Made by a program: the position numbers and the translations under genes
Notes under the pieces: generated by a model
What the model was told of the DNA's origin: nothing
Database searches by the model: none
Seen by the model: only the letters and a program-made list of their open reading frames with translations
DNA from: Desulforhabdus amnigena
GTDB taxonomy: Bacteria; Desulfobacterota; Syntrophobacteria; Syntrophobacterales; Syntrophobacteraceae
Assembly (NCBI RefSeq): GCF_027925305.1
Contig: NZ_BSDR01000001.1
Coordinates: forward strand, 1,143,001 to 1,207,000
Reading direction: 5' to 3'
Length of the DNA: 64,000 nt
Shown: positions 1 through 64,000 of the stretch, in pieces
How the letters are laid out: every line of letters begins with the position of its first letter
How positions within the stretch are numbered: position 1 is the first letter of the stretch

Positions 1-1028
1 GTGAGAGACCGATCCAAAACGATATGCCCATCCAGAATAGAGCGCACACTATCCGCTATGGGGTCTTCCATATCCCCGCCTTCCACCAGAACGGAGTAAA
101 TGCCGGTAATAGAAGCCCTCTCAAAATTGCCCGCCCGCTCCAGAAGTCGAGGCAAGTGACTGAAAACACTCGGTGTATAGCCTTTTGTCGTGGGCGGTTC
201 CCCGGCAGCCAGGTACACTTCCCGCGCCGCCATGGCAAACCGGGTAACGGAATCCATCATGAGAAGGACATCCCGCCCTTGATCACGGAAAAACTCGGCA
301 ATGGCACAGGCAACATATGCCCCTCGCATACGAACGGTCGCCGGTTGATCGGAAGTAGCCACCACAACGACGGAATGTTCCAATCCATCCGCTCCGAGTT
401 CACTCTCGAGAAATTCATTCACCTCTCTGCCACGCTCTCCAATGAGGGCGATCACATTGACATCAGCGGAAGTATAACGGGCAATCATCCCCAGAAGAGT
501 GCTCTTGCCCACGCCCGATCCTGCAAAGATGCCCATTCTCTGCCCTTTGCCGATGGGCAGGAGACTATTGATACTGCGTATGCCAACATCCAACTGCTCC
601 TTGATGACAGGACGTTCCATGCAATTGGAGATGTCCCCCGAAAGGGGATAGGAAATTCCTTGCAGCAAGGGCCCCTTGCCGTCTATGGGTTCGCCCATGC
701 CATCTATCACACGGCCCAGAATGGAGGGATGCAAAGAAATGGCGCTCGCCTGGTGATGGGGCTGCACGGTATCCCCCGGCGCAATCCCGCTGAGAGGAGT
801 CAAAGGGCTTAACTTGAGCCGCTTCTGATTGAAGCCGATGACCTCGGCATAGATCGGTTTAAAACCTCCTGCCGGCAAAATCTTGCAGACGTCTCCCAAT
901 GCCGCCCTCAGGCCTGCCACTTCGACAATGTTGCCCACCAGGTAGACCACACGCCCGAACTTGCGCCACCTCGGAAAATCCTTGAAACGGGGAATCACCT
1001 GCCGCAATTTGAGATAGTCGTCATGCAT
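1..1028 (-). CDS. fliI: Flagellar export ATPase FliI, 3' end missing
   Basis: Reading the minus strand from an ATG at 1028 gives 342 residues that continue off the left edge without a stop. The product is the cytoplasmic ATPase of the flagellar type III export apparatus, which helps deliver rod, hook and filament subunits. Visible motifs are the Walker A loop GSGVGKST, the stretch IALIGERGREVNEFLE typical of the F1-beta/FliI family, and the Walker B-like DVLLMMDSVTRFA followed by AREVYLAAGEPPTTKGYTPSVF. The N-terminal beta-barrel domain spans about residues 15-90. The ATG at 1024 overlaps the fliH stop as ATGA but hits a stop after nine codons, so 1028 is the start, with an 8-base overlap with fliH. 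About 100 C-terminal residues lie outside the window. Confidence 0.96.
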   Translation of the reverse strand, partial: MHDDYLKLRQVIPRFKDFPRWRKFGRVVYLVGNIVEVAGLRAALGDVCKILPAGGFKPIYAEVIGFNQKRLKLSPLTPLSGIAPGDTVQPHHQASAISLHPSILGRVIDGMGEPIDGKGPLLQGISYPLSGDISNCMERPVIKEQLDVGIRSINSLLPIGKGQRMGIFAGSGVGKSTLLGMIARYTSADVNVIALIGERGREVNEFLESELGADGLEHSVVVVATSDQPATVRMRGAYVACAIAEFFRDQGRDVLLMMDSVTRFAMAAREVYLAAGEPPTTKGYTPSVFSHLPRLLERAGNFERASITGIYSVLVEGGDMEDPIADSVRSILDGHIVLDRSL

Positions 1029-1788
1029 TTTCGAGATCTTCGGCTTCCATACCGGCCAATTCACCTCTTAAAGCTTCCTCCAGCAGGGCGAACTGGGTCT
1101 CTATACCGGCATCCAGCACCTGGATTTCGCTCTCCAACCGACACCCCCCCGGCGTCATTCCGGCATCGGCCTTTACCAAAAACGACCTGGAAACCTGTTC
1201 CATCCACTTTTCAAAGGGTGTATTTTTCTTGAGCATATCCAAATCCCTGGGATTCAAATAGAGTATAAGGCTTTGATTTTCTTCCGCTTCATTAAGCAAT
1301 GCCGTCATGAGCTGTGTCAAATTTTCAGGATTCATCGTCAGTTCTCTTTGAACGATACGCCGCACCATTGTGAGACAGGCATCGATAAACCACTGACGAT
1401 AGTCCTTGAATACCCCGGCAGGCAAGGATCCCAACTGTTTCAAGATATTTTCAAGTTGTTCCTGTATGATGGATGCGCTTTTCCGTCCATACTCAAAACC
1501 ATCCTTCTGCCCCTGCACGTACCCTTTTTCATAGGCGGTCTTTTCCAATTCCTGCGCGTGCCGCTCCGCTTCCAGCATTCGATTTCTAATGGCTTCCTCG
1601 AGGTCGTGCAACGCTTGGGAGGGCAAGTCATCGACATTCTCCGATTCACCTTCCAACCGGTCTTTTTCATCCTTCGCCACAAAAGAATTTCTTCCATCGA
1701 CATCCATCTCGATTTCAGAAAAATCAAAACGCTGCAATGGAGCATTCTCGGAAGCTTTAATGATTTTAGACAAGCGAATCTCCACCAT
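1021..1788 (-). CDS. fliH: Flagellar assembly protein FliH
   Basis: FliH regulates and anchors the FliI ATPase at the flagellar export gate. The 255-residue product begins MVEIRLSKIIKASE. It has an acidic, charged N-terminal third, a helical segment (about residues 65-110) rich in Glu/Gln/Lys with FliH-like glycine spacing (YEKGYVQGQKDGFEYGRK), and a C-terminal domain with the family-like pattern LYLNPRDLDMLKK. The frame also opens at a TTG at 1800, but the ATG at 1788 directly follows a GGGGCGGG stretch and is preferred. It overlaps fliG by 23 bases and fliI by 8, indicating tight coupling in the flgB operon. Primary sequence in this family is poorly conserved, so position between fliG and fliI carries much of the assignment. 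Confidence 0.88.
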   Translation of the reverse strand: MVEIRLSKIIKASENAPLQRFDFSEIEMDVDGRNSFVAKDEKDRLEGESENVDDLPSQALHDLEEAIRNRMLEAERHAQELEKTAYEKGYVQGQKDGFEYGRKSASIIQEQLENILKQLGSLPAGVFKDYRQWFIDACLTMVRRIVQRELTMNPENLTQLMTALLNEAEENQSLILYLNPRDLDMLKKNTPFEKWMEQVSRSFLVKADAGMTPGGCRLESEIQVLDAGIETQFALLEEALRGELAGMEAEDLENA

Positions 1789-2767
1789 CCCGCCCCGCAA
1801 GAATGATGAGCCCTTCTTTTTCCATGCGCCTGGCGACGTTCAGAATATTCTGCTGAGCCGCCTCCACATCGCTCAAACGCGCAGGGCCCATGATCGCGAG
1901 ATCTTCTTGGAGCATCTCTCCAGCTCGTTTGGAAAGATTCTTGAAAATCTTGCTTTTCAACTCCTCGGAAGCGGTCTTGAGCGCCAGGGTGAGCTCCTCG
2001 TTGGGAACCTCCTTGAGCAGTTCTCGAATCCCCTGATCATTCACAGCAGCCAGATCATCAAAAACAAACATGAGCTTTCGGACTTTTTCGGCGAGCTCCT
2101 CGTTGCGCTCCTCCATGGCTTGAAGGATATTCTCACCGGTCCGTTTGTCACAGTAGTTAAGAATTTCCGCCACAGTTGAAACACCCCCCAAAATGCGCTG
2201 ACTGTCCTGGCCCACTGAAAGCAGTTCCTTTTCGAGGACTTCATCCACATCCCTGATGAGGTCGGGCGGCACCATCTCCAACTGTGCGATACGATTGATC
2301 ACTTCAAATTGAAGGTTTTCGGGCAGGAAGTGAATGACCTGACCGGCCTTTTCATGCCCCAGGTGCGCCAGAATGACGGTGATCGTCTGGGGATGTTCGT
2401 TGCGAATGAAATTTGCCAAAACCTTGGCGTCTATTTCCTTCACATACTTGAAAGGTACCTTTTCCTTTTCCTTTTCAATCCGGCCCATCATGTCGGCGGC
2501 TTCATCCTTGCCGAGCACACTGGGGAGAAGGTTTCTAAGGAAATGACCGCCCGGAATGGAGACTTGATCCTCTTCTTCGAATTTCAAAGAAAACTCCTGC
2601 AGCAGTTCATCGGAGACCTCCTTTTTGACCCCCTTGATTTCTGCCATATGAATGCCGATACGTTTGATTTCCTCCTTGGTGAGATTCCTGAGGATCAAGG
2701 AAGAAGTCTCTTCACCCAGAGATAGAAGGACGATGGCGGCCTTCCGGGCTCCGTTCAGTTTATCCAT
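1766..2767 (-). CDS. fliG: Flagellar motor switch protein FliG
   Basis: FliG forms the rotor C-ring layer that contacts the stator and converts ion flow into torque; it sits on the cytoplasmic face of the MS ring. The 333-residue length is normal. The N-terminal domain opens LNGARKAAIVLLSLGEETSSLILRNLTKEEI, the middle domain has the EHPQTITVILAHL signature (EHPQ motif), and the C-terminal torque domain contains FVFDDLAAVNDQGIRELLKEVPNEELTLALKTASEELKSKIFKNLSKRAGEML, with the conserved charged residues. Its ATG lies 5 bases after the fliF stop, with GGAGGAGG in the end of fliF as ribosome binding site. Strong call. Confidence 0.97.
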   Translation of the reverse strand: MDKLNGARKAAIVLLSLGEETSSLILRNLTKEEIKRIGIHMAEIKGVKKEVSDELLQEFSLKFEEEDQVSIPGGHFLRNLLPSVLGKDEAADMMGRIEKEKEKVPFKYVKEIDAKVLANFIRNEHPQTITVILAHLGHEKAGQVIHFLPENLQFEVINRIAQLEMVPPDLIRDVDEVLEKELLSVGQDSQRILGGVSTVAEILNYCDKRTGENILQAMEERNEELAEKVRKLMFVFDDLAAVNDQGIRELLKEVPNEELTLALKTASEELKSKIFKNLSKRAGEMLQEDLAIMGPARLSDVEAAQQNILNVARRMEKEGLIILAGRDGGDSLV

Positions 2768-2772
2768 GGCAT

Positions 2773-4389
2773 TTAGACCTCCTCCTGCAACCAGGACCTG
2801 AGAATTTGCGCCGCCCTCTCGGGATCATTCTGAACCAGAGCCTGTGCTTGCTGCCGAAGTGTCAAGGGTTTCATCTCGGGAGGTTCAAGCATTTCAGCAG
2901 CGCCGGCATCCTGTCCGACCGGCAAGGCAGGAACAGAATCCGGCAAGCTCTCGGGTTCCTTTCCCAACTGTTGGAATTTTCGCATGAAGGGTCTGACAAC
3001 GAAGAAGAAAATCAGGATCATAAGGAGCAGGTTCAACAGGATTCTTTGATTCTCTTTCACCATCTTGATCCACCTATTTTCAGGCATTCCCAAATCCTGC
3101 CCCGTATAGTCCACAGCAAAGGGAACATTGGAAACGGTTATCTGATCGCCGCGAGCTTCATCGTACCCCGCAGCCTTTTTGACCAGATCCTCCAGTGTCT
3201 TCATCTCTTCGGGCGAACGCCCCACAAAAACAGGACCGACCTTGCCCTCGCCATTTTCTTTCATTTCGTAAGGACCGTCCACCATCACCGCCACAGAGAT
3301 GCGTTTGATGCTTCCCGGCGTGTACGTGATCTGACGAGTGACCCGGTTGATTTCATAATTGACCGTCTCCCGCTGTCGGTTGAACCCTTTTAGTGCCGGA
3401 TTCCGACCGTCCTCCTGGGGTGAATTCTGCAACAGTTTGCTTTCAACATTGACGGGAACATCCGGATTGCCGCCGGGACCCAACTCCTTTCCCTGAGAAT
3501 TTTCCGTACTCCTCTGCTGGCTGCGCACCACGGCACTGTCCGGATCATAGGTATCTTCCGCCACCTGAGTTCGGTTGAAATCCAAGTTAAGAGAAACGCG
3601 AGTGATGACTCTATTGGCTCCCAGGAGCTGCTCCAACATGGTCTGGACCTTGCGCCGCAGATCCTCCTCAAGATTCTTCTTGTACTCGATCTGCTGATCG
3701 CTCATGCCAAAGGAGCTTTCCGACGGGCTTTTCTTGAATATAATCTGACCGTCGGTGCTCAGGATGGTGATTCTGTCTTCCTGCAGTCCCTGCACTGCAC
3801 CCGCCACAAGATTGACAATCCCCTGAACTTGCTGGGGTCCGAGGCGAGTTCCCGATTTCAGTTTCAAGACAACGGAGGCACTTGGAGGCTGCTCATCTTC
3901 CTTGAAAAGGCTTTCCTGCGGGAGGACCAAATGAACACGGCTCTCGGCCACCGCATCGATCTGATTGATGGTTCGAGCCAACTCCCCCTGCAGGGCACGC
4001 TGGTAATTGACCTTTTGGACGAATTCCGTGCTTCCCAGTTTTTGCTGATCAAAGATCTCAAAACCCATCCCGGCCCCTTTGGGAAGACCCTCTGTGGCCA
4101 GGGAGAGTCGTGTTTCATACACCAGGTCCTTGGGAATGGACACACGGTTGTTTCCTTCGAGCTGATAAGGTATTTTTTGCGCCTTGAGTTTTTCTACAAC
4201 CTGACCGGTATCTTCTTGGGAAAGTCCGGCATAGAGGGTGGCATATTCTGTTTTATTGCTGTTAACGATCAAGAAGGCCAAGCTCCCGAGGAATACTAAA
4301 AGAGCCCCCGTATAGAGGATCTTTTGGGGAGTTGGAAGTCCCAGAAAGGCAGCCTTGCCCTTTTCAAAAAATCTGAGCAGGGAGTTCAT
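2773..4389 (-). CDS. fliF: Flagellar MS-ring protein FliF
   Basis: FliF builds the inner-membrane MS ring on which the C-ring and export gate assemble. The 538-residue protein has transmembrane segments near residues 22-42 (ILYTGALLVFLGSLAFLIV) and 446-466 (ILLNLLLMILIFFFVV), bracketing a large periplasmic region. Signatures include YATLYAGLSQEDTGQVVEKLKAQKIPY and the conserved block EGELARTI-type GELARTINQIDAVAESRVHLVLPQESLF. The cytoplasmic tail after residue 467 ends with NDPERAAQILRSWL, the expected FliG-binding helix. It is the fourth gene of the flgB operon. Length and domain order match the family. Confidence 0.97.
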   Translation of the reverse strand: MNSLLRFFEKGKAAFLGLPTPQKILYTGALLVFLGSLAFLIVNSNKTEYATLYAGLSQEDTGQVVEKLKAQKIPYQLEGNNRVSIPKDLVYETRLSLATEGLPKGAGMGFEIFDQQKLGSTEFVQKVNYQRALQGELARTINQIDAVAESRVHLVLPQESLFKEDEQPPSASVVLKLKSGTRLGPQQVQGIVNLVAGAVQGLQEDRITILSTDGQIIFKKSPSESSFGMSDQQIEYKKNLEEDLRRKVQTMLEQLLGANRVITRVSLNLDFNRTQVAEDTYDPDSAVVRSQQRSTENSQGKELGPGGNPDVPVNVESKLLQNSPQEDGRNPALKGFNRQRETVNYEINRVTRQITYTPGSIKRISVAVMVDGPYEMKENGEGKVGPVFVGRSPEEMKTLEDLVKKAAGYDEARGDQITVSNVPFAVDYTGQDLGMPENRWIKMVKENQRILLNLLLMILIFFFVVRPFMRKFQQLGKEPESLPDSVPALPVGQDAGAAEMLEPPEMKPLTLRQQAQALVQNDPERAAQILRSWLQEEV

Positions 4390-4421
4390 AAAATGCTACA
4401 ACCTTTCATCACGTGGCTCCA

Positions 4422-4727
4422 TCAGAACTGCATTCGCATGATCTCCTGGTAAGCGGACAAAGCCTTGTCGCGCACCTTCAACATCATGCGCATGCCAAGA
4501 TCCGCTTCTTCCAACTGAATCATTGTCTCATGAATGTTCGTTGCACCGTTTACCGCTCCCTCGCTCATAGCGTCATCCGCTACATGCTGCAACCGATCAA
4601 CTTCCATGATCTTGGTCTTGAGCATATCGGCAAACCCTCCGGAGGGGCCTTGAGGGCTTTCCTGAATCGGAGCTACAATTCCGCCCTTGATTTCAGGCGA
4701 AAACGATGTAATGGGCGCCGTAGCCAT
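4422..4727 (-). CDS. fliE: Flagellar hook-basal body protein FliE
   Basis: FliE links the MS ring to the proximal rod in the periplasm and is exported by the flagellar secretion system. The 101-residue length is typical. The C-terminal half carries the family pattern: helical VNGATNIHETMIQLEEADLGMRMMLKVRDKALSAYQEIMRMQF, close to the usual ending VRNKLVEAYQEIMRMQV/F. The N-terminus is variable, Pro/Gly rich and consistent with an export signal. It is preceded by AGAAAGGG as a likely ribosome binding site and sits between flgC and fliF, the standard order. Confidence 0.95.
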   Translation of the reverse strand: MATAPITSFSPEIKGGIVAPIQESPQGPSGGFADMLKTKIMEVDRLQHVADDAMSEGAVNGATNIHETMIQLEEADLGMRMMLKVRDKALSAYQEIMRMQF

Positions 4728-4745
4728 CGTATCCCTTTCTTCTGT

Positions 4746-5183
4746 TTATTTGCCGATTTCCAATGCCTTGAGAGAGAGTTGTTTGGCTGTGGCCAGGGCA
4801 CTCAAATTCGCCTCATAGGACCGCGTGGCATCCACCAGATTTGCCATCTCCTCGATGGGGCTGATGTTGGGCATCAGCACGATCCCGTCTTCATTGGCGT
4901 CGGGATGTGAGGGATCGTAAATTTCCTTAAAATCACGCCCGTCGGGAACGACGTCGACCACTCGAACCTTTTGAATGTCTTCCTGCATGAACAAATCGAG
5001 AGATTCATCGAAAGTGTCTGCAGAAGGCACACTCTCGTAGAGTACCACGCGACGCTCATAGGGTTTTCCATTCGCGGTGCGAGTGGTATTGGAATTGGCA
5101 AGATTGGACGAGAGGACATTCATATAGAGACGATTGGCGCTAAGTGCCGAAGCGCTGATCCTCATGGAATGATCAAAGTCCAT
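4746..5183 (-). CDS. flgC: Flagellar proximal rod protein FlgC
   Basis: FlgC is a structural subunit of the proximal rod in the periplasm. The 145-residue protein starts MDFDHSMRISASALSANRLYMNVLSSNLANSNTTRT, matching the rod/hook N-terminal motif (ALSAxRxxMNVxSSNLANxxT). The C-terminus ends VDATRSYEANLSALATAKQLSLKALEIGK, again the family pattern. Its ATG overlaps the flgB stop by one base (TAATG), with GGAGG six bases upstream inside flgB, so translation is coupled. Confidence 0.96.
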   Translation of the reverse strand: MDFDHSMRISASALSANRLYMNVLSSNLANSNTTRTANGKPYERRVVLYESVPSADTFDESLDLFMQEDIQKVRVVDVVPDGRDFKEIYDPSHPDANEDGIVLMPNISPIEEMANLVDATRSYEANLSALATAKQLSLKALEIGK

Positions 5184-5572
5184 TACATACCTCCGTCGCT
5201 TATGGCCTGTTTCATCATAGCAAACTTTTTGTTGAGCATCGTCACCATATATTGATATTCCACATTGTTCCTCGAAAGGTTCACCATCTCCCTGTCCAAA
5301 TCCACTGCGCCTGTAGCAACGATTTCAGGCGATTTCATGGACATCCTGGAATCGGTCGGATCCACATGATCACTATCACTTTTCACCAGAGGCAAAGCAT
5401 GGTCCTCCATGGCATTCCGAAGAGTATTCTCAAACGACAATTCCTTTGCAACATAGCCGGGAGTATTGAGATTGGCCAAGTTGCTCGATATCACTTTATG
5501 ATTCAGAGAATTCAGGTTGAGACGGTCTTGCATCAACTCAACGGTTCGATCAAACATAACGGAATTTCCCAT
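5183..5572 (-). CDS. flgB: Flagellar proximal rod protein FlgB
   Basis: FlgB is the first rod subunit of the flagellar basal body. The 129-residue protein has the N-terminal rod motif NSLNHKVISSNLANLNTPGYVAKELSFE and a C-terminal NLSRNNVEYQYMVTMLNKKFAMMKQAI. It is the first gene of the minus-strand flagellar operon. The start codon follows a strong GGGGGAGG site, and a well-formed -24/-12 promoter lies 37-52 bases upstream, which suggests sigma-54 control of the whole basal-body operon. Confidence 0.96.
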   Translation of the reverse strand: MGNSVMFDRTVELMQDRLNLNSLNHKVISSNLANLNTPGYVAKELSFENTLRNAMEDHALPLVKSDSDHVDPTDSRMSMKSPEIVATGAVDLDREMVNLSRNNVEYQYMVTMLNKKFAMMKQAISDGGM

Positions 5573-5608
5573 ACGCTACCTCCCCCTTAAAAGTTTGCTA
5601 AAAATTTT

Positions 5609-5624
5609 AGCAATATCCATACCA
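5609..5624 (-). promoter_or_regulatory. Sigma-54 (-24/-12) promoter of the flgB operon
   Basis: On the minus strand the bases read TGGTATGGATATTGCT. The GG at -24 and GC at -12 are separated by exactly 10 bases, as required for RpoN, and the TTGCT half is a perfect -12 box. Transcription would start about 12 bases further down, leaving a short leader containing the flgB ribosome binding site. Two sigma-54 activator genes lie just upstream, supporting the call. Confidence 0.85.
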
Positions 5625-6080
5625 TTACAGGACACAAGGAGAGAGGCTTTTCAACAAAAATAAATGTATTCTTAATAAGATGGATCACCTCAAGGGGGAG
5701 TCTTGGGTTCCAAGGCGGGGCCGCCGATGAGTTCTCTGGAGGGGAAAGTAACCGGCCGGCATAAGTGAAGGCTCATGAGATGCAAAATGGAGCCTCCCGC
5801 AGCTGACGAAACCATGCATTTCGTCCTTGGAGGATGGCTATGGATTGACAAGGTGGCACCGGGAGGAATGAGAAATCTTCGGTTTCTTCCTTTCATGATG
5901 GGTGTTTCTGATCGTGGAGCATAAAACCGGCAAATTTTTCCGTATACCAAAGGATGGCGACAGAAGTCGGTTGGAACCCTCCTGATCTTCTCTCCTCCCC
6001 AATGCGTTTCGGGTGAGAATTTGCACGCAGATTTTGCATCGTAAACCAAGCTTCGCATAGTCATTTTTTTGACTATCGCT
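5625..6080. other. Intergenic region between flgB promoter and activator gene
   Basis: This roughly 450-base stretch shows no convincing gene. A 124-codon minus-strand frame at 5690-6064 has no recognisable motif, an odd Pro/Cys/His-rich composition and no good ribosome binding site. Enhancer sites for the adjacent NtrC-type activators would be expected here, but I could not define one. A short inverted repeat (atagtca...tgactat) at 6057-6076 follows the stop of the activator gene and might act as its transcript end, though it lacks a T-tract. Confidence 0.4.
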
Positions 6081-7427
6081 TCAGATGCTTTCCAGCCCTT
6101 CGCCCATCATTTGGTTTTGCCGGTACTCATTGAGCTTATTTCGAAGGGTTCGTACGCTTATTCCCAGTATTTCCGCAGCCCGCGTGCGATTGTCGTTGAC
6201 GGCATCGAGGGTCTTGTGAATGAGACGCTTTTCCATTTCGCCTATGGTCATCAATTCCATATCCATATGGGAAGAGGTTTGCACCTGAGTTTCATGGTCA
6301 AAGATGACGCTTTCAGCATTCAGGACCTTTCCGTGAGTCAACAACACCCCTCTTTGAATCACATTTTCCAATTCACGGACATTCCCCGGCCAGGAATGTC
6401 CACGAAGCTTTTCAAGCGCATCGGACGCGATTCCTTCCACCGGAACATTGTACATGCCGCTATATTTCTGAACGAAGTGTTTGCTGAGCAGTTCCACGTC
6501 CTCAAGCCGACTTCGCAGGGGGGGAATTTTCAAGGGTATCACGTTTAACCTGTAATAGAGATCTCTTCGAAATTGCCCCCCGGCAAGAGCTCCTTCCATG
6601 GCGGCATTGGTGGTGGCGATCACTCGAACATCTATGGGAATCGGGTATTTTCCCCCAAGCCTGTCGACCTCATTTTCCTGAAGCACTCTCAACAACTTGG
6701 CTTGAAGCTGAACAGAAATCTCGGTTACCTCATCCAGCAACAGGGTCCCCTGATTAGCCAGTTCGAATTTGCCTTCCTTGGATTTGATGGCACCTGTGAA
6801 AGCACCCTTTTCATAGCCAAACAATTCACTTTCCAAAAGGTTTTCCGGGAGTGCTGCACAGTTCACTGCCACGAACGGTTTGTTTTTTCGGTCACTGTGC
6901 CAGTGAATATACCTGGCAAAAAGTTCCTTTCCGGTTCCGCTCTCCCCTTGGATGAAAACGGTAGCCTTGCTCAAGGCCACCTTTTTAGCAATGGTCTTAA
7001 GATGGATCATATTGGGATTCTGCGTCAGGAGTAAAGAATGTTTAATCGGTGGTTTTGAAATGGAATGAATAGTCTTGGATTCCAATAATTCCAATGTCTT
7101 GACCAGTTTTTGCCTGGGAATCGGCTTGACCCAAAAGTCGTGGGCACCGCTTTTCATTAATTGAACCGCGTCTTCCAGTCGTCCCTTATGCGTCATAGCA
7201 ATTACGGGAATGGCATACTGTCGGCCCCGAACCGCTTCAATGATCTTCAACCCACTGACCGCAGAACCGTTAAGGTTGATCAGAACAAGATCGGGAGATT
7301 CTTTTCCGATGTAGTGCAAAGCTGGACCGACTGCATCCAAAACTACCGGTACATGCCCCTGTTCCCTGACACAATCAGCAAGCATCCGAGTTTCTATGGG
7401 ATCATTTTCAACGATCAATACCACCAT
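6081..7427 (-). CDS. Sigma-54-dependent activator, FlrC/FleR-like, with degenerate receiver
   Basis: The 448-residue protein has a receiver-like domain (about 1-120), a central AAA+ sigma-54 interaction domain (about 130-370) with Walker A GESGTGKE, the sigma-54-contacting GAFTGA loop and Walker B GTLLLDEV, and a C-terminal Fis-type helix-turn-helix (RAAEILGISVRTLRNKLNEYRQ). In the receiver the usual phospho-acceptor Asp is replaced by Asn51 (LVLIN-LNG), while the Thr (IAMT) and Lys (FWVKPI) positions are kept, so classical phosphorylation there is unlikely. It lies directly upstream of the flgB sigma-54 promoter and is transcribed towards it, which makes it the best candidate for the flagellar activator. 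It probably shares a transcript with the TPR gene 64 bases upstream. Confidence 0.88.
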   Translation of the reverse strand: MVVLIVENDPIETRMLADCVREQGHVPVVLDAVGPALHYIGKESPDLVLINLNGSAVSGLKIIEAVRGRQYAIPVIAMTHKGRLEDAVQLMKSGAHDFWVKPIPRQKLVKTLELLESKTIHSISKPPIKHSLLLTQNPNMIHLKTIAKKVALSKATVFIQGESGTGKELFARYIHWHSDRKNKPFVAVNCAALPENLLESELFGYEKGAFTGAIKSKEGKFELANQGTLLLDEVTEISVQLQAKLLRVLQENEVDRLGGKYPIPIDVRVIATTNAAMEGALAGGQFRRDLYYRLNVIPLKIPPLRSRLEDVELLSKHFVQKYSGMYNVPVEGIASDALEKLRGHSWPGNVRELENVIQRGVLLTHGKVLNAESVIFDHETQVQTSSHMDMELMTIGEMEKRLIHKTLDAVNDNRTRAAEILGISVRTLRNKLNEYRQNQMMGEGLESI

Positions 7428-7491
7428 GTGACCACCCCGTTTGAACTCTTTTTATATTTTCCACAAGCTTACGCCGACTGTTCGCCGAATA

Positions 7492-9975
7492 TCAAAATAT
7501 CTTCAGCCCTTCTTCCTTGAGCTGTATGTAGTCCAGCTGCTGCTGCGCAGCAGTCTGCCAAAAGGAACTGCCCGACTTGAGGACCTGCGACAGCTTTTGA
7601 ACCGCCTGCTGTTTGTCGCCGATCTGCAGGTAGAGGTTGGATATTTCATAATTCAACTGCCCTTTGAGGTCTTCCTCTTGAAGCAAAGAGAGAGCACTTT
7701 CCAGGCATTTGATGGCTTCCGCCGGCTGTTTTAGATTCTTGTGGCATCTGCTTTTCAAAAGGCAAAGCTGCGCCCGTTTGCCTGAATCTTCATCCTTCAG
7801 AAGCTCAAGCCCCTTTTGAATCCATGACAGGGCATCCGAATATTTTCCCGTTTCGATAGAACATTCAATATACATATTGACCCACTCAAAATCGTCTGGA
7901 GTAAGCTTTCTTTCTTTGGGAAAAATATGACCGAGCTGCTGAAGGGTTTCCGAGTATTTCCCTTGAGCAAAAAAAATTTTCGCCATAAGTTCATTTTTTT
8001 GACCTTCATTGTCTCCAGCGGGAATCCGCCGACAAAATTGAAGGGCCTTTTCCAACTTACCCATTCGAAAGCTACATTGGGCCATATTCAGCAAGCATTT
8101 TCCATTTTCCTTTCCGGTGTTTTCGAGAACAGTGTTGTAACACACCATTGCTTCCGGGTAGGATTGCAGTTCTTCATAGCTCCTGCCAATGATCGTGAAG
8201 ACATCAAAGTCTTTCAGAGTTTGAAACATGGGAATATTTCCCTGGTAAAGTCCCAGAACCTTGTCGTATTTCTTTTGCTCGAAAGCTTGCCTGAGCATAT
8301 CCAAGATCACTTTTTCACGAAGCGCTACAAACTCATTATGCAGAGCATCCGTCAAGCTGCCTTGGGGCCTATCCTCGATCAGCGACAAACTCTTCTCGAG
8401 ATTTCCATTTTTCCACTCCCAGAGGGCAAGTTTGAATTGAACCAGACCATCCAATGGGGGTGAAAGCGATTTTCGTGAAAGTTCCCGATAGAGATAAATC
8501 GCCTCATCTTGAGCTCTTTTATCCCCAGCCTCCAGATATTCCGCCCTGCGGATACTGCCGATGGAGGCACCCTCCGAATCCGGATAATAGACCTGCAAAT
8601 AACTGTAGAGCCTGTTCGCTAAACGTTCTTCATGCTGAGACAAAAGGGTTTCCATGATCTTTGCCAGAAGGAGGTCCCTATCGTCGGTATTCGATGTCAG
8701 GTTCATGTAATGAAGAAGGAATTCACGGCTATTGTCTTCGTATTTCAAGCAGGAAAGAGCCTGCCCCATATATTTCAGGATATCGGGTTTCCTGAGGTAG
8801 AATTGTTGATCGAGCTTGAGGCACTCCTGGAAAGCCTCGACAGCCTGCTGATGTTCCCCCACAAGGGCAAAATTTTGTCCGATGTAATAATATGCTTCAG
8901 CTTTTTCAGGCTGCGAAGTGGACCTCTTCAAGAGAGCCTTCGCCGTTTCAATGGCTTCCACATAATTTTTTTTCCCCCGATATATTTCTGATAGGCGCAG
9001 CCAACTCGCAGCCGCTGCAGGATCTTCAGGATATTCTTGTGTGACTTGTTTGAAATAGCCTTTCGCCTTTTCGACATTTTTTAAAGCAAGGTAGCACAAC
9101 CCGACTCGATAGAGCGCCAAAGGGGTGCGCGAAGGAATCGAGCCTTCTTGAAGAGCCGAATTGTAGCGTTTAAGAGCTTCAGGACCATGATTGACAAGGT
9201 CATTCTGATGCATGAGGAAAAAGCTCTCGGCCAGACCATAAAGGGCCGTCTGCCGCTCCTTCCCCAGTGATGCCGTCTTCAGCAATTCTTCGTAAAGAGC
9301 AAATGCTTTGGCATTGTCCTTCTCTAAGAGGCATCGGTCGGCCTGCTGTAAAATCTCATCGGTTGAATCCCTCTTCTCATTCCCGAATTGCATGGAAACT
9401 TCATCAAGTGTTTTTGCCGCCTGGGAAGTCTCCAATGAAACGCTCACCTTGTCTGCGTCGCCCGGTTTCTTGCCGGAGATCTTTTTTGTTCCTTCTTTAG
9501 TGTCTGGAGTTGGGGCTGAGGTTTTGACCCGCTTCTCCGGAGTCTTTTGGGTAAAAAAGTCAAGCACCAGCCGATAATGCCCTTCTTTGTAGGGGCCGGC
9601 ATCCAGGAATCCGGTTTGGACAGTCACGTGCGGTTCTTGAAAGGTGACTAGAATTTGCCCCTTCTTTTTCTGAAAGCTGACCTTTCGGATCCTGGAGGAA
9701 TTGTCTTCAATCGTTCGTTCATTTTCCATGGTTGTCTGCAGTTTAGAAAACTGAATCGCAATACCCTTTTCCGAAGGAGGGCCGATTGAGGATGGACGCG
9801 GACCTTCTGCGTCAAAAACGAGACGCGTAAACGTATCGTGAAATCCCAGACGCATGTCCTTAATCTGAGTGGTTTGGGAATATGAGAGAAGGGTTCTCGG
9901 GGAAAACGCAATGATGCAAAATACCACCAGGCTCGTGGCTAAAGATATTTTTTCCCACGACCGATTTTTTTCCAT
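7492..9975 (-). CDS. TPR-repeat protein with AMIN-like N-terminus, signal anchor
   Basis: An N-terminal hydrophobic stretch (residues about 10-27, LATSLVVFCIIAFSPRTLL) suggests a signal peptide or membrane anchor. It is followed by a beta-rich, AMIN-like segment (about 30-140: DMRLGFHDTFTRLVFDAEG ... HYRLVLDFFTQK). After a Lys/Thr/Pro-rich linker come many tetratricopeptide repeats to the C-terminus, for example AYYYIGQNFALVGEHQQAVEAFQECLKL and CLLNMAQCSFRMGKLEKALQFCRRI. Function is unknown; such proteins scaffold envelope or polar complexes. I chose the ATG at 9975 (827 residues), although the frame also opens at a TTG at 9993. A -24/-12 promoter lies upstream, and the flagellar-type activator lies downstream in the same orientation, pointing to a flagellar or polar role by inference only. 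Confidence 0.8.
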   Translation of the reverse strand: MEKNRSWEKISLATSLVVFCIIAFSPRTLLSYSQTTQIKDMRLGFHDTFTRLVFDAEGPRPSSIGPPSEKGIAIQFSKLQTTMENERTIEDNSSRIRKVSFQKKKGQILVTFQEPHVTVQTGFLDAGPYKEGHYRLVLDFFTQKTPEKRVKTSAPTPDTKEGTKKISGKKPGDADKVSVSLETSQAAKTLDEVSMQFGNEKRDSTDEILQQADRCLLEKDNAKAFALYEELLKTASLGKERQTALYGLAESFFLMHQNDLVNHGPEALKRYNSALQEGSIPSRTPLALYRVGLCYLALKNVEKAKGYFKQVTQEYPEDPAAAASWLRLSEIYRGKKNYVEAIETAKALLKRSTSQPEKAEAYYYIGQNFALVGEHQQAVEAFQECLKLDQQFYLRKPDILKYMGQALSCLKYEDNSREFLLHYMNLTSNTDDRDLLLAKIMETLLSQHEERLANRLYSYLQVYYPDSEGASIGSIRRAEYLEAGDKRAQDEAIYLYRELSRKSLSPPLDGLVQFKLALWEWKNGNLEKSLSLIEDRPQGSLTDALHNEFVALREKVILDMLRQAFEQKKYDKVLGLYQGNIPMFQTLKDFDVFTIIGRSYEELQSYPEAMVCYNTVLENTGKENGKCLLNMAQCSFRMGKLEKALQFCRRIPAGDNEGQKNELMAKIFFAQGKYSETLQQLGHIFPKERKLTPDDFEWVNMYIECSIETGKYSDALSWIQKGLELLKDEDSGKRAQLCLLKSRCHKNLKQPAEAIKCLESALSLLQEEDLKGQLNYEISNLYLQIGDKQQAVQKLSQVLKSGSSFWQTAAQQQLDYIQLKEEGLKIF

Positions 9976-10040
9976 AGCACTATTGCAACCCAACTTTCAG
10001 TCTGACGAAATGGCCTGAAGCACCGACACGGTTTTTTTAC

Positions 10041-10055
10041 GCAAAGAACATGCCA
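10041..10055 (-). promoter_or_regulatory. Sigma-54 (-24/-12) promoter of the TPR gene
   Basis: The minus strand reads TGGCATGTTCTTTGC, a near-consensus RpoN promoter with exactly 10 bases between the GG and GC elements. Predicted transcription begins near 10029, about 50 bases before the ATG at 9975. It would drive the TPR gene and probably the activator at 6081-7427. Confidence 0.85.
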
Positions 10056-10156
10056 ATGATTTTGGGTTTGCACGGGAAGCACCGGGGAGAAGCAAACCAA
10101 GATGTGACAAGGCAGAAAAGATAGAAATCCCGCTCATTCATGAACAATGAGCTCGT

Positions 10157-11554
10157 CTATTTGTCGGGAGGGTCGGGACAACAAAGCTTCTTTTTTTTCA
10201 TTTTCTCTATCAGGGTCGTACGGTTGAGGCCGAGCAGCTTGGCTGCCTGATTCTTCACTCCTCCGGCTTTTTTCAAGGCTTCAAGGATCAGGGAATTTTC
10301 CAACTCCTCCAGAGTCCCCTTGAGATCGATTCCTCCGCCTTCTATGCCGATGGTTGAAAAACTCGGCTTTGCCTGCATCTGTGCCATCCTTTGCGGCAAA
10401 TCCTCCATTTGTATTTCATCCCCTTCCGTCAGAATGACCAAGCGTTCAATCGCATTTTCCAACTCTCTGACGTTGCCCGGCCAGCTGTAAGCTTGCATGG
10501 CAGACAAGGCGGCTTTTGAAATCCTTTTAAGAGGGATATCTTTCTTCTGACTGTGTTGCTTCAGAAAGTGCTGAATCAGCAAAGGGATGTCTTCGATTCG
10601 CTCTCTCAAAGGCGGAACACGAATGGGAATCACATTCAAACGGTAGAAAAGGTCTTCACGAAAACTCCCTGCACTCACCATCTTTTCCAGGTCTTTATTG
10701 GTGGCGGCAACAATCCGCGTATCCACCTGAATGGTTCGAGCCCCACCCACCCGTTCGAACTTTTTTTCTTGAAGAAAACGAAGCAACTTCACTTGGAGCT
10801 TTGGGCTCATCTCTCCGATTTCATCCAGAAAAATAGTTCCTTGATGAGCCAGTTCGAAACGCCCCAAATGCTCTCGATACGCCCCTGTAAAAGAACCCTT
10901 CTCGTGACCGAAAAGTTCGCTTTCAAGCAATTCTTCAGGGATCGCTCCGCAGTTGATGGGAATAAAGGGTTTGTCCTTGCGCTCGCTGTTGTAATGCACG
11001 GCATTGGCGATCAATTCCTTGCCCGTACCACTCTCTCCCGTAATCAGAATGGTGCTGTCCGTCCTCGCTACCCGCTCGATCATGCGGTAGATTGCCTGCA
11101 TGGGTTCGCTCTTGCCGATAATTTTATCGAAACAGTACCTTTCCTTTAACTGTGAACGAAGCAAATCGTTTTCCGCTCGAAGCAACATCATTTCTTCGGC
11201 TCTTTTCAGAACAAGAAGAATCTCATCGGACTTGGCCGGCTTGGAAAGATAATCGAAAGCACCCTGCTTCATGGCTTCTACAGCGGTAGCGATCGTCCCA
11301 ACGCCCGTTAACATGATGACATAGGTATCCGGCTGGTGTTTCATAAAATGCCCCAGCAGTTCCATGCCGTCCATACGGGGCATGGAAAGGTCCGTAATCA
11401 CGACCTCAAATTTATTCTGCCGAGCTTTCCGAATCGCTTCTTGCCCATTTGAAGCCACATCGATTTCATAGCCGGCCTCTTTGAGCAGATCTGAAATCGC
11501 CTCCAAGGTACCGGGATCATCGTCGACGATTAATATTCTGAAAGGAAGTTTCAT
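10157..11554 (-). CDS. NtrC-family sigma-54-dependent response regulator
   Basis: The 465-residue protein has an intact receiver (about 1-120; acidic DDD at 11-13, phospho-acceptor Asp55 in VVITDLSMPRMDG, Lys in YLSKPAK), an AAA+ domain with Walker A GESGTGKE, Walker B GTIFLDEI, and a sigma-54 contact loop written GSFTGA instead of GAFTGA, and a C-terminal Fis-like helix-turn-helix (NQAAKLLGLNRTTLIEKMKKK). Ser in the loop is a known natural variant. It would activate RpoN promoters after phosphorylation by an unlinked kinase, as no sensor gene adjoins it. The neighbouring sigma-54 promoter of the TPR gene, about 100 bases downstream, is a plausible target. Confidence 0.92.
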   Translation of the reverse strand: MKLPFRILIVDDDPGTLEAISDLLKEAGYEIDVASNGQEAIRKARQNKFEVVITDLSMPRMDGMELLGHFMKHQPDTYVIMLTGVGTIATAVEAMKQGAFDYLSKPAKSDEILLVLKRAEEMMLLRAENDLLRSQLKERYCFDKIIGKSEPMQAIYRMIERVARTDSTILITGESGTGKELIANAVHYNSERKDKPFIPINCGAIPEELLESELFGHEKGSFTGAYREHLGRFELAHQGTIFLDEIGEMSPKLQVKLLRFLQEKKFERVGGARTIQVDTRIVAATNKDLEKMVSAGSFREDLFYRLNVIPIRVPPLRERIEDIPLLIQHFLKQHSQKKDIPLKRISKAALSAMQAYSWPGNVRELENAIERLVILTEGDEIQMEDLPQRMAQMQAKPSFSTIGIEGGGIDLKGTLEELENSLILEALKKAGGVKNQAAKLLGLNRTTLIEKMKKKKLCCPDPPDK

Positions 11555-12080
11555 AAGAAATAGATTTCGAATTTTATGAATTTTTGGATGATTAAATACT
11601 CTCTTTCCACAACCGGATCAAAATATCATTCAAATCCCTTCCATGCGGAATCCTGTGCGACTTACGGATAGGAGGCACCATGCCCCGATGATGGCGCTTT
11701 CATTAACAACCTGAAGAGTAACGGATGCAGACTAACTTACACAAAAATCTCATCATTATCCACCCTATAATTTCTCCTTAGATCGGGCATGCCTCATCGC
11801 ACATGCTTCCAGGACCCCAAAAATGGACCTGCATCAAATCTCCCTGTTGACAATTCAAGGTATATAGAAAGTATATATGATTTTAAAGGACTTAAGAAAA
11901 GGAGATTATTCGCCGTGCCGGTCACCGTGAGATCGCAGCAGGCAGTGTTTTTGCGTCATCATTTTTTTATTGGTGTGTGCTCCCCCGAATACAATCCACA
12001 TTCAATTTATTCTGTGTTCTTTGCCCCTTTGTGATAGAAAAGGTTGCTCATAAAATTATCAGAATGCGAGAGATGGAAAA
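11555..12080. other. AT-rich intergenic region between divergent genes
   Basis: About 525 bases without a convincing gene separate the minus-strand regulator from the plus-strand isomerase gene. A possible plus-strand sigma-70 promoter is TTGACA at 11847-11852 and GTATAT at 11871-11876 with an 18-base spacer; it would give a leader of about 200 bases before the gene at 12081. An 81-codon plus frame at 11789-12034 shows no recognisable features and is not annotated. No RNA gene was identified. Confidence 0.35.
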
Positions 12081-12893
12081 ATGTTACCTCAGTTCAATGA
12101 AGATATGCTAAAGCTCCTTGCGGATGTCCATATCAGTATGCCCTGGAGGTTTCTGCCTCAATACCTGGAAATGATATTGCACTACCGTATGAACCTTGAA
12201 ATAGGTTTTGATGCAAATCAACTGGATGCAGTCCCCCGCACAGAAATGAATGCCGTTGCATCAAAGCTGCAGAAGCGCGGTTGCCGCATCACTCTCCATG
12301 GCCCCTTCTGGGATTTGAGTCCAGGAAGTGTCGATTCACTCATCCGAAAGATATCGAAGCTGCGCCTCGATCAGTTTATGCGGATCTTTGAGATTTTTCG
12401 CCCCATCCAAGTCGTTTGCCATACGGGCTATGACCCAAGGCATCATGGAGGTCATCGGCAAATCTGGTTGGATCACAGCATGGGCACTTGGGAAGATCTT
12501 GTGAGGCAGGCAGAAAAGTTGGGTATCCCTCTCTTGCTGGAAAACGTTTGGGAGCACGATCCTCTTTTACACCAGGAAATTTTCAGACGGATCCCTTCCG
12601 CCTGCTTCGGATTCTGTTTGGATGTGGGACATCAAAACTGTTTTTCCAAGACATCCCTGGACCAATGGATTGAGGCCCTTTCGGATTTTTTGATGGAAAT
12701 GCACCTGCACGACAACGACGGCACTCGAGATGCCCATCTGCCCATAGGACAAGGCAATATCGATTTTGTAACGCTCTTTCGGGTGCTGGAAAAGGCAGGA
12801 AAGAAACCGCTTTTGACATTGGAACCTCACCGGAAGGAACACCTTGTCGAAACCCTTGCGGGGTTGACGCAGGTGCTCGGCAAGAACCGGTGA
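12081..12893 (+). CDS. Xylose-isomerase-like TIM-barrel protein (sugar phosphate isomerase/epimerase family)
   Basis: The 270-residue protein fits the AP-endonuclease-2/xylose-isomerase-like TIM barrel superfamily. Barrel and metal-site motifs are visible: LHGPFWDLSPG (about 73-83), VVCHTGYDPRH (about 112-122), LLLENVWEHDP (about 153-163), GFCLDVGHQN (about 177-186), EMHLHDNDGTRDAHLPIGQGNIDF (about 212-235) and LTLEPHRKEH near the end. The His, Glu and Asp residues in these motifs match the usual divalent-metal ligands. Substrate is unknown; members act as isomerases, epimerases or endonucleases, and the LHDNDG...H.PIGQG signature is of the sugar-isomerase type. The gene stands alone and its stop codon abuts a MITE-like element. 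Confidence 0.8.
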   Translation: MLPQFNEDMLKLLADVHISMPWRFLPQYLEMILHYRMNLEIGFDANQLDAVPRTEMNAVASKLQKRGCRITLHGPFWDLSPGSVDSLIRKISKLRLDQFMRIFEIFRPIQVVCHTGYDPRHHGGHRQIWLDHSMGTWEDLVRQAEKLGIPLLLENVWEHDPLLHQEIFRRIPSACFGFCLDVGHQNCFSKTSLDQWIEALSDFLMEMHLHDNDGTRDAHLPIGQGNIDFVTLFRVLEKAGKKPLLTLEPHRKEHLVETLAGLTQVLGKNR

Positions 12894-13025
12894 GAGACTG
12901 TCTGAAAATTTTCCCCTTGAGGAAGGTAGGGGGTGTCAAAATTTGGCGAACCAGCCCCTCCTGGCCCCCTAAAGGGGGAATCAAAGCAGCTTCGGCTCCC
13001 AATCAGAGGAATTTTCAGACAGCCT
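12894..13025. repeat. MITE-like element, copy A
   Basis: This 132-base non-coding element has terminal inverted repeats: gactgtctgaaaatt at 12896-12910 and aattttcagacagcct at 13010-13025. Its reverse complement aligns along nearly its whole length with copy B at 17145-17293, including the block ttgggagccgaa, the C-run/G-run core and the gacaccccct block. It starts immediately at the stop codon of the isomerase gene. The paired ends could fold into a long hairpin and end transcription. Confidence 0.8.
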
Positions 13026-13128
13026 TTGAGTCAATGCCTCGCACCGGGACTATTTCTTTCCAATGGCCAAAGCAAAAAATTGTAGTTTTTTGACGATGTC
13101 TCAATATCAACAAGGAGTCGGATCGATC

Positions 13129-13434
13129 ATGGCGATTGTAGAAATCAGCGTTGTTCCTCTTGGAATCTCGGGGTGCAGTCTGAGCACACACGTTGCCAAG
13201 GTGTTGAGCGTCCTCAAAGAGAGTTCCCTGCAATACGAACTGACTGCCATGGGAACGATCATTTCCGGGGACCTCGATGAAATCTGGAATGTTCTCAAGA
13301 AAATGCATGAAAGCGTTTTTTCATCCGACGTCTGTCGAGTTCTCACCCAAATCAAAATCGATGATCGGCGAGATCGAAAGGCCACTCCCGAACAGAAAAT
13401 TCGATCTGTGATGGAAAAACTTTCGAAAGGATAA
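13129..13434 (+). CDS. MTH1187-family thiamine-binding protein
   Basis: The 101-residue product, started at the ATG at 13129 behind AAGGAG, matches the small ferredoxin-like-fold MTH1187/YkoF-related family that binds thiamine. Typical features are the opening MAIVEISVVPLG, then SLSTHVAKVLSVLKESSLQYELTAMGTIISGDLDEIWNVLKKMHE and a C-terminal IKIDDRRD. The frame is open 22 codons further upstream, but that part overlaps non-conserved sequence. It is followed 27 bases later by khpA. Cellular role is poorly defined; these proteins are thought to buffer or transfer thiamine. Confidence 0.85.
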   Translation: MAIVEISVVPLGISGCSLSTHVAKVLSVLKESSLQYELTAMGTIISGDLDEIWNVLKKMHESVFSSDVCRVLTQIKIDDRRDRKATPEQKIRSVMEKLSKG

Positions 13435-13461
13435 TGCTTAGCGTACCGAGGAGGTTTTGTC

Positions 13462-13692
13462 ATGAAGGAACTGGTTGAATATTTGGTGAAGTCTTTAGCG
13501 GACCGCCCGGAAGAAGTCATATTGGAAGAACACGAAGATGACGAGACGGTATTCCTGGAACTCAAGATTGCGCCGGACGACTTGGGAAAGATCATTGGAA
13601 AGGGTGGAAATACGATCAATGCCATTCGAACCGTTGTTCAAGCGGCAGCCTCCAGCCATAAAAAGCGGGCAAAACTCGACGTTGTCAGTTAG
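13462..13692 (+). CDS. khpA: KH-domain RNA-binding protein KhpA
   Basis: A 76-residue single KH-domain protein of the YlqC/KhpA family. The GxxG RNA-binding loop is IIGKGGNTINAIRTVV (residues about 46-61), preceded by acidic LEEHEDDETVFLELKIAPDDLG. Family members bind small RNAs and mRNAs in the cytoplasm and in some bacteria affect cell division and envelope homeostasis. In many genomes khpA sits between rpsP and rimM; here it instead follows an MTH1187-family gene, with a GAGGAGG ribosome binding site. Confidence 0.9.
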   Translation: MKELVEYLVKSLADRPEEVILEEHEDDETVFLELKIAPDDLGKIIGKGGNTINAIRTVVQAAASSHKKRAKLDVVS

Positions 13693-13954
13693 CTCAATCG
13701 AATGAACCTGGCCGCACGGTTTATGGTTTTTCCCTTTTCGACTTTGAAGGGAAAGATTGCAGCACCTTTTGAGAGCATGTGACCTGAATCACGCAGCTCG
13801 ACTTTTGGATATTCATATCCATTCGTTTCGAAAGAAAAACTTGAAATTCCTCACCACAGGATCTAGCTTAATCGCATAAACATGTTGTTTACTGAAATGC
13901 TGAATGATTCAGATAATGAATGCTTTTCATATAAAAAACGGAGGGATCAGTTCT

Positions 13955-16423
13955 ATGCCAAAGCAATTTCCCGAACTATCTGTCAATAAATTGCGAGCCC
14001 AGATTGACGAGAGCTTACTCCCATTTGAAACGACGGCTTCCTTGGAATCCCTGGAAAAGAAGGTGGTGGGGCAAGACCGGGCCATCGATGCCATCAAGTT
14101 CGGTATGGGAATGAAAACGCTCGACTACAATATCTTTATCGCCGGACCGTCCAAAGCTGGTCTCACATATATGGCCAAGACATTCATAGAGGACCAGGCC
14201 AAAAAAGAGCCGACCCCTCCTGACTGGTGTTATGTCTACAACTTCAAGGAACAAGACAAGCCCCTGTCTCTCAGAGTTACTGCCGGTCGAGGAAAACAGC
14301 TCAAAAAAGACATGAATGAGTTCATTCAGACGCTTCAGGCCAAAATCCCTGAAGTCTTCGACAGCGACGATTACCGGTCAAAGGAAAGTGAAGTACATCA
14401 GGGTTTTGAAAAGCAAAGAAGGGAAGTGATCGATGAACTCTCTCAGCAGGCAAAAGACGAAGGTTTTATTCTCCAGTTTTCACAGGTAGGCATGGTCATT
14501 ATCCCTGCCAACGAGGAAGGGGAACCCATGACGCAGGAAGATCTGCGTCATCTGAGCGATGAGGAAAAGACCGCCCTGAGAGAAAAGAGCGACGCACTTC
14601 ATGAAAAGATGAAAGAGGCCATCAAGAGAATTCGAGAAGCCGAAAATGAATTCAAGGAAAAGCACACGAAACTGGACAATGAAATCGCTCTGTTCGTCGT
14701 GGGACAACTCATGGACAATATTGAGGAGAAGTACAAGGATGACGAGCATGTGCTTGATTACTTGAAGATGGTTCAGGAAGATATTCTTGAAAATATCGAA
14801 GACTTCAAGAAAAAGCCCGAAGCTCAGCAGCCTCAACCTGGAGCAGCGTTCCCCATCCCTGCGCGTGAAACGACATTTCGGAAGTATGATGTCAATGTGC
14901 TCATCGACAATTCGGAAACCGAGGGGGCCCCTGTCGTGATCGAATCGAACCCCGCGTATCCCAACCTTTTCGGGTCCATCGAAAGGCAGGCATGGTTCGG
15001 CGCCCTCTTCACAGATCACACGATGATCAAGCCGGGATCTTTACACAAGGCCAATGGCGGCTATCTGGTCATGAAGGCGCTGGACCTCTTAAAATGGTAT
15101 ATTTCCTACGAAGCCATGAAAAGAGCCTTGAGAGACCGGGAAATCAAGATCGAGGACATTGGTGAACTGTACGGTTTGTTCAGCACCCGCACGATTCGCC
15201 CTGCACCCATCCCCCTCAATGTCAAAATCATCTTGACGGGCGATCCGTACATCTATCAATTGCTCTACACTTATGACGATCGTTTCCAGAAGCTCTTCAA
15301 AGTGAAGGCCCATATGGACGACCAAATGGAGCGGAAGGACGAGGCCATCGTCGATTGCGCGAGAATGATGAGCAGCTTCTGCAAGGACCACGGTCTGCGC
15401 CATCTCGATAAGTCCGGTGTCGCCAGGGTGCTCGAATACAGCATGGAACTCACCGAAAATCAGGAGAAGCTCACGCTGGAACTGGGAAACATCAGCGACC
15501 TTCTCAAAGAAGCCAACTACTTTTCAAGCCTCGACAACTCAGAGTTCATTCAAAGAAAACATGTAGAAGAAGCGATTCGAAAGCGTATCTACCGGTCCAA
15601 CCTCATCGAGGAACGAATCAAAGAGTACATCGAGAAAGACATCTTCTGGGTGGAAACAGAGGGAGAAAAGGTCGGACAGGTGAACGGGCTTTCCGTGCTT
15701 ATGGCCGGCGATCATGTTTTCGGAAAGCCAAACCGCATCACGGCGACGGTTTCCGTTGGACGTGAAGGTATGGTTTCCATTGATCGCGAGTCCAAGATGA
15801 GCGGCAGCACCCATACCAAGGGGCTCATGATCCTCACCAACCTCCTTAAAGAACGTTTTGCCCAAAAGTATCCCATCTCCCTCACGGCTTCCCTCTGCTT
15901 CGAACAGAGCTACGGAATGGTGGATGGGGACAGTGCGTCCAGTACGGAATTCTACGTCCTTGTGAGCGCTATTTCCAAGGTTCCCATCCGGCAGGGGATC
16001 GCCGTAACAGGTTCCGTCAGCCAGAAAGGCGAAATTCAGCCTATCGGTGGAGTCAACTACAAGATAGAGGGTTTTTTCGACATCTGTAAGCACAAGGGGC
16101 TCACGGGAAGCCAGGGAGTTATGATCCCCTCCAAGAATGTTCGGAACCTTATGCTAAAACAGGAAGTCATCGACGCCGTAAAGGAAGGCAAGTTCCACAT
16201 CTGGCCCGTTACGACCGTAGAAGAAGGCATTGAGATCCTTACAGGCATGGAAGCCGGTAAAATACAGGAAGATGGAACCTATCCCGAAGGCACGGTGTTC
16301 CGCAAGGTGGCTGATCGCCTCCAGGAGATCACCGAAATCGTCAAGGAGTTTGGAAAGGGAAGTGAAAACGGCAAGAAAAAGGAAGAGGAAAGCGAAGGAG
16401 GCTGTCCCCACTGCGGGGTATAA
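13955..16423 (+). CDS. Lon-related AAA+ protease (AAA_32 / Lon_C type)
   Basis: The 822-residue product starts at the ATG at 13955 behind GGAGG (an upstream ATG in frame at 13916 and the frame opening at 13904 lack a ribosome binding site). It has an N-terminal AAA-like region, a long helical insert rich in Glu/Lys (about 110-290), a second AAA portion and a C-terminal Lon-type peptidase domain. The catalytic dyad is Ser660 (DGDSAS) and Lys703 (GGVNYKIEGF), 43 residues apart as in classical Lon. The Walker A motif is degenerate: GPSKAGLT lacks the Lys expected in GPxGxGKT, a known trait of this YcbZ-like family. The chain ends CPHCGV, a CxxC pair. It likely degrades proteins in the cytoplasm, with unknown substrates. 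The gene is monocistronic, followed by a terminator. Confidence 0.9.
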   Translation: MPKQFPELSVNKLRAQIDESLLPFETTASLESLEKKVVGQDRAIDAIKFGMGMKTLDYNIFIAGPSKAGLTYMAKTFIEDQAKKEPTPPDWCYVYNFKEQDKPLSLRVTAGRGKQLKKDMNEFIQTLQAKIPEVFDSDDYRSKESEVHQGFEKQRREVIDELSQQAKDEGFILQFSQVGMVIIPANEEGEPMTQEDLRHLSDEEKTALREKSDALHEKMKEAIKRIREAENEFKEKHTKLDNEIALFVVGQLMDNIEEKYKDDEHVLDYLKMVQEDILENIEDFKKKPEAQQPQPGAAFPIPARETTFRKYDVNVLIDNSETEGAPVVIESNPAYPNLFGSIERQAWFGALFTDHTMIKPGSLHKANGGYLVMKALDLLKWYISYEAMKRALRDREIKIEDIGELYGLFSTRTIRPAPIPLNVKIILTGDPYIYQLLYTYDDRFQKLFKVKAHMDDQMERKDEAIVDCARMMSSFCKDHGLRHLDKSGVARVLEYSMELTENQEKLTLELGNISDLLKEANYFSSLDNSEFIQRKHVEEAIRKRIYRSNLIEERIKEYIEKDIFWVETEGEKVGQVNGLSVLMAGDHVFGKPNRITATVSVGREGMVSIDRESKMSGSTHTKGLMILTNLLKERFAQKYPISLTASLCFEQSYGMVDGDSASSTEFYVLVSAISKVPIRQGIAVTGSVSQKGEIQPIGGVNYKIEGFFDICKHKGLTGSQGVMIPSKNVRNLMLKQEVIDAVKEGKFHIWPVTTVEEGIEILTGMEAGKIQEDGTYPEGTVFRKVADRLQEITEIVKEFGKGSENGKKKEEESEGGCPHCGV

Positions 16424-16460
16424 AACACGTCTCTGAGTTGTTCATTCCATTTGGAACTTA

Positions 16461-16495
16461 AAGGCATGATCCCATTATGCCCGGGATCATGCCTT
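16461..16495. terminator. Rho-independent terminator after the Lon-like gene
   Basis: A perfect 11-bp stem, ggcatgatccc (16463-16473) pairing with gggatcatgcc (16483-16493), is flanked by aa/tt that extend it, and is followed by ttatttgtttta. It lies 38 bases after the protease stop codon. Confidence 0.85.
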
Positions 16496-16701
16496 ATTTG
16501 TTTTACCCCTCATTTTTTTGCTCCACCATCTCCCTTCCTTTTTCAATAAATGACCCTTTCAAAAAATTTTCTAGCGATAATTTCCATTTGCTCCTAAAGC
16601 CTTTCCGGAAAGAAATGCAAGACTTTTTAACCTCGTCATGATACCCCCCGGAAAAATCGCCCTGTAACCCCAATCATTTTGTTTGACAACTTGAAAATTG
16701 C

Positions 16702-16729
16702 TTGACTTACTTCGTTGATAACCTACAAT
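16702..16729 (+). promoter_or_regulatory. Putative sigma-70 promoter for the kor operon
   Basis: TTGACT at 16702-16707 and TACAAT at 16724-16729 are separated by 16 bases and sit in an otherwise gene-free region of about 340 bases. Transcription would start near 16736, leaving a leader of about 100 bases before korD. No operator or riboswitch could be recognised in the leader. Confidence 0.55.
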
Positions 16730-16837
16730 AATCAACTGTTGTGAAAAGCGTCGGCCAAGGAAACCGAGCTTTCCAGTTCGTATAATTTGCATACGGCTGC
16801 ACCATTGCAATCTCGAATATTTTAAGGACACTCACGC

Positions 16838-17137
16838 ATGAAATACTGGCGCATTCCTCTGGATGCCGATGAAATTCAAGTTTCCCGTGGCATTGTTCAC
16901 ATCATTGAAGAAAGATGCAAAGGATGCGGTTACTGCATCGCATACTGCCCTCGAGATGTGCTTGAAATTTCTACAAAATACAATATCAAAGGGTATCATC
17001 CCCCTGTGGTCGGGAAGCCGGAAGCCTGTGTGAACTGCCATTATTGCGAAACCATCTGCCCGGATTTCGCCATCTATTCCGTTGAGGCCCCTCCGGAACT
17101 TGAAGCAGAGGATCAAAAGAGGTTTTCCTCTCACTGA
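16838..17137 (+). CDS. korD: 2-oxoacid:ferredoxin oxidoreductase delta subunit (2x[4Fe-4S])
   Basis: A 99-residue ferredoxin-like subunit with two [4Fe-4S] motifs: CKGCGYCIAYCP (about residues 28-39) and CVNCHYCETICP (about 64-75). It carries electrons from the thiamine-diphosphate site of the KorAB core to ferredoxin. It begins MKYWRIPLDADEIQVSRGIVHI with TAAGGA upstream. It is the first gene of the operon korD-korA-korB-korC. The 223-base gap to korA contains a MITE-like element, so some uncoupling of korD from korABC is possible. Confidence 0.93.
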   Translation: MKYWRIPLDADEIQVSRGIVHIIEERCKGCGYCIAYCPRDVLEISTKYNIKGYHPPVVGKPEACVNCHYCETICPDFAIYSVEAPPELEAEDQKRFSSH

Positions 17138-17144
17138 CTCAAGT

Positions 17145-17293
17145 AAGAGGCTGTCTGAAAATTCCTCTGCTTGGGAGCCGAACCTGCTTCGATTCCCCCC
17201 TTGAGGGGGAGGGCCAAGGGAGGTGTTTTTCTGGTTCGCGAAATCCTGACACCCCCTTACCCCCCCCAAGGGGGGAATTTTCAGACATCCTCT
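17145..17293. repeat. MITE-like element, copy B, between korD and korA
   Basis: This 149-base element begins 8 bases after the korD stop. Ends are aagaggctgtctgaaaatt (17145-17163) and aattttcagacatcctct (17276-17293), near-perfect inverted repeats. It matches the reverse complement of copy A at 12894-13025. The interior has C-runs and G-runs that can pair. It encodes no protein and sits inside an operon, where it could form a hairpin in the transcript. Confidence 0.8.
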
Positions 17294-17360
17294 AAGATTT
17301 TCGATACCCGGAAAAGGACATCTCCGGCTTCGCTCCAACTTCTCCATTGAAAGATGACGC

Positions 17361-18509
17361 ATGAATTCTACAGTTTTAACCGGTGAACATTTTATGACAG
17401 GAGATGTGGCTTGCGCAGAAGGGGCCCTGGCGGCGGGATGCCGTTTTTTTGCAGGGTACCCCATCACTCCTGCCACTGAAATAGCCGAACGTATGGCGGC
17501 TCGACTTCCCTGTTTCGGCGGCACATACATTCAGATGGAAGACGAGATCGCTTCCATGGCCGCGATTGTGGGTGCATCCTGTGCCGGAGTAAAGAGCATG
17601 ACGGCTACGTCCGGTCCTGGTTTCAGCCTGATGATGGAAAATCTTGGACTCGCGCTCTGCACGGAAACACCATGCGTGGTTGTCAATGTGCAGCGGGCCG
17701 GCCCGTCGACAGGGCTTCCTACCCTGGGGGCCCAGGGGGACATGATGCAAGCCAGGTGGGGATCTCACGGCCACTATGAGATCATTACCCTGGCGCCCGC
17801 TTCTCCACAGGAGATGTTTTACCAAACCATTACGGCTTTCAACCTGAGTGAAATCTACAGGCTGCCCGTATTGATCATGGCAGATGAAGTCACAGGGCAT
17901 CTCAGTGAACGGGTAGTCATTCCCGAACCGGGAGTGATCAAGCTGAAGTCGCGCCCCAGAGCCAAAGGACGAAAGGACCGCTTCAAACCTTTTCAGCCCG
18001 GCCCCAATGGGGTTCCGCCCATGGCCATAGCGGGTGAAGGATTTGGAGTGCATATCACTGGCCTCACGCACGATGAACGCGGGTATCCCTCCATGACGGC
18101 GGAGGCCCAGGAAGAGATGATGAGTCGCATCGTCGGGAAAATTCGAAATAATCTTGACGACATCATCCAGACGGAAAGCTATCGCCTGGACGATGCGGAA
18201 ATTGCCATCGTTTCCTACGGGGTATCCTCCCGCAGCAGTCTGGCTGCTGTGGATGAAGCCCGGGAACAGGGGATCAGAGTCGGTCTTTTGCGGCTCGTCA
18301 CCGTCTGGCCCTTTCCCGAAGTACTCATCAACAAGCTCGCAGACAGAATGCGATCTCTGGTGACAGTGGAAATCAATCTGGGACAAATCCACCTCGAGGT
18401 GGAGAGATGTTCCAGAGGCAAAGTTCCGGTTCATCTGGTCGGACATGCAGGAGGAAGCGTTATTTCGCCTGACACCATCGTTGAGAAATTGAAAGAGATA
18501 ACCACATAG
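17361..18509 (+). CDS. korA: 2-oxoglutarate:ferredoxin oxidoreductase alpha subunit KorA
   Basis: This 382-residue subunit of the CoA-dependent 2-oxoacid:ferredoxin oxidoreductase has the alpha-subunit motif AGYPITPATEIAE (about 32-44), followed by QMEDEIASMAAIVGASCAGVKSMTATSGPGFSLM and RAGPSTGLPTLGAQGDMM, typical of the pyrimidine-binding half. The C-terminal half has IVSYGVSSRSSLAAVDEARE and LLRLVTVWPFPE. With KorB it converts 2-oxoglutarate (or a related acid) and CoA to the acyl-CoA, CO2 and reduced ferredoxin in the cytoplasm. The four-subunit arrangement with separate small delta and gamma genes favours the 2-oxoglutarate type over pyruvate, but the substrate is not proven by sequence alone. 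Confidence 0.94.
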   Translation: MNSTVLTGEHFMTGDVACAEGALAAGCRFFAGYPITPATEIAERMAARLPCFGGTYIQMEDEIASMAAIVGASCAGVKSMTATSGPGFSLMMENLGLALCTETPCVVVNVQRAGPSTGLPTLGAQGDMMQARWGSHGHYEIITLAPASPQEMFYQTITAFNLSEIYRLPVLIMADEVTGHLSERVVIPEPGVIKLKSRPRAKGRKDRFKPFQPGPNGVPPMAIAGEGFGVHITGLTHDERGYPSMTAEAQEEMMSRIVGKIRNNLDDIIQTESYRLDDAEIAIVSYGVSSRSSLAAVDEAREQGIRVGLLRLVTVWPFPEVLINKLADRMRSLVTVEINLGQIHLEVERCSRGKVPVHLVGHAGGSVISPDTIVEKLKEITT

Positions 18510-18645
18510 CAGCAAGATACATGAAATCGGAACCTCAAAGAGAAGCGCATGCCGGCTGAACGCTTTTGAGGGCAACGGGTTTTCCCTGCGGAGGGGAGTC
18601 CGGAAAGTATCTCACAAAGCTCTATTGCAATTCCCAGGAGTACCC

Positions 18646-19491
18646 ATGGAAAACATAAAGGCCCGATCAGATCATCCACTGGATGCTCTTTTGCGTACGG
18701 ATCGCATCCCCCACATCTGGTGCCCGGGATGTGGTATCGGTACAGCTTTCTCCTCCTGCCTGGTCGCCATGCAAGCGAGCGGCATCGATCTCACAAAGAC
18801 CGTCATGGTTTCCGGGATCGGTTGTTCGGGTCGCGGGGCCGGCTATATCAAACTGGATTCGTACCACACTACCCACGGAAGAGCCATTCCCTTCGCTACC
18901 GGAATGAAGCTGGCCAACCCGGAATTGAACGTCGTCGTTTTCAGCGGAGACGGAGACCTTTTCGCCATTGGCGGCAATCATTTCATCCATGCGGCCCGAC
19001 GGAATGTGGACATCACCGTGGTCTGCGTGAACAACCTCAATTATGGAATGACCGGCGGTCAGGCAGCGGCCACGACACCCTGTATGGCCAAAACCCCCAC
19101 GACTCCTCTGGGAAATCCCGAAACTCCTTTCAACCTGCCTCTTCTGGCATACGCCTCCGGGGCAAGTTATGTAGCGCGGTGGACCATACTTCACACGAGG
19201 GACCTCACCAAGTCCATCGAGGAAGCCTTGACCCGCAGAGGGTTCTCCTTCATCGAAGTGCTCGCCCCCTGCCCCACTGGCTACGGCAGGCGCAACAAGG
19301 AAAAGCCTTTGGATTCCTTGAAGATCTACCAGGAACGCACCATCACCAAAAACGGCGCTCATCCGGCGGAAATCACTCTGGATTACAACCGGGGGATCAC
19401 CCTGGGCAAGTTCATCGATACGGAACGGCCTACTTTTTTGGATACTTACGATAAGACCTGCCGTCTGAGCTTTCCGGGCGCATCCGAATGA
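18646..19491 (+). CDS. korB: 2-oxoglutarate:ferredoxin oxidoreductase beta subunit KorB
   Basis: The ATG at 18646 with AGGAG seven bases upstream gives 281 residues (the frame is open 7 codons earlier). Motifs are IPHIWCPGCGIGTAF at the N-terminus, SGIGCSGRGAGY, and the thiamine-diphosphate/Mg site GDGDLFAIGGNHFIHAARRN...VVCVNNLNYGMTGGQ. C-terminal EVLAPCPTGYGRRNK is the usual family ending block. KorB supplies the diphosphate-binding half of the cofactor site and pairs with KorA. Confidence 0.94.
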   Translation: MENIKARSDHPLDALLRTDRIPHIWCPGCGIGTAFSSCLVAMQASGIDLTKTVMVSGIGCSGRGAGYIKLDSYHTTHGRAIPFATGMKLANPELNVVVFSGDGDLFAIGGNHFIHAARRNVDITVVCVNNLNYGMTGGQAAATTPCMAKTPTTPLGNPETPFNLPLLAYASGASYVARWTILHTRDLTKSIEEALTRRGFSFIEVLAPCPTGYGRRNKEKPLDSLKIYQERTITKNGAHPAEITLDYNRGITLGKFIDTERPTFLDTYDKTCRLSFPGASE

Positions 19492-19573
19492 ATGAGACAA
19501 AGATCGGTTGGTTCGTCTCTGAAGAGAGAAGAAGGTCATACGGACAGCGTCATTGGGACAGGAATAAAAGAGC

Positions 19574-20179
19574 ATGAGTTCAACGTCACCCTCTATTTTG
19601 CATAAAGAAATCCTCATTACCGGCTTCGGTGGACAGGGAATCGTACTGGCTGGGCAGATTGTTGGCAAAGCGGCAAGTCTTCTGGATCACAAAGAAAGTA
19701 CACTTACACAATCCTATGGCCCCGAAGCTCGCGGCGGAGCGTGCAGCGCACAGGTCATCATTTCCGAAAAAATCATCCATTACCCTTATGTGCGAAGCCC
19801 CGACATTCTGGTCTGCATGTCCCAGGGCGGGTTCGACAAATTCGGAAGCACCATCAAGCTGGATGGAACCCTCATCCTGGATCAGGATCTCGTGAAGGCG
19901 GAAGCGGTGAAATGTGCTGATTCTTTCACCATTCCGGCCACGCGCATCGCCGAAGAGTTGGGGAAAAAGATGATGGCCAATATCGTCATGCTGGGCTTTT
20001 TTACGGCCGTTACCGGCGTCGTGTCGGTGGACGCTGTACGGAAAACCGTTGCGGGTTCCGTACCTCAGGGTACCGAAGAGTTGAACCTTACGGCTTTCAA
20101 CAAGGGATACGACTTCGGCCTTGCCACCCTCAAGGGACGTCAGAAAAAGGCGGCGGGCAAGAAAGGGGTCAGACAATGA
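19574..20179 (+). CDS. korC: 2-oxoglutarate:ferredoxin oxidoreductase gamma subunit KorC
   Basis: The 201-residue gamma subunit starts with the family motif ILITGFGGQGIVLAGQIVGKAA and continues TLTQSYGPEARGGACSAQVIISEKIIHYP, both diagnostic of 2-oxoacid:acceptor oxidoreductase gamma domains. The C-terminus is Lys/Arg-rich and its stop overlaps the ATG of the next gene by four bases (ATGA), so the following flavoprotein is translationally coupled to the kor genes. This coupling is the main evidence that the flavo-iron-sulfur proteins work with KorDABC. Confidence 0.94.
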   Translation: MSSTSPSILHKEILITGFGGQGIVLAGQIVGKAASLLDHKESTLTQSYGPEARGGACSAQVIISEKIIHYPYVRSPDILVCMSQGGFDKFGSTIKLDGTLILDQDLVKAEAVKCADSFTIPATRIAEELGKKMMANIVMLGFFTAVTGVVSVDAVRKTVAGSVPQGTEELNLTAFNKGYDFGLATLKGRQKKAAGKKGVRQ

Positions 20180-23100
20180 GAAATCCCAAAGACCGCCTCC
20201 ACCGTGTTCTGGTCATCGGTGCAAATCCGGCTGGGCTTGCGGCTACCAACAAGCTGGGGGAGATGGGAATTCCAGTGACCCTGGTGGATACCGATGCGGA
20301 CCTTGATGAAAAACTGTCCGGCGAGGAATGGCGTCTCAATTCCGGTGTCACATTGAACTATGCCCTCCGGCCGGGGCTGCTTCGCATCTTGCGAAACCCA
20401 AAAATCCGGTGCGTGTTTCCCGGGGAAATCACTTCCCTCAAGCATACGCCACAGGGATTCTGTGCCCATATTCAGAGTCCCGCCGACTACATCGATGCGG
20501 ATCGTTGCGTACTCTGCGGGCGCTGCGTGGAGGTATGCCCGGCTTCGACACCGGATGGATCCAAACCCATTCGCTTCAATGGCCGGCGCAGCCTGCCGGG
20601 CCATCCCCTCATCGACAAACGCCGTCAGCCTCTGTGCCAGGCCAACTGTCCCCTGGGTGTCAACGCCCAGGGATATGTTGCCCTCACCAAAGTGGGAAAA
20701 TTTGCGGAGGCCCTGGATCTCATCCGGCGCGAAAATATACTTCCAGGAATCTGCGGCCGCATCTGCATGCACCCCTGTGAAGTCGCTTGTCGCCGTGGAG
20801 AATTGGATGAAGCGGTAGCCATCAGAGACATCAAAAGATTCGTCGCCGACTATGAACTCCTGCATCCCCACGCTCCAGAAAAGGCTCCGGTAACACCGAG
20901 GGCGCAAAAGATCGCCATTGTCGGTTCAGGGCCCGCAGGACTCGCTGCCGCGGCCGACCTGGCCCGATGGGGATATCCCGTTACGGTATTTGAAAAAGAA
21001 GAAAAGATCGGCGGCTTGCTGCGCTACGGAATAGGACCTTACCGTCTGCCGCGGCATATCCTGGATCACGAAATCGAATATATCGAAGGGCTTGGAGTAG
21101 AGTTCAAGACTTCCTCCCCGGCCGATCCCTCCAATAATTTCGAAGCACTCAGAAAAGAATTCGCATCCGTGATTCTCGCGACGGGTACCTGGAAAGATCG
21201 CAAGCTGGGTGTTCCGGGCGAAGATTTGAAAAAGGTCGAAGGGTGTCTGGAATTCCTGAGCAGGCTTTATCGCAATGAAATTCAGAAGCTTGATGAGCGC
21301 GTAGCCGTTGTCGGCGACGGAAATGCAGCCTTCGATGTCGCCCGCGCTTTGGTGAGACTGGGAGCAAAAACCACTATCGTCTCCTGGTTTCCGGAAGAGC
21401 TCATTCCTGCGGATCCGCATGAAATCCTTGCCGCGAGAGAAGAAGGTGTTTCCTTCGTCTATTCGACCAAAGTGACCGCTTTTCTGGGTTCCAACGGCCA
21501 ATTCGGAGCGTTGCGCTGTGCCGTCACAAAACCCGGAGAACCTGATGCAAAGGGAATCCCATGGCCGGTCATCGTGCCGGGCGAAGAGCCTTTTGAATTG
21601 GAGTTCGATCGCGCCATCGTCGCTATTGGGCAGCTGGCCGATTCCCCCACCTGCCGGCTGAACGGAGGCGTGGAAGTCTCACCCAATGGGTTCATTCGGG
21701 TGGATTCCAGCTGTTCTACAACCCTCAAAACGGTCTATGCCGCAGGAGACGTCGTCAACGGTCCATCTTCCGTGGTGAAAGCCATGGCGTCGGGAAGGGA
21801 AGCCGCTCGTTGCGTTCATCGCTCTCTCAGTGGCGAAGAGGTTCCTCAAGTGAAACCTCAAAGGCCTGTCGACAGGGATTTTCCTGAAATCACGCCGGAT
21901 ATCCCCTCGGTAGCCCGCGTGCGCATGCCTGAACGGCAGCCCGCGGCCAGGAACAGCAGTTTTGAAGAGGTCGCGCTGGGTCTGACAGAGACGCAAGCCT
22001 GTTCCGAGGCGTCCCGTTGTCTTCAGTGCGGTGTCTGTTCCGAATGCCTCCAATGTGTGGATGTCTGTGTTTCCAAGGAAACCATTCTGCACAATGCAAT
22101 CGCCTGTGAGGATGTCGAACATGCGGGCGTTGTGATCATTGCGGACCCCAAGGCCGCTCCCTCTGTAAAGGGTGAGGACGTCATCCGGGCTTACAGTTCC
22201 AAAGCCGCCAAGACCGATATCCATGCCATGACGCTCCGCGGATTCGCGGCTGCAGCGGAAGCCTTGATTCTTCTGGGGGGAACTTCGCTGCGTCTGAAAG
22301 GCCATGGGCTCGCCTTTTCCCCTCCCGGCCCTCAGCTTTTGCCCGAACTTCGAATGGGCGTATTTGCCTGCCGCTGCAACAACGCTTTCGGGTGGCCCGA
22401 GCATTGGAATGAATACATGGCGGCTCTTGCGGAGCGCCCTCACATAGAGCACGTTGAAGTCGTTCAGGCAGCTTGTACGCCCGAGGGTTCGGCTTCGCTC
22501 CTCAGGACTATCCGCGAGAAAGGTCTGACGCGGATCGTGCTGGCTTCCTGCGTCTGCTGTCCTCTGGACTTCATCTGCAGCGCCTGCACCGACCAGCGAA
22601 GCCGTCTCAAAGATGCCCTCTTTCATGGCACCGGGATCAGCCGGGCCATGGTAGAAACGTGCAACTTGCGGGGAGAGGTCCTCCGGCATCTCAAAAGCGA
22701 CCCGCAGCTGGCTTACGAAAAATTTACAGGTCTTATGGATAGATCCATTGGACGGGCCAGGCATTTGAAGGGACTTCCCGCTCCCGCTCGACCCTATAAT
22801 TTTACGACGGCCGTCATCGGCGATTCGGAAGCCGCTCTCAAGAGCGCCCTCACACTGGCGGAAGCCGGTATGGAGGTCTTTCATTTCGGCACTCCGACAA
22901 AACCCTTAACCGATCCGTTGAGGTATGCAAACATTCACAGCTTCAGCGGGTCTTCCGCAAAGGGCCTTCGAGGAACAGTCGGTAATTTTCAGATCACTGT
23001 GGAAACCGAAGGTTCGCAACAGGTTTTCCATGTGGGAGCGGTGATTCTCGGTGAACACTCCCGGAAACAGATCCATTACATGCCCACGGCGGACCTTCCT

Positions 23101-23532
23101 CCCCACATGGTGGAAGCATCCATGCAGAAACGGGGTGCCACGGGAATCCCTTTTTTCAACCCGGGCGCGACATCGATCCCCGGGCTCTTTCTGGCCAGTC
23201 CTTCCGGCATCAATGTCTCGGAAAGGATCAAGGGGACTGCCGCCGCCATTCTTGCAGCTTCGACAATGCCCCGAAGCCCTCGACAGAACAAGGGCTATAC
23301 GGTCGTGGTGGACGAGAGCCGGTGCCGCGGGTGCGGGCGGTGCATCCAGGTTTGCCCTTATCAGGCCATCAGCTTCCGCAAAAATGATCATGGAGGATGG
23401 CATGCAGTGGTGGATGAAGCGCTTTGCAAGGGCTGCGGCAACTGCATTCCCGTGTGCCCGTCCAATGCTGCCGACAGCCCGTATCGCGACCGGCGGTATC
23501 TCGAACAGATGATAGAAGAGATACTGACGTAG
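20176..23532 (+). CDS. GltD/HdrA-like multidomain flavo-iron-sulfur oxidoreductase
   Basis: A 1118-residue cytoplasmic electron-transfer protein. Order of parts: a Rossmann-like start (VLVIGANPAGLAAT), a [4Fe-4S] motif CVLCGRCVEVCP (about 113-124), a GltD-like iron-sulfur region (CQANCPLGVNAQGY ... CGRICMHPCEVACRRGELDEAVAIRDIKRF), an FAD/NAD(P) core (IAIVGSGPAGLAAAADLARWG; VVGDGNAAFDVARAL; TVYAAGDVVNGPSSVVKAMASG), a Cys-rich CLQCGVCSECLQCVDVC, an HdrA-like segment (GVFACRCNNAFGW; IVLASCVCCPLDFICSAC) whose second Rossmann motif is degraded (VIGDSEAALKSAL), and two C-terminal ferredoxin motifs (CRGCGRCIQVCP, CKGCGNCIPVCP). It is coupled to korC. A role moving electrons between NAD(P)H, ferredoxin and the Hdr-like partners is inferred. 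Confidence 0.85.
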   Translation: MRNPKDRLHRVLVIGANPAGLAATNKLGEMGIPVTLVDTDADLDEKLSGEEWRLNSGVTLNYALRPGLLRILRNPKIRCVFPGEITSLKHTPQGFCAHIQSPADYIDADRCVLCGRCVEVCPASTPDGSKPIRFNGRRSLPGHPLIDKRRQPLCQANCPLGVNAQGYVALTKVGKFAEALDLIRRENILPGICGRICMHPCEVACRRGELDEAVAIRDIKRFVADYELLHPHAPEKAPVTPRAQKIAIVGSGPAGLAAAADLARWGYPVTVFEKEEKIGGLLRYGIGPYRLPRHILDHEIEYIEGLGVEFKTSSPADPSNNFEALRKEFASVILATGTWKDRKLGVPGEDLKKVEGCLEFLSRLYRNEIQKLDERVAVVGDGNAAFDVARALVRLGAKTTIVSWFPEELIPADPHEILAAREEGVSFVYSTKVTAFLGSNGQFGALRCAVTKPGEPDAKGIPWPVIVPGEEPFELEFDRAIVAIGQLADSPTCRLNGGVEVSPNGFIRVDSSCSTTLKTVYAAGDVVNGPSSVVKAMASGREAARCVHRSLSGEEVPQVKPQRPVDRDFPEITPDIPSVARVRMPERQPAARNSSFEEVALGLTETQACSEASRCLQCGVCSECLQCVDVCVSKETILHNAIACEDVEHAGVVIIADPKAAPSVKGEDVIRAYSSKAAKTDIHAMTLRGFAAAAEALILLGGTSLRLKGHGLAFSPPGPQLLPELRMGVFACRCNNAFGWPEHWNEYMAALAERPHIEHVEVVQAACTPEGSASLLRTIREKGLTRIVLASCVCCPLDFICSACTDQRSRLKDALFHGTGISRAMVETCNLRGEVLRHLKSDPQLAYEKFTGLMDRSIGRARHLKGLPAPARPYNFTTAVIGDSEAALKSALTLAEAGMEVFHFGTPTKPLTDPLRYANIHSFSGSSAKGLRGTVGNFQITVETEGSQQVFHVGAVILGEHSRKQIHYMPTADLPPHMVEASMQKRGATGIPFFNPGATSIPGLFLASPSGINVSERIKGTAAAILAASTMPRSPRQNKGYTVVVDESRCRGCGRCIQVCPYQAISFRKNDHGGWHAVVDEALCKGCGNCIPVCPSNAADSPYRDRRYLEQMIEEILT

Positions 23533-23659
23533 GACACTTTCCTGCAACCCTTTTCTTTGGAAGAACAGGGACAGGAAGGGGGGCGTTTGCCCGGAATTTT
23601 CGACCGTCAACCCGGTGCTCCGCGTTGTCCGCCTATAATTCGACCAGTGAGAACAAAAT

Positions 23660-25243
23660 ATGGATAAATTGAAAATCGTACTCTTTATGTGCAACTGGGG
23701 ACCCCACGCCGCCTACCAGACCCTTCAGGACAACGGCGCGGACATCCCTGCGGAAGTCAGCATGATACGCATCCCCTGCACCGGAAGGATGAGCAAATCG
23801 CTCCTTTTTAAGGCCTTTGAAATGGGAGCGGACGGTGTCGCCCTTTTGGGCTGTGAACCCGGATCCTGCCGGTATGGGAGTGGAACGGCCGTTGCTGAAC
23901 GGAACGTGGATGATACCCGGGGGATCCTGGACCTCTTGGGGCTTGGAGGAGACCGCCTCCGTCTTGCCATGTTTCTCCCGGAGGAATCTGAACCTCTCCT
24001 CAACTTCCTTCAGGACTTCCAAAAGGTCATCAAGACCATCGGCAAAAGCCCCGTCCAGCCGACTCTGCGGGAAGAACCAGCAGCCGTCGCAAAAGATGCC
24101 GCTTCTCGACTTCTGGCTTCCCACGATATTTACGCCTGCCAGGACTGCGGAAAATGTTCTTCCGCCTGTCCCCTGGCCCTTGCTGGAAAACCCTTTTCAC
24201 CACGGGCGATGGCCAATGCCATCATCGGAGGAAAAATCGACTCGCCTGAAGTCGTGAAAGATGTATGGTCCTGCCTCACCTGCGGGCTCTGCTACGATCG
24301 CTGTCCATCGGCCGTCGATTTCCCGGAATTCATTCGCGACATGAGGCACCTTCAAAAAGTCTGCGGTCAAAGCGGCCATGAGGCCCATGGGGGTATTTTT
24401 CAATCCATCATGCGCACCATGACTTCTCCAGATCTAAAAATACGGCATTGGGAATGGCTGCCCAAAGACATCCAGACCGATCCTCAGAGCAAGGTACTCT
24501 TCTTCGGTGGCTGCGCCCCCTACTTCGATACCTATTTCAAGAACCATCTGGGCATCCAGACGAGCGATATCCTCACGGACAGTCTTCGGCTTCTGAATTT
24601 CTTCGACATCACCCCCGCCGTTTTGAACGGCGAACGCTGTTGCGGTCATGATCTTCTCTGGTCGGGAGATCATGAAAATTTCCGTAAGCTCGCACAACTC
24701 AATGTGGAAGCCATCGAGGCGTCGGGTGCGGAAGAAGTGGTCACGGCATGTCCCGAATGCTACCGGACCCTTGCCCATGACTATCCTGCACTGGGAATCG
24801 AATTGAAATTCAAGGTGACTCATATTTATGACCTGGCAGAACGGGAGATCGGCAAGGGAGCCATCGGCTTTGAGAAGATGGAGAGAAGGCTCACTTTTCA
24901 AGACCCCTGCCGGCTGAGCCGCCTCGAAGGGCGGCCGGACCTTCCGCGAAAGCTGATCGACCGGCTTCAGCCCGATGGTTTCACCGAAATGAAAGACCAT
25001 GGGGCGTCTGCTCTCTGCTGCGGCAACTGCGCCTGGACGGGATGCGACAGTTACACGAAGACACTGCAGGTCAATCGGTTGCGCCAGGCCCGGGAAACGG
25101 GCAGTGACCTCCTAGTCACCGCCTGCCCCAAGTGTCAGATCCACCTCAAGTGCGCCATGGAAGATCCTTTCCTGGGAGATGAAATCAAAATGGAAATCAT
25201 GGATCTCACCACTGTTCTGGCGAAGACCATTCGCTGGGAATAA
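23660..25243 (+). CDS. MvhD-HdrC-HdrB-like fusion iron-sulfur protein
   Basis: A 527-residue fusion. Residues about 1-130 resemble MvhD (CNWGPHAAY, CTGRM, LLGCEPGSCRYGSG), a [2Fe-2S] electron-input domain; the usual second Cys of CNWC is Gly here. Residues about 155-235 are HdrC-like with two [4Fe-4S] motifs, CQDCGKCSSACP and CLTCGLCYDRCP. Residues about 275-527 carry two CCG domains as in HdrB: GGCAPYF...ERCCGHD, CPECYRT, DPCRLSR...ALCCGNCAWTGC and CPKCQIHLKC, sites for the noncubane [4Fe-4S] clusters that reduce heterodisulfides. Acting with the neighbouring HdrA-like proteins, it probably forms a soluble heterodisulfide-reductase-like complex; the physiological disulfide or thiol partner is unknown. 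Confidence 0.88.
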   Translation: MDKLKIVLFMCNWGPHAAYQTLQDNGADIPAEVSMIRIPCTGRMSKSLLFKAFEMGADGVALLGCEPGSCRYGSGTAVAERNVDDTRGILDLLGLGGDRLRLAMFLPEESEPLLNFLQDFQKVIKTIGKSPVQPTLREEPAAVAKDAASRLLASHDIYACQDCGKCSSACPLALAGKPFSPRAMANAIIGGKIDSPEVVKDVWSCLTCGLCYDRCPSAVDFPEFIRDMRHLQKVCGQSGHEAHGGIFQSIMRTMTSPDLKIRHWEWLPKDIQTDPQSKVLFFGGCAPYFDTYFKNHLGIQTSDILTDSLRLLNFFDITPAVLNGERCCGHDLLWSGDHENFRKLAQLNVEAIEASGAEEVVTACPECYRTLAHDYPALGIELKFKVTHIYDLAEREIGKGAIGFEKMERRLTFQDPCRLSRLEGRPDLPRKLIDRLQPDGFTEMKDHGASALCCGNCAWTGCDSYTKTLQVNRLRQARETGSDLLVTACPKCQIHLKCAMEDPFLGDEIKMEIMDLTTVLAKTIRWE

Positions 25244-25321
25244 AAATCAGTGAGACGTATATTAATGCTCGCCCACCGCCAAACCAGACTATTGGCTGTT
25301 ATTGGCCATTGAAACGAAGAG

Positions 25322-27757
25322 ATGCCGATTATGCAAAAACTTGAAAATCAGGAAGTTCGTCCCCGTGTTGGAGTTTACGTCTGTCACTGCGGCCTGAATA
25401 TCGGTCGGACCGTGGATTGCAAGAAGGTGGCCGAAACGGTTGCGGAACTGGAAGATGTCGTTGTGGCAAAGGACATACCCTATGCATGTTCCGAACCGGG
25501 GCAGCACAGCATCAAGGACGACATCATTGAAAACAATCTGAACCGGGTGGTTGTCGCGTCCTGCTCACCCAGACTTCATGAACCCACTTTTCGTCAGATG
25601 GTTCAGGCGGCCGGGCTCAACCCTTACATGTTGGAGATGGCCAACCTCAGAGAGCACTGCAGCTGGGTGCACATGAACGAACCCGACGCAGCCACCCAAA
25701 AAGCCATCGATCTCACTAAAATGGCCGTTGCGCGTGTCCGTGACCTGACCCCCCTGGAACCCGAAAAACTTGCCCTCACCAAAAAAACATTAGTGATCGG
25801 CGGAGGGGTGGCTGGAATCCAGGCGGCGCTCGATCTCGCCGACAACGGCTACGATGTGGTCATGGTGGAGAAAAAGCCTTCCATCGGGGGAACCATGGCG
25901 CAACTGGACAAGACTTTCCCCACCATGGACTGTTCCATCTGAATTCTCGGGCCAAAAATGACGGATGTCGGTCGACATCCCCGAATCAAGCTTTATACCT
26001 TGAGTGAAGTGGTGGACGTGAAAGGTTACGTCGGTAATTTCGATGTAAAGATATTGAAGAAAGCGCGCTACGTGGATGAGAAGGAATGCACGGCTTGTGG
26101 CGATTGCGCCAAAGTCTGCCCCGTGGTTCGACCCGATGAATTCAACCTAGGACTCTCATCGCGCAAAGCCATCTATTCGCCATTCCCCCAGGCGGTTCCG
26201 TCAGCCTATGTGATCAACGTGAACGAATGCCTGGGGCACAATCCCGCCGTCTGTGCCAAGTGTGTGGAGGCATGCGACAAGGGCTGCATCAATTTCCACA
26301 TGTCCGATGAAGAGATCGTCGAAAACGTGGGAACGATCATCGTGGCCACTGGAATGGATCCATACGATCCGACCGAAATGGACGAATACGGATATACACG
26401 CTTTGAGAATGTGCTCACCAGCCTGGAATTCGAACGTCTGGTCAACGCCGGTGGGCCCACCAAGGGCGAGCTTGTCCGTCCCGGAGACCGCAGGCACCCC
26501 AAATCCATCGGATTCGTTCAGTGCGTGGGTTCCCGTTCGGTCAGGAAGGGAAATCCTTACTGTTCCAATGTATGCTGCATGAACACGGTGAAGAGCACGC
26601 TCGTTCTCAAGGAACACTATCCGGATATGGATGTCAAGGTCTTCTATATCGACATCCGCGCCTTTGGAAAGGGTTTTGAAGATCTCTACAAGAGAAGTCG
26701 GCGACTGGGAGTACACTACCTGCGTGGTCTGCCGGGGAACGTGGAAGAGCTTTCCGATGGAAGCATTCGAGTGGCCGTGGAAAATTCGGCCACGGGAGCC
26801 ATCGAATATCACGATCTCGATATGCTCGTGCTCGCTATTGGAGTACAGCCCCCCAGGAGCACTCAAAGACTTCAGGAAATGCTCGGTTTGCAGCTTACAT
26901 CCGACGGTTTTTTCCTGGAAGCGCATCCCAAGCTCCAGCCCGTGGATGCTGCAACACGCGGCATTTTCTACGCAGGATGCGCAGAAGGCCCCAAGGATAT
27001 CAAAGAAAGCGTCACTCAGGCATCCGCGGCCGCAGCGCGGGCCATCCGGCTCATGCACAAGGGTGAAATACTCACGGAACCGATTACTTCCGAAGTCATT
27101 CCAGATCTGTGCAAGTCGTGCGGAAAGTGCGCAGAAGTTTGTCCATACAACGCCATCACAGTGGATGTGAAGAAGAAAACTCCTGCGGTCGTGAACACGG
27201 CGGCGTGCGCCGGGTGCGGAACCTGCGCGGCGGAATGCCCCTTCGACGCCATCACCATGAATCATTTCACCGATAAACAGATACTCAACCAGGTGGACAC
27301 CCTTTTGGAGGAATCCACCGAAGAGAAAATCCTGGCATTCGCCTGCAACTGGTGCTCTTACGCCGGAGCGGATTATGCCGGAGTCTCACGGCTCCAGTAT
27401 CCACCCAACGTTCGAGTCATACGCACCATGTGCTCGGGCCGGGTGGACGAAAAGTTCATCTGGGAGGGATTTGCCAAGGGCGCTCCCGTGATCCTGGTGA
27501 GCGGCTGCCATATTGGAGACTGCCATTACATCGACGCCAACCACTGGACTGAAAAGCGCATTCAGAAAATCCACAAAAAAATGGAAAAACTGGGCATCCG
27601 CCCCGAACGCCTGCAGCTCGAATGGATCAGCGCCGCGGAAGGCATTCGCTTCGCCAACGTCATGAAAAACCTGGAAGAACTCCGCAAGGGGGTCACCCAG
27701 CGGGAAGTTTCTGAAACGGTTGCGATTCTGGCGAAGAAAAATCAAGGCGCTGAGTGA
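25322..27757 (+). CDS. hdrA: HdrA-MvhD fusion, selenocysteine-containing (in-frame TGA)
   Basis: Two frames, 25322-25942 and 25943-27757, are in the same register, separated only by a TGA at 25940-25942. Read as Sec207, the junction is [18 protein letters not shown], where HdrA proteins carry a Cys. The 811-residue protein has an N-terminal VGVYVCHCG domain, Rossmann FAD motif [22 protein letters not shown], a [4Fe-4S] motif [12 protein letters not shown], a flavin C-lobe ([18 protein letters not shown]), two ferredoxin motifs ([26 protein letters not shown]) and a C-terminal MvhD domain ([33 protein letters not shown]). HdrA is the flavin site for electron bifurcation in Hdr complexes. It is the last gene of the operon, 78 bases after the MvhD-HdrCB fusion. 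Automated callers will split it or start at 25958. Confidence 0.93.
25940..25984 (+). promoter_or_regulatory. Bacterial SECIS element in hdrA
   Basis: The TGA at 25940-25942 is followed by a perfect 7-bp stem, ggatgtc (25963-25969) with gacatcc (25974-25980), capped by a GGTC tetraloop. Four outer pairs, tcgg (25947-25950) with ccga (25981-25984), extend it beyond an internal bulge. The loop GG lies 27 bases past the TGA, inside the spacing range accepted for bacterial SECIS elements bound by SelB, and the GGU loop matches the consensus. Confidence 0.88.
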
Positions 27758-27774
27758 GCTTTACTCCACCTATA

Positions 27775-27827
27775 CCCTCATGAAAAAAGGTGAGCAATGA
27801 TGTTTTGCTCACCTTTTTTCATGAGGG
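27775..27827. terminator. Bidirectional terminator between the hdr and nuo operons
   Basis: A perfect 23-bp inverted repeat (27775-27797 with 27805-27827) encloses a 7-base loop. The stem contains an A-run on one arm and a T-run on the other, so it can terminate transcripts coming from hdrA on the plus strand and from nuoN on the minus strand. The stretch 27828-27937 towards nuoN holds nothing else recognisable. Confidence 0.88.
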
Positions 27828-27937
27828 TCAGCCCTTGACATAAGACAAATCGACCTCGATCTGCTCATGTTTGTCCCTTGTCTCTCTATTTTATTCGCTC
27901 TCCAGGCCTCTTGCCCGCCTGGCCACACAGCCTGATT

Positions 27938-29356
27938 TTACATTATAACTTGAGCGGCAGCCCTTGCGATATCGATGAGATAGCGGGGAAAAATTCCCGC
28001 CACCACCATTGCGCAGATGAGGGTCCCGGTAAGAAGCTTGACAGGCCGCGATAGGGTCAGGTCCGCCGCGGGCTCTGCCGGTTCCACCAGGTAGGCCGCT
28101 TTCAGCACGAGCAGGTAGTAATAAAGTGAAATCAGCACATTGATCATGGCAATGAGCACCAACGCAAAATAGCCCTTCTCCATGGCCGCCGTGAAGATCA
28201 GGAATTTCCCCGTGAACCCGACAAACGGCGGAAGTCCGGCAAGGCTGAAAAGCGATACCATCAATGCCGCAGCCAAAAGGGGAGAACGCCTGTGCAGTCC
28301 CGCCAATTGTTCCACCTGTAAATTGCTTCCGTCATACGCCACTTTGACGACCACCAGAAAAATGGTGAATTTCATCATCAGTAGAGCCAATGCATAGAAA
28401 ATGGCGCCCGTATAACCATCCGTATTCATACTCAACAGCCCGATAAGGACATAACCGGCATGGGCAATGGTCGAATATGCCAGCAGCCTCTTCAGATCCT
28501 TTTGAACGATAGCCGCAAGATTCCCCGCCGTCATGGAAATGATGGAGAGCACCACCAGAACCCGCACAAGATAGGAACTGCCCTCCCCGGCCGTAGAGAT
28601 CATTCGAAGGAGAACGGCGACAGCCGCCACCTTGGATACTGTGGAGATATAAGCCGCCGCCTGGTTCGCGGCACCCTGGTAGACATCCGGAGCCCATGAA
28701 TGGAATGGAAAAACGGCGAGTTTGAAAAAGAAACCGCTGAGGGTCAGAAGGAGTCCGATCATGACGGCGGGACTGTCGCTGAACTGGGGAAGTAACTGGA
28801 CAAGCTCACTCACGTACATAGAACCAGTCGTGCTGTAGAGAAGAACAATCCCGAAAAGCATCACGGCCGATGCAAAAATACCCACCAGAAAATACTTGAT
28901 GCCCGCTTCGACTCCCAGATTCCAATCCCTCCGCAACGCAACAAGAATATAAAGGGAATAGCTGGAGAGTTCCAACGAGACATAGATGCTGAGCAGATGC
29001 ACACTGCTGACGAGCATCATCATAGCCAGCGTGCAGACAAGGAGCAGAAAATAAAATTCGCGTTCGTAATTTTCCCTGACACCCTTCAGTTCCGAGCAGA
29101 TGGAGATGACCAAAAAGAGGCCCATGGAAAGCAAGCTCTTGAAAATTTGTGAGAAAAGATCAATCCGATAGACACCGGAAAAGAGGGTGCCTTCCAGCCT
29201 GACTGCAGCCAGGCAAACCACTACCCCTACGGATGCGGAACAAAACGCGAAGAAGTGATCCCGCCTGGGATTGGGATGTCCCCTCATTGACAGAAACAAA
29301 AAACAGAGGGCCACCAAAAAGTAATAGATTTCGGGACTAAAAAGCATCCATTTCAT
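27938..29356 (-). CDS. nuoN: Complex I subunit NuoN
   Basis: NuoN is one of three antiporter-like, proton-translocating membrane subunits of complex I. The 472-residue protein is almost entirely hydrophobic with about 14 predicted membrane segments. Typical sequence includes LELSSYSLYILVALRRD, FKLAVFPFHSWAPDVYQGAANQAAAYISTVSKVAA, and DLKRLLAYSTIAHAGYVLIGLLS, with the conserved Lys and Glu of the half-channels. Its start overlaps the nuoM stop by four bases (ATGA). It is the last gene of the operon. Confidence 0.95.
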   Translation of the reverse strand: MKWMLFSPEIYYFLVALCFLFLSMRGHPNPRRDHFFAFCSASVGVVVCLAAVRLEGTLFSGVYRIDLFSQIFKSLLSMGLFLVISICSELKGVRENYEREFYFLLLVCTLAMMMLVSSVHLLSIYVSLELSSYSLYILVALRRDWNLGVEAGIKYFLVGIFASAVMLFGIVLLYSTTGSMYVSELVQLLPQFSDSPAVMIGLLLTLSGFFFKLAVFPFHSWAPDVYQGAANQAAAYISTVSKVAAVAVLLRMISTAGEGSSYLVRVLVVLSIISMTAGNLAAIVQKDLKRLLAYSTIAHAGYVLIGLLSMNTDGYTGAIFYALALLMMKFTIFLVVVKVAYDGSNLQVEQLAGLHRRSPLLAAALMVSLFSLAGLPPFVGFTGKFLIFTAAMEKGYFALVLIAMINVLISLYYYLLVLKAAYLVEPAEPAADLTLSRPVKLLTGTLICAMVVAGIFPRYLIDIARAAAQVIM

Positions 29357-30834
29357 TTTGTCAATCCAGTGATCAACGGAATTGATGCCGTCTCAATCAT
29401 ATCCAACAGGAGCGACGGGAAGAATCCAAACAATAAGAGCACCGTAACCAGAATCATCCTGGGAATGCCCAGCCGGAAAGGCATGTCCGGCAGTTGCGCA
29501 TACTTCTCATTGCCGGGGCCATAAAACGTTTTTTGAACCACGCGAAGCATAAAAAGTGCGCTGATCACCAGAGCGGTCACAGCCGCAGCCCCGCGAAGAG
29601 GATAAGTTTTGAAGGCCGAAACAAAAACGAGGAATTCACCCCAGAAACTCGCCAGGCCTGGAATACCCATGCCCGCCAAGGCCGCCACTATGAAATAACC
29701 GGATGCCACCGGCATGATTTTGCTCAACCCTCCCAGCTCGGAAATAGCTTTCGTATGGGTCCGATCGTAGATATAGCCTACGGAAGAAAAGAGCAGGGCC
29801 GTCATCACGCCATGAGCGAACATTTGGAAGACCGCACCATTGAGGCCCGTCAATGTCACCGTTGAGAGGCCAAGTCCGACAATACCCATATGGGAAACAC
29901 TGGAATATCCTATCACGTACTTGAGGTCTGTCTGCCTCAAACCGACCAGAACGCCGTAGACTATCCCTATAGCGGCAAGCAAGGCCATGAGTTGTGCCCA
30001 GTGCTGCCACCCTTGAGGGCAAAGAAAAATAGCCACACGCAATATACCGAAAGCGCCTATTTTCATCAGCACCCCCGCGTGAATCATACTGACACCGTGA
30101 GGAGCAGCCACATGGCCCACGGGCGACCATGTATGAAAGGGCCACACACCGGCCAGGATACCAAAGCCGAGGTAGAGCAGGATGAATGCGAATTTTTGCT
30201 GGAAGGAAGTGAAAGTCCCAGGTTGCATGAGAGTGACGATGTCGAAGGTGTTCTGTCCCGAGCTCACGAATAGATAAAGGATAGCCGGCAAAATGAGGGC
30301 ACTTCCCGCCAGCAGGTATAGAGTCAGTTTCATGGCTCCGTACTCCTTGCGTGTAGTGCCCCAAATAGCGATCAGAGGATACATGGGAAAGAGCGACACA
30401 TCATACCAGACGAAAATAAAAAAGAGATCCATACTCATAAAGAGACCAAAAACGCCGGTTACCATCAGGAAGTAGAGGGCAAAAAATTCCTTCACCCGGG
30501 TTTCCAGTTCCCACATGGTGAGCACACCGGTAAAAAACACGATGCCGGTAAGAAGAAGGTTGGGCAGATTGAAACCGTCGGCGGCATTAAAATACTGAAT
30601 GCCCATGGACGGAATCCAATCGAACTTCTCAACGAACTGCAGGCCTCCCGTATTTTTGTCATAGGCGAAAAAGAGATAGATAGACAGAAGCAAAGTAATG
30701 CAGGAAAACAGCGCGCTGACCCACTTGATCTGCCGGGTGCGTTCTCGAGGAATGAAAAGAATGATCAAAAACCCCACCAGGCAACTGAGGAGTATGGCGG
30801 AAAGGAAAGGAAAACCGGTGAATTCGATTCTCAT
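29353..30834 (-). CDS. nuoM: Complex I subunit NuoM
   Basis: NuoM is an antiporter-like ion-pumping membrane subunit. The 493-residue protein carries family sequences WYDVSLFPMYPLIAIWGTTRKEYGAMKLTLYLLAGSALIL, GVWPFHTWSPVGHVAAPHGVSMIHAGVLMKIGAFGILRV and TDLKYVIGYSSVSHMGIVGLGLS. Note that the otherwise highly conserved acidic residue region after SLFPM is slightly altered (WYDVSLFPM rather than WEAVLIPM-like), with Asp in place of the usual Glu. It lies 63 bases after nuoL. Confidence 0.95.
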   Translation of the reverse strand: MRIEFTGFPFLSAILLSCLVGFLIILFIPRERTRQIKWVSALFSCITLLLSIYLFFAYDKNTGGLQFVEKFDWIPSMGIQYFNAADGFNLPNLLLTGIVFFTGVLTMWELETRVKEFFALYFLMVTGVFGLFMSMDLFFIFVWYDVSLFPMYPLIAIWGTTRKEYGAMKLTLYLLAGSALILPAILYLFVSSGQNTFDIVTLMQPGTFTSFQQKFAFILLYLGFGILAGVWPFHTWSPVGHVAAPHGVSMIHAGVLMKIGAFGILRVAIFLCPQGWQHWAQLMALLAAIGIVYGVLVGLRQTDLKYVIGYSSVSHMGIVGLGLSTVTLTGLNGAVFQMFAHGVMTALLFSSVGYIYDRTHTKAISELGGLSKIMPVASGYFIVAALAGMGIPGLASFWGEFLVFVSAFKTYPLRGAAAVTALVISALFMLRVVQKTFYGPGNEKYAQLPDMPFRLGIPRMILVTVLLLFGFFPSLLLDMIETASIPLITGLTK

Positions 30835-30897
30835 GGATTCACTACCCTAAGAAAGGCTATGGGCGAAAGGCTGAGAGCGTATCGGCTCCCTGCCCGA

Positions 30898-32817
30898 TCA
30901 AAAAAAGAAAAAGTAAATCGTCATCAGGACCATAACGATAAAAACCATCATCAACCGGTACTGGACCATTCCCAAATGCAGCAGGGAAAGGAACGCACCC
31001 ATTTCTACCGTCCCTTTGCTCATCCCATCGATGGCGCCGTCGATCACTTTATTGTCGTTTTGAGCAAAAAGTTTGGAAATCCCTTTGTCGACAACCTTAT
31101 CCAGCACATATCGATAAAAATGATCCATGTACCAACGCTCGGCAAATAGCCTGTTCAAGGCGGGAATGCGTTCAACAAACCCCACCTGAGCCGATCCGGG
31201 ACGGCCAAATTCAAGCCAGGCGAGCACCACCCCTCCGGCGGCCAGAATCAATTCCGTGTAGAGCAGCCAATCGTGGTGTGAGATTTCATGAAATTTCAGA
31301 ACACCGGTTTGGCCCGTCAGGAAATGTTCCAGTGGAACCTTCATGAAACCCAGCAACATGGTAACGGTGGCCAGGATGACCAAGGGCCAGGCCATAGCCC
31401 AATACCGGCCTCCATGGTGGCTGCCGGTATGATCCGCATGAAAACCCGGAGAAAGCGGTTTCTGTTTTTTTTCAGAGCTTGGAGGAAAAAGAATGATGAA
31501 GATGGGCCGAAAGGCATAATAGGCGGTCAGAAAGGCTCCTAGCAGGGCGGCGGCCAGCCAGATGGGATTAGATAGATCGGCCAACCCCGCAAGGATTATC
31601 TCCTTACTGAAAAAACCTGAAAGCGGTGGTAAACCGGAAAGAGCACCAGCTGCTATTAAGGCGCAGGCCATGGGAACCTTCAGGCCGCGCGCCCCTTTTT
31701 TGCTGAGTTCAAAAATGTCGTTGGTCTCAAACGTGTGGATGAATACCCCCGAGCAAAGAAACAGCAAAGCCTTGAAAGCAGCATGGGTGGTCAGGTGAAA
31801 AACCCCGGAGAAAAAAGCGCCCGCATCCAGCCCCATGATCATATATCCCAATTGGCTGATGGTCGAGTAAGCCCAGATCTGTTTGATATCTCGACTCACC
31901 ATGGCCATGGTGGAGGCCAGAAGCATGCTGATCGTCCCAACAGTCAGGCCGAAAGTCATGGCATCCGGAGAAAAAAGAAAAAATGGAAAAAGCCTCTCAA
32001 ACAGATAAACACCCGCAGCCACCATGGTGGAAGAATGCAGTAAAGCGCTTACAGGCGTGGGGCCCTGCATGGCGTCCGGCAACCAGGTCATCAAGGGAAA
32101 CTGAGCACTCTTCCCGATGATGCCGCCAAAAATCAGAAGAGCGGAGAGGGTGAGAAGTTCGGGCGACATATGTACAGCCATTTTCGGACTGTCTATTTCC
32201 AGGATATCCAGATTGCCGAGGTGCAGCAAAATGAGAAGGATACCGAGAAACATTGCCACATCCCCGGCCCGGGTCATGACAAAAGCTTTCTTGCCCGCCT
32301 GGCTGGCACTGAACCTTTCATACCAGAATCCGATGAGAAAATACGACGACAATCCAACCAATTCCCAGAAGATATAGAGCTGCAGCAGGGTCGGCGACAC
32401 TGCCAGGCACATCATGGCCCAGAGGAAAAGGGACATGAGGGCGTAATAACGGGAAAAGCCTGGATCTCCAGCCATATAGCCCAGGGAGTATACCTGGATG
32501 AGAAATCCGATGACCGCCACGGTGCAGAGCATGAGCATGCTCACCGGATCGAGGAGATAACCGAAGGGGATATCGATCTCGCCGGAAACAAGCCACCGTC
32601 CCGTATATTGAATCGGGCTTTCAATGGCCCAGTGGGAACCGAGAAGCAAAAGGGAAAACACGAGAGAAACGGTAACAGCGAAGATGGACAACCCGGCGGA
32701 TAGCCGTGGATGGTGCCTTGTGAAAACCATTATCACGAGAAATGAGCCCAAAGGCATCAATGTAGCCAGCATGACTGCAAGCAATGTAGTGTCACTTATC
32801 CAGGAGGCGGCCATCAT
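30898..32817 (-). CDS. nuoL: Complex I subunit NuoL
   Basis: NuoL is the distal antiporter-like subunit carrying the long lateral helix. The 639-residue length is standard. Motifs include WELVGLSSYFLIGFWYER, GKSAQFPLMTWLPDAMQGPTPVSALLHSSTMVAAGVYLFERL, DIKQIWAYSTISQLGYMIMGLD and FHLTTHAAFKALLFLCSGVFIH. Two consecutive ATG codons begin the frame (32817 and 32814). The C-terminal part is divergent, as usual, and ends with a hydrophobic run. Confidence 0.95.
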   Translation of the reverse strand: MMAASWISDTTLLAVMLATLMPLGSFLVIMVFTRHHPRLSAGLSIFAVTVSLVFSLLLLGSHWAIESPIQYTGRWLVSGEIDIPFGYLLDPVSMLMLCTVAVIGFLIQVYSLGYMAGDPGFSRYYALMSLFLWAMMCLAVSPTLLQLYIFWELVGLSSYFLIGFWYERFSASQAGKKAFVMTRAGDVAMFLGILLILLHLGNLDILEIDSPKMAVHMSPELLTLSALLIFGGIIGKSAQFPLMTWLPDAMQGPTPVSALLHSSTMVAAGVYLFERLFPFFLFSPDAMTFGLTVGTISMLLASTMAMVSRDIKQIWAYSTISQLGYMIMGLDAGAFFSGVFHLTTHAAFKALLFLCSGVFIHTFETNDIFELSKKGARGLKVPMACALIAAGALSGLPPLSGFFSKEIILAGLADLSNPIWLAAALLGAFLTAYYAFRPIFIILFPPSSEKKQKPLSPGFHADHTGSHHGGRYWAMAWPLVILATVTMLLGFMKVPLEHFLTGQTGVLKFHEISHHDWLLYTELILAAGGVVLAWLEFGRPGSAQVGFVERIPALNRLFAERWYMDHFYRYVLDKVVDKGISKLFAQNDNKVIDGAIDGMSKGTVEMGAFLSLLHLGMVQYRLMMVFIVMVLMTIYFFFF

Positions 32818-32828
32818 TATGAATTCCG

Positions 32829-33131
32829 TTATTTTAAAAGGTTATACCTGCTCGGATCAAAAGAGCCTGTTTTTTTATAAGCATACACAATCATTGCCAA
32901 ACCGACGGATACTTCAGCCGCAGCAACCGCCAGAATGAAGAGCACAAAAGTCTGGCCTTCCAAATGGCGCCAGCGCAAAGCGGCCCCTACGAAAGCGATG
33001 GAAGCCGCGTTCAGCATGATTTCCACCCCCAGCACGATCATGATCAGGTTGCGGCGCGTCAGGGCGCAGAAAATGCCCATGAAAAAAAGAATTCCTGCCA
33101 GCATCAGAACATGGCCAAATGGAACCATCAT
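32829..33131 (-). CDS. nuoK: Complex I subunit NuoK
   Basis: A 100-residue three-helix membrane subunit. It contains the conserved stretch LIMIVLGVEIMLNAASIAFVGAA with the essential membrane Glu, and the second conserved region FVLFILAVAAAEVSVGLAMIVYAYKK, also with a membrane Glu. Its start overlaps nuoJ by four bases. Length and motifs match MrpC/NuoK relatives from complex I. Confidence 0.95.
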   Translation of the reverse strand: MMVPFGHVLMLAGILFFMGIFCALTRRNLIMIVLGVEIMLNAASIAFVGAALRWRHLEGQTFVLFILAVAAAEVSVGLAMIVYAYKKTGSFDPSRYNLLK

Positions 33132-33646
33132 ACCCGACCCTCAGATTCTTCCGATCCTTTTTTTCTTCCCAGAAGCAAAGCACCGATTATTGCCACCAGC
33201 AACAGCAGGGAAACTATTTCTATGGACAGCCAGTGCCATTGAAAAAGGTACAATCCAAGCTCCCTGGGTGTGGCAACGGCCATAGTCAAATGGATTGCGC
33301 TTCCGGGAGCCGTGAAGACAATGACCGCCCCGATCCCGAGATAAAAGAGCCCGAAAAAGACTGTGGGAAGCCATTGGCTGGAGGGAAACATACGCTCTCC
33401 GGATGATTCCACCTTGACCATCATGATGATAAAAAGAAACAGGATCATGATGGCCCCAGCGTAGATGATCACCTCCAGGACCGCCAGAAGGGGCGCTCCC
33501 AGCAGGTAAAAGAGCATGGCACTCCCGAAAAAGGAAAAAATCAGGTAGATCACGGCGTGCACAAGGTTACGTCGCGTGACGGCAAGCCCCGTGCTCGCGA
33601 CAATGCTCGCTGCGAGCACATAAAATATACATGTGAAAAATGTCAT
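33128..33646 (-). CDS. nuoJ: Complex I subunit NuoJ
   Basis: A 172-residue membrane subunit with about five helices. The conserved block is NLVHAVIYLIFSFFGSAMLFYLLGAPLLAVLEVIIYAGAIMILFLFIIMMV, covering the pi-bulge helix TM3 of the family, with the invariant Glu and Tyr. It overlaps nuoK by four bases and lies 27 bases after nuoI. Confidence 0.95.
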   Translation of the reverse strand: MTFFTCIFYVLAASIVASTGLAVTRRNLVHAVIYLIFSFFGSAMLFYLLGAPLLAVLEVIIYAGAIMILFLFIIMMVKVESSGERMFPSSQWLPTVFFGLFYLGIGAVIVFTAPGSAIHLTMAVATPRELGLYLFQWHWLSIEIVSLLLLVAIIGALLLGRKKGSEESEGRV

Positions 33647-33673
33647 ATCAGAGCCCTGTCGAGAAGAGGATTA

Positions 33674-34222
33674 TCACGGCATATTGCTCTTTATATCCAC
33701 CGGGCGATCCTCCTTTATATGTTCACCCTTGCCGCCCACTTCGGTCACCACCCCCGCATACTTGTAAAAGTTGTATTCCCTATCCTTCCCCTGGTGGCTT
33801 ACAAGCAGATCTTCCTTCTCGTAAACAAGCTTCAAGATGTCCCTTTCGCATGTTTCGAAAAAAGGCGACAGCTGGATGGCCGAAGTCGGGCAGGCCTCTT
33901 CGCAAAGCCCACAATAGATGCAGCGGGCAAAGTTGATGCGAAACCAGGCGGCATAACGGCGCCCGTCTTCTCTTTCAGCCGACTGCATGGAAATGCAGCT
34001 CACGGGGCAAACCGCCGAACACAGATAGCAGGCCACACAGCGTTCTCCGCCGTCAGGGTCCCGCGTCAACACGATGCGCGCACGACTGCGAACGGGCAAA
34101 GTCCTTTTATATTCGGGGTATTCCTCGGTTATGGGTTTTCGGAAAAGATGCTTGAAGGTCGTGGCAAACCCGCTCGCAAGTGCCTTTACTGCCTCTAAAG
34201 CTGAAGACATACGCCCTTTCAA
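33674..34222 (-). CDS. nuoI: Complex I subunit NuoI (2x[4Fe-4S])
   Basis: A 182-residue peripheral-arm subunit with two [4Fe-4S] motifs, CVACYLCSAVCPVSCISM (cluster N6a/N6b type) and CIYCGLCEEACPTSAI. It relays electrons towards cluster N2 in NuoB. Since no nuoE, nuoF or nuoG exist in this operon, NuoI is the most exposed iron-sulfur entry point and a likely docking site for ferredoxin or another donor, by analogy with complex I variants that lack the NADH module. The C-terminal tail is Glu/Lys-rich. Confidence 0.95.
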   Translation of the reverse strand: MKGRMSSALEAVKALASGFATTFKHLFRKPITEEYPEYKRTLPVRSRARIVLTRDPDGGERCVACYLCSAVCPVSCISMQSAEREDGRRYAAWFRINFARCIYCGLCEEACPTSAIQLSPFFETCERDILKLVYEKEDLLVSHQGKDREYNFYKYAGVVTEVGGKGEHIKEDRPVDIKSNMP

Positions 34223-34304
34223 TCCTTTGATTTTTAACCGCTGTTTTGCCTTTTCAGTTCAATGAAATGAAAGGCGACACGCCCGAATTGAATTTTTCAA
34301 TTCA

Positions 34305-35291
34305 TCAAAACAGTATCGCCGCGCCCGTCACCATAATATTGATGAGAGCCAGGGGAATCAAAACCTTCCAGCCCAAAGCCATCAGTTGATCATACCTGAG
34401 CCGGGGCAGTGTTCCGCGTATCCATATCATGATGAGAGACACCAGGATGATTTTTACCAAAAGCCATAGGGGACCGGGCAAAAGAGGCCCCCGCCAGCCT
34501 CCCAGAAAAAGGACGGCGACCAGGGCTCCCAGAACCTGCATGTGGACGTACTCTCCGAGGAAGAAAAGACCAAAACGTATTCCACTGTATTCCGTATGGT
34601 AGCCGGCTCCCAGTTCGTTTTCCGCCTCGGGCAGGTCGAAGGGAATGCGCTTGCTCTCCGCCATGGCGCTGATCATGAAAATCACGAAAGCGACAGGCTG
34701 AACCAGAATGAACGGATAAGATTCCTGAGCCTGAACAATATCCACCAGACTGAAGGAACGTGACAGCATGACAATGGGAACCAGCGACAAACCCAGGGAA
34801 AGCTCGTAGCTGATCATCTGGGCTGCGCCGCGTATGCCTCCCAGAAGACTGTACTTGGAATTGGAGGCCCAGCCCCCCAGAGCGACTCCGTATACCCCCA
34901 GGGAAGAGAGCCCAAAAACATACAAAAGTCCTATGTTGAGGTCCGAAATGATGAGGGGGATTTGCCTCCCCCAGAGCGTTACATCGGCACCAAAGGGAAT
35001 TACGGCAAACATGAGGAAGGCTGTAAAGACCACCACGGCCGGCGCCAGCAAAAAGATGACACGATCGCAATCCGCAGGCACCGTATCTTCCTTGGTGATC
35101 ATTTTGATCACATCCGCAATGGGCTGCAGAAGGCCGAACTTGCCCGCTCGATTGGGACCGTAGCGGATTTGAAGCCGCGCCAGGAACTTACGCTCCACCC
35201 ATACCAGATAGGCAGCCAGGACCAGTAAGAAAATAAGAACAAATCCCAGCTTTACGATCAAAAAAACGATGCCAGCAATCCAGGTAAGCAT
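34305..35291 (-). CDS. nuoH: Complex I subunit NuoH
   Basis: The 328-residue subunit forms the junction of the membrane and peripheral arms and lines the quinone-access path. Conserved sequences include VWVERKFLARLQIRYGPNRAGKFGLLQPIADVIKMITKED, AMAESKRIPFDLPEAENELGAGYHTEYSGIRFGLFFLGEYVHM, and WIRGTLPRLRYDQLMALGWKVLIPLALINI. All are close to the family standard. It lies between nuoBCD and nuoI with 51- and 82-base gaps. Confidence 0.96.
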   Translation of the reverse strand: MLTWIAGIVFLIVKLGFVLIFLLVLAAYLVWVERKFLARLQIRYGPNRAGKFGLLQPIADVIKMITKEDTVPADCDRVIFLLAPAVVVFTAFLMFAVIPFGADVTLWGRQIPLIISDLNIGLLYVFGLSSLGVYGVALGGWASNSKYSLLGGIRGAAQMISYELSLGLSLVPIVMLSRSFSLVDIVQAQESYPFILVQPVAFVIFMISAMAESKRIPFDLPEAENELGAGYHTEYSGIRFGLFFLGEYVHMQVLGALVAVLFLGGWRGPLLPGPLWLLVKIILVSLIMIWIRGTLPRLRYDQLMALGWKVLIPLALINIMVTGAAILF

Positions 35292-35342
35292 AGTCTTGCC
35301 ACGTTATTTTTGGGGGTTCAGTGCTATAGGGAGCAAAGGTTC

Positions 35343-37733
35343 TTATCGGTCGATATCCGGCAATATGTAGTCCACAGAACCGATAATGGCAATGATGTCG
35401 GCAATGCTCTCACCTGTCGCCATCCGGGGCATCACCTGCACATTGGCAAACCCGGGACCCCGTATCCGCATACGGTAAGCGTAACCCAAACCATCACTGA
35501 CTACATAGTATCCCTGCTCTCCTCTCGGGATTTCACAGGATACATAAGCCTCACCCCTGGGGATCTTCGGGCCGCGGGTCACGTTGATGAAATGGTGTAT
35601 GAGGCTCTCGATGTCCTTGAGCATATCCGTGCGCTTCGGAATCACGTAGCGATAGTCATCGGTCACATAGCGGCCTTCAGGCATATTTGCAGCGGCCTGT
35701 TCAATGATTTTGAGGCTCTGCCGCATTTCTTCCACCCGCACCAGGTAGCGCGCATAACAGTCACCGCCGCTGGCCGTGGGAACTTCAAATTCGAAATTTT
35801 CGTACCCCGAATAGGGAATTTTTTTGCGCAAATCCCACTCGAGGCCGCACGCCCGCAGGTTCGGGCCGGTTACTCCCCAGTCCATAGCGTCTTCAAGAGA
35901 TAGACGACCTATCCCTTCCGTGCGCGCCTTAAAAATAGGGTTCTTTCGAATGAGGCTTTCGTATTCCCTGAGGCGGGCAGGAAATATCTTTACGAAATGA
36001 TCGATTGCATCTTTCCATCCTTCGGGCAGATCGGCGGCGACGCCTCCCAGTCGAAACCAGGAGGGATGCAATCTCCCCCCCGTGATGAGCTCCACAATAT
36101 CGAGGATTATCTCCCGCTCGCGAAAAGTGTAAAAATTGGGCGTCATGGCTCCAACATCGTGGGCGTATGTGGCGAACCAAACGAGATGGTTGCTGAGGCG
36201 AAAGAGTTCACTCAGCATCACTCGAATGACCTGGGCGCGTTCCGGCACCTTGATGTCCGCCAAGGTTTCCACCGCCAAAACGTAGGGAAGATCGTTCGCA
36301 GCACCCGCCAGGTAGTCCACTCTGGCGCAGTATGGGATAAATTGATGCCAACTCTGACGTTCCCCGATTTTTTCCACCCCCCGGTGATGATACCCGATAT
36401 CCATGTCAAGACCGGTGATCTCTTCGCCATCGAGAGAAACAACGTAGCGAAGCAGTCCATGGGTGCTGACATGATGGGGACCCATGTTCAGCACAAGCTT
36501 CTGTTCACCATCGGCATGTTTCACGAAAATCCCACCGTCCAGGGGCTGGTGCTTCCGGGCATCGGCAAGCGCATAGGGAGGCATTTCCGTCGCACGGCCC
36601 GGATGGATTTTCCTCAAGGGATATCCCTGCCAGTCGTGGGGCATGAGGATTCGACGAAGATTGGGATGGCCATCGAACCGTATTCCGAACATGTCGAAAA
36701 CTTCACGTTCGTACCAATTGGCGGACGGCCAGATATCGGTCGCCGTTTGTGCAGAGGGGGCTTCGCCATGGAGGGGCACCTTGAGCCGCAATCTGGAAGC
36801 AGCATCAAATGAAAGCAGGTGGTAAACCAGGGTGAAATCCGGGTATGCACTTCGGTTGCGGCGGGCGGATTCATCGATGGCGGTGAGATCCTCGAGGCGC
36901 TGAAACCTGGGCGTTGCATCGTTTTTGAGAAAGCGCAGCACATCCTTGATCCGGTTTTCGGCCACATTGAATGTGGGCATGTCCGCCGTCTGAGGCACCC
37001 TTTCGATGGCTTCCCCAAAACGATCCTTCAAAATATCAGCGAGAACCCTTTCTTCATCCTTCAGTTCGATGCGCCGTGCCGGCGGGGTCCACATGAGATC
37101 GGAACGGCTGTCTCGAAACAAGGGAGGTATGACCGAACTGCCCCGGATGGGGATACCCTCCATTCCGGGTCCTCGTGGATCGCGGGACTTTGTCAGACCA
37201 TCCACCCGTATGGGCCTCCGGCTGCCCTGAGTTCCCCCCGGCAGGTGGAAAATGGAGCGCGCGGGTCGCTCTTCGGACGTGATCTTCTCCTGCAACAACA
37301 AAAGCCCCTGCAGCACGGCTTCGGGTCGCGGCGGGCATCCGGGGATGTAAATGTCCACAGGGAGAATCTGATCTATTCCCTGCACCACGCTGTAGACATC
37401 GTACATTCCACCGCAGTTGGAACAGGATCCCATAGAAATCACCCACTTGGGTTCAGCCATCTGTTCATAGAGGCGCAAAACGATCGGTGCGATTTTCTTG
37501 AATACGGTACCCGAGACTATAAGGAGATCCGCCTGGCGGGGTGAAGGGCGCAACACTTCCGCCCCGAAACGGGCGAGATCGTAGCGGGAAGTGAAAGCGG
37601 CAGCCTCTTCCACAAAACAGCAGGAAAGGCCGAAAAACATGGGCCAGAGACTGTACTTGCGGGCCCAGTTGACCACAACATCAACACTGTTCAGGAACCT
37701 GTTGTTTACGTTTTCTTGCGGGTTGGTCCCCAA
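35343..37733 (-). CDS. nuoBCD: Fused complex I subunits NuoB-NuoC-NuoD
   Basis: One frame encodes three normally separate peripheral-arm subunits. Residues about 1-150 are NuoB with the N2 cluster ligands ([10 protein letters not shown] Cys38/Cys39; MGSCSNCGG Cys104; [10 protein letters not shown] Cys133). After a Pro/Arg-rich linker, residues about 215-365 are NuoC ([31 protein letters not shown]). Residues about 385-796 are NuoD ([41 protein letters not shown], and the C-terminal [13 protein letters not shown]). An ATG at 37808 is in frame but would overlap 103 bases of conserved nuoA, so the TTG at 37733 behind AAGGGGGGAT is preferred (796 residues). The first conserved NuoB residues, [15 protein letters not shown], follow at once. 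Confidence 0.93.
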
Positions 37734-38116
37734 TCGAATCCCCCCTTCTTCCAGATATAGAGAAGTCCAACGAGCAACAGGCCGATGAAAAATGATATCT
37801 GCAGCCATCCAGCCCAGCCAAGCTCTTCACTGACGACCGCCCATGTGAAAATGTAGGCTCCCTCCACATCGAAAACAAGAAAGAAAACGGCTACCAGATA
37901 AAATGGTACAGGATAGCGAAGACGTGCCGAACCCGTGGGAATGATGCCACTTTCGTAAGGTCTGAGTTTTTCAGGAGTCGGTCTCTTTTCCCCAAGCCAG
38001 GAAGCGATGAAAAGCTGTGATGCCACAAACGCCAGTACCAGGATACTGTAAATGATCAAACTGAATATGCCCGGCTCCCAGGGAGAAAAAGCCTCACCAT
38101 AAGCAATCGGATTCAT
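37706..38116 (-). CDS. nuoA: Complex I subunit NuoA
   Basis: A 136-residue three-helix membrane subunit. The diagnostic motifs are [43 protein letters not shown] and the C-terminal [16 protein letters not shown]. The ATG at 38116 sits four bases after GGAGG; an in-frame ATG at 38134 is less well placed. Its start overlaps by four bases (ATGA) the stop of a short upstream frame with one membrane helix. It is the first recognisable gene of the nuo operon. Confidence 0.95.
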
Positions 38117-38271
38117 GAAACCTCCGCAGTGCATACTTTACGTTGGCATCTTTCCACAAAATGTGAGACAAGCGGAAATATAAAACCTGCTGCTGCAGCA
38201 GCAACCATCAGCAATGCGAGAAGAACGATGCAGGATAATGCCCCATCGGCAAATAAGGTGGAACCGAACAC
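38113..38271 (-). CDS. Possible small single-helix membrane protein ahead of nuoA
   Basis: A short frame ending in TGA at 38113 overlaps the nuoA start as ATGA, the pattern of translational coupling seen elsewhere in this operon. From a GTG at 38271, with GGAG nine bases upstream, it encodes 52 residues with one strongly hydrophobic helix (CIVLLALLMVAAAAAGFIFPLV) and a basic C-terminus (ERCQRKVC). The frame is open further upstream to 38505, but that part runs into a palindromic repeat. It may be a real small subunit, a relic or chance; I do not recognise a family. Confidence 0.35.
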   Translation of the reverse strand: MFGSTLFADGALSCIVLLALLMVAAAAAGFIFPLVSHFVERCQRKVCTAEVS

Positions 38272-38878
38272 CAGATGTTGCTCCAACAACTTATAGCTTA
38301 CAGCATCTTTGTCAATCGAAAAGTAGGATATTGGGAAGTCCGAGATGTGTAACCGACGCCTGAAATCCGGCAACATGCCACGCCGGTTTTCGACATTGTA
38401 AAAGGATTCGACCGACTGATATGAGATGTCCGTCTGTAACCCCACACTTCGGAGAGGCTTTGTTTTTAGGGAGTTGGCGGATTCTAATATCCCGCTATTC
38501 ACCACGGAGACATGGAGAAGATTTTGGAATTCTTATGGGATTCCTCTGTGATCTCTGTGCATCTGTGGTAAATGGGGATTTCAAGAGCGACTCACTCCCT
38601 TATTCCCCGAGAGTTGAATTCAAACGAAATTCTCCCTTCAATTCCTCATGCCCCCTGGCATTTTCCCCAGGGGAAAACCGCCTGGATCTATTTTGAGAAA
38701 TTCTTCAGCTCCCTTGACCTACTTGATCTATTGGTGGTGATAGGCGAAATAGAGACAGCTGATGGGTTTAAAAAACATGGGAGAACATGGGGATGATTGT
38801 GAGTGCCGGTCGCCGTTACGGATGACGTGGTTCGAATATTCACAGACAAATCTTGCGACTTACAAGAGGAACTTTCGC
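38272..38878. other. Intergenic region between divergent nuo and kinase operons
   Basis: About 600 bases that must contain the promoters of the nuo operon (minus) and the kinase operon (plus). I could not pick a convincing promoter. It contains the palindromic repeat at 38498-38573 and a further local inverted repeat near 38651-38677 (cccctggcattttccccagggg). No gene or RNA was recognised. Confidence 0.4.
38498..38573. repeat. Imperfect palindromic intergenic repeat (accacgGAGacatGGAGA type)
   Basis: The left arm ttcaccacggagacatggag (38498-38517) and the right arm ctctgtgcatctgtggtaaa (38552-38571) are imperfect reverse complements around an internal ctctgtgatctctg run. The wording (accac-gaga-cacagag) resembles a dispersed palindrome seen in many environmental bacterial genomes; that resemblance is from memory, not from a search. 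Confidence 0.5.
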
Positions 38879-40429
38879 ATGTCTCAGAAACCGACTTACG
38901 AAGAACTGGAAAAAAGGATCGAAAAGCTCGAAAGAGAAAGGCATTCGTGGCTCCTTGCCGAGGAAGCCCTGCTTCAGAGTGAAGAGAGATACCGAATGAT
39001 TTTCAATCATTCTCCGCTCGGAATTGTCCATTTTGACCAGGACGGAATCATCCTGGACTGCAACGAGCATTTTCTGAAAATTATGGGGGCCCCCCGGGAG
39101 AAAGTCCTTGGCTTCAACATGGTTACCTCCGCTCAAGACATGCCGATGCGTTCAGCCGTTCAGACGGCGCTGAATGGAAAACTGAGCTACTACGAAGGAG
39201 AGTATCGTTCCGTCACGGGAAATAAGAGCACTCAACTGAGGGCCATTTACAATCGTCTTTCCTCCGAGGACGGCAAGTTTCTGGGGGCGGTGGGCCTTTT
39301 CGAAGACATCTCTGAAACAAGGCGTGCCGAGGAAGCACTCAGAGAAAGCGAACAGCGCTACCGTACTCTTGTCGAAACCATGAATGATGGGTTATTGATC
39401 CGAGACGAAAAAGATCGTATTACATACGTCAATGAAAGACTCTGCCAAATGTGGGGCTATTCCCGCGAAGAGATTGTGGACCGCCCCTTGACCGATTTCC
39501 TGGATGAAGACAACCAAATCATACTCAAAGAGCAGCTCGTCAAACGGAGACAAGGCATCTATGATCCTTACGAGATTGCCTGGACAGCCAAAGACAAGCG
39601 GAAGATTCCAACCATCATGTCCCCAAGGCCCCTTTTCGACGCCAACGGGGAATTCAGAGGCAGCTTCGTTATCATCACGGACATCACCAACCGCAAACAG
39701 GCGGAGGAAGCCCTGGCCAGACAGGCTAAAGAGCTTGAGAGATCCAATGCGGAATTGCAGCAATTTGCCTACGTGGCATCGCACGACATGCAGGAACCGT
39801 TGCGCATGATCGCAAGCTACGTGCAGCTTCTGGCCCGCCGTTACAAGGGCAAGCTCGATGAAGATGCGGATGAGTTCATCGCTTATGCCGTGGAGGGAGC
39901 CAAACGCATGCAGACGATGATCAACGACCTGCTGGCATATTCACGCGTTGGAAGGGTCGGTGGGGTTTTACAGTCCACGGATTGTGAAACGGCCCTTGAC
40001 TGGGCGGTGGGAAACCTGGGGGCCGCCGTAGAAGAAAACCAGGCCAAAATCACGCACGACCCGCTCCCCACACTGATTGCCAGCGGAGGTCTCATGGGAC
40101 AGCTTTTTCAGAATCTTATCGCAAACGCCATTAAATTCCGCGGTGAAGATCCTCCCCACGTTCATATATCAGCCAAACTGGAAGGAAACGAGTGGCTGTT
40201 CACCGTTCGCGACAACGGCATTGGCTTCGATCCGCAATACGCCGACCGCATCTTCATCATTTTTCAACGCCTCCACGGAAGGGGAGCATACGCCGGCACC
40301 GGCATCGGCCTGGCGATCTGCAAAAAAATAGTGGAATACCATGGCGGAAAGATCTGGGCTGAATCCGAGCCGGGAAAAGGGGCCACTTTCTGTTTTACCA
40401 TCCCAATCATAAAAGGAAATCAATCATGA
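38879..40429 (+). CDS. PAS-PAS sensor histidine kinase
   Basis: A 516-residue cytoplasmic kinase with no membrane segment. A short N-terminal coiled coil ([17 protein letters not shown]) precedes PAS1 (about 35-150), PAS2 (about 155-275), a linker coil and a HisKA domain with the phospho-acceptor His302 ([13 protein letters not shown], the phytochrome-kinase-like variant), then an ATPase domain ([56 protein letters not shown]). I chose the ATG at 38879 behind AGAGGA because the 39 residues upstream look non-coding. Its stop overlaps the next gene's ATG, so it is coupled to the receiver protein. Its signal is unknown. Confidence 0.92.
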
Positions 40430-40881
40430 CCTTTGTAAAACAAATTAAACCCGTAGAAATCCTGCTGGTCGAAGACAATCCCGGCGATGTACGCCTGACG
40501 ATTGAAGGTCTCAAGGAAGGAAAGGTCAAGAACAACCTCTACGTGGTAGAAGATGGAGTGGAAGCTTTGGCGTTTTTGCGCAAAGAGGGAAAATACGCCG
40601 ATGCAGTGCGGCCGGACCTCATTCTGCTCGATTTGAACCTCCCCAAGAAAGACGGCCGCGAAGTCCTCACGGAAATCAAATCCGACGAGGATTTGCGGCA
40701 CATTCCGGTCGTCGTCCTCACCACATCCAAAGCGGAACAGGACATCCTGAAAGCCTACAGTCTTCATGCAAACTGCTACATCACCAAGCCGGTGGATCTG
40801 GACCAGTTCATCTCCGTCGTGGAATCCATCGAAGACTTCTGGTTCACGATCGTGAAATTACCACGAGGCACAAAAGAATGA
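40426..40881 (+). CDS. Single-domain response regulator (Rcp1-like)
   Basis: A 151-residue stand-alone receiver. The acidic pocket is VEDNPGD (15-21), the phospho-acceptor is Asp69 in [13 protein letters not shown], Thr in VVVLTTS and Lys in CYITKPVD complete the active site. The loop insertion [14 protein letters not shown] and the ending resemble Rcp1-type regulators that partner phytochrome-like kinases, which agrees with the kinase encoded immediately upstream (4-base overlap). It has no output domain, so it probably passes phosphate on or acts by protein contact. The next gene also overlaps it by four bases. Confidence 0.93.
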
Positions 40882-43715
40882 TTTCCAATTGCATCAAGGT
40901 ACTCTTGATCGAGGACAATCCCGGCGACGCAAGGTTGATAAAAGAGCTCTTTTTGGAATGTGCTCCCGGCTCCTTTGATTTGAAGTACGTGGAAACGCTT
41001 TACGAAGGCATTGAAATCCTCGAGACACAAGAAATCGACACCATTCTTCTGGATCTATCCCTTCCGGACAGCCATGGATTTGAAACCTTCTTGAAAGTTC
41101 ACGATCGGACGCCCGAAATTCCCATCATCATCCTGACGGGATTCGACGATGAAACACTCGCCATCAAGGCTGTCAAGGAGGGTGCACAGGACTACCTGGT
41201 CAAAGGGCATGTGAGCAGCCACCTGCTGGCAAGGGCCACGCGGTACGCCATCGAGCGCAAACGCACGGAGGAAGCTCTTCGAAGAGCTCGCAACGAACTG
41301 GAGGTCAGGGTTCAGGAACGTACTGCGGAGTTCGAAAAGGCCAACGAGGAACTGCGCTGTGAAATCGCCGAAAGGCAAAAGGCGGAAGAGGCCCTTCGGA
41401 CATCGCAACAGATGCTTCAACTGGTCATGGACAACATCCCACAATCCATCTTCTGGAAAGACAAAAACTTGATCTACCAGGGGTGTAATCACAATTTTGC
41501 CGTAGATGCGGGTCTCCGCTCCCCCGAAGAAATTGTAGGGAAGACCGATTACGATATGGTCTGGCAAAAAGAGCAGGCAGACTTTTTTCGAAAGACGGAC
41601 CTCCGCGTGATGAGAGAGGATGCCCCTCAACTCCATATCATTGAACCCCAACTCCAGGCCAACGGCAAATTGGCATGGCTCGAGACGAACAAAATCCCTT
41701 TGCACGACAGCGAAGGCAACGTGATGGGGATCCTGGGAACGTACGAGGACTTCACGGAGCGAAGATACCTGGAAGAGCTTCTCGCCTGGGAACGAAAGAT
41801 TTTGGAGATGATTGCGACAGGGAGCGCCTTGCAGGAAACTCTCGATACCCTCACTGCCATGACGGAGGAGCTCGCTACGGGGAGCTACAGCTCCATCCTT
41901 CTGCTGGATGCTGAAAGAGAAAAGCTCTTTCATGCTTCAGCTCCCAGCCTTCCTGCCCAATATATCCAATCCATTGACGGGTTCACCATCGGCCCGTCTG
42001 CAGGATCGTGCGGAACCGCAGCCTATTTCTCTAAAACCGTCGTGGTGGAAGATACGGCAACCGATCCTCTATGGGCCAATTATCGTGATCTGGCAATGAA
42101 GTACGGATTGAGGTCCTGTTTTTCCGTTCCCATTCGCGCCAGCAATGGAACCGTGTTGGGCACCTTTGCCCTGTATGACGGTCTGCAGCGTGAACCATCC
42201 CAAAAGGATCTGCAACTCGTTGAAGTTGCTGCGCACCTGGCAGGCATCGCCATTGAGCGCAGGCAGGCAGAAGAAGCCATTCGGGCAAATGAGGAAAAAT
42301 ATCGAAGCCTCTTCGAGGAATCCAGAGACGCCATCGCCGTTGTCACTCGAGACGGAAAGTTTCTTGATATCAACCAGGCGGGACTCGACCTGTTCGGGTA
42401 TACGCGCAGCGAATTGATGACGACAAACATCTCTGAACTCTACATACGCCAAAGGGACCGGGATACCTACCAAAAAAAAATCGAAAAAGAAGGGTCCGTG
42501 CGGGACTACAGGGTGAAGTTTCGCAAAAAAAACGGCCAGGAGATGGATTGTTTGCTCACTTCCACGCTCAAGTATTCCAAGGATGGAAGCATTCTGGGCT
42601 ATCAGGGAATTTTTCGGGATATCACGGCTTATAAAAAGGCGGAAGAGGCTCTGAGGGAGAGCGAAGCCCGCTATCGGGCCATCGTCGAGGATCAGACGGA
42701 GCTCATCTTCCGTTCGCTGCCCGACCAGACCATCACGTTTGTAAATAACGCCTTTTGCCGCTACTTCGAACGGAAACAGGAGGAATTGATCGGCGCCGGC
42801 TTTTTGCCCTTTCTGGTGGACGAAGACCACAAAAAAGTCCGGGAGCATTTCGCCTCCCTGAACCCTAAAAATCCAGTGGGAACCATTGAACTTCGGGCAA
42901 TGAAACCTGGGGGAGGAATTCGCTGGCAGCAATGGACCAATCGTCTTATTCTCAACGGCCAAAATCACCCGAAGGAATTTCAATCGGTGGGCCGGGATAT
43001 TACGGAACAAAAGCAAATGGAGGAAGCTCTGCAAAGGAGCGCTGAAAAAATAAAGCTCTTCGCATATTCGGTCTCCCACGACCTCAAGAGCCCGGCCGTC
43101 GGAGTTTACGGATTGACAAACCTTCTGTACAAGCAATACGGCAATACACTGGATGCGAGGGGTAAAACCTACTGTGAACAAATCCTAAAGGCTTCGGAAC
43201 AAATTGCCGCACTCGTTGAAAAAATCAACCTCTACATCTCCACCAAGGAGGTTTCTCTCATCATTGAAAGGGTCAATCTGAGGCACGTACTCCAGATGAT
43301 CAAAGACGAATTCTCCACTCGATTCAGCATCCGCTCCATACGGTGGACCATTCCGGATGATTTGCCGGAGGTCAAGGCCGACCGGCTCGCTCTCTTGAGA
43401 GTTCTTAGAAATCTTGTGGATAATGCGTTGAAATACGGTGGGGACGATTTAAGCGAAATCGCCGTTGGATACGAGGAATCCCCTCATCACCACATCATTT
43501 CTGTCAGAGACGACGGCATCGGCATCCGAAGAGAAGATACCCAAAAAATTTTTGACCTTTTTCAGCGCAAGGAAGAAGTGAGAGAGATCGAAGGGTCCGG
43601 CCTGGGATTGGCCATCGTGAAGGAAATCGCAGAACAACACGGGGGTAAGGTCTGGGCCACACCGGCTCCTGGTAAAGGGAGCATCTTCTACATTTCCATT
43701 TCCAAAAAAATTTGA
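40878..43715 (+). CDS. Receiver-PAS-GAF-PAS-PAS histidine kinase
   Basis: A 945-residue soluble kinase with an N-terminal receiver (about 1-125, phospho-acceptor Asp59 in [10 protein letters not shown]), a coiled coil (about 135-185), PAS1 (about 190-300, [13 protein letters not shown]), GAF (about 310-455, including [22 protein letters not shown]), PAS2 (about 470-590), PAS3 (about 595-715), HisKA with His734 ([16 protein letters not shown]) and an ATPase domain (about 835-942; [37 protein letters not shown]). The receiver in front suggests it is controlled by phosphotransfer from the upstream kinase or regulator, with which it is translationally coupled. It ends 15 bases before the convergent glnE stop. 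Confidence 0.92.
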
Positions 43716-43730
43716 CTTGGGGGGAATCCG

Positions 43731-46475
43731 TCACAACTCATGGCAAAAATGCTGCAAAGACTCACGAACACGCCTGCGCATACGTAAAAGATCATGCCAA
43801 CTCTCCAGAGAACTCCCCCCCTGCGCGGGCGGCCAGAGCTTCAATGCCTGCATCGCTTCCAACTGCCGGGGAATAAGGCGAGAGGCGGTAGAATTGGTAA
43901 AGAGTCGAAGACGATGATCCAGGGATCTGAGCGACTCGAATGCTGTTTGGATTTCCCGTAACACTTCATGAGAAGAGATTTTTTCCAACACACCCGGCAA
44001 GGCGGCGCGGACAGAGGATATTCTGAGAGAAGGATCCCTGTAGCCTTCCGAAAGAAGATATCCTTGAACAAGAAACTCGATATCCGCCAATCCGCCGAAT
44101 CCCAGCTTGAGGTCAACCGTCTCCCCTTTTTCCTCGCTTCGCTCACGCTGCATGCGCCCCCGCAGATGGCAGATTCTGTTCCAAACTTCCCGTGGGTCTC
44201 TCTTTCTGTAGCAGATTTCTTGAGCCCTCTCTTCGATCCAACGTCCCAGCTTTTCATGACCGGCAACATGGCGTACGCGCAAAAGCGCCTGAATTTCCCA
44301 AAGATCCGCCTGTTTCTCATAATATTCGAACCATGCGTTTCGCGTGACAATGAGAGGCCCATAATTTCCCGTGGGCCTCAGACGGGCATCCACCACGTAG
44401 CCGGGTCCTTCATGGAGAGGAGTGCTGAGCATCCGCATGAACCGCTGAGAAAAACGAACGATATCGGTGGGAATCTGATGTTCCTCTTCACCCGGTCGGG
44501 GGTCATAGACAAATACCAGGTCCAGGTCCGAAAGATAGCTCATTTCATGGCTGCCCAATTTGCCGAGACTCAAAACGCTTAGAGGCAGATCTCTGGATAG
44601 TTGAAGATTGTCCAATATGCGTTGATACGTGTGGCGAATGACAAAATCGGCAAGGGAAGTCAGCTGATGCTCCAAAGCCGCATGCCCCACATCCCCTGCA
44701 AGGTCCCCCAGAACAAGCTGCACCAGGCGTTCATTTTTAATGCGCCGAAGCCACTCCAGCCCTTCTTCCAGGCTGTCCGCCCTCTTCAAAAGGCGCGTGC
44801 TCGTCTTCTCCCAGGCCGCAATGTCGGGAAGAACACCCGAAACGGTGGCAACCCCCTCCACCAGACTCGGATGATGGGTCAAGAGCTCCGCGAGCAATGC
44901 GCTCGAAGCCACCCCCCCGCACAGATCCTGAAGCCATGGGGCGGAAGAGCGGAAGACTTTGGCAAGGCCTGGACGTTTCACTACCTGGCCAAAATAGTGT
45001 TCCATACGAAGCAGTACGATTTCCCTCAGGTCCGGTTCCTTCAGGCGTCCATATTCATTGAGAACATCCAGGATGGTCCGCCGCACGGGCGATTTGAACC
45101 CCTTGAGATGCGTTTCCAGCCGGGCCAGATCCTCGGCGGAAAAATTCCCGAGAAAATTTTCCTTTTCGACCTCTCCGGCTTTACCTTCCACTGCCCGGAC
45201 GGACTGGTCCGAGGGTTCCTCTTCCGGCTGAAACAGGGCAAGAAAATGTCCATGCACGGTGGAACAACAAGCTTCGAGCTTAGCCAGGAATTCTTTTTCA
45301 TCCGGGCCAAAACCCAGGGCCACTGAGAGCCTGCTCCTCGCCTCCTCGGACTTGGGCAGCTTTTGCGTCTGGCGATTCTGATCCAACTGTACCCAATGTT
45401 CCACTCTGCGAAGAAATATATAGGAATCTTTCAGTTCCTCCACCACCCTTGGAGGCAGCAGATTCAAATCGCTCAAACGTTTGAGACAACGGAGCGTATT
45501 GGGTTCATCCAACTCGGGATGGCGCCCGCCATAAATCAGTTGAAGAGATTGAACAAGAAACTCGATCTCCCGGATTCCCCCCACACCCAGTTTGACATCG
45601 AATTGCTGCCATTTCTTGTTGGGGCGGACAGCTTCCGCAAGAATGCGATCCCTCATGGCGCGCAGTTCATCCAACGCCTGAAAATCCAGGAAGCGACGGA
45701 AAACAAATGGACGGACCTCCTGCAGGAAAGCCATTCCCAGCGCTCTGTCTCCTGCCACAGGGCGAGCCTTGAGAAGCATCTGACGTTCCCAGGGACGTCC
45801 GGAAAGCAAATAATGATCTGTAGCCGCCGTCACCGAAGGCACCAGAGGCCCATCTTTGCCCTGGGGGCGTAAACGCATATCGACTTCAAACACGCGATCC
45901 CCTTCGGCTCGATGAGACAAAAGGCGGATGAGCCATTCGCAGAGGCGGTTCAACAGAAAGAGGCTGTCAGGCGAGGAGATTTCCCCCTGCTTTTTTGGGG
46001 AATAAAGGAAAATGAGGTCGATATCCGAGACGTAATTGAGCTCATGTCCGCCAAGTTTCCCCAGGCCCATTACCGTGATCTGCAAGTCATCCTTTACCTG
46101 GAGCCAGGTCTTCACGCCTTCCCGGTCTGTCCACCATTCAGGATGCCGGATGAGAATATCGAGACCCACCTGAAGCGCCACGCATGCCAGATCACTCACC
46201 TGAGAAGTCGTTTCCTCCAGGGAAGCCAACCCAAGCAGGTCCCTTGCGCCGATGCGAAGGAAATGACGCTGTTTGAATTCACGGAAACACGTCAGCAATC
46301 GGGCAAAAGATTCGATCCTTTCACTGCTTTCCAGCAATTCTTTGTATAAACCCGTGAGTGGATAGCGCCGGTAGAGATTCTTCCTGGCCCAGAGCCAGTC
46401 CGAAAAATCGGGGCTGCGTCGAAGCAAGGTAGCCAGATATTGAGAGGATCCCTGGATGCGTTCGATCTCGTTCAT
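43731..46475 (-). CDS. glnE: Bifunctional glutamine synthetase adenylyltransferase/deadenylylase
   Basis: GlnE adds AMP to, or removes it from, glutamine synthetase in response to PII and glutamine. The 914-residue protein has two nucleotidyltransferase domains: the N-terminal deadenylylase with GLGKLGGHELNYVSDIDLIFLY (about residues 135-156) and the C-terminal adenylylase with SLGKLGSHEMSYLSDLDLVFVYD (about 628-650). Helical linker regions with VGGIREIEFLVQSLQLIYGG and LGFGGLADIEFLVQGYLL follow each catalytic core. Length is slightly below the enterobacterial protein (about 946). It stands alone on the minus strand between plus-strand genes; no glnA or glnB is in the window. Confidence 0.96.
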   Translation of the reverse strand: MNEIERIQGSSQYLATLLRRSPDFSDWLWARKNLYRRYPLTGLYKELLESSERIESFARLLTCFREFKQRHFLRIGARDLLGLASLEETTSQVSDLACVALQVGLDILIRHPEWWTDREGVKTWLQVKDDLQITVMGLGKLGGHELNYVSDIDLIFLYSPKKQGEISSPDSLFLLNRLCEWLIRLLSHRAEGDRVFEVDMRLRPQGKDGPLVPSVTAATDHYLLSGRPWERQMLLKARPVAGDRALGMAFLQEVRPFVFRRFLDFQALDELRAMRDRILAEAVRPNKKWQQFDVKLGVGGIREIEFLVQSLQLIYGGRHPELDEPNTLRCLKRLSDLNLLPPRVVEELKDSYIFLRRVEHWVQLDQNRQTQKLPKSEEARSRLSVALGFGPDEKEFLAKLEACCSTVHGHFLALFQPEEEPSDQSVRAVEGKAGEVEKENFLGNFSAEDLARLETHLKGFKSPVRRTILDVLNEYGRLKEPDLREIVLLRMEHYFGQVVKRPGLAKVFRSSAPWLQDLCGGVASSALLAELLTHHPSLVEGVATVSGVLPDIAAWEKTSTRLLKRADSLEEGLEWLRRIKNERLVQLVLGDLAGDVGHAALEHQLTSLADFVIRHTYQRILDNLQLSRDLPLSVLSLGKLGSHEMSYLSDLDLVFVYDPRPGEEEHQIPTDIVRFSQRFMRMLSTPLHEGPGYVVDARLRPTGNYGPLIVTRNAWFEYYEKQADLWEIQALLRVRHVAGHEKLGRWIEERAQEICYRKRDPREVWNRICHLRGRMQRERSEEKGETVDLKLGFGGLADIEFLVQGYLLSEGYRDPSLRISSVRAALPGVLEKISSHEVLREIQTAFESLRSLDHRLRLFTNSTASRLIPRQLEAMQALKLWPPAQGGSSLESWHDLLRMRRRVRESLQHFCHEL

Positions 46476-46655
46476 TCCTTGGATTTTCCTTTTTCCTTGC
46501 CTGTGTGGGAAAGATCAGCCTTGAAGCCTTGCACGAACACGTTCGTTTATCATAGTATGCTGCCTTCAGGAAGAAGAAAGGGACGGACTGGAAAAATCCT
46601 GACAGATCAGCCCTTCTGAAAAAGCATTCTTACAATAAACTGAAAGGATCATCCC

Positions 46656-47393
46656 ATGCAAATTGTGGGCATCATCCCGGCGCGTTACCAATCTACGCGC
46701 TTTCCTGCAAAACCCCTGGCCATGATCCATGGACGCCCCATGATCCAGCATGTGTATGAAAGATCCCGCCTGGCATCGAGGCTGGATCGTCTGCTGGTGG
46801 CCACCGACGACACATGCATTCTCGAAGCTGTCGAGGCGTTTGGAGGCGAAGCCCTTCTCACGGGCAGCCATCACCCGAGCGGAACGGACCGAGTGGCGGA
46901 AGCGTGCCGGCTGTTGAATCTCTCGGACGGGGACATCGTCGTCAATATCCAGGGCGATGAACCCCTTGTGGAACCCGTGATGATCCATCTTCTCATCGAG
47001 GCGTTGGAAAAAACCCCTCGGTGTCCCATGGCGACCCTCGGCTTTCAGACAAGCGACGAGCGGGATTATCTCAACCCAAACGTCGTCAAGCTTGTTATGG
47101 ACAATAGCGGGAGGGCGCTCTATTTTTCGCGATCTCCCCTGCCCTGTCGCAGAGATGCCGGCGACACTCCCCTCTCATTCATTAAGCATCTTGGTTTTTA
47201 CGCCTATAGGAACGCTTTCCTGCAGACTTTTACAGAGCTTTCCCCCGGAAGGCTGGAAAACATCGAAAAACTGGAACAGCTACGAACGCTCGAACACGGC
47301 TATTGCATTCGCGTCGCGTTATCCCCGGTCGAAACCCATGGAATAGATACCCCCCAAGACCTTGAAAAACTGAACCTTATCATGCATCCCTGA
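46656..47393 (+). CDS. kdsB: 3-deoxy-manno-octulosonate cytidylyltransferase
   Basis: KdsB activates Kdo as CMP-Kdo for lipopolysaccharide core synthesis in the cytoplasm. The 245-residue protein is of normal length and starts with the nucleotide-binding motif IIPARYQSTRFPAKPLAMIHGRPMIQHVYERS. Further family motifs are SGTDRVAEA, VNIQGDEPLVEP, and HLGFYAYRNAFLQTF with EQLRTLEHG. GAAAGGA precedes the ATG. Together with kdsD at 53986 it shows a Kdo-containing Gram-negative outer membrane. Confidence 0.96.
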   Translation: MQIVGIIPARYQSTRFPAKPLAMIHGRPMIQHVYERSRLASRLDRLLVATDDTCILEAVEAFGGEALLTGSHHPSGTDRVAEACRLLNLSDGDIVVNIQGDEPLVEPVMIHLLIEALEKTPRCPMATLGFQTSDERDYLNPNVVKLVMDNSGRALYFSRSPLPCRRDAGDTPLSFIKHLGFYAYRNAFLQTFTELSPGRLENIEKLEQLRTLEHGYCIRVALSPVETHGIDTPQDLEKLNLIMHP

Positions 47394-47786
47394 TAATTCT
47401 CCTCTCCACAAGTATGCCCGCACCGAATTTCGAAACAAAAATGTTCTGCTTTGGATGATGAAATCGGTTGCCATCCTCCAATTTATCGTTACAATTGGTC
47501 GGTTAAGATTGCGGGTACGATGAACTTGCGTGCTCAGGATTTTGCCACACAATTCGTTCGCCTTTTCCCGAACAAATGCATTTCAAAGATCAGGCGGATT
47601 CTTCCGGACCAAAGTGGCAAGGGGATGAGCCGTTTGAAACCTATAGATATACTGCAAGCGGCTATAAATTGGACCTCATGTCATTACGACCGAAGGGAGA
47701 AATCTTAAGATCCCCCACATTCGTTCGGGATGACCAAAACCCAAATTCAAACCGTGTGCAGTTATAGAATGGAACGAGGAAGAAAG
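47394..47786. other. Intergenic region upstream of carA
   Basis: About 390 bases between kdsB and carA. No gene was recognised. It should contain the carA promoter, which I could not define with confidence; a palindromic repeat occupies 47680-47734. Confidence 0.35.
47680..47734. repeat. Imperfect palindromic repeat upstream of carA
   Basis: The left arm gtcattacgaccgaagggag (from 47680) and the right arm cattcgttcgggatgac (to 47734) are imperfect reverse complements centred on aatcttaagat. The pattern gtcattNcgaNcgaag...aatctt is like a widely dispersed bacterial palindrome known to me from other genomes; not verified by search. Confidence 0.6.
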
Positions 47787-48932
47787 ATGACTTCTCCATG
47801 GAAGCGAACCAAAGCGCTGCTCTTGCTCGAAGATGGGGCCGTTTTCAAAGGATATGCGTTTGCCGGCCAGGGGCGTGCGCTGGGTGAGGTAGTGTTCAAC
47901 ACCAGTATGACCGGTTACCAGGAAGTGCTTACTGATCCTTCCTACAAAGGGCAGATCGTGACGATGACTTACCCTTTGAGCGGAACATACGGCATCAACG
48001 ATGAGGACATGGAATCGGCCGCCATACAGGTAGAAGGCTTTATCGTAAAAGAATATCAAGATTTTGTCAGCAACTGGCGCAGCAAGAAAAGCCTGGCAGA
48101 CTTCCTGAACGAGCACGGTAAAATCGGCCTGGAAGGCATCGACACACGGGCGCTCACACGGCACATTCGTGTGGTTGGAGCCATGCGCGGAATCATTGCC
48201 ACGGATACCGACGACATCGAACAGCTTATGGAGGCAGTGCACACCTTTCCTGGTCTGAACGGTTTGGATCTTGTCCGGCATGTAACCTGTCAAAAGCCAT
48301 ATCGTTGGAACAATGGACCTCAACCTGCCGATGTATCCGAAGCCTGGTCCAAAGACAAACCGGGCTTCAAGGTTGCCGCCATAGATTGTGGAGTCAAATA
48401 CAACATCCTTCGCAAACTCGAACAGGCAGGATGTCAGGTCATGGTTTTCCCTGCTCAAACGACGGCGGAAGAAATCCTTGCCACAGAACCCGACGGGGTT
48501 TTTCTCTCCAATGGGCCCGGCGATCCGGCGGCGGTCGGTTATGTCGTAGACACGGTCCGGCATCTTTTGGGAAAAAAACCCGTATTCGGCATATGCCTGG
48601 GGCATCAGCTCATGGGTCTCGCCCTGGGAGGCCGCACCTTCAAACTCAAGTTCGGCCATCGCGGAGCCAACCAACCGGTCAAGGACCTCTCCACCGGCAA
48701 AGTGGAAATCACTTCCCAGAACCACGGCTTCTGCGTCGATCTGGAATCTCTCAAGGAAAAGCCTCTGAGGTTGACGCACATCAACCTCAACGACAATACG
48801 CTGGAAGGCATGGAACACCTGGAAATTCCTGCATTCAGCGTTCAATATCACCCCGAAGCCGCTCCGGGTCCCCATGATGCATCTTATCTCTTTGAACGGT
48901 TTGTGCAGCTCATGGAAAAGGAAAAGAAATAA
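47787..48932 (+). CDS. carA: Carbamoyl-phosphate synthase small (glutaminase) subunit
   Basis: CarA hydrolyses glutamine and channels ammonia to CarB for carbamoyl phosphate, feeding pyrimidine and arginine synthesis. The ATG at 47787 behind GAGGAAGA gives 381 residues (the frame opens 19 codons earlier, in non-conserved sequence). The N-terminal domain shows [16 protein letters not shown] and [28 protein letters not shown]; the class I glutaminase domain has the nucleophile Cys270 in [15 protein letters not shown] and the His-Glu pair in [14 protein letters not shown]. It is followed by a 104-base repeat and then carB. Confidence 0.96.
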
Positions 48933-48990
48933 GCGGGAACCAACGCTTGCCATCGATACTGACCACCGGCCTGCGGCCGACATTAAAAGC

Positions 48991-49094
48991 CTATCCGGAA
49001 ACCTTCCTGTGGACTTTGGAACACCCCCTTAGTCCCCCCCTCGAGGGGGGAATTGAAAGGGGGGTGTGCGCTGCCGGGGAAGGTTTCCGGATAG
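48991..49094. repeat. 104-base element with perfect 17-bp terminal inverted repeats
   Basis: The ends ctatccggaaaccttcc (48991-49007) and ggaaggtttccggatag (49078-49094) are perfect reverse complements. A second, inner inverted repeat (acaccccctt... to ...aaggggggtgt) surrounds a C-run/G-run core that resembles the core of the MITE-like elements at 12894 and 17145, although the terminal repeats differ. It lies in the 182-base gap between carA and carB, ending 20 bases before the carB ATG. No open frame of its own is evident. Confidence 0.85.
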
Positions 49095-49114
49095 ATTCCA
49101 AGGAACAGGAGCAC

Positions 49115-52100
49115 ATGCCCAAGCGAACAGACATCCACAAAATTCTCATCATTGGTTCAGGACCTATTATCATCAGTCAGGCTTGCGAGTTCGATTATTC
49201 GGGGACTCAGGCATGCAAGGCCCTCCGCGAAGAGGGATACGAAATCGTTCTCATCAACAGCAACCCCGCCACCATCATGACCGACCCGGAAACGGCCGAC
49301 CGCACCTACATCGAACCCATCACTCCCGAAGCTGTAGCCAAAGTCATCGCAAGGGAGCGTCCCGACGCACTCCTTCCCACCCTTGGAGGCCAGACCGCTC
49401 TCAATGTCGCCGTCAAACTGGCGGAAATGGGAGTGCTGGAACGCTACAATGTCGATATGCTCGGCGCACGGGTGGATGTCATCAAGAAGGCGGAAGACCG
49501 CGAGCTCTTTCGGGATGCCATGACGAAGATCGGGCTCAAGGTTCCTGCGAGCGGAATCGCCCGTACGATGGGAGAAGTCGAGACCATTGCCCGGGAAATC
49601 GGTTTTCCTATCATTGTCCGTCCTTCATTCACCCTCGGAGGAACCGGCGGAGGTGTGGCCTACAACCGGGAAGAACTTCTGGAACTTTCTCAAGGCGGCC
49701 TCGACGCCAGCCCCATCCACACGGTCATGCTCGAGCAATCCGTTTTGGGCTGGAAGGAATTTGAACTAGAAGTCATGCGCGACAAGATGGACAATGTAGT
49801 CATCATTTGTTCCATTGAAAACATGGATCCCATGGGCGTCCACACGGGTGACTCCATTACAGTGGCTCCGGCGCAGACTCTAACGGACCGGGAATACCAG
49901 GTGCTTCGGGATGCTTCCGTTGCCATTCTGCGGGAAATCGGCGTAGAAACGGGTGGATCCAACGTGCAGTTCGCCATTAATCCGGAAAACGGGGAAATGG
50001 TAGTCATTGAAATGAACCCTCGCGTTTCCAGGTCCTCGGCTCTCGCATCCAAGGCCACGGGGTTTCCCATTGCCAAAATCGCGGCAAAACTCGCCGTGGG
50101 ATATTCCCTGGACGAAATCGCAAACGACATCACCCGGGAAACCCGCGCGTCCTTTGAACCCACCATCGACTACTGTGTGGTGAAAATTCCCCGCTTCACC
50201 TTTGAAAAGTTCCCAGATACCGAGGACTTCCTCACCACTTCCATGAAGTCGGTTGGGGAAACCATGGCCATCGGCAGAACTTTCAAGGAATCTCTGCAAA
50301 AAGCCATCCGCTCTCTTGAAATCGGCCGTTACGGATTCGGAGATCCCCCTCTCAGCGTCGACGGCGATTACTTGGATGCCCTCAAACAAAAGATACGCCG
50401 CCCCAATTCAAAACGCCTGTTCCAAATCGCCGAAGCCATGAAACTTGGAGTAACGGTGGAGGAACTCTACGAACTGACCTGGATCGACCCCTGGTTCCTT
50501 CATCATATGCAGCAGATCGTCGAGATGGAAACGGCCATTCGAGCGTCTGTCACTTCACCGAATTTTCTCGATGATCCGGATCAACTGCGCTTCGCCAAAT
50601 CCTGGGGATTTTCCGATGTGAGGCTGGCCGCACTGGCGGGAACCGACGAGGAAACGATTCGTCAAAAAAGGATCCAGCACGGAATAAAGCCCGTTTACAA
50701 GCTTGTGGACACCTGCGCCGCAGAATTCGAAGCTTACACACCTTACTATTATTCCACTTATGAAACCGAAGATGAGTCACGGCCTTCAAACCAGCCCAAG
50801 GTGGTCATCCTCGGAGGCGGTCCCAACCGCATCGGACAGGGTATAGAATTCGATTATTGTTGCGTGCATGCTTCCTTTTCGCTGCGGGAGGAAAACCACG
50901 AATCCATCATGGTCAACTCCAACCCGGAGACGGTTTCAACCGACTACGACACGTCCGACAAGCTCTATTTCGAACCCCTCACCCGGGAAGATGTTCTCCA
51001 TATCCTGGAAACAGAGCAACCCAAAGGCATGATTGTTCAGTTCGGAGGCCAAACCCCCCTCAATCTTGCAGTTCCCCTGGAAAAGGCGGGAGCCAGGATC
51101 CTTGGAACCTCCCCTGACGCCATCGATCTTGCCGAAGACCGCAAGCGTTTTCAGCAGATGTTGCAAAAGCTCGGCCTCAAACAACCGAACAATGCCACGG
51201 CTTTTACCATAGAAGAGGCTTTGAAGGCCGCCGAAGAGATCGGCTACCCGGTCGTGGTGCGCCCCTCCTACGTGCTGGGTGGAAGAGCCATGGAAATCGT
51301 CTACGACGAAAACATGCTCAAAAGGTTTATGGAAAAGGCGGTCCACATTTCTCCCGGCCACCCCATTCTCCTGGATCAGTTCCTCGAGGACGCCACAGAG
51401 GTGGATGTAGACGCCATCTGTGACGGTCAAATGACGGTCGTGGGCGGCATCATGGAACATATCGAAGAGGCCGGTATCCATTCGGGCGACAGCGCATGCG
51501 TCCTTCCGCCTTTCACCATTCCCCCGGACGTACAGGAAGAGATCAAGAGGCAGACCAGGCTCATGGCCAAGGAGTTGGGTGTCGTGGGATTGATGAACGT
51601 GCAGTTCGCTTTGCAGAAGGGAGAGATCTATATCCTGGAGGTCAACCCCAGGGCTTCACGCACCGTTCCTTTCGTGAGCAAGGCCATTGGATACCCCTTG
51701 GCAAAACTGGCCACTAAGGTTATGCTTGGAAAGTCTTTGAAAGAATTGGGATTTGACCATGAAGTGACACCGAAACATATCTCCGTGAAGGAATCTGTTT
51801 TCCCCTTTTCGCGCTTTCCCAATGTAGACCTTTTGCTCGGACCTGAAATGAAGTCGACGGGCGAGGTCATGGGAATCGGCCCCAATTTCGGCATCGCTTT
51901 CGCCAAGGCCCAGTCAGCCACCGGTTATGAACTCCCCACCAAGGGTACTGTTTTTATCAGCGTCCACAACGCCGATAAACCCAAAGTACTTCCCGTGGCC
52001 AGGAAGTTCAAAGACTTGGGGTTCCGTTTGATTGCAACGACAGGAACTGCAGCCTATCTCAGGGAACACGGGGTTCCCACGGAAACCGTCTTTAAGCTGA

Positions 52101-52342
52101 AAGAAGGACGGCCCCATGTGATGGACCATATCAAAAATGGTGAAATCCAGCTTGTGATCAACAGCAGTCTCGGAAAAAAGACGTTTTCGGATTCTTATGA
52201 AATACGGCGTACGACCCTGCTTTACAACATCCCGTATACCACGACGATTTCCGGCGCAAGAGCCATGGCCGAAGCGGTGGAAGAGTTGCAGCGGGGCGAC
52301 TGGGACGTGAAGACCATTCAGGAATATCACCGGGAAAGCTAG
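49115..52342 (+). CDS. carB: Carbamoyl-phosphate synthase large subunit
   Basis: CarB makes carbamoyl phosphate from bicarbonate, ATP and ammonia supplied by CarA. From the ATG at 49115 (AGGAACAGGAG upstream) it has 1075 residues, the normal length: two homologous ATP-grasp halves ([19 protein letters not shown] and [21 protein letters not shown] begin them), [10 protein letters not shown] and [11 protein letters not shown] nucleotide loops, [22 protein letters not shown] and [22 protein letters not shown], and a C-terminal allosteric MGS-like domain ([11 protein letters not shown]...[10 protein letters not shown]). The frame is open upstream to 48947, but those 56 codons run through the terminal-repeat element and match no CarB. 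Confidence 0.97.
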
Positions 52343-52415
52343 AGTTCCGAGGAGAACGAAACATCCAAATGCCTGAACGGATGGTTTCAATTTTTTAACG
52401 GAGGCGTTATCAACG

Positions 52416-53879
52416 ATGACCGACTACCCGACTCTCATCACTCACAATTCATCTCCCATCAGCCGGCTCTACACTCCCTCAAAGCGTGAAGAATGCGGAA
52501 TTTTTGGTGTTTTTGGAAACAACGATGCTGCAAAATTGAGTTACTTCGGACTTTACGCACTGCAGCACCGGGGCCAGGAGAGTGCCGGAATCGCTGTTTC
52601 GGACGGCTGTCAGGTCCGCGAATACAAACATATGGGTCTGGTCCACGATGTCTTTAAAGAAGATACATTGAAGAGCCTCAAGGGACACCTGGCCATCGGC
52701 CACGTCCGCTATTCCACTACGGGCGCCTCCCTTCTGGCCAATGCACAGCCCTTCGTCGTCTTTCACGGCAATGAATATTACGGCATCGCCCATAACGGCA
52801 ATATTGTGAACGCCATCCAACTGCGCCGGGAATTGGAGCGGGATGGCGCCATCTTTCAGTCCACCATGGACACCGAAATCATCATGCACCTCATGGCCAG
52901 GAACCTCAAATACGGCATCGAAGAAGCTCTTGTCGAGGCCTTGAAAAGTGTGAAAGGCGCCTACTCTCTGGTCATGTGCACCAGAGATAAACTCATCGCC
53001 ATTCGCGACCCCCGGGGATTCCGCCCCCTGTGCCTGGGGGAAGTGAACGGCAGTTACGTTCTCGCCTCCGAAACCTGTGCCTTCGATCTCATCGAAGCCA
53101 CTTATATCCGGGACATCGAACCGGGAGAAATTCTCATCATCGACAGGAACGGGCTCCGCTCCCTCAAGCCTTTTCCACAGGTTCCACCGGCTTACTGTAT
53201 TTTTGAGTTCGTTTACTTTGCACGGCCCGACAGCAACATCTTCGGCCAAAACGTATACCTTTGCCGAAAAAGGTTGGGGCATCTTCTGGCCCAAGAAAAC
53301 TGTCCCATTTCGGCGGACTACATCATGCCTTTCCCGGATTCCGGGAACTACGCCGCCATCGGATTTGCCGAAGCCTCCAAAATCCCCCTGGAAATGGGAA
53401 TCATTCGAAACCACTACGTGGGACGAACCTTTATCCAGCCGAGCCAGGCCATGCGGGATTTTGGAGTGCGCATCAAACTGAATCCCGTCAAGGAACTCCT
53501 CCACGGAAAACGGGTCGTTCTGGTGGAAGATTCCATCATCCGCGGAACCACCACCCGTACACGCATCAATGCGCTTCGCCAGGCCGGTGCCAGGGAAGTA
53601 CACATGGTGGTCAGTTGCCCCCCTCACCGATTCCCCTGCCCTTACGGCATCGATTTTTCAACAAAAGGGGAACTCATTGCAGCATCCCACACCGTGGACG
53701 AGATCCGGCAGTTCATCGGACTGGACTCCCTCAACTATCTGAGCCTGGATGGGCTTTTGGAAGGCGCCAGGGCGACCAGCAGCAATCACTCCTTCTGCCT
53801 GGCCTGTTTTACGGGAGATTATTCCATACCTGTCGAAGAACCGGTCCGCAAAGACTGCTTCGAGCAGCAGCGTTCCTGA
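52416..53879 (+). CDS. purF: Amidophosphoribosyltransferase (iron-sulfur type)
   Basis: PurF performs the first committed step of purine synthesis, PRPP plus glutamine to phosphoribosylamine. The 487-residue protein has an N-terminal propeptide ending before the nucleophile Cys27 (EECGIFGVFG), the class II glutaminase domain (LQHRGQESAGIAVSDG, GHVRYSTTG, HNGNIVNA) and a phosphoribosyltransferase domain with VVLVEDSIIRGTTTR. Cys residues in CIFEFVYFARPDS, CPPHRFPCPYGID and HSFCLACFTGDY match the Bacillus-type enzyme, which carries a [4Fe-4S] cluster and is matured by propeptide removal. It follows carB by 73 bases, an unusual pyrimidine/purine pairing but a plausible single operon. Confidence 0.96.
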   Translation: MTDYPTLITHNSSPISRLYTPSKREECGIFGVFGNNDAAKLSYFGLYALQHRGQESAGIAVSDGCQVREYKHMGLVHDVFKEDTLKSLKGHLAIGHVRYSTTGASLLANAQPFVVFHGNEYYGIAHNGNIVNAIQLRRELERDGAIFQSTMDTEIIMHLMARNLKYGIEEALVEALKSVKGAYSLVMCTRDKLIAIRDPRGFRPLCLGEVNGSYVLASETCAFDLIEATYIRDIEPGEILIIDRNGLRSLKPFPQVPPAYCIFEFVYFARPDSNIFGQNVYLCRKRLGHLLAQENCPISADYIMPFPDSGNYAAIGFAEASKIPLEMGIIRNHYVGRTFIQPSQAMRDFGVRIKLNPVKELLHGKRVVLVEDSIIRGTTTRTRINALRQAGAREVHMVVSCPPHRFPCPYGIDFSTKGELIAASHTVDEIRQFIGLDSLNYLSLDGLLEGARATSSNHSFCLACFTGDYSIPVEEPVRKDCFEQQRS

Positions 53880-53985
53880 TTTTTCTGCCTCCGGCATGTC
53901 ACTATACTCTACACGGATGAAATTGAACTTTTTGATCATGACGTAGAAGTCAAGATTTCGATCGTTCGCAGTAGATAAGGTCCAA

Positions 53986-55113
53986 GTGAAAGGAAAACGA
54001 TTGAAAAAAGGCGGTTCGTTACCCATTCCTGATATGGAGGGAGCGGAGGATCATCTTGAAGTCGGCTCGCTCCCGAGCAAGTCCCTCCCCGGCATGTGCA
54101 ACGGGCAAGATGTTGTTCAGATTGCAAGGGAGGTTCTTCGCATTGAAGCGGAGGGCATCCTTCATCTTTTGGAGCACTTCGATGAAAAGTTCGCCCTGGC
54201 CGTGCAGTGGATTTATGAAGCACGCGGCCGGGTCATTGTAACGGGGATCGGCAAGTCGGGTATCGTGGGCCGCAAGATTGTCGCCACACTGAGCAGCACC
54301 GGTACCCCCGCTCTCTTCATCCATCCCGTGGAAGCCATGCACGGGGATCTCGGAATGGTGCGTGCTGAAGACATTGTGCTGGCCCTTTCCAACAGCGGAG
54401 AAACCGACGAGCTGAATATCATTCTTCCCAGCCTTCGAAACATTGGAACGCGGGTGATCGCTTTCACCGGCAACCTTTCTTCAACGCTCGCCGGATACAG
54501 CGATCTTGCCATTTATACGGGCGTTCTCCGTGAAGCCTGCCCCCTGGGGCTGGCGCCAACGGCAAGCACAACGGCTCAACTCGCCATGGGCGATGCCTTG
54601 GCGGTCGCTCTCATCCGGGTTCGCAACTTTCAGGTTCAGGATTTTCGCCGCTTCCATCCGGGTGGTCATCTCGGGGAGCGCCTTCAGGTCCCCCTCTATG
54701 AAGTCATGCGCCAGGGGGGTGAAATCCCCATGGTACGCGAAACGGCCCATGTTCCCGAAGCGCTGAGGGAAATGAGCGACAAAGGACTCGGGGCGACCCT
54801 CATTGTAAGCAGCACGGGCAAACTCCTGGGAATTTTCACTGATGGTGATCTACGCCGAAGCCTCAACACATACACTGATCTCAGCAAAAAAACGATTCAA
54901 GAGATCATGACCCCCAACCCCCGATCCATTTCGGCAGATCATTCCGTGGCGGATGCGCTGGAAATGATGGAACAGCATCTAATCACCGTCATGCCTGTCG
55001 TAGACTCCGAAGGGGGTCTGCAGGGGATCCTGCATTTGCACGATCTCCTTGGAAAAGGCAGAATTCGTTTCACGCGGCAGTCGGAACAACGAGGAAATGC
55101 TGAAGTCCTTTAA
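53986..55113 (+). CDS. kdsD: Arabinose-5-phosphate isomerase (SIS-CBS-CBS)
   Basis: KdsD/KpsF interconverts ribulose-5-phosphate and arabinose-5-phosphate, the first step to Kdo. A SIS domain (TGIGKSGIVGRKIVATLSSTGTPALFIHPVEAMHGDLGMV ... ALSNSGETDEL ... CPLGLAPTASTTAQLAMGDALAVAL) is followed by two CBS domains (EIPMVRETAHVPEALREMSDKGLGATLIV; IMTPNPRSISADHSVADALEMMEQHLITVMPVVDSEGGLQGILHLHDLL). The frame begins with GTG at 53986 and gives 375 residues, about 45 more than the E. coli enzyme; ATGs at 54034 and 54094 would shorten it to 359 or 339 residues, and homology begins only near residue 37, so the start is uncertain. Confidence 0.92.
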   Translation: MKGKRLKKGGSLPIPDMEGAEDHLEVGSLPSKSLPGMCNGQDVVQIAREVLRIEAEGILHLLEHFDEKFALAVQWIYEARGRVIVTGIGKSGIVGRKIVATLSSTGTPALFIHPVEAMHGDLGMVRAEDIVLALSNSGETDELNIILPSLRNIGTRVIAFTGNLSSTLAGYSDLAIYTGVLREACPLGLAPTASTTAQLAMGDALAVALIRVRNFQVQDFRRFHPGGHLGERLQVPLYEVMRQGGEIPMVRETAHVPEALREMSDKGLGATLIVSSTGKLLGIFTDGDLRRSLNTYTDLSKKTIQEIMTPNPRSISADHSVADALEMMEQHLITVMPVVDSEGGLQGILHLHDLLGKGRIRFTRQSEQRGNAEVL

Positions 55114-55643
55114 AGCAAAAGGACACAAACAATCAATCTTTCCTATTTTCGCGTCTCTCCCTTGCATCCACTTTGCAAACGAAATATGAAGAAAAAAGCC
55201 TCTCATCCCCTCATCAACCCTCAGAAGAATAAATTTACCCATAAGGGCTCAACTATTTACAATCACCTGCCGATTGTTATCGTGGCTGACCTGTCTCTCT
55301 CCCCTGACCGGCACACGGAATGCCGCAGGTGAAGGCAATCACCATGGACCTCGAGGAAGGCAGACAAATGTTCTGTCAGAACCTTGGAGTCCAACATGCA
55401 ATGGTTATTGAATTCATGCAGAACTTTTTTAAAACAGTCCCCCTTCAAAGGGGGACTGAAGGGGATATTTTTCGAGCTTTACCCTCCCTGCCACCATCGA
55501 GGGGGAAATCAATTTAAGTAGTTTGTTTTGTTAAAAAATTTTGTCCGGGTGCTTAATTGAAGATTGGTCATAATTGGAATAGGTGAATAAGCCGACCGAT
55601 TCACCCATTCAGCAATCTTGGTGCTTCGCAGTAGAACGACCTC
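55114..55643. other. Intergenic region between kdsD and the hybrid kinase gene
   Basis: About 530 bases with no recognisable gene. A 24-base perfect palindrome-like hairpin at 55435-55458 belongs to a C-run/G-run repeat. Just before the kinase start there is little ribosome binding sequence and an AT-rich stretch (55518-55590) that could hold its promoter, not resolved. Confidence 0.4.
55435..55510. repeat. C-run/G-run repeat fragment with perfect hairpin
   Basis: The bases cagtccccctt-ca-aagggggactg (55435-55458) form an 11-bp perfect hairpin, followed by gaaggggat and, to 55510, accctccctg...atcgagggggaaatc. This resembles the inner core of the elements at 12894, 17145 and 48991 without their terminal repeats, so it may be a decayed relative. 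Confidence 0.5.
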
Positions 55644-58600
55644 ATGAGACATACCTTTGAACGCACAAGGAACACACGTATCAAACTATGGATCCCCTTG
55701 CTGGCGGCGGCTGCGCTGCTGGCAGGGCTTGGCCGGTTCTGCGCCGAATGGCGCGCCGGGAATGCGGATGCCGATTTGCGTGCTCGACTGCTCCGGCAAG
55801 TGGTACAAATTTCCCGCGCCATCAACCCCGACCTGGCGAGAAAGCTCACCTTCACGGAGGCGGACAAAGGTTCACCGGCATATGAGCGCCTCCGCGAGCA
55901 GATGACCGCCTATGGGCGCTTGATTCCCCAGCGCGGCATCTACAGCATGGCCCTGCGCAATGGCGCCCTGCTCTTCGGGCCCGAGAACTACGCCGGTGAC
56001 GATCCCATGGCGAGCTCGCCGGGGACTGTACATCAGAAACCGGCACCGGAGAACTATGAGGTATTCGCCAAAGGCAAGCCGGTGACGATAGGACCTATGA
56101 CGGACGAATTCGGGACCTTCGTCTCGGCCCTGGCCCCCGTCTTCGACCCGCGCACCGGCGAGGTGCTCATGGTGGTCGGTATGGATATCCCGGCCGATGA
56201 CTGGCAGGCTGCCGTCAACGCTGCCCGCCGGGGCCCGGAGCTGATCACTTTTCTCATCCTTTTGCTGATTCTGCTCGTCGCGGGAGGCATCTACTGGCGC
56301 AACCGGCTTATCATGGCGCATGCTCTGCCGCTCAGGCACATGGAGACCGTTTTGATCGGCGTGCTCGGTCTCACCCTGACGGCCGTGACAACATGCCTGC
56401 TGCGCGAGGCGGAGCAACGGGAACAGGCGAGGATTTTTGTCGAATATAGCGATTCCAGGATGGAGGCGATTCAGAGCGTGTTCCGTGGAATCCGGGAGGA
56501 CCTTGCGTCCATCGCGCGTTTTTGCGAAGCCAGCCAACACATAGACAGACAGGAGTTCGCCACTTTCGCTGAGCCCCTGGCAAGGTCATCGACCGTCGAG
56601 GGATACCAATGGGTTGCTCTCGTGCCGGAGAAAGAGAGGGCGCGGTTCGAGGCCGAAGTCCAGAGCGAGGAGTTCGTGGATTTCCCGATCTGGGAAAAGA
56701 CGGCGCAGGGGGATCAGTGCCGGCCTTTGAGACGCACAGTCTACTTCCCTGTCCGTTATGTGGTGCCCTGGATCGATAACAAAAAGGATGTGGGATTTGA
56801 CATGGGGTCGGAACCGCTGCATCGGGCGGCGATCGATAAAGCCGTTGCCACGGGCCTGCCGACGGCTGTAAATCCCATCTCCATGCTCCCCGACGGCGTT
56901 GAAGGGCCCGGCATGCTCGTCATGCAGCCCGTTTTCGCCCAGGAGACTCACTCCGGCAAAGCTCGAAACGGTGCTGGACCGGGGCGGCCTCTTCGCGGTT
57001 TCGCCGCGGGGATTCTGCGTCTGCAAGACATTCTCAAAGTTGAGTTGACGCGGTTCGCCGCGGAAGTATCCTTCATGGATGTGTGCCTGTTGGACTTGAT
57101 GGGCCCGCAGGGGCCTACGCTTCTGGCCACTTACCCGTATGAACGCGCTAGCAACCGTCCTGCCATCGTGGACGAGGATTATCTCCACCGATCCCCTCTT
57201 ACCCAAATATTTCCAGTATTCGCGTTCGGCCGCGCATTCGCGCTTGTCTACCACCCGACTTCCGAGTTTTACGCCTTGCATCCCCTGAGGCAGGGCTGGA
57301 TGGGCGGATGTGCAGGACTGTTCATGACTATTGTACTCACATTGTTCGTCGGCTTCCTGCGCAATCGCCAGGCGTATCTGGAATCCCAGGTGAAGGCGCG
57401 CACCGCAGAGGTCGATGAGCGTGAAAAACAGTTCCGGGACCTGTTTGAAAACGCCTTAAGCGGTATAGCCCTCTGCGAGATCGTTCCAGACGAACACGGG
57501 AACCCCGTGGACTACATTTACCTTCATGCCAACGCGGCGTTTGAAAAGCACACTGGGCTGCGCGTTGCGGATATCCTGGGCAAACGGGCCACGCAGGTTC
57601 GCCCCGGCATCGAGAACACGGGCCTTCTCCAAATGTTTGGCAAAGTTGCCATGGGCGGAGAAGCCGTCGCTTTTGAACTGTTTCTTGAACCGGCGCAGCG
57701 CTACTACAGCATCAACGCGTATCCCATGGGTGAGGGCCGGTTTGCCTTTGTCCTTTTCAATATAACCGAGCGCAAACGGGCCGAAGAAGCTGTACTGGAA
57801 CTGGCGGGTCGCCTTCAGCATTACCTGTCTATCAGCCCGATTATCACCTACGCCCTCAAAATAGAGGGCGATGGCATACAGTCCACATGGGTTAGCGAAA
57901 ACATCCAGGAGATACTGGGGTATACAGTGGAAGAAGCTCTGGAGCCAGGCTGGTGGGCCATGCATCTGCATCCTGGAGACCGTGAAGAGGTTTTGAAAAA
58001 CACGACCCACTTGTTTGAAAAGGGAAACCTTACCCACGAATACCGTTTTCTTCGCAAGGACGGCAGCATACTCTGGATAAACGACCAACTTCAGATCACG
58101 AAGGATAATAGCGGTGACGCCAAGGAAGTTGTAGGCGCATGGACCGATATCACTGCACAAAAAGAGGCGGAAGCGGAGTTCAAGAAACTAGAGGCGCAGT
58201 TTCACCAAGCCCAGAAAATGGAGGCTGTAGGAAGGCTTGCAGGCGGTGTGGCCCACGACTTCAACAACATGCTCGGGGTGATCCAGGGATATACCGAATT
58301 GGCATTGATGGAACTGACCGGGCAAGACTCGGTCCGTAACCATCTGGAAGAAGTAATGTCCGCCGCGAACCGTTCTGCCGACCTTGTGCGCCATTTGCTG
58401 GCCTTCGCCCGCAGGCAAACGGTCAGCCCCGTGGTACTCAACCTGAACGACACTCTCTCGGGGATGCTCAAGATGTTCCGTCGGATTATTGGTGAGGACA
58501 TCGAACTGGCGTGGATACCGGGCCATGAACTCTGGGAAGTCAAGATCGATCCCTCCCAGATCGACCAGATCCTGGCCAACCTGGTGGTCAACGCCCGCGA

Positions 58601-59339
58601 TGCCATTGCCGGGGCGGGGAAAATCACCATCGAGACGGACAATGTGAAGCTCGATCCGGCTTATTGCGCCGTCCATGCGGAATGCATTCCCGGAGAGTAT
58701 GTGCGGCTGGCGGTGAGCGACGACGGCTGCGGCATGGAGAGGGAGATGCTGACCAAAATTTTCGAGCCCTTTTTCACCACCAAGGAACTGGGCAAGGGGA
58801 CCGGTTTGGGTCTTTCGACCGTGTTCGGAATCGTCAAGCAGAACGGCGGCTGCATCAACGTTTACAGCGAGCCCGAAAAAGGGACGACTTTCAAGATTTA
58901 CCTGCCCCGGTTCAAGGCCGGGCGCATTGATGCCGCGGTGGAAAGCGAGGCGGCAGCGCCGCATAGAGGCACGGAAACCGTGCTCCTCGTGGAGGACGAA
59001 AAGGCGATGCTGGAGCTCGCCAAGGAGATGCTCCAACGGCTGGGGTATGCGGTGCTTTGCGCCGGAACCCCGCAAACTGCGATGCGCCTCCTAGCCGGGG
59101 AATACTCGGGACCCGTTCATCTCCTGATCACGGACGTGGTGATGCCGGAAATGAATGGACGGGAATTGGCAAAGAAGCTCAAGCCGATTCAACCGAACAT
59201 GAAGGTTCTGTACATGTCGGGCTACACGGCCGATGTGATCGCCCACCGGGGCGTCCTGGAAAAAGGTGTGAACTTCATCCAGAAGCCATTTTCAATGAAG
59301 TCCCTGGCGGAAAAAGTCCGCAAGGCGCTGGAAGATTAG
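55644..59339 (+). CDS. CHASE-domain hybrid sensor histidine kinase
   Basis: A 1231-residue inner-membrane hybrid kinase. Predicted parts: membrane helix 1 (about 14-30), a periplasmic region (31-195), helices 2 and 3 (about 199-216 and 233-252), a CHASE-type periplasmic domain (about 265-545; VEGYQWVALVPEKERARFEAEVQ, and VMQPVF), helix 4 (about 552-572), PAS1 (about 592-715), PAS2 (about 725-850), HisKA with His871 (GGVAHDFNNMLGVIQGYTELAL), ATPase domain (NLVVNARDAI, FEPFFTTKELGKGTGLGLSTVFGIVKQNGG) and a C-terminal receiver (about 1110-1231) with Asp1164 (LLITDVVMPEMNG). The double extracytoplasmic sensing arrangement is notable. Its coding sequence looks more GC-rich than its neighbours (impression, not calculated). 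It precedes a receiver-GAF-PAS gene by 60 bases. Confidence 0.92.
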   Translation: MRHTFERTRNTRIKLWIPLLAAAALLAGLGRFCAEWRAGNADADLRARLLRQVVQISRAINPDLARKLTFTEADKGSPAYERLREQMTAYGRLIPQRGIYSMALRNGALLFGPENYAGDDPMASSPGTVHQKPAPENYEVFAKGKPVTIGPMTDEFGTFVSALAPVFDPRTGEVLMVVGMDIPADDWQAAVNAARRGPELITFLILLLILLVAGGIYWRNRLIMAHALPLRHMETVLIGVLGLTLTAVTTCLLREAEQREQARIFVEYSDSRMEAIQSVFRGIREDLASIARFCEASQHIDRQEFATFAEPLARSSTVEGYQWVALVPEKERARFEAEVQSEEFVDFPIWEKTAQGDQCRPLRRTVYFPVRYVVPWIDNKKDVGFDMGSEPLHRAAIDKAVATGLPTAVNPISMLPDGVEGPGMLVMQPVFAQETHSGKARNGAGPGRPLRGFAAGILRLQDILKVELTRFAAEVSFMDVCLLDLMGPQGPTLLATYPYERASNRPAIVDEDYLHRSPLTQIFPVFAFGRAFALVYHPTSEFYALHPLRQGWMGGCAGLFMTIVLTLFVGFLRNRQAYLESQVKARTAEVDEREKQFRDLFENALSGIALCEIVPDEHGNPVDYIYLHANAAFEKHTGLRVADILGKRATQVRPGIENTGLLQMFGKVAMGGEAVAFELFLEPAQRYYSINAYPMGEGRFAFVLFNITERKRAEEAVLELAGRLQHYLSISPIITYALKIEGDGIQSTWVSENIQEILGYTVEEALEPGWWAMHLHPGDREEVLKNTTHLFEKGNLTHEYRFLRKDGSILWINDQLQITKDNSGDAKEVVGAWTDITAQKEAEAEFKKLEAQFHQAQKMEAVGRLAGGVAHDFNNMLGVIQGYTELALMELTGQDSVRNHLEEVMSAANRSADLVRHLLAFARRQTVSPVVLNLNDTLSGMLKMFRRIIGEDIELAWIPGHELWEVKIDPSQIDQILANLVVNARDAIAGAGKITIETDNVKLDPAYCAVHAECIPGEYVRLAVSDDGCGMEREMLTKIFEPFFTTKELGKGTGLGLSTVFGIVKQNGGCINVYSEPEKGTTFKIYLPRFKAGRIDAAVESEAAAPHRGTETVLLVEDEKAMLELAKEMLQRLGYAVLCAGTPQTAMRLLAGEYSGPVHLLITDVVMPEMNGRELAKKLKPIQPNMKVLYMSGYTADVIAHRGVLEKGVNFIQKPFSMKSLAEKVRKALED

Positions 59340-59399
59340 CGCCTGCGGGTCCAGCAAGGTATCCATTTCGGTTCAGGGAAGATTCACAAGGAGCAATCG

Positions 59400-60875
59400 A
59401 TGAACTCATCCGTCACACACATTCTCGTCGTGGACGACGAGGAAAAATACCGGAAAATGTTGCAGCTCATGCTCGAAAAGATTGGCTACAAATGTGAATT
59501 GGCTGCGAATGCATCTGAAGCCTTGGACAAGATCAGGAACACGGAATTCGATATGGTGATTTCCGACATAAGGATGCCGGGCAAGGATGGTATTGAATTG
59601 ATGCGAGAAGCTTTGAAGATATCCCCCGATCTCAAATTCATCATCATTACAGGCCATGCTGCCGATTACTCCTACAGCGACATCATTGCCGGTGGCGCCA
59701 CGGATTTCATCAGCAAGCCTTTTGAAATGGGAAAGCTCAAAGCAAAAATAGAGCGGATCGAAAGAGAGCGGAACATCTTGCAGCAGCTGCAGCAGGCCAA
59801 CGAAAAATTGTCTGAGGAAACAAGGGTCAGCACATTGTTTGCCGAACTCTCCAGGCAGCTCATCTCTTCCGATTCCATCGATGAGACCGGTCGGCTGGTG
59901 CTGGATTATGCCAAACGCCTGACGGAGAGTTCCATCGGCTACACGGGGTACATCGATCAGAAGACGGGATACCTGATGACTCCTTCCATGAGCGAAGAGG
60001 CGTACAAAGGATGCCGGGCGGGGGAAAAAGATTCCAACATTTTGAAACATTTCAAAAAATCAAGCGAATGCGTCTTGCAGGAAGGAAAAACCATCCTGGT
60101 GAATACCCCTCATGAAGCCCCCCACGCCACTGGTGTCTCTTCGGAAGATTTCTCCACCCACAGGTTTCTTTCGGCTCCGGCAATGCTGAATGGAAGGCTG
60201 CTGGGTCAGGTGGCCGTGGCCGATTCGAGACGAGACTATGAAGAAAGGGACCTCGCGATGATTGAACGGCTCGCCGCCCTTTATGCGCTGGCCATTCAAC
60301 GCATATCGTTGGAAAAGGAACTCAAGAAGACAACGGAATATCTCGAGGATGTATTTGACAACTCTGTTGCCGCCATTGGGATTGTCGACCGCCACGGACG
60401 GTCGGTAAAATGGAATAAATCCGCAACGGCCCTCTTTGGCTATACTCTCGATGAATTGAAAGAAAAGCGGGTTTTTGAACTCTACCCCGATAAGGATGCT
60501 CTTGAAGTGATGCTGACCCGCTTACGGCAAGAGGGGCACGTGAGCCGCTATGAAATCGACTTGAAGCGAAAAGACGGGACCATTGCCCCCTTTGAAGTGA
60601 GCATCAGCCTCCTGAAAGACGAAAGCAACATCACCACGGGCAGTCTTTGTGTGGCGATGGACCTGAGCGATTTAAAGAGAGCGATGAATGAAATCCGGAC
60701 GGCGAATGTTCTGCTCGAGAAGGAAATTTCCATGCGCAAACAAATCGAAGAGGAACTTCGCGAGGCTCGGGATCAGCTCGAAAAACTGCTGGAGGAGCGT
60801 ACGGCCAAACTTTTCATGGCTGGTGATATTCTGAAGCGCAGCATTGGCAGAATCAGGGACATTACCGAAGGATAA
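59400..60875 (+). CDS. Receiver-GAF-PAS protein without output domain
   Basis: A 491-residue cytoplasmic signalling protein. An N-terminal receiver (about 1-125) has DDEE at the acidic pocket, phospho-acceptor Asp56 (MVISDIRMPGKDG), and Lys in DFISKPF. A GAF-like domain (about 145-305; STLFAELSRQLISSDSIDETGRLVLDYA ... FLSAPAMLNGRLLGQVAVADSRRDYEERDLAMIERLAALYALAIQ) and a PAS domain (about 318-435) follow, ending in a long coiled coil (EEELREARDQLEKLLEERTAKLFMAGDIL) and a short tail. No kinase, cyclase or DNA-binding domain is present. The strong AAGGAG precedes the ATG. It likely receives phosphate from the upstream hybrid kinase and acts through its coiled coil on a partner, possibly the coiled-coil proteins downstream. 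Confidence 0.85.
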   Translation: MNSSVTHILVVDDEEKYRKMLQLMLEKIGYKCELAANASEALDKIRNTEFDMVISDIRMPGKDGIELMREALKISPDLKFIIITGHAADYSYSDIIAGGATDFISKPFEMGKLKAKIERIERERNILQQLQQANEKLSEETRVSTLFAELSRQLISSDSIDETGRLVLDYAKRLTESSIGYTGYIDQKTGYLMTPSMSEEAYKGCRAGEKDSNILKHFKKSSECVLQEGKTILVNTPHEAPHATGVSSEDFSTHRFLSAPAMLNGRLLGQVAVADSRRDYEERDLAMIERLAALYALAIQRISLEKELKKTTEYLEDVFDNSVAAIGIVDRHGRSVKWNKSATALFGYTLDELKEKRVFELYPDKDALEVMLTRLRQEGHVSRYEIDLKRKDGTIAPFEVSISLLKDESNITTGSLCVAMDLSDLKRAMNEIRTANVLLEKEISMRKQIEEELREARDQLEKLLEERTAKLFMAGDILKRSIGRIRDITEG

Positions 60876-60997
60876 TCAGATGTAGATGCACAGGCTACCT
60901 TGGAGTTTTTCATTAACCATTTATCTTAAGGTTGGAGAAATGGAAGAGATCCGTGATCCCAATACAATCTTTACGAAAAAAGAGAGAGGGACTCGAT

Positions 60998-62563
60998 ATG
61001 GCGGAAAAGCGGAAGCTGAGATGGTTCGATCATCTCATAAAGCGATGGCGCGGGGCGGAACTACCGGTTGAAACAGCCCGGCAGCAAATCAAAAAGCCAT
61101 CCTCGGCAGAAGCAAAAAATAGTTCCGACATGCTCACGGCGTCTCCTGATGTTGTCTCGCCCAAGACTTCAGCGATTGCGGAAAAGCTTACTAAACTCAA
61201 GAACGCCCTCGAATTTGAACCTGAAGTGATCACCCGCCTCGAAGAAGTACATTCTTCCCAGGAACTGCTCCTGTATATGCATGAGGTTTTACTCTTCAAG
61301 TTTCTCGGCATACGGGAGACCGGTCTCCTAAGTCAGGCATCCTCTCAAGCGATCGATACGCTCAAGACAAAACTGAATGCCATGCTGGCAAATCCAGAGC
61401 CTTCCGAATCCGAAGGGAAAAGCCTGGATGCCAAGAAACTTTTCAATGAGAACAAAAACTTGAAAAAACAAATTCAAGCCCTCCATTCCCGGTATGTGAA
61501 GAGCGGCGTTATCTCCGAGAGGGAGTTGGAGCTCGAACAGGAATGTGATTACTTGAAAAAGCGCGTAGCGCAGTTCAAGTCGTATTTGCAGGCTTACAAA
61601 AAGAGCAGGGAGCAGCTGGCGGCGGCACAGGAAAAAATCCGGAGCTTGTGGGCAAAAAATAGCCTCCTCACGTCCAAGGTGGAACACCAGAGAGGGTTGC
61701 TGGCGTCCATTACCGCAAACCAACCCGAACAACAGGAATTCATCTCGAAGATCAAAACGCTCGACGATGAAAACGAACAGCTAAAAGCGGCCATTGAAAG
61801 ACAATCCAGCCTGCTCGACAAATTCTACGAGCAACTTCAGGACGATTCACCTGCCAAGGGGTTGGTCAAGGGATTGATGGATGAGCGCGTGCGCCTGATG
61901 AACGAGCTGAACGATAACGTGTCCCGGCTGGAAGTCCTGGAAATGGAAAGACCCCCGAAGAGCCTGCAGGAAAGTTATGAAACATTGGAGGATGAAAACA
62001 TTCATTTGAAGAGCCTTGTCGCGGCGAAGGGGTCTGTTTCTGAATGGATGGAAGCGGGGAATCCGGGTGCGTCCGATCAGAAAGCGCTCACCGAGCTTTT
62101 GAAGAAGGAAAACGAAGAATTGAAACATCTGTTGCGGGTCAAGAAAGAACAGGTCAAAGTCCTTTCCACAAGCACCTCCAATCGTCCTATGATGAGGGTG
62201 ATCATGAAGCTGAAGGGGGAAAATGCGCAGTTGAAGAAGGAGAGCGGATACAAGGATGAAATCGTACGCCGCCTTGAACAGGAACGGGACGAACTCAAGG
62301 GGCAGATTTCCGACAGTGCGGCATTGGCCCGGCACGCAAGGCAAATGAAAACCGAGCTGGAATATTTTCAAAAGCTTGTCAATTCCCTTAGACCGTTAGA
62401 AGTTCAATACAAGTCCCTGAAAAAGGAATACTCGGCTGTTTCCAGCAAATATGAAGCCCTGCTTGTTGAAAACCGCGAGGTGAACCAGAAGCTGAACAGG
62501 CTGCGTGCTGAACACACCCTCCTGATCAACGAATATGAGAACCTTTTTGGTAAGTCTCTATGA
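60998..62563 (+). CDS. Coiled-coil protein of unknown function, paralogue 1
   Basis: A 521-residue protein with no membrane segment or signal peptide. The start is set at the ATG at 60998 behind GAGAGGG; an in-frame ATG at 60932 has weaker support. After a basic N-terminus (MAEKRKLRWFDHLIKRW) and a Pro/Ser-rich linker, most of the chain is predicted coiled coil rich in Glu, Lys, Leu and Gln. I do not recognise a family. It aligns along much of its length with the next gene product: LLTSKVEHQRGLLASI against LVSKIEHQARLIRSL, and SLQESYETLEDENIHLKSL against DLMESFERLSEENIRLHKM. Position after a hybrid kinase and a receiver protein suggests a structural output or scaffold role (inference). It overlaps the next gene by four bases. 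Confidence 0.75.
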   Translation: MAEKRKLRWFDHLIKRWRGAELPVETARQQIKKPSSAEAKNSSDMLTASPDVVSPKTSAIAEKLTKLKNALEFEPEVITRLEEVHSSQELLLYMHEVLLFKFLGIRETGLLSQASSQAIDTLKTKLNAMLANPEPSESEGKSLDAKKLFNENKNLKKQIQALHSRYVKSGVISERELELEQECDYLKKRVAQFKSYLQAYKKSREQLAAAQEKIRSLWAKNSLLTSKVEHQRGLLASITANQPEQQEFISKIKTLDDENEQLKAAIERQSSLLDKFYEQLQDDSPAKGLVKGLMDERVRLMNELNDNVSRLEVLEMERPPKSLQESYETLEDENIHLKSLVAAKGSVSEWMEAGNPGASDQKALTELLKKENEELKHLLRVKKEQVKVLSTSTSNRPMMRVIMKLKGENAQLKKESGYKDEIVRRLEQERDELKGQISDSAALARHARQMKTELEYFQKLVNSLRPLEVQYKSLKKEYSAVSSKYEALLVENREVNQKLNRLRAEHTLLINEYENLFGKSL

Positions 62564-63810
62564 GAATGACTATGTTCAATAAGGAAAACAAGAAGTTGAT
62601 TTCCAGGTTGGTGAATCTTCTGGAACGTTGTTTCTTTAGCGATGGAAGCCCCCGCAAAATCAAGGAAGGTTGCCCGGAAGTACAAGACCTTCGTAACCAA
62701 AACGACGAACTGAATGAGCGGATAGAAAATTTACACACGAAGTACATGCAGGCAAATCTGCAGCCCGATAGGGAACTTTCGTTCAAGACCGAAATCGGAC
62801 TTCTTAAAGAGAAGCTCAGAGAAGCAAGATTGAAATTAGCCCTGACTGAAAAGAAACTGAAAGTTTTGATGCCTTATCAGGAAATGGTTCAAAGTCTGAA
62901 ACTAAAGAACGGTTCACTCGTTTCAAAGATCGAGCACCAGGCCAGACTGATTCGATCATTAATAGAAAATGATTCAAAGCAGCAAAAGTTTCTTTCCACC
63001 ATAGAAAAGCTGGTCGAAGAGAACCGCAAACTCAAGACCGAGCTCCGACAGAAATCCCAATTGCTCGGCCAACTCCAGAAATATCTCCCGCCCACTTCTT
63101 TGGATGTCGTCCAGAAACTGGTTGAAAAAAACGCACGTCTTCATGCTTTCATCGAAGAAAAAGATGCCCAACTGGAAGGCATGATAACTCCTGCCGACTG
63201 TGAAAACGACCTGATGGAGTCTTTTGAGAGACTGAGCGAAGAAAACATCCGCCTTCATAAAATGAAAGAAGCGAAGCAGTGCCTGGGTGACTTCATTGAG
63301 AAAAAGGGGAAAGGGGACCCAAACCAGGTCATTGAAGCTCTCAAGATGGAAAATCAACTTCTGGAACTCACGCACAACACCAGGGAAGAAGAAATCGAGT
63401 ACTTCGCTGCTGAACCTTCGCTTAGACCACTGATCAGAGCTCAGATAAAAAAAAGGAATGAATACAAGCAGATTTTCATGGAAAACCGGATCCAGGATCA
63501 GTTCTCTCGTTACCAGCAAGACGAGAAAAAGTGTCTTCAGGCACAAGCCCGCGAAAAAACGGCACTTATCAGAGAAAATCACGATCTGAAAGCGGAACTT
63601 GACACTCGTGAGAGGCGTTGGACTGATTTACTGAGAAGAGCCGAGTCACAATGTAAGGCTTTGAACAACGAGAAAAATCAAATCTGGTCCAAGTACCAGG
63701 ATGCACTCGCAGTTAACCATGACCTGCACTGGAAACTGACGGAAATGAGAAACGAGTATGATTCACTCAAAAGAGCGGTCGAAAAGGTTTTTATTCCTAC
63801 CCTGAAATGA
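62560..63810 (+). CDS. Coiled-coil protein of unknown function, paralogue 2
   Basis: A 416-residue coiled-coil protein, tandem paralogue of the preceding gene and translationally coupled to it (ATGA overlap). Shared blocks include RELSFKTEIGLLKEKL near residue 70, SKIEHQARLI near 120 and EENIRLHKMKEA near 230. It lacks the basic N-terminal extension of its paralogue and is shorter at the C-terminus. Codon use is less GC-rich than the kinase genes upstream (visual impression). No catalytic motif, membrane segment or known domain is visible. It is the last gene in the window; a third copy downstream cannot be excluded. Confidence 0.75.
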   Translation: MRMTMFNKENKKLISRLVNLLERCFFSDGSPRKIKEGCPEVQDLRNQNDELNERIENLHTKYMQANLQPDRELSFKTEIGLLKEKLREARLKLALTEKKLKVLMPYQEMVQSLKLKNGSLVSKIEHQARLIRSLIENDSKQQKFLSTIEKLVEENRKLKTELRQKSQLLGQLQKYLPPTSLDVVQKLVEKNARLHAFIEEKDAQLEGMITPADCENDLMESFERLSEENIRLHKMKEAKQCLGDFIEKKGKGDPNQVIEALKMENQLLELTHNTREEEIEYFAAEPSLRPLIRAQIKKRNEYKQIFMENRIQDQFSRYQQDEKKCLQAQAREKTALIRENHDLKAELDTRERRWTDLLRRAESQCKALNNEKNQIWSKYQDALAVNHDLHWKLTEMRNEYDSLKRAVEKVFIPTLK

Positions 63811-64000
63811 CTGTTTGAATGCATGGGGATAGGTTGCCTGAGAGTTACACGGGAGGCAAAAGCTCACCTGAAACGCCCTTTATTCAAGAGAGTACAGGTC
63901 GGCGGGCAAATTTCATTTCGGTAATCAATGACTCGCCTGTTGTGTTCAGCAATTCTCATTTTGGATGTCTCTCATGATACTGGCATTTCCGACATCCCCC
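63811..64000. other. Right-end non-coding stretch
   Basis: The last 190 bases show no recognisable gene start, RNA or repeat. A gene may begin beyond the edge. Confidence 0.4.

Follow-up and report, generated by a model that had tools for sequence, protein, structure and literature searches.

In Desulforhabdus amnigena, a response regulator gene is followed by two genes for homologous, repeat-built coiled-coil proteins, here called CC1 and CC2. The conserved order of the receiver and coiled-coil genes, together with the matching tail of the receiver protein, suggests a rare switch by which a sensor controls a structural scaffold. The reading that is tentatively preferred here is a rare signalling-to-scaffold module, consisting of a kinase, a receiver protein with a helical tail and a membrane-associated zipper scaffold. 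The window, meaning the whole stretch of 64,000 nucleotides that was analysed, belongs to a genome assembled as a single 4.54-Mb contig. The features of the module are as follows.

55644-59339, forward strand: HK1, hybrid histidine kinase of 1231 aa with CHASE, two PAS, HisKA, HATPase and a C-terminal receiver (Pfam, above cut-off)
59400-60875, forward strand: response regulator of 491 aa, REC-GAF-PAS-tail (Pfam; Response_reg E = 1.6e-26)
60690-60872, forward strand: C-terminal helical tail of the regulator, LLxERTAKLxKAGEIMKRSIxxxxxI (kept in four loci)
60998-62563, forward strand: CC1, repeat and coiled-coil protein of 521 aa (ORF, BLASTP, shuffles, AF2)
61001-61054, forward strand: basic amphipathic helix at the N-terminus of CC1, residues 2-19 (AF2 helix 2-19, low confidence; moment P = 0.003 against shuffles)
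61160-61381, forward strand: helical domain of CC1, residues 55-128 (AF2 helices; long family members only)
61634-62314, forward strand: 38-residue zipper repeats of CC1, residues 213-439 (lag analysis, shuffles, repeat HMM, position composition)
62531-62548, forward strand: C-terminal motif EYENLF of CC1 (conserved in family members)
62560-63810, forward strand: CC2, 416 aa, a paralogue of CC1 that lacks the N-terminal domain (ORF, BLASTP, shuffles)
62581-62637, forward strand: N-terminal amphipathic segment of CC2, KENKKLISRLVNLLERCFF (moment P = 0.001 against shuffles)
62884-63555, forward strand: 38-residue repeats of CC2, residues 109-332 (repeat HMM, position composition)

An earlier reading of the sequence alone had described CC1 and CC2 as adjacent homologous genes with no known domain, and each of these points was confirmed. 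Both open reading frames occupy the spans listed above and share an ATGA overlap at 62560-62563, which likely reflects translational coupling. Their products align by BLASTP with 29% identity over 398 aa (E = 3e-42). Spurious alignment is common among coiled coils, and heptad-block shuffles, in which the coiled-coil composition is retained, were therefore used as a control. The alignment score of CC1 against CC2 was 447, compared to a shuffle mean of 83 (sd 12, maximum 126; z = 30), and z ranged from 17 to 56 for all ten pairs within five family members. CC1 and CC2 are homologues beyond coiled-coil bias. All Pfam and NCBIfam models fell below their curated cut-offs, and the weak matches were to generic coiled-coil models. 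Membership in a characterised family was rejected, as sequence searches of Pfam, NCBIfam, PHROGs, PADLOC and PDB returned generic coiled-coil matches only. Additionally, a Foldseek search with the weak AF2 model of CC1 gave no match at E <= 0.001. CC1 and CC2 represent a real and rare family for which no description was found, and a novel variant among coiled coils that are coupled to a receiver.

The same reading had called the two proteins mostly coiled coil. Extensive coiled coil is indeed present, but it is not uniform: it is segmented and built from a helical repeat of about 38 residues with the consensus I/V-x2-L-x2-E-N-x2-L-K, of which each protein has five clear copies and one degenerate copy. 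The units of CC1 begin at residues 213, 251, 289, 326 and 364, with the degenerate unit near 402. The best self-match lags of the family profile are 38, 75 and 113, and the lag-38 score was reached by none of 500 heptad-block shuffles. Over 30 units, Leu is found at position 5 in 28, Asn at position 9 in 26 and Leu at position 12 in 27, while Glu is frequent at position 8 and Lys at 13. In leave-one-unit-out scoring, most of the units, not all, outscored every off-register window.

When the heptad is set with a = 2 and d = 5, the repeat has Leu at d and Asn at 'a', the sequence pattern of a leucine zipper, and E8/K13' form an attractive g-e' pair. GCN4-type parallel dimeric zippers show the same three features. 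The shared a/d Leu pattern, Asn and charge pair make GCN4/bZIP zippers an analogy only: unlike them, the CC repeat occurs in five to six copies with linkers and has no DNA-binding region, and homology is not claimed. Judged from their sequences, CC1 and CC2 may be parallel dimers. The heptad-like periodicity of 3.45 was about twice the shuffle maximum. AF2 modelled CC1 as a monomer only and predicted, with low confidence (pLDDT 61, pTM 0.22), helices over residues 143-517 with short breaks. These breaks lie near 241, 282, 320, 356 and 394, one per repeat and every 37-41 residues, and the last is followed in this low-confidence model by a helix of 122 residues.

Outside the repeats, a hydrophobic, F/W-containing N-terminal stretch is found in all five family members (F/W in 13/200 against 53/2216, P = 0.002). 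In 14-residue windows the hydrophobic moment is significant alone in CC1 and CC2 only, and is weaker in the other three members. The N-terminal amphipathic helices probably tether CC1 and CC2 to the inner membrane. A domain like residues 55-128 of CC1 was seen only in the CC1/CC2 family among 395 genomes. An Hpt-like domain was considered at this place and rejected, the candidate histidine H95 being Asn in the homologue from genome G095. At the other end of the proteins, EYE(N/K)(L/I)F is present in 4 of the 5 members.

The CC family was found in 4 of about 500 Desulfobacterota genomes. Three are among 59 relatives, the source genome counted, and the same three are among 55 in the class; one more (G095), in a different family within the phylum, came from an even sample of 395. 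No member was found in an 85-genome class of the phylum or in the congener G001. Across 84,980 species, a pattern scan returned the loci of Desulfoferrobacter suflitae DRH4 and a Syntrophobacteraceae MAG only; as it was based on one peptide pattern and did not pick up G095, it gives no proof of absence elsewhere. The tandem pair is limited to the D. amnigena genome, with a single copy in each of the other three family-bearing genomes. A recent local duplication is not favoured as its origin, CC1 being nearer to Desulfoferrobacter (37-40%) than to CC2 (29%), but the tree is unresolved and has long branches. An obligate CC1-CC2 heterodimer found no support. The g-e' charges give no preference for this pairing (net pairs of +8 for CC1-CC1, -1 for CC1-CC2 and -2 for CC2-CC2) and are net repulsive in homodimers of CC2 and of the G095 homologue. 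Therefore, the ATGA overlap is the sole argument for a joint role of CC1 and CC2.

In all 4 loci, namely the window, D. suflitae (L003), the MAG (L004) and G095 (L021), a receiver gene lies directly upstream of the coiled-coil gene in the same orientation, with a gap of about 120 bp in the window. A kinase gene is immediately upstream of the receiver gene in 2 of the 4, the window and the MAG; it is absent in D. suflitae, and the G095 locus is at a contig end. As there are four loci only, selection for this linkage rests on few events. In D. suflitae, the receiver gene is preceded by a degraded PAS-like fragment (L003:1-342), which may be what is left of a lost sensor.

The receiver protein has the REC, GAF and PAS domains that had been ascribed to it, and its C-terminus is a long predicted helix. 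Pfam gave these three domains only, and no recognised output domain. The receiver itself is intact: D13, D56, T84 and K106 are invariant across the four homologues, and the fold, phospho-acceptor Asp, acidic pocket, Thr/Ser and Lys of a phosphorylatable receiver are all present. The middle of the protein differs by locus, with GAF-PAS in the window, PAS only in D. suflitae, and GAF only in the MAG and in G095. While GAF and PAS vary, the C-terminal helical tail of about 60 residues is well conserved in the four loci, and AF2 predicts it as one helix over residues 423-490.

The tail is also inherited together with the coiled-coil gene. A tail profile scored 104-110 bits in exactly three genomes of the class, the same three that carry a coiled-coil gene. 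No strong match was found in the 52 other genomes of the class, where the best score was 36.5 bits. Matches above 70 bits occurred in only 2 of the 395 genomes of the phylum sample, both family-bearing. The looser matches inspected in other genomes, at about the 36.5-bit level, were ordinary sensor-kinase linkers. The possibility that the tail is an extra repeat unit was rejected, since the repeat HMM gave only E >= 0.1 on receiver tails. A second tail-bearing PAS protein is present in G095 (L032:983-1628, G095:C586), with neither a receiver nor a coiled-coil neighbour, which counts against the module reading; a sigma54-type regulator adjoins it.

The sequence-only reading had proposed an undescribed signalling-to-structure module linked to signalling genes, perhaps a polar scaffold or a cytoskeletal filament under the control of phosphorylation. 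Such a module is still the best reading, because no characterised family was matched and because the linkage to the receiver gene is conserved in all four loci, with a tail that is co-inherited; the part that did not hold is the linkage to the CHASE kinase, which is not conserved. In the favoured mechanism, a sensor kinase, here probably HK1, would phosphorylate the receiver protein at Asp56. Phosphorylation would shift the dimer state of the receiver and expose or re-orient its conserved helical tail, which would then dock on CC1 and CC2 or let go of them. CC1 and CC2 would be parallel, in-register zipper-repeat dimers, tethered to the inner membrane via their N-terminal amphipathic helices, and would build a hinged scaffold. 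Phosphorylation by HK1, binding of the tail to the scaffold, parallel pairing, membrane attachment and higher-order assembly are all proposed from protein anatomy and gene linkage. It is rather doubtful that the module represents a new class of two-component output, in which an intact receiver without catalytic or DNA-binding output acts via its helical tail on a separately encoded membrane Asn-zipper scaffold and the sensor directly controls assembly.

The kinases bear on the main rival explanation, in which the coiled-coil proteins act upstream, recruiting and concentrating the kinase and receiver, for example at a membrane site, and thereby acting on signalling instead of being targeted by it. 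The domain order of HK1 by Pfam, CHASE-PAS-PAS-HisKA-HATPase-REC, agrees with its earlier description, and its orthologue stands alone in the congener G001 (62% over 1070 aa). That orthologue (L058:2885-6106, G001:C10) looks to contain a frameshift near its N-terminus, or else an assembly error. CC2 is immediately followed by a second hybrid histidine kinase (L008:4164-6806), which matches the kinase upstream of the MAG receiver gene with 32% identity over 779 aa, sensor region included; in the MAG locus, kinases are present on both sides. Several PAS proteins and kinases accompany the coiled coils, which speaks for an upstream scaffold, and there is a precedent in PodJ of Caulobacter, a coiled-coil scaffold of the histidine kinase PleC that relies on coiled coils to localise to the pole and binds the PAS domain of a kinase (PMC8980812). 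Against this, the linkage to kinases is inconsistent, and it is the receiver tail that is conserved and not PAS, one receiver protein lacking GAF and two lacking PAS. An upstream scaffold is therefore considered unlikely, although it is the strongest of the rivals.

Alternatively, CC1 and CC2 could be autonomous, intermediate-filament-like rods that self-assemble and are merely co-transcribed with a regulator. By a published definition, a rod domain has a coiled coil that exceeds 80 residues, whether unbroken or divided by short linkers, and there is no known functional domain (PMC2680258). CC1 and CC2 fit this definition in periodicity, in the predicted helices of CC1 with their short breaks and in having no domain above cut-off. 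However, the exact co-inheritance with the receiver tail and the adjacency in 4/4 loci argue for functional coupling, and the patchy distribution of the family is unlike that of a core cytoskeleton, which makes independent rods improbable.

The module lies in a block that was probably inserted. In G001, G006, G008 and G011, a gap of 34-95 bp separates a KdsD/KpsF-like gene from the M48 peptidase-TPR gene that comes after it. In D. amnigena the KdsD-like gene (53986-55113) and the M48 gene are about 12.4 kb apart, and the block between them (55114 to about 67546; L008:1-7547) contains HK1, the receiver protein, CC1, CC2, the second hybrid kinase and a TsaA-like gene; the KdsD/KpsF-like, M48 peptidase-TPR and TsaA-like names were read from translations. 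The junction is intact in D. suflitae, where the coiled-coil module is found at a different site. The simplest reading is that the block was gained as an accessory insertion. Neither an integrase nor a flanking repeat turned up at its edges, repeats having been sought within each edge separately. A perfect CCCCTTTGAAGGGG palindrome with stem lies near the left edge, at 55439-55465, and is the sole copy in the window. The block could instead be an accessory island with a different role, for example in defence or conflict, that carries these genes for a reason other than a scaffold. This would suit the insertion and the rarity of the family but is very unlikely, as the block showed no effector, nuclease or ATPase, the PADLOC matches (Lamassu LmuB and others) reflect generic coiled-coil or receiver similarity, and no CC relatives were found in plasmids or, with one peptide pattern, in viral contigs.

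To our knowledge, most response regulators that lack an output domain go without an explanation. The co-inheritance of a conserved tail with a repeat coiled-coil family allows a candidate partner to be named for such a protein. If the signalling-to-scaffold reading is true, the module would offer a compact and testable case, beyond those of Myxococcus and Caulobacter, in which a two-component system with an intact receiver governs a structural scaffold, and segmented rods would gain a new building block in the 38-residue Asn-zipper repeat.

Compared to known systems, the module resembles PodJ-PleC in that a coiled-coil protein has a genetic, and plausibly a physical, link to a two-component protein with PAS; PodJ targets the PAS domain of a kinase via a disordered region, whereas the conserved element here is the helical tail of the receiver protein. 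Proteins of the FilP and crescentin type share with CC1 and CC2 a segmented coiled-coil rod and no known domain, but differ in that CC1 and CC2 have a regular Asn-zipper repeat, a dedicated receiver partner and a narrow distribution. Pfam and NCBIfam models of FilP/crescentin-type families gave no match to CC1 or CC2 at E 0.1. FrzS and AglZ of Myxococcus xanthus are polar motility proteins that combine a receiver with a coiled coil, which in AglZ is described as filament-forming (PMC2680258, PMC1974792). The receiver of FrzS is atypical and without phosphorylation residues (PMC1974792), whereas these residues are kept in all four homologues here. By architecture, FrzS/AglZ and the D. amnigena module have in common a receiver coupled to an extensive coiled coil. 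The two parts are joined in one polypeptide in FrzS/AglZ and are encoded by separate genes in 4/4 loci here, where there is also a GAF/PAS insertion and the rod consists of a 38-residue repeat. Because of the split genes and the intact receiver, the module is not classed as FrzS/AglZ type; by analogy, it plausibly works like FrzS/AglZ.
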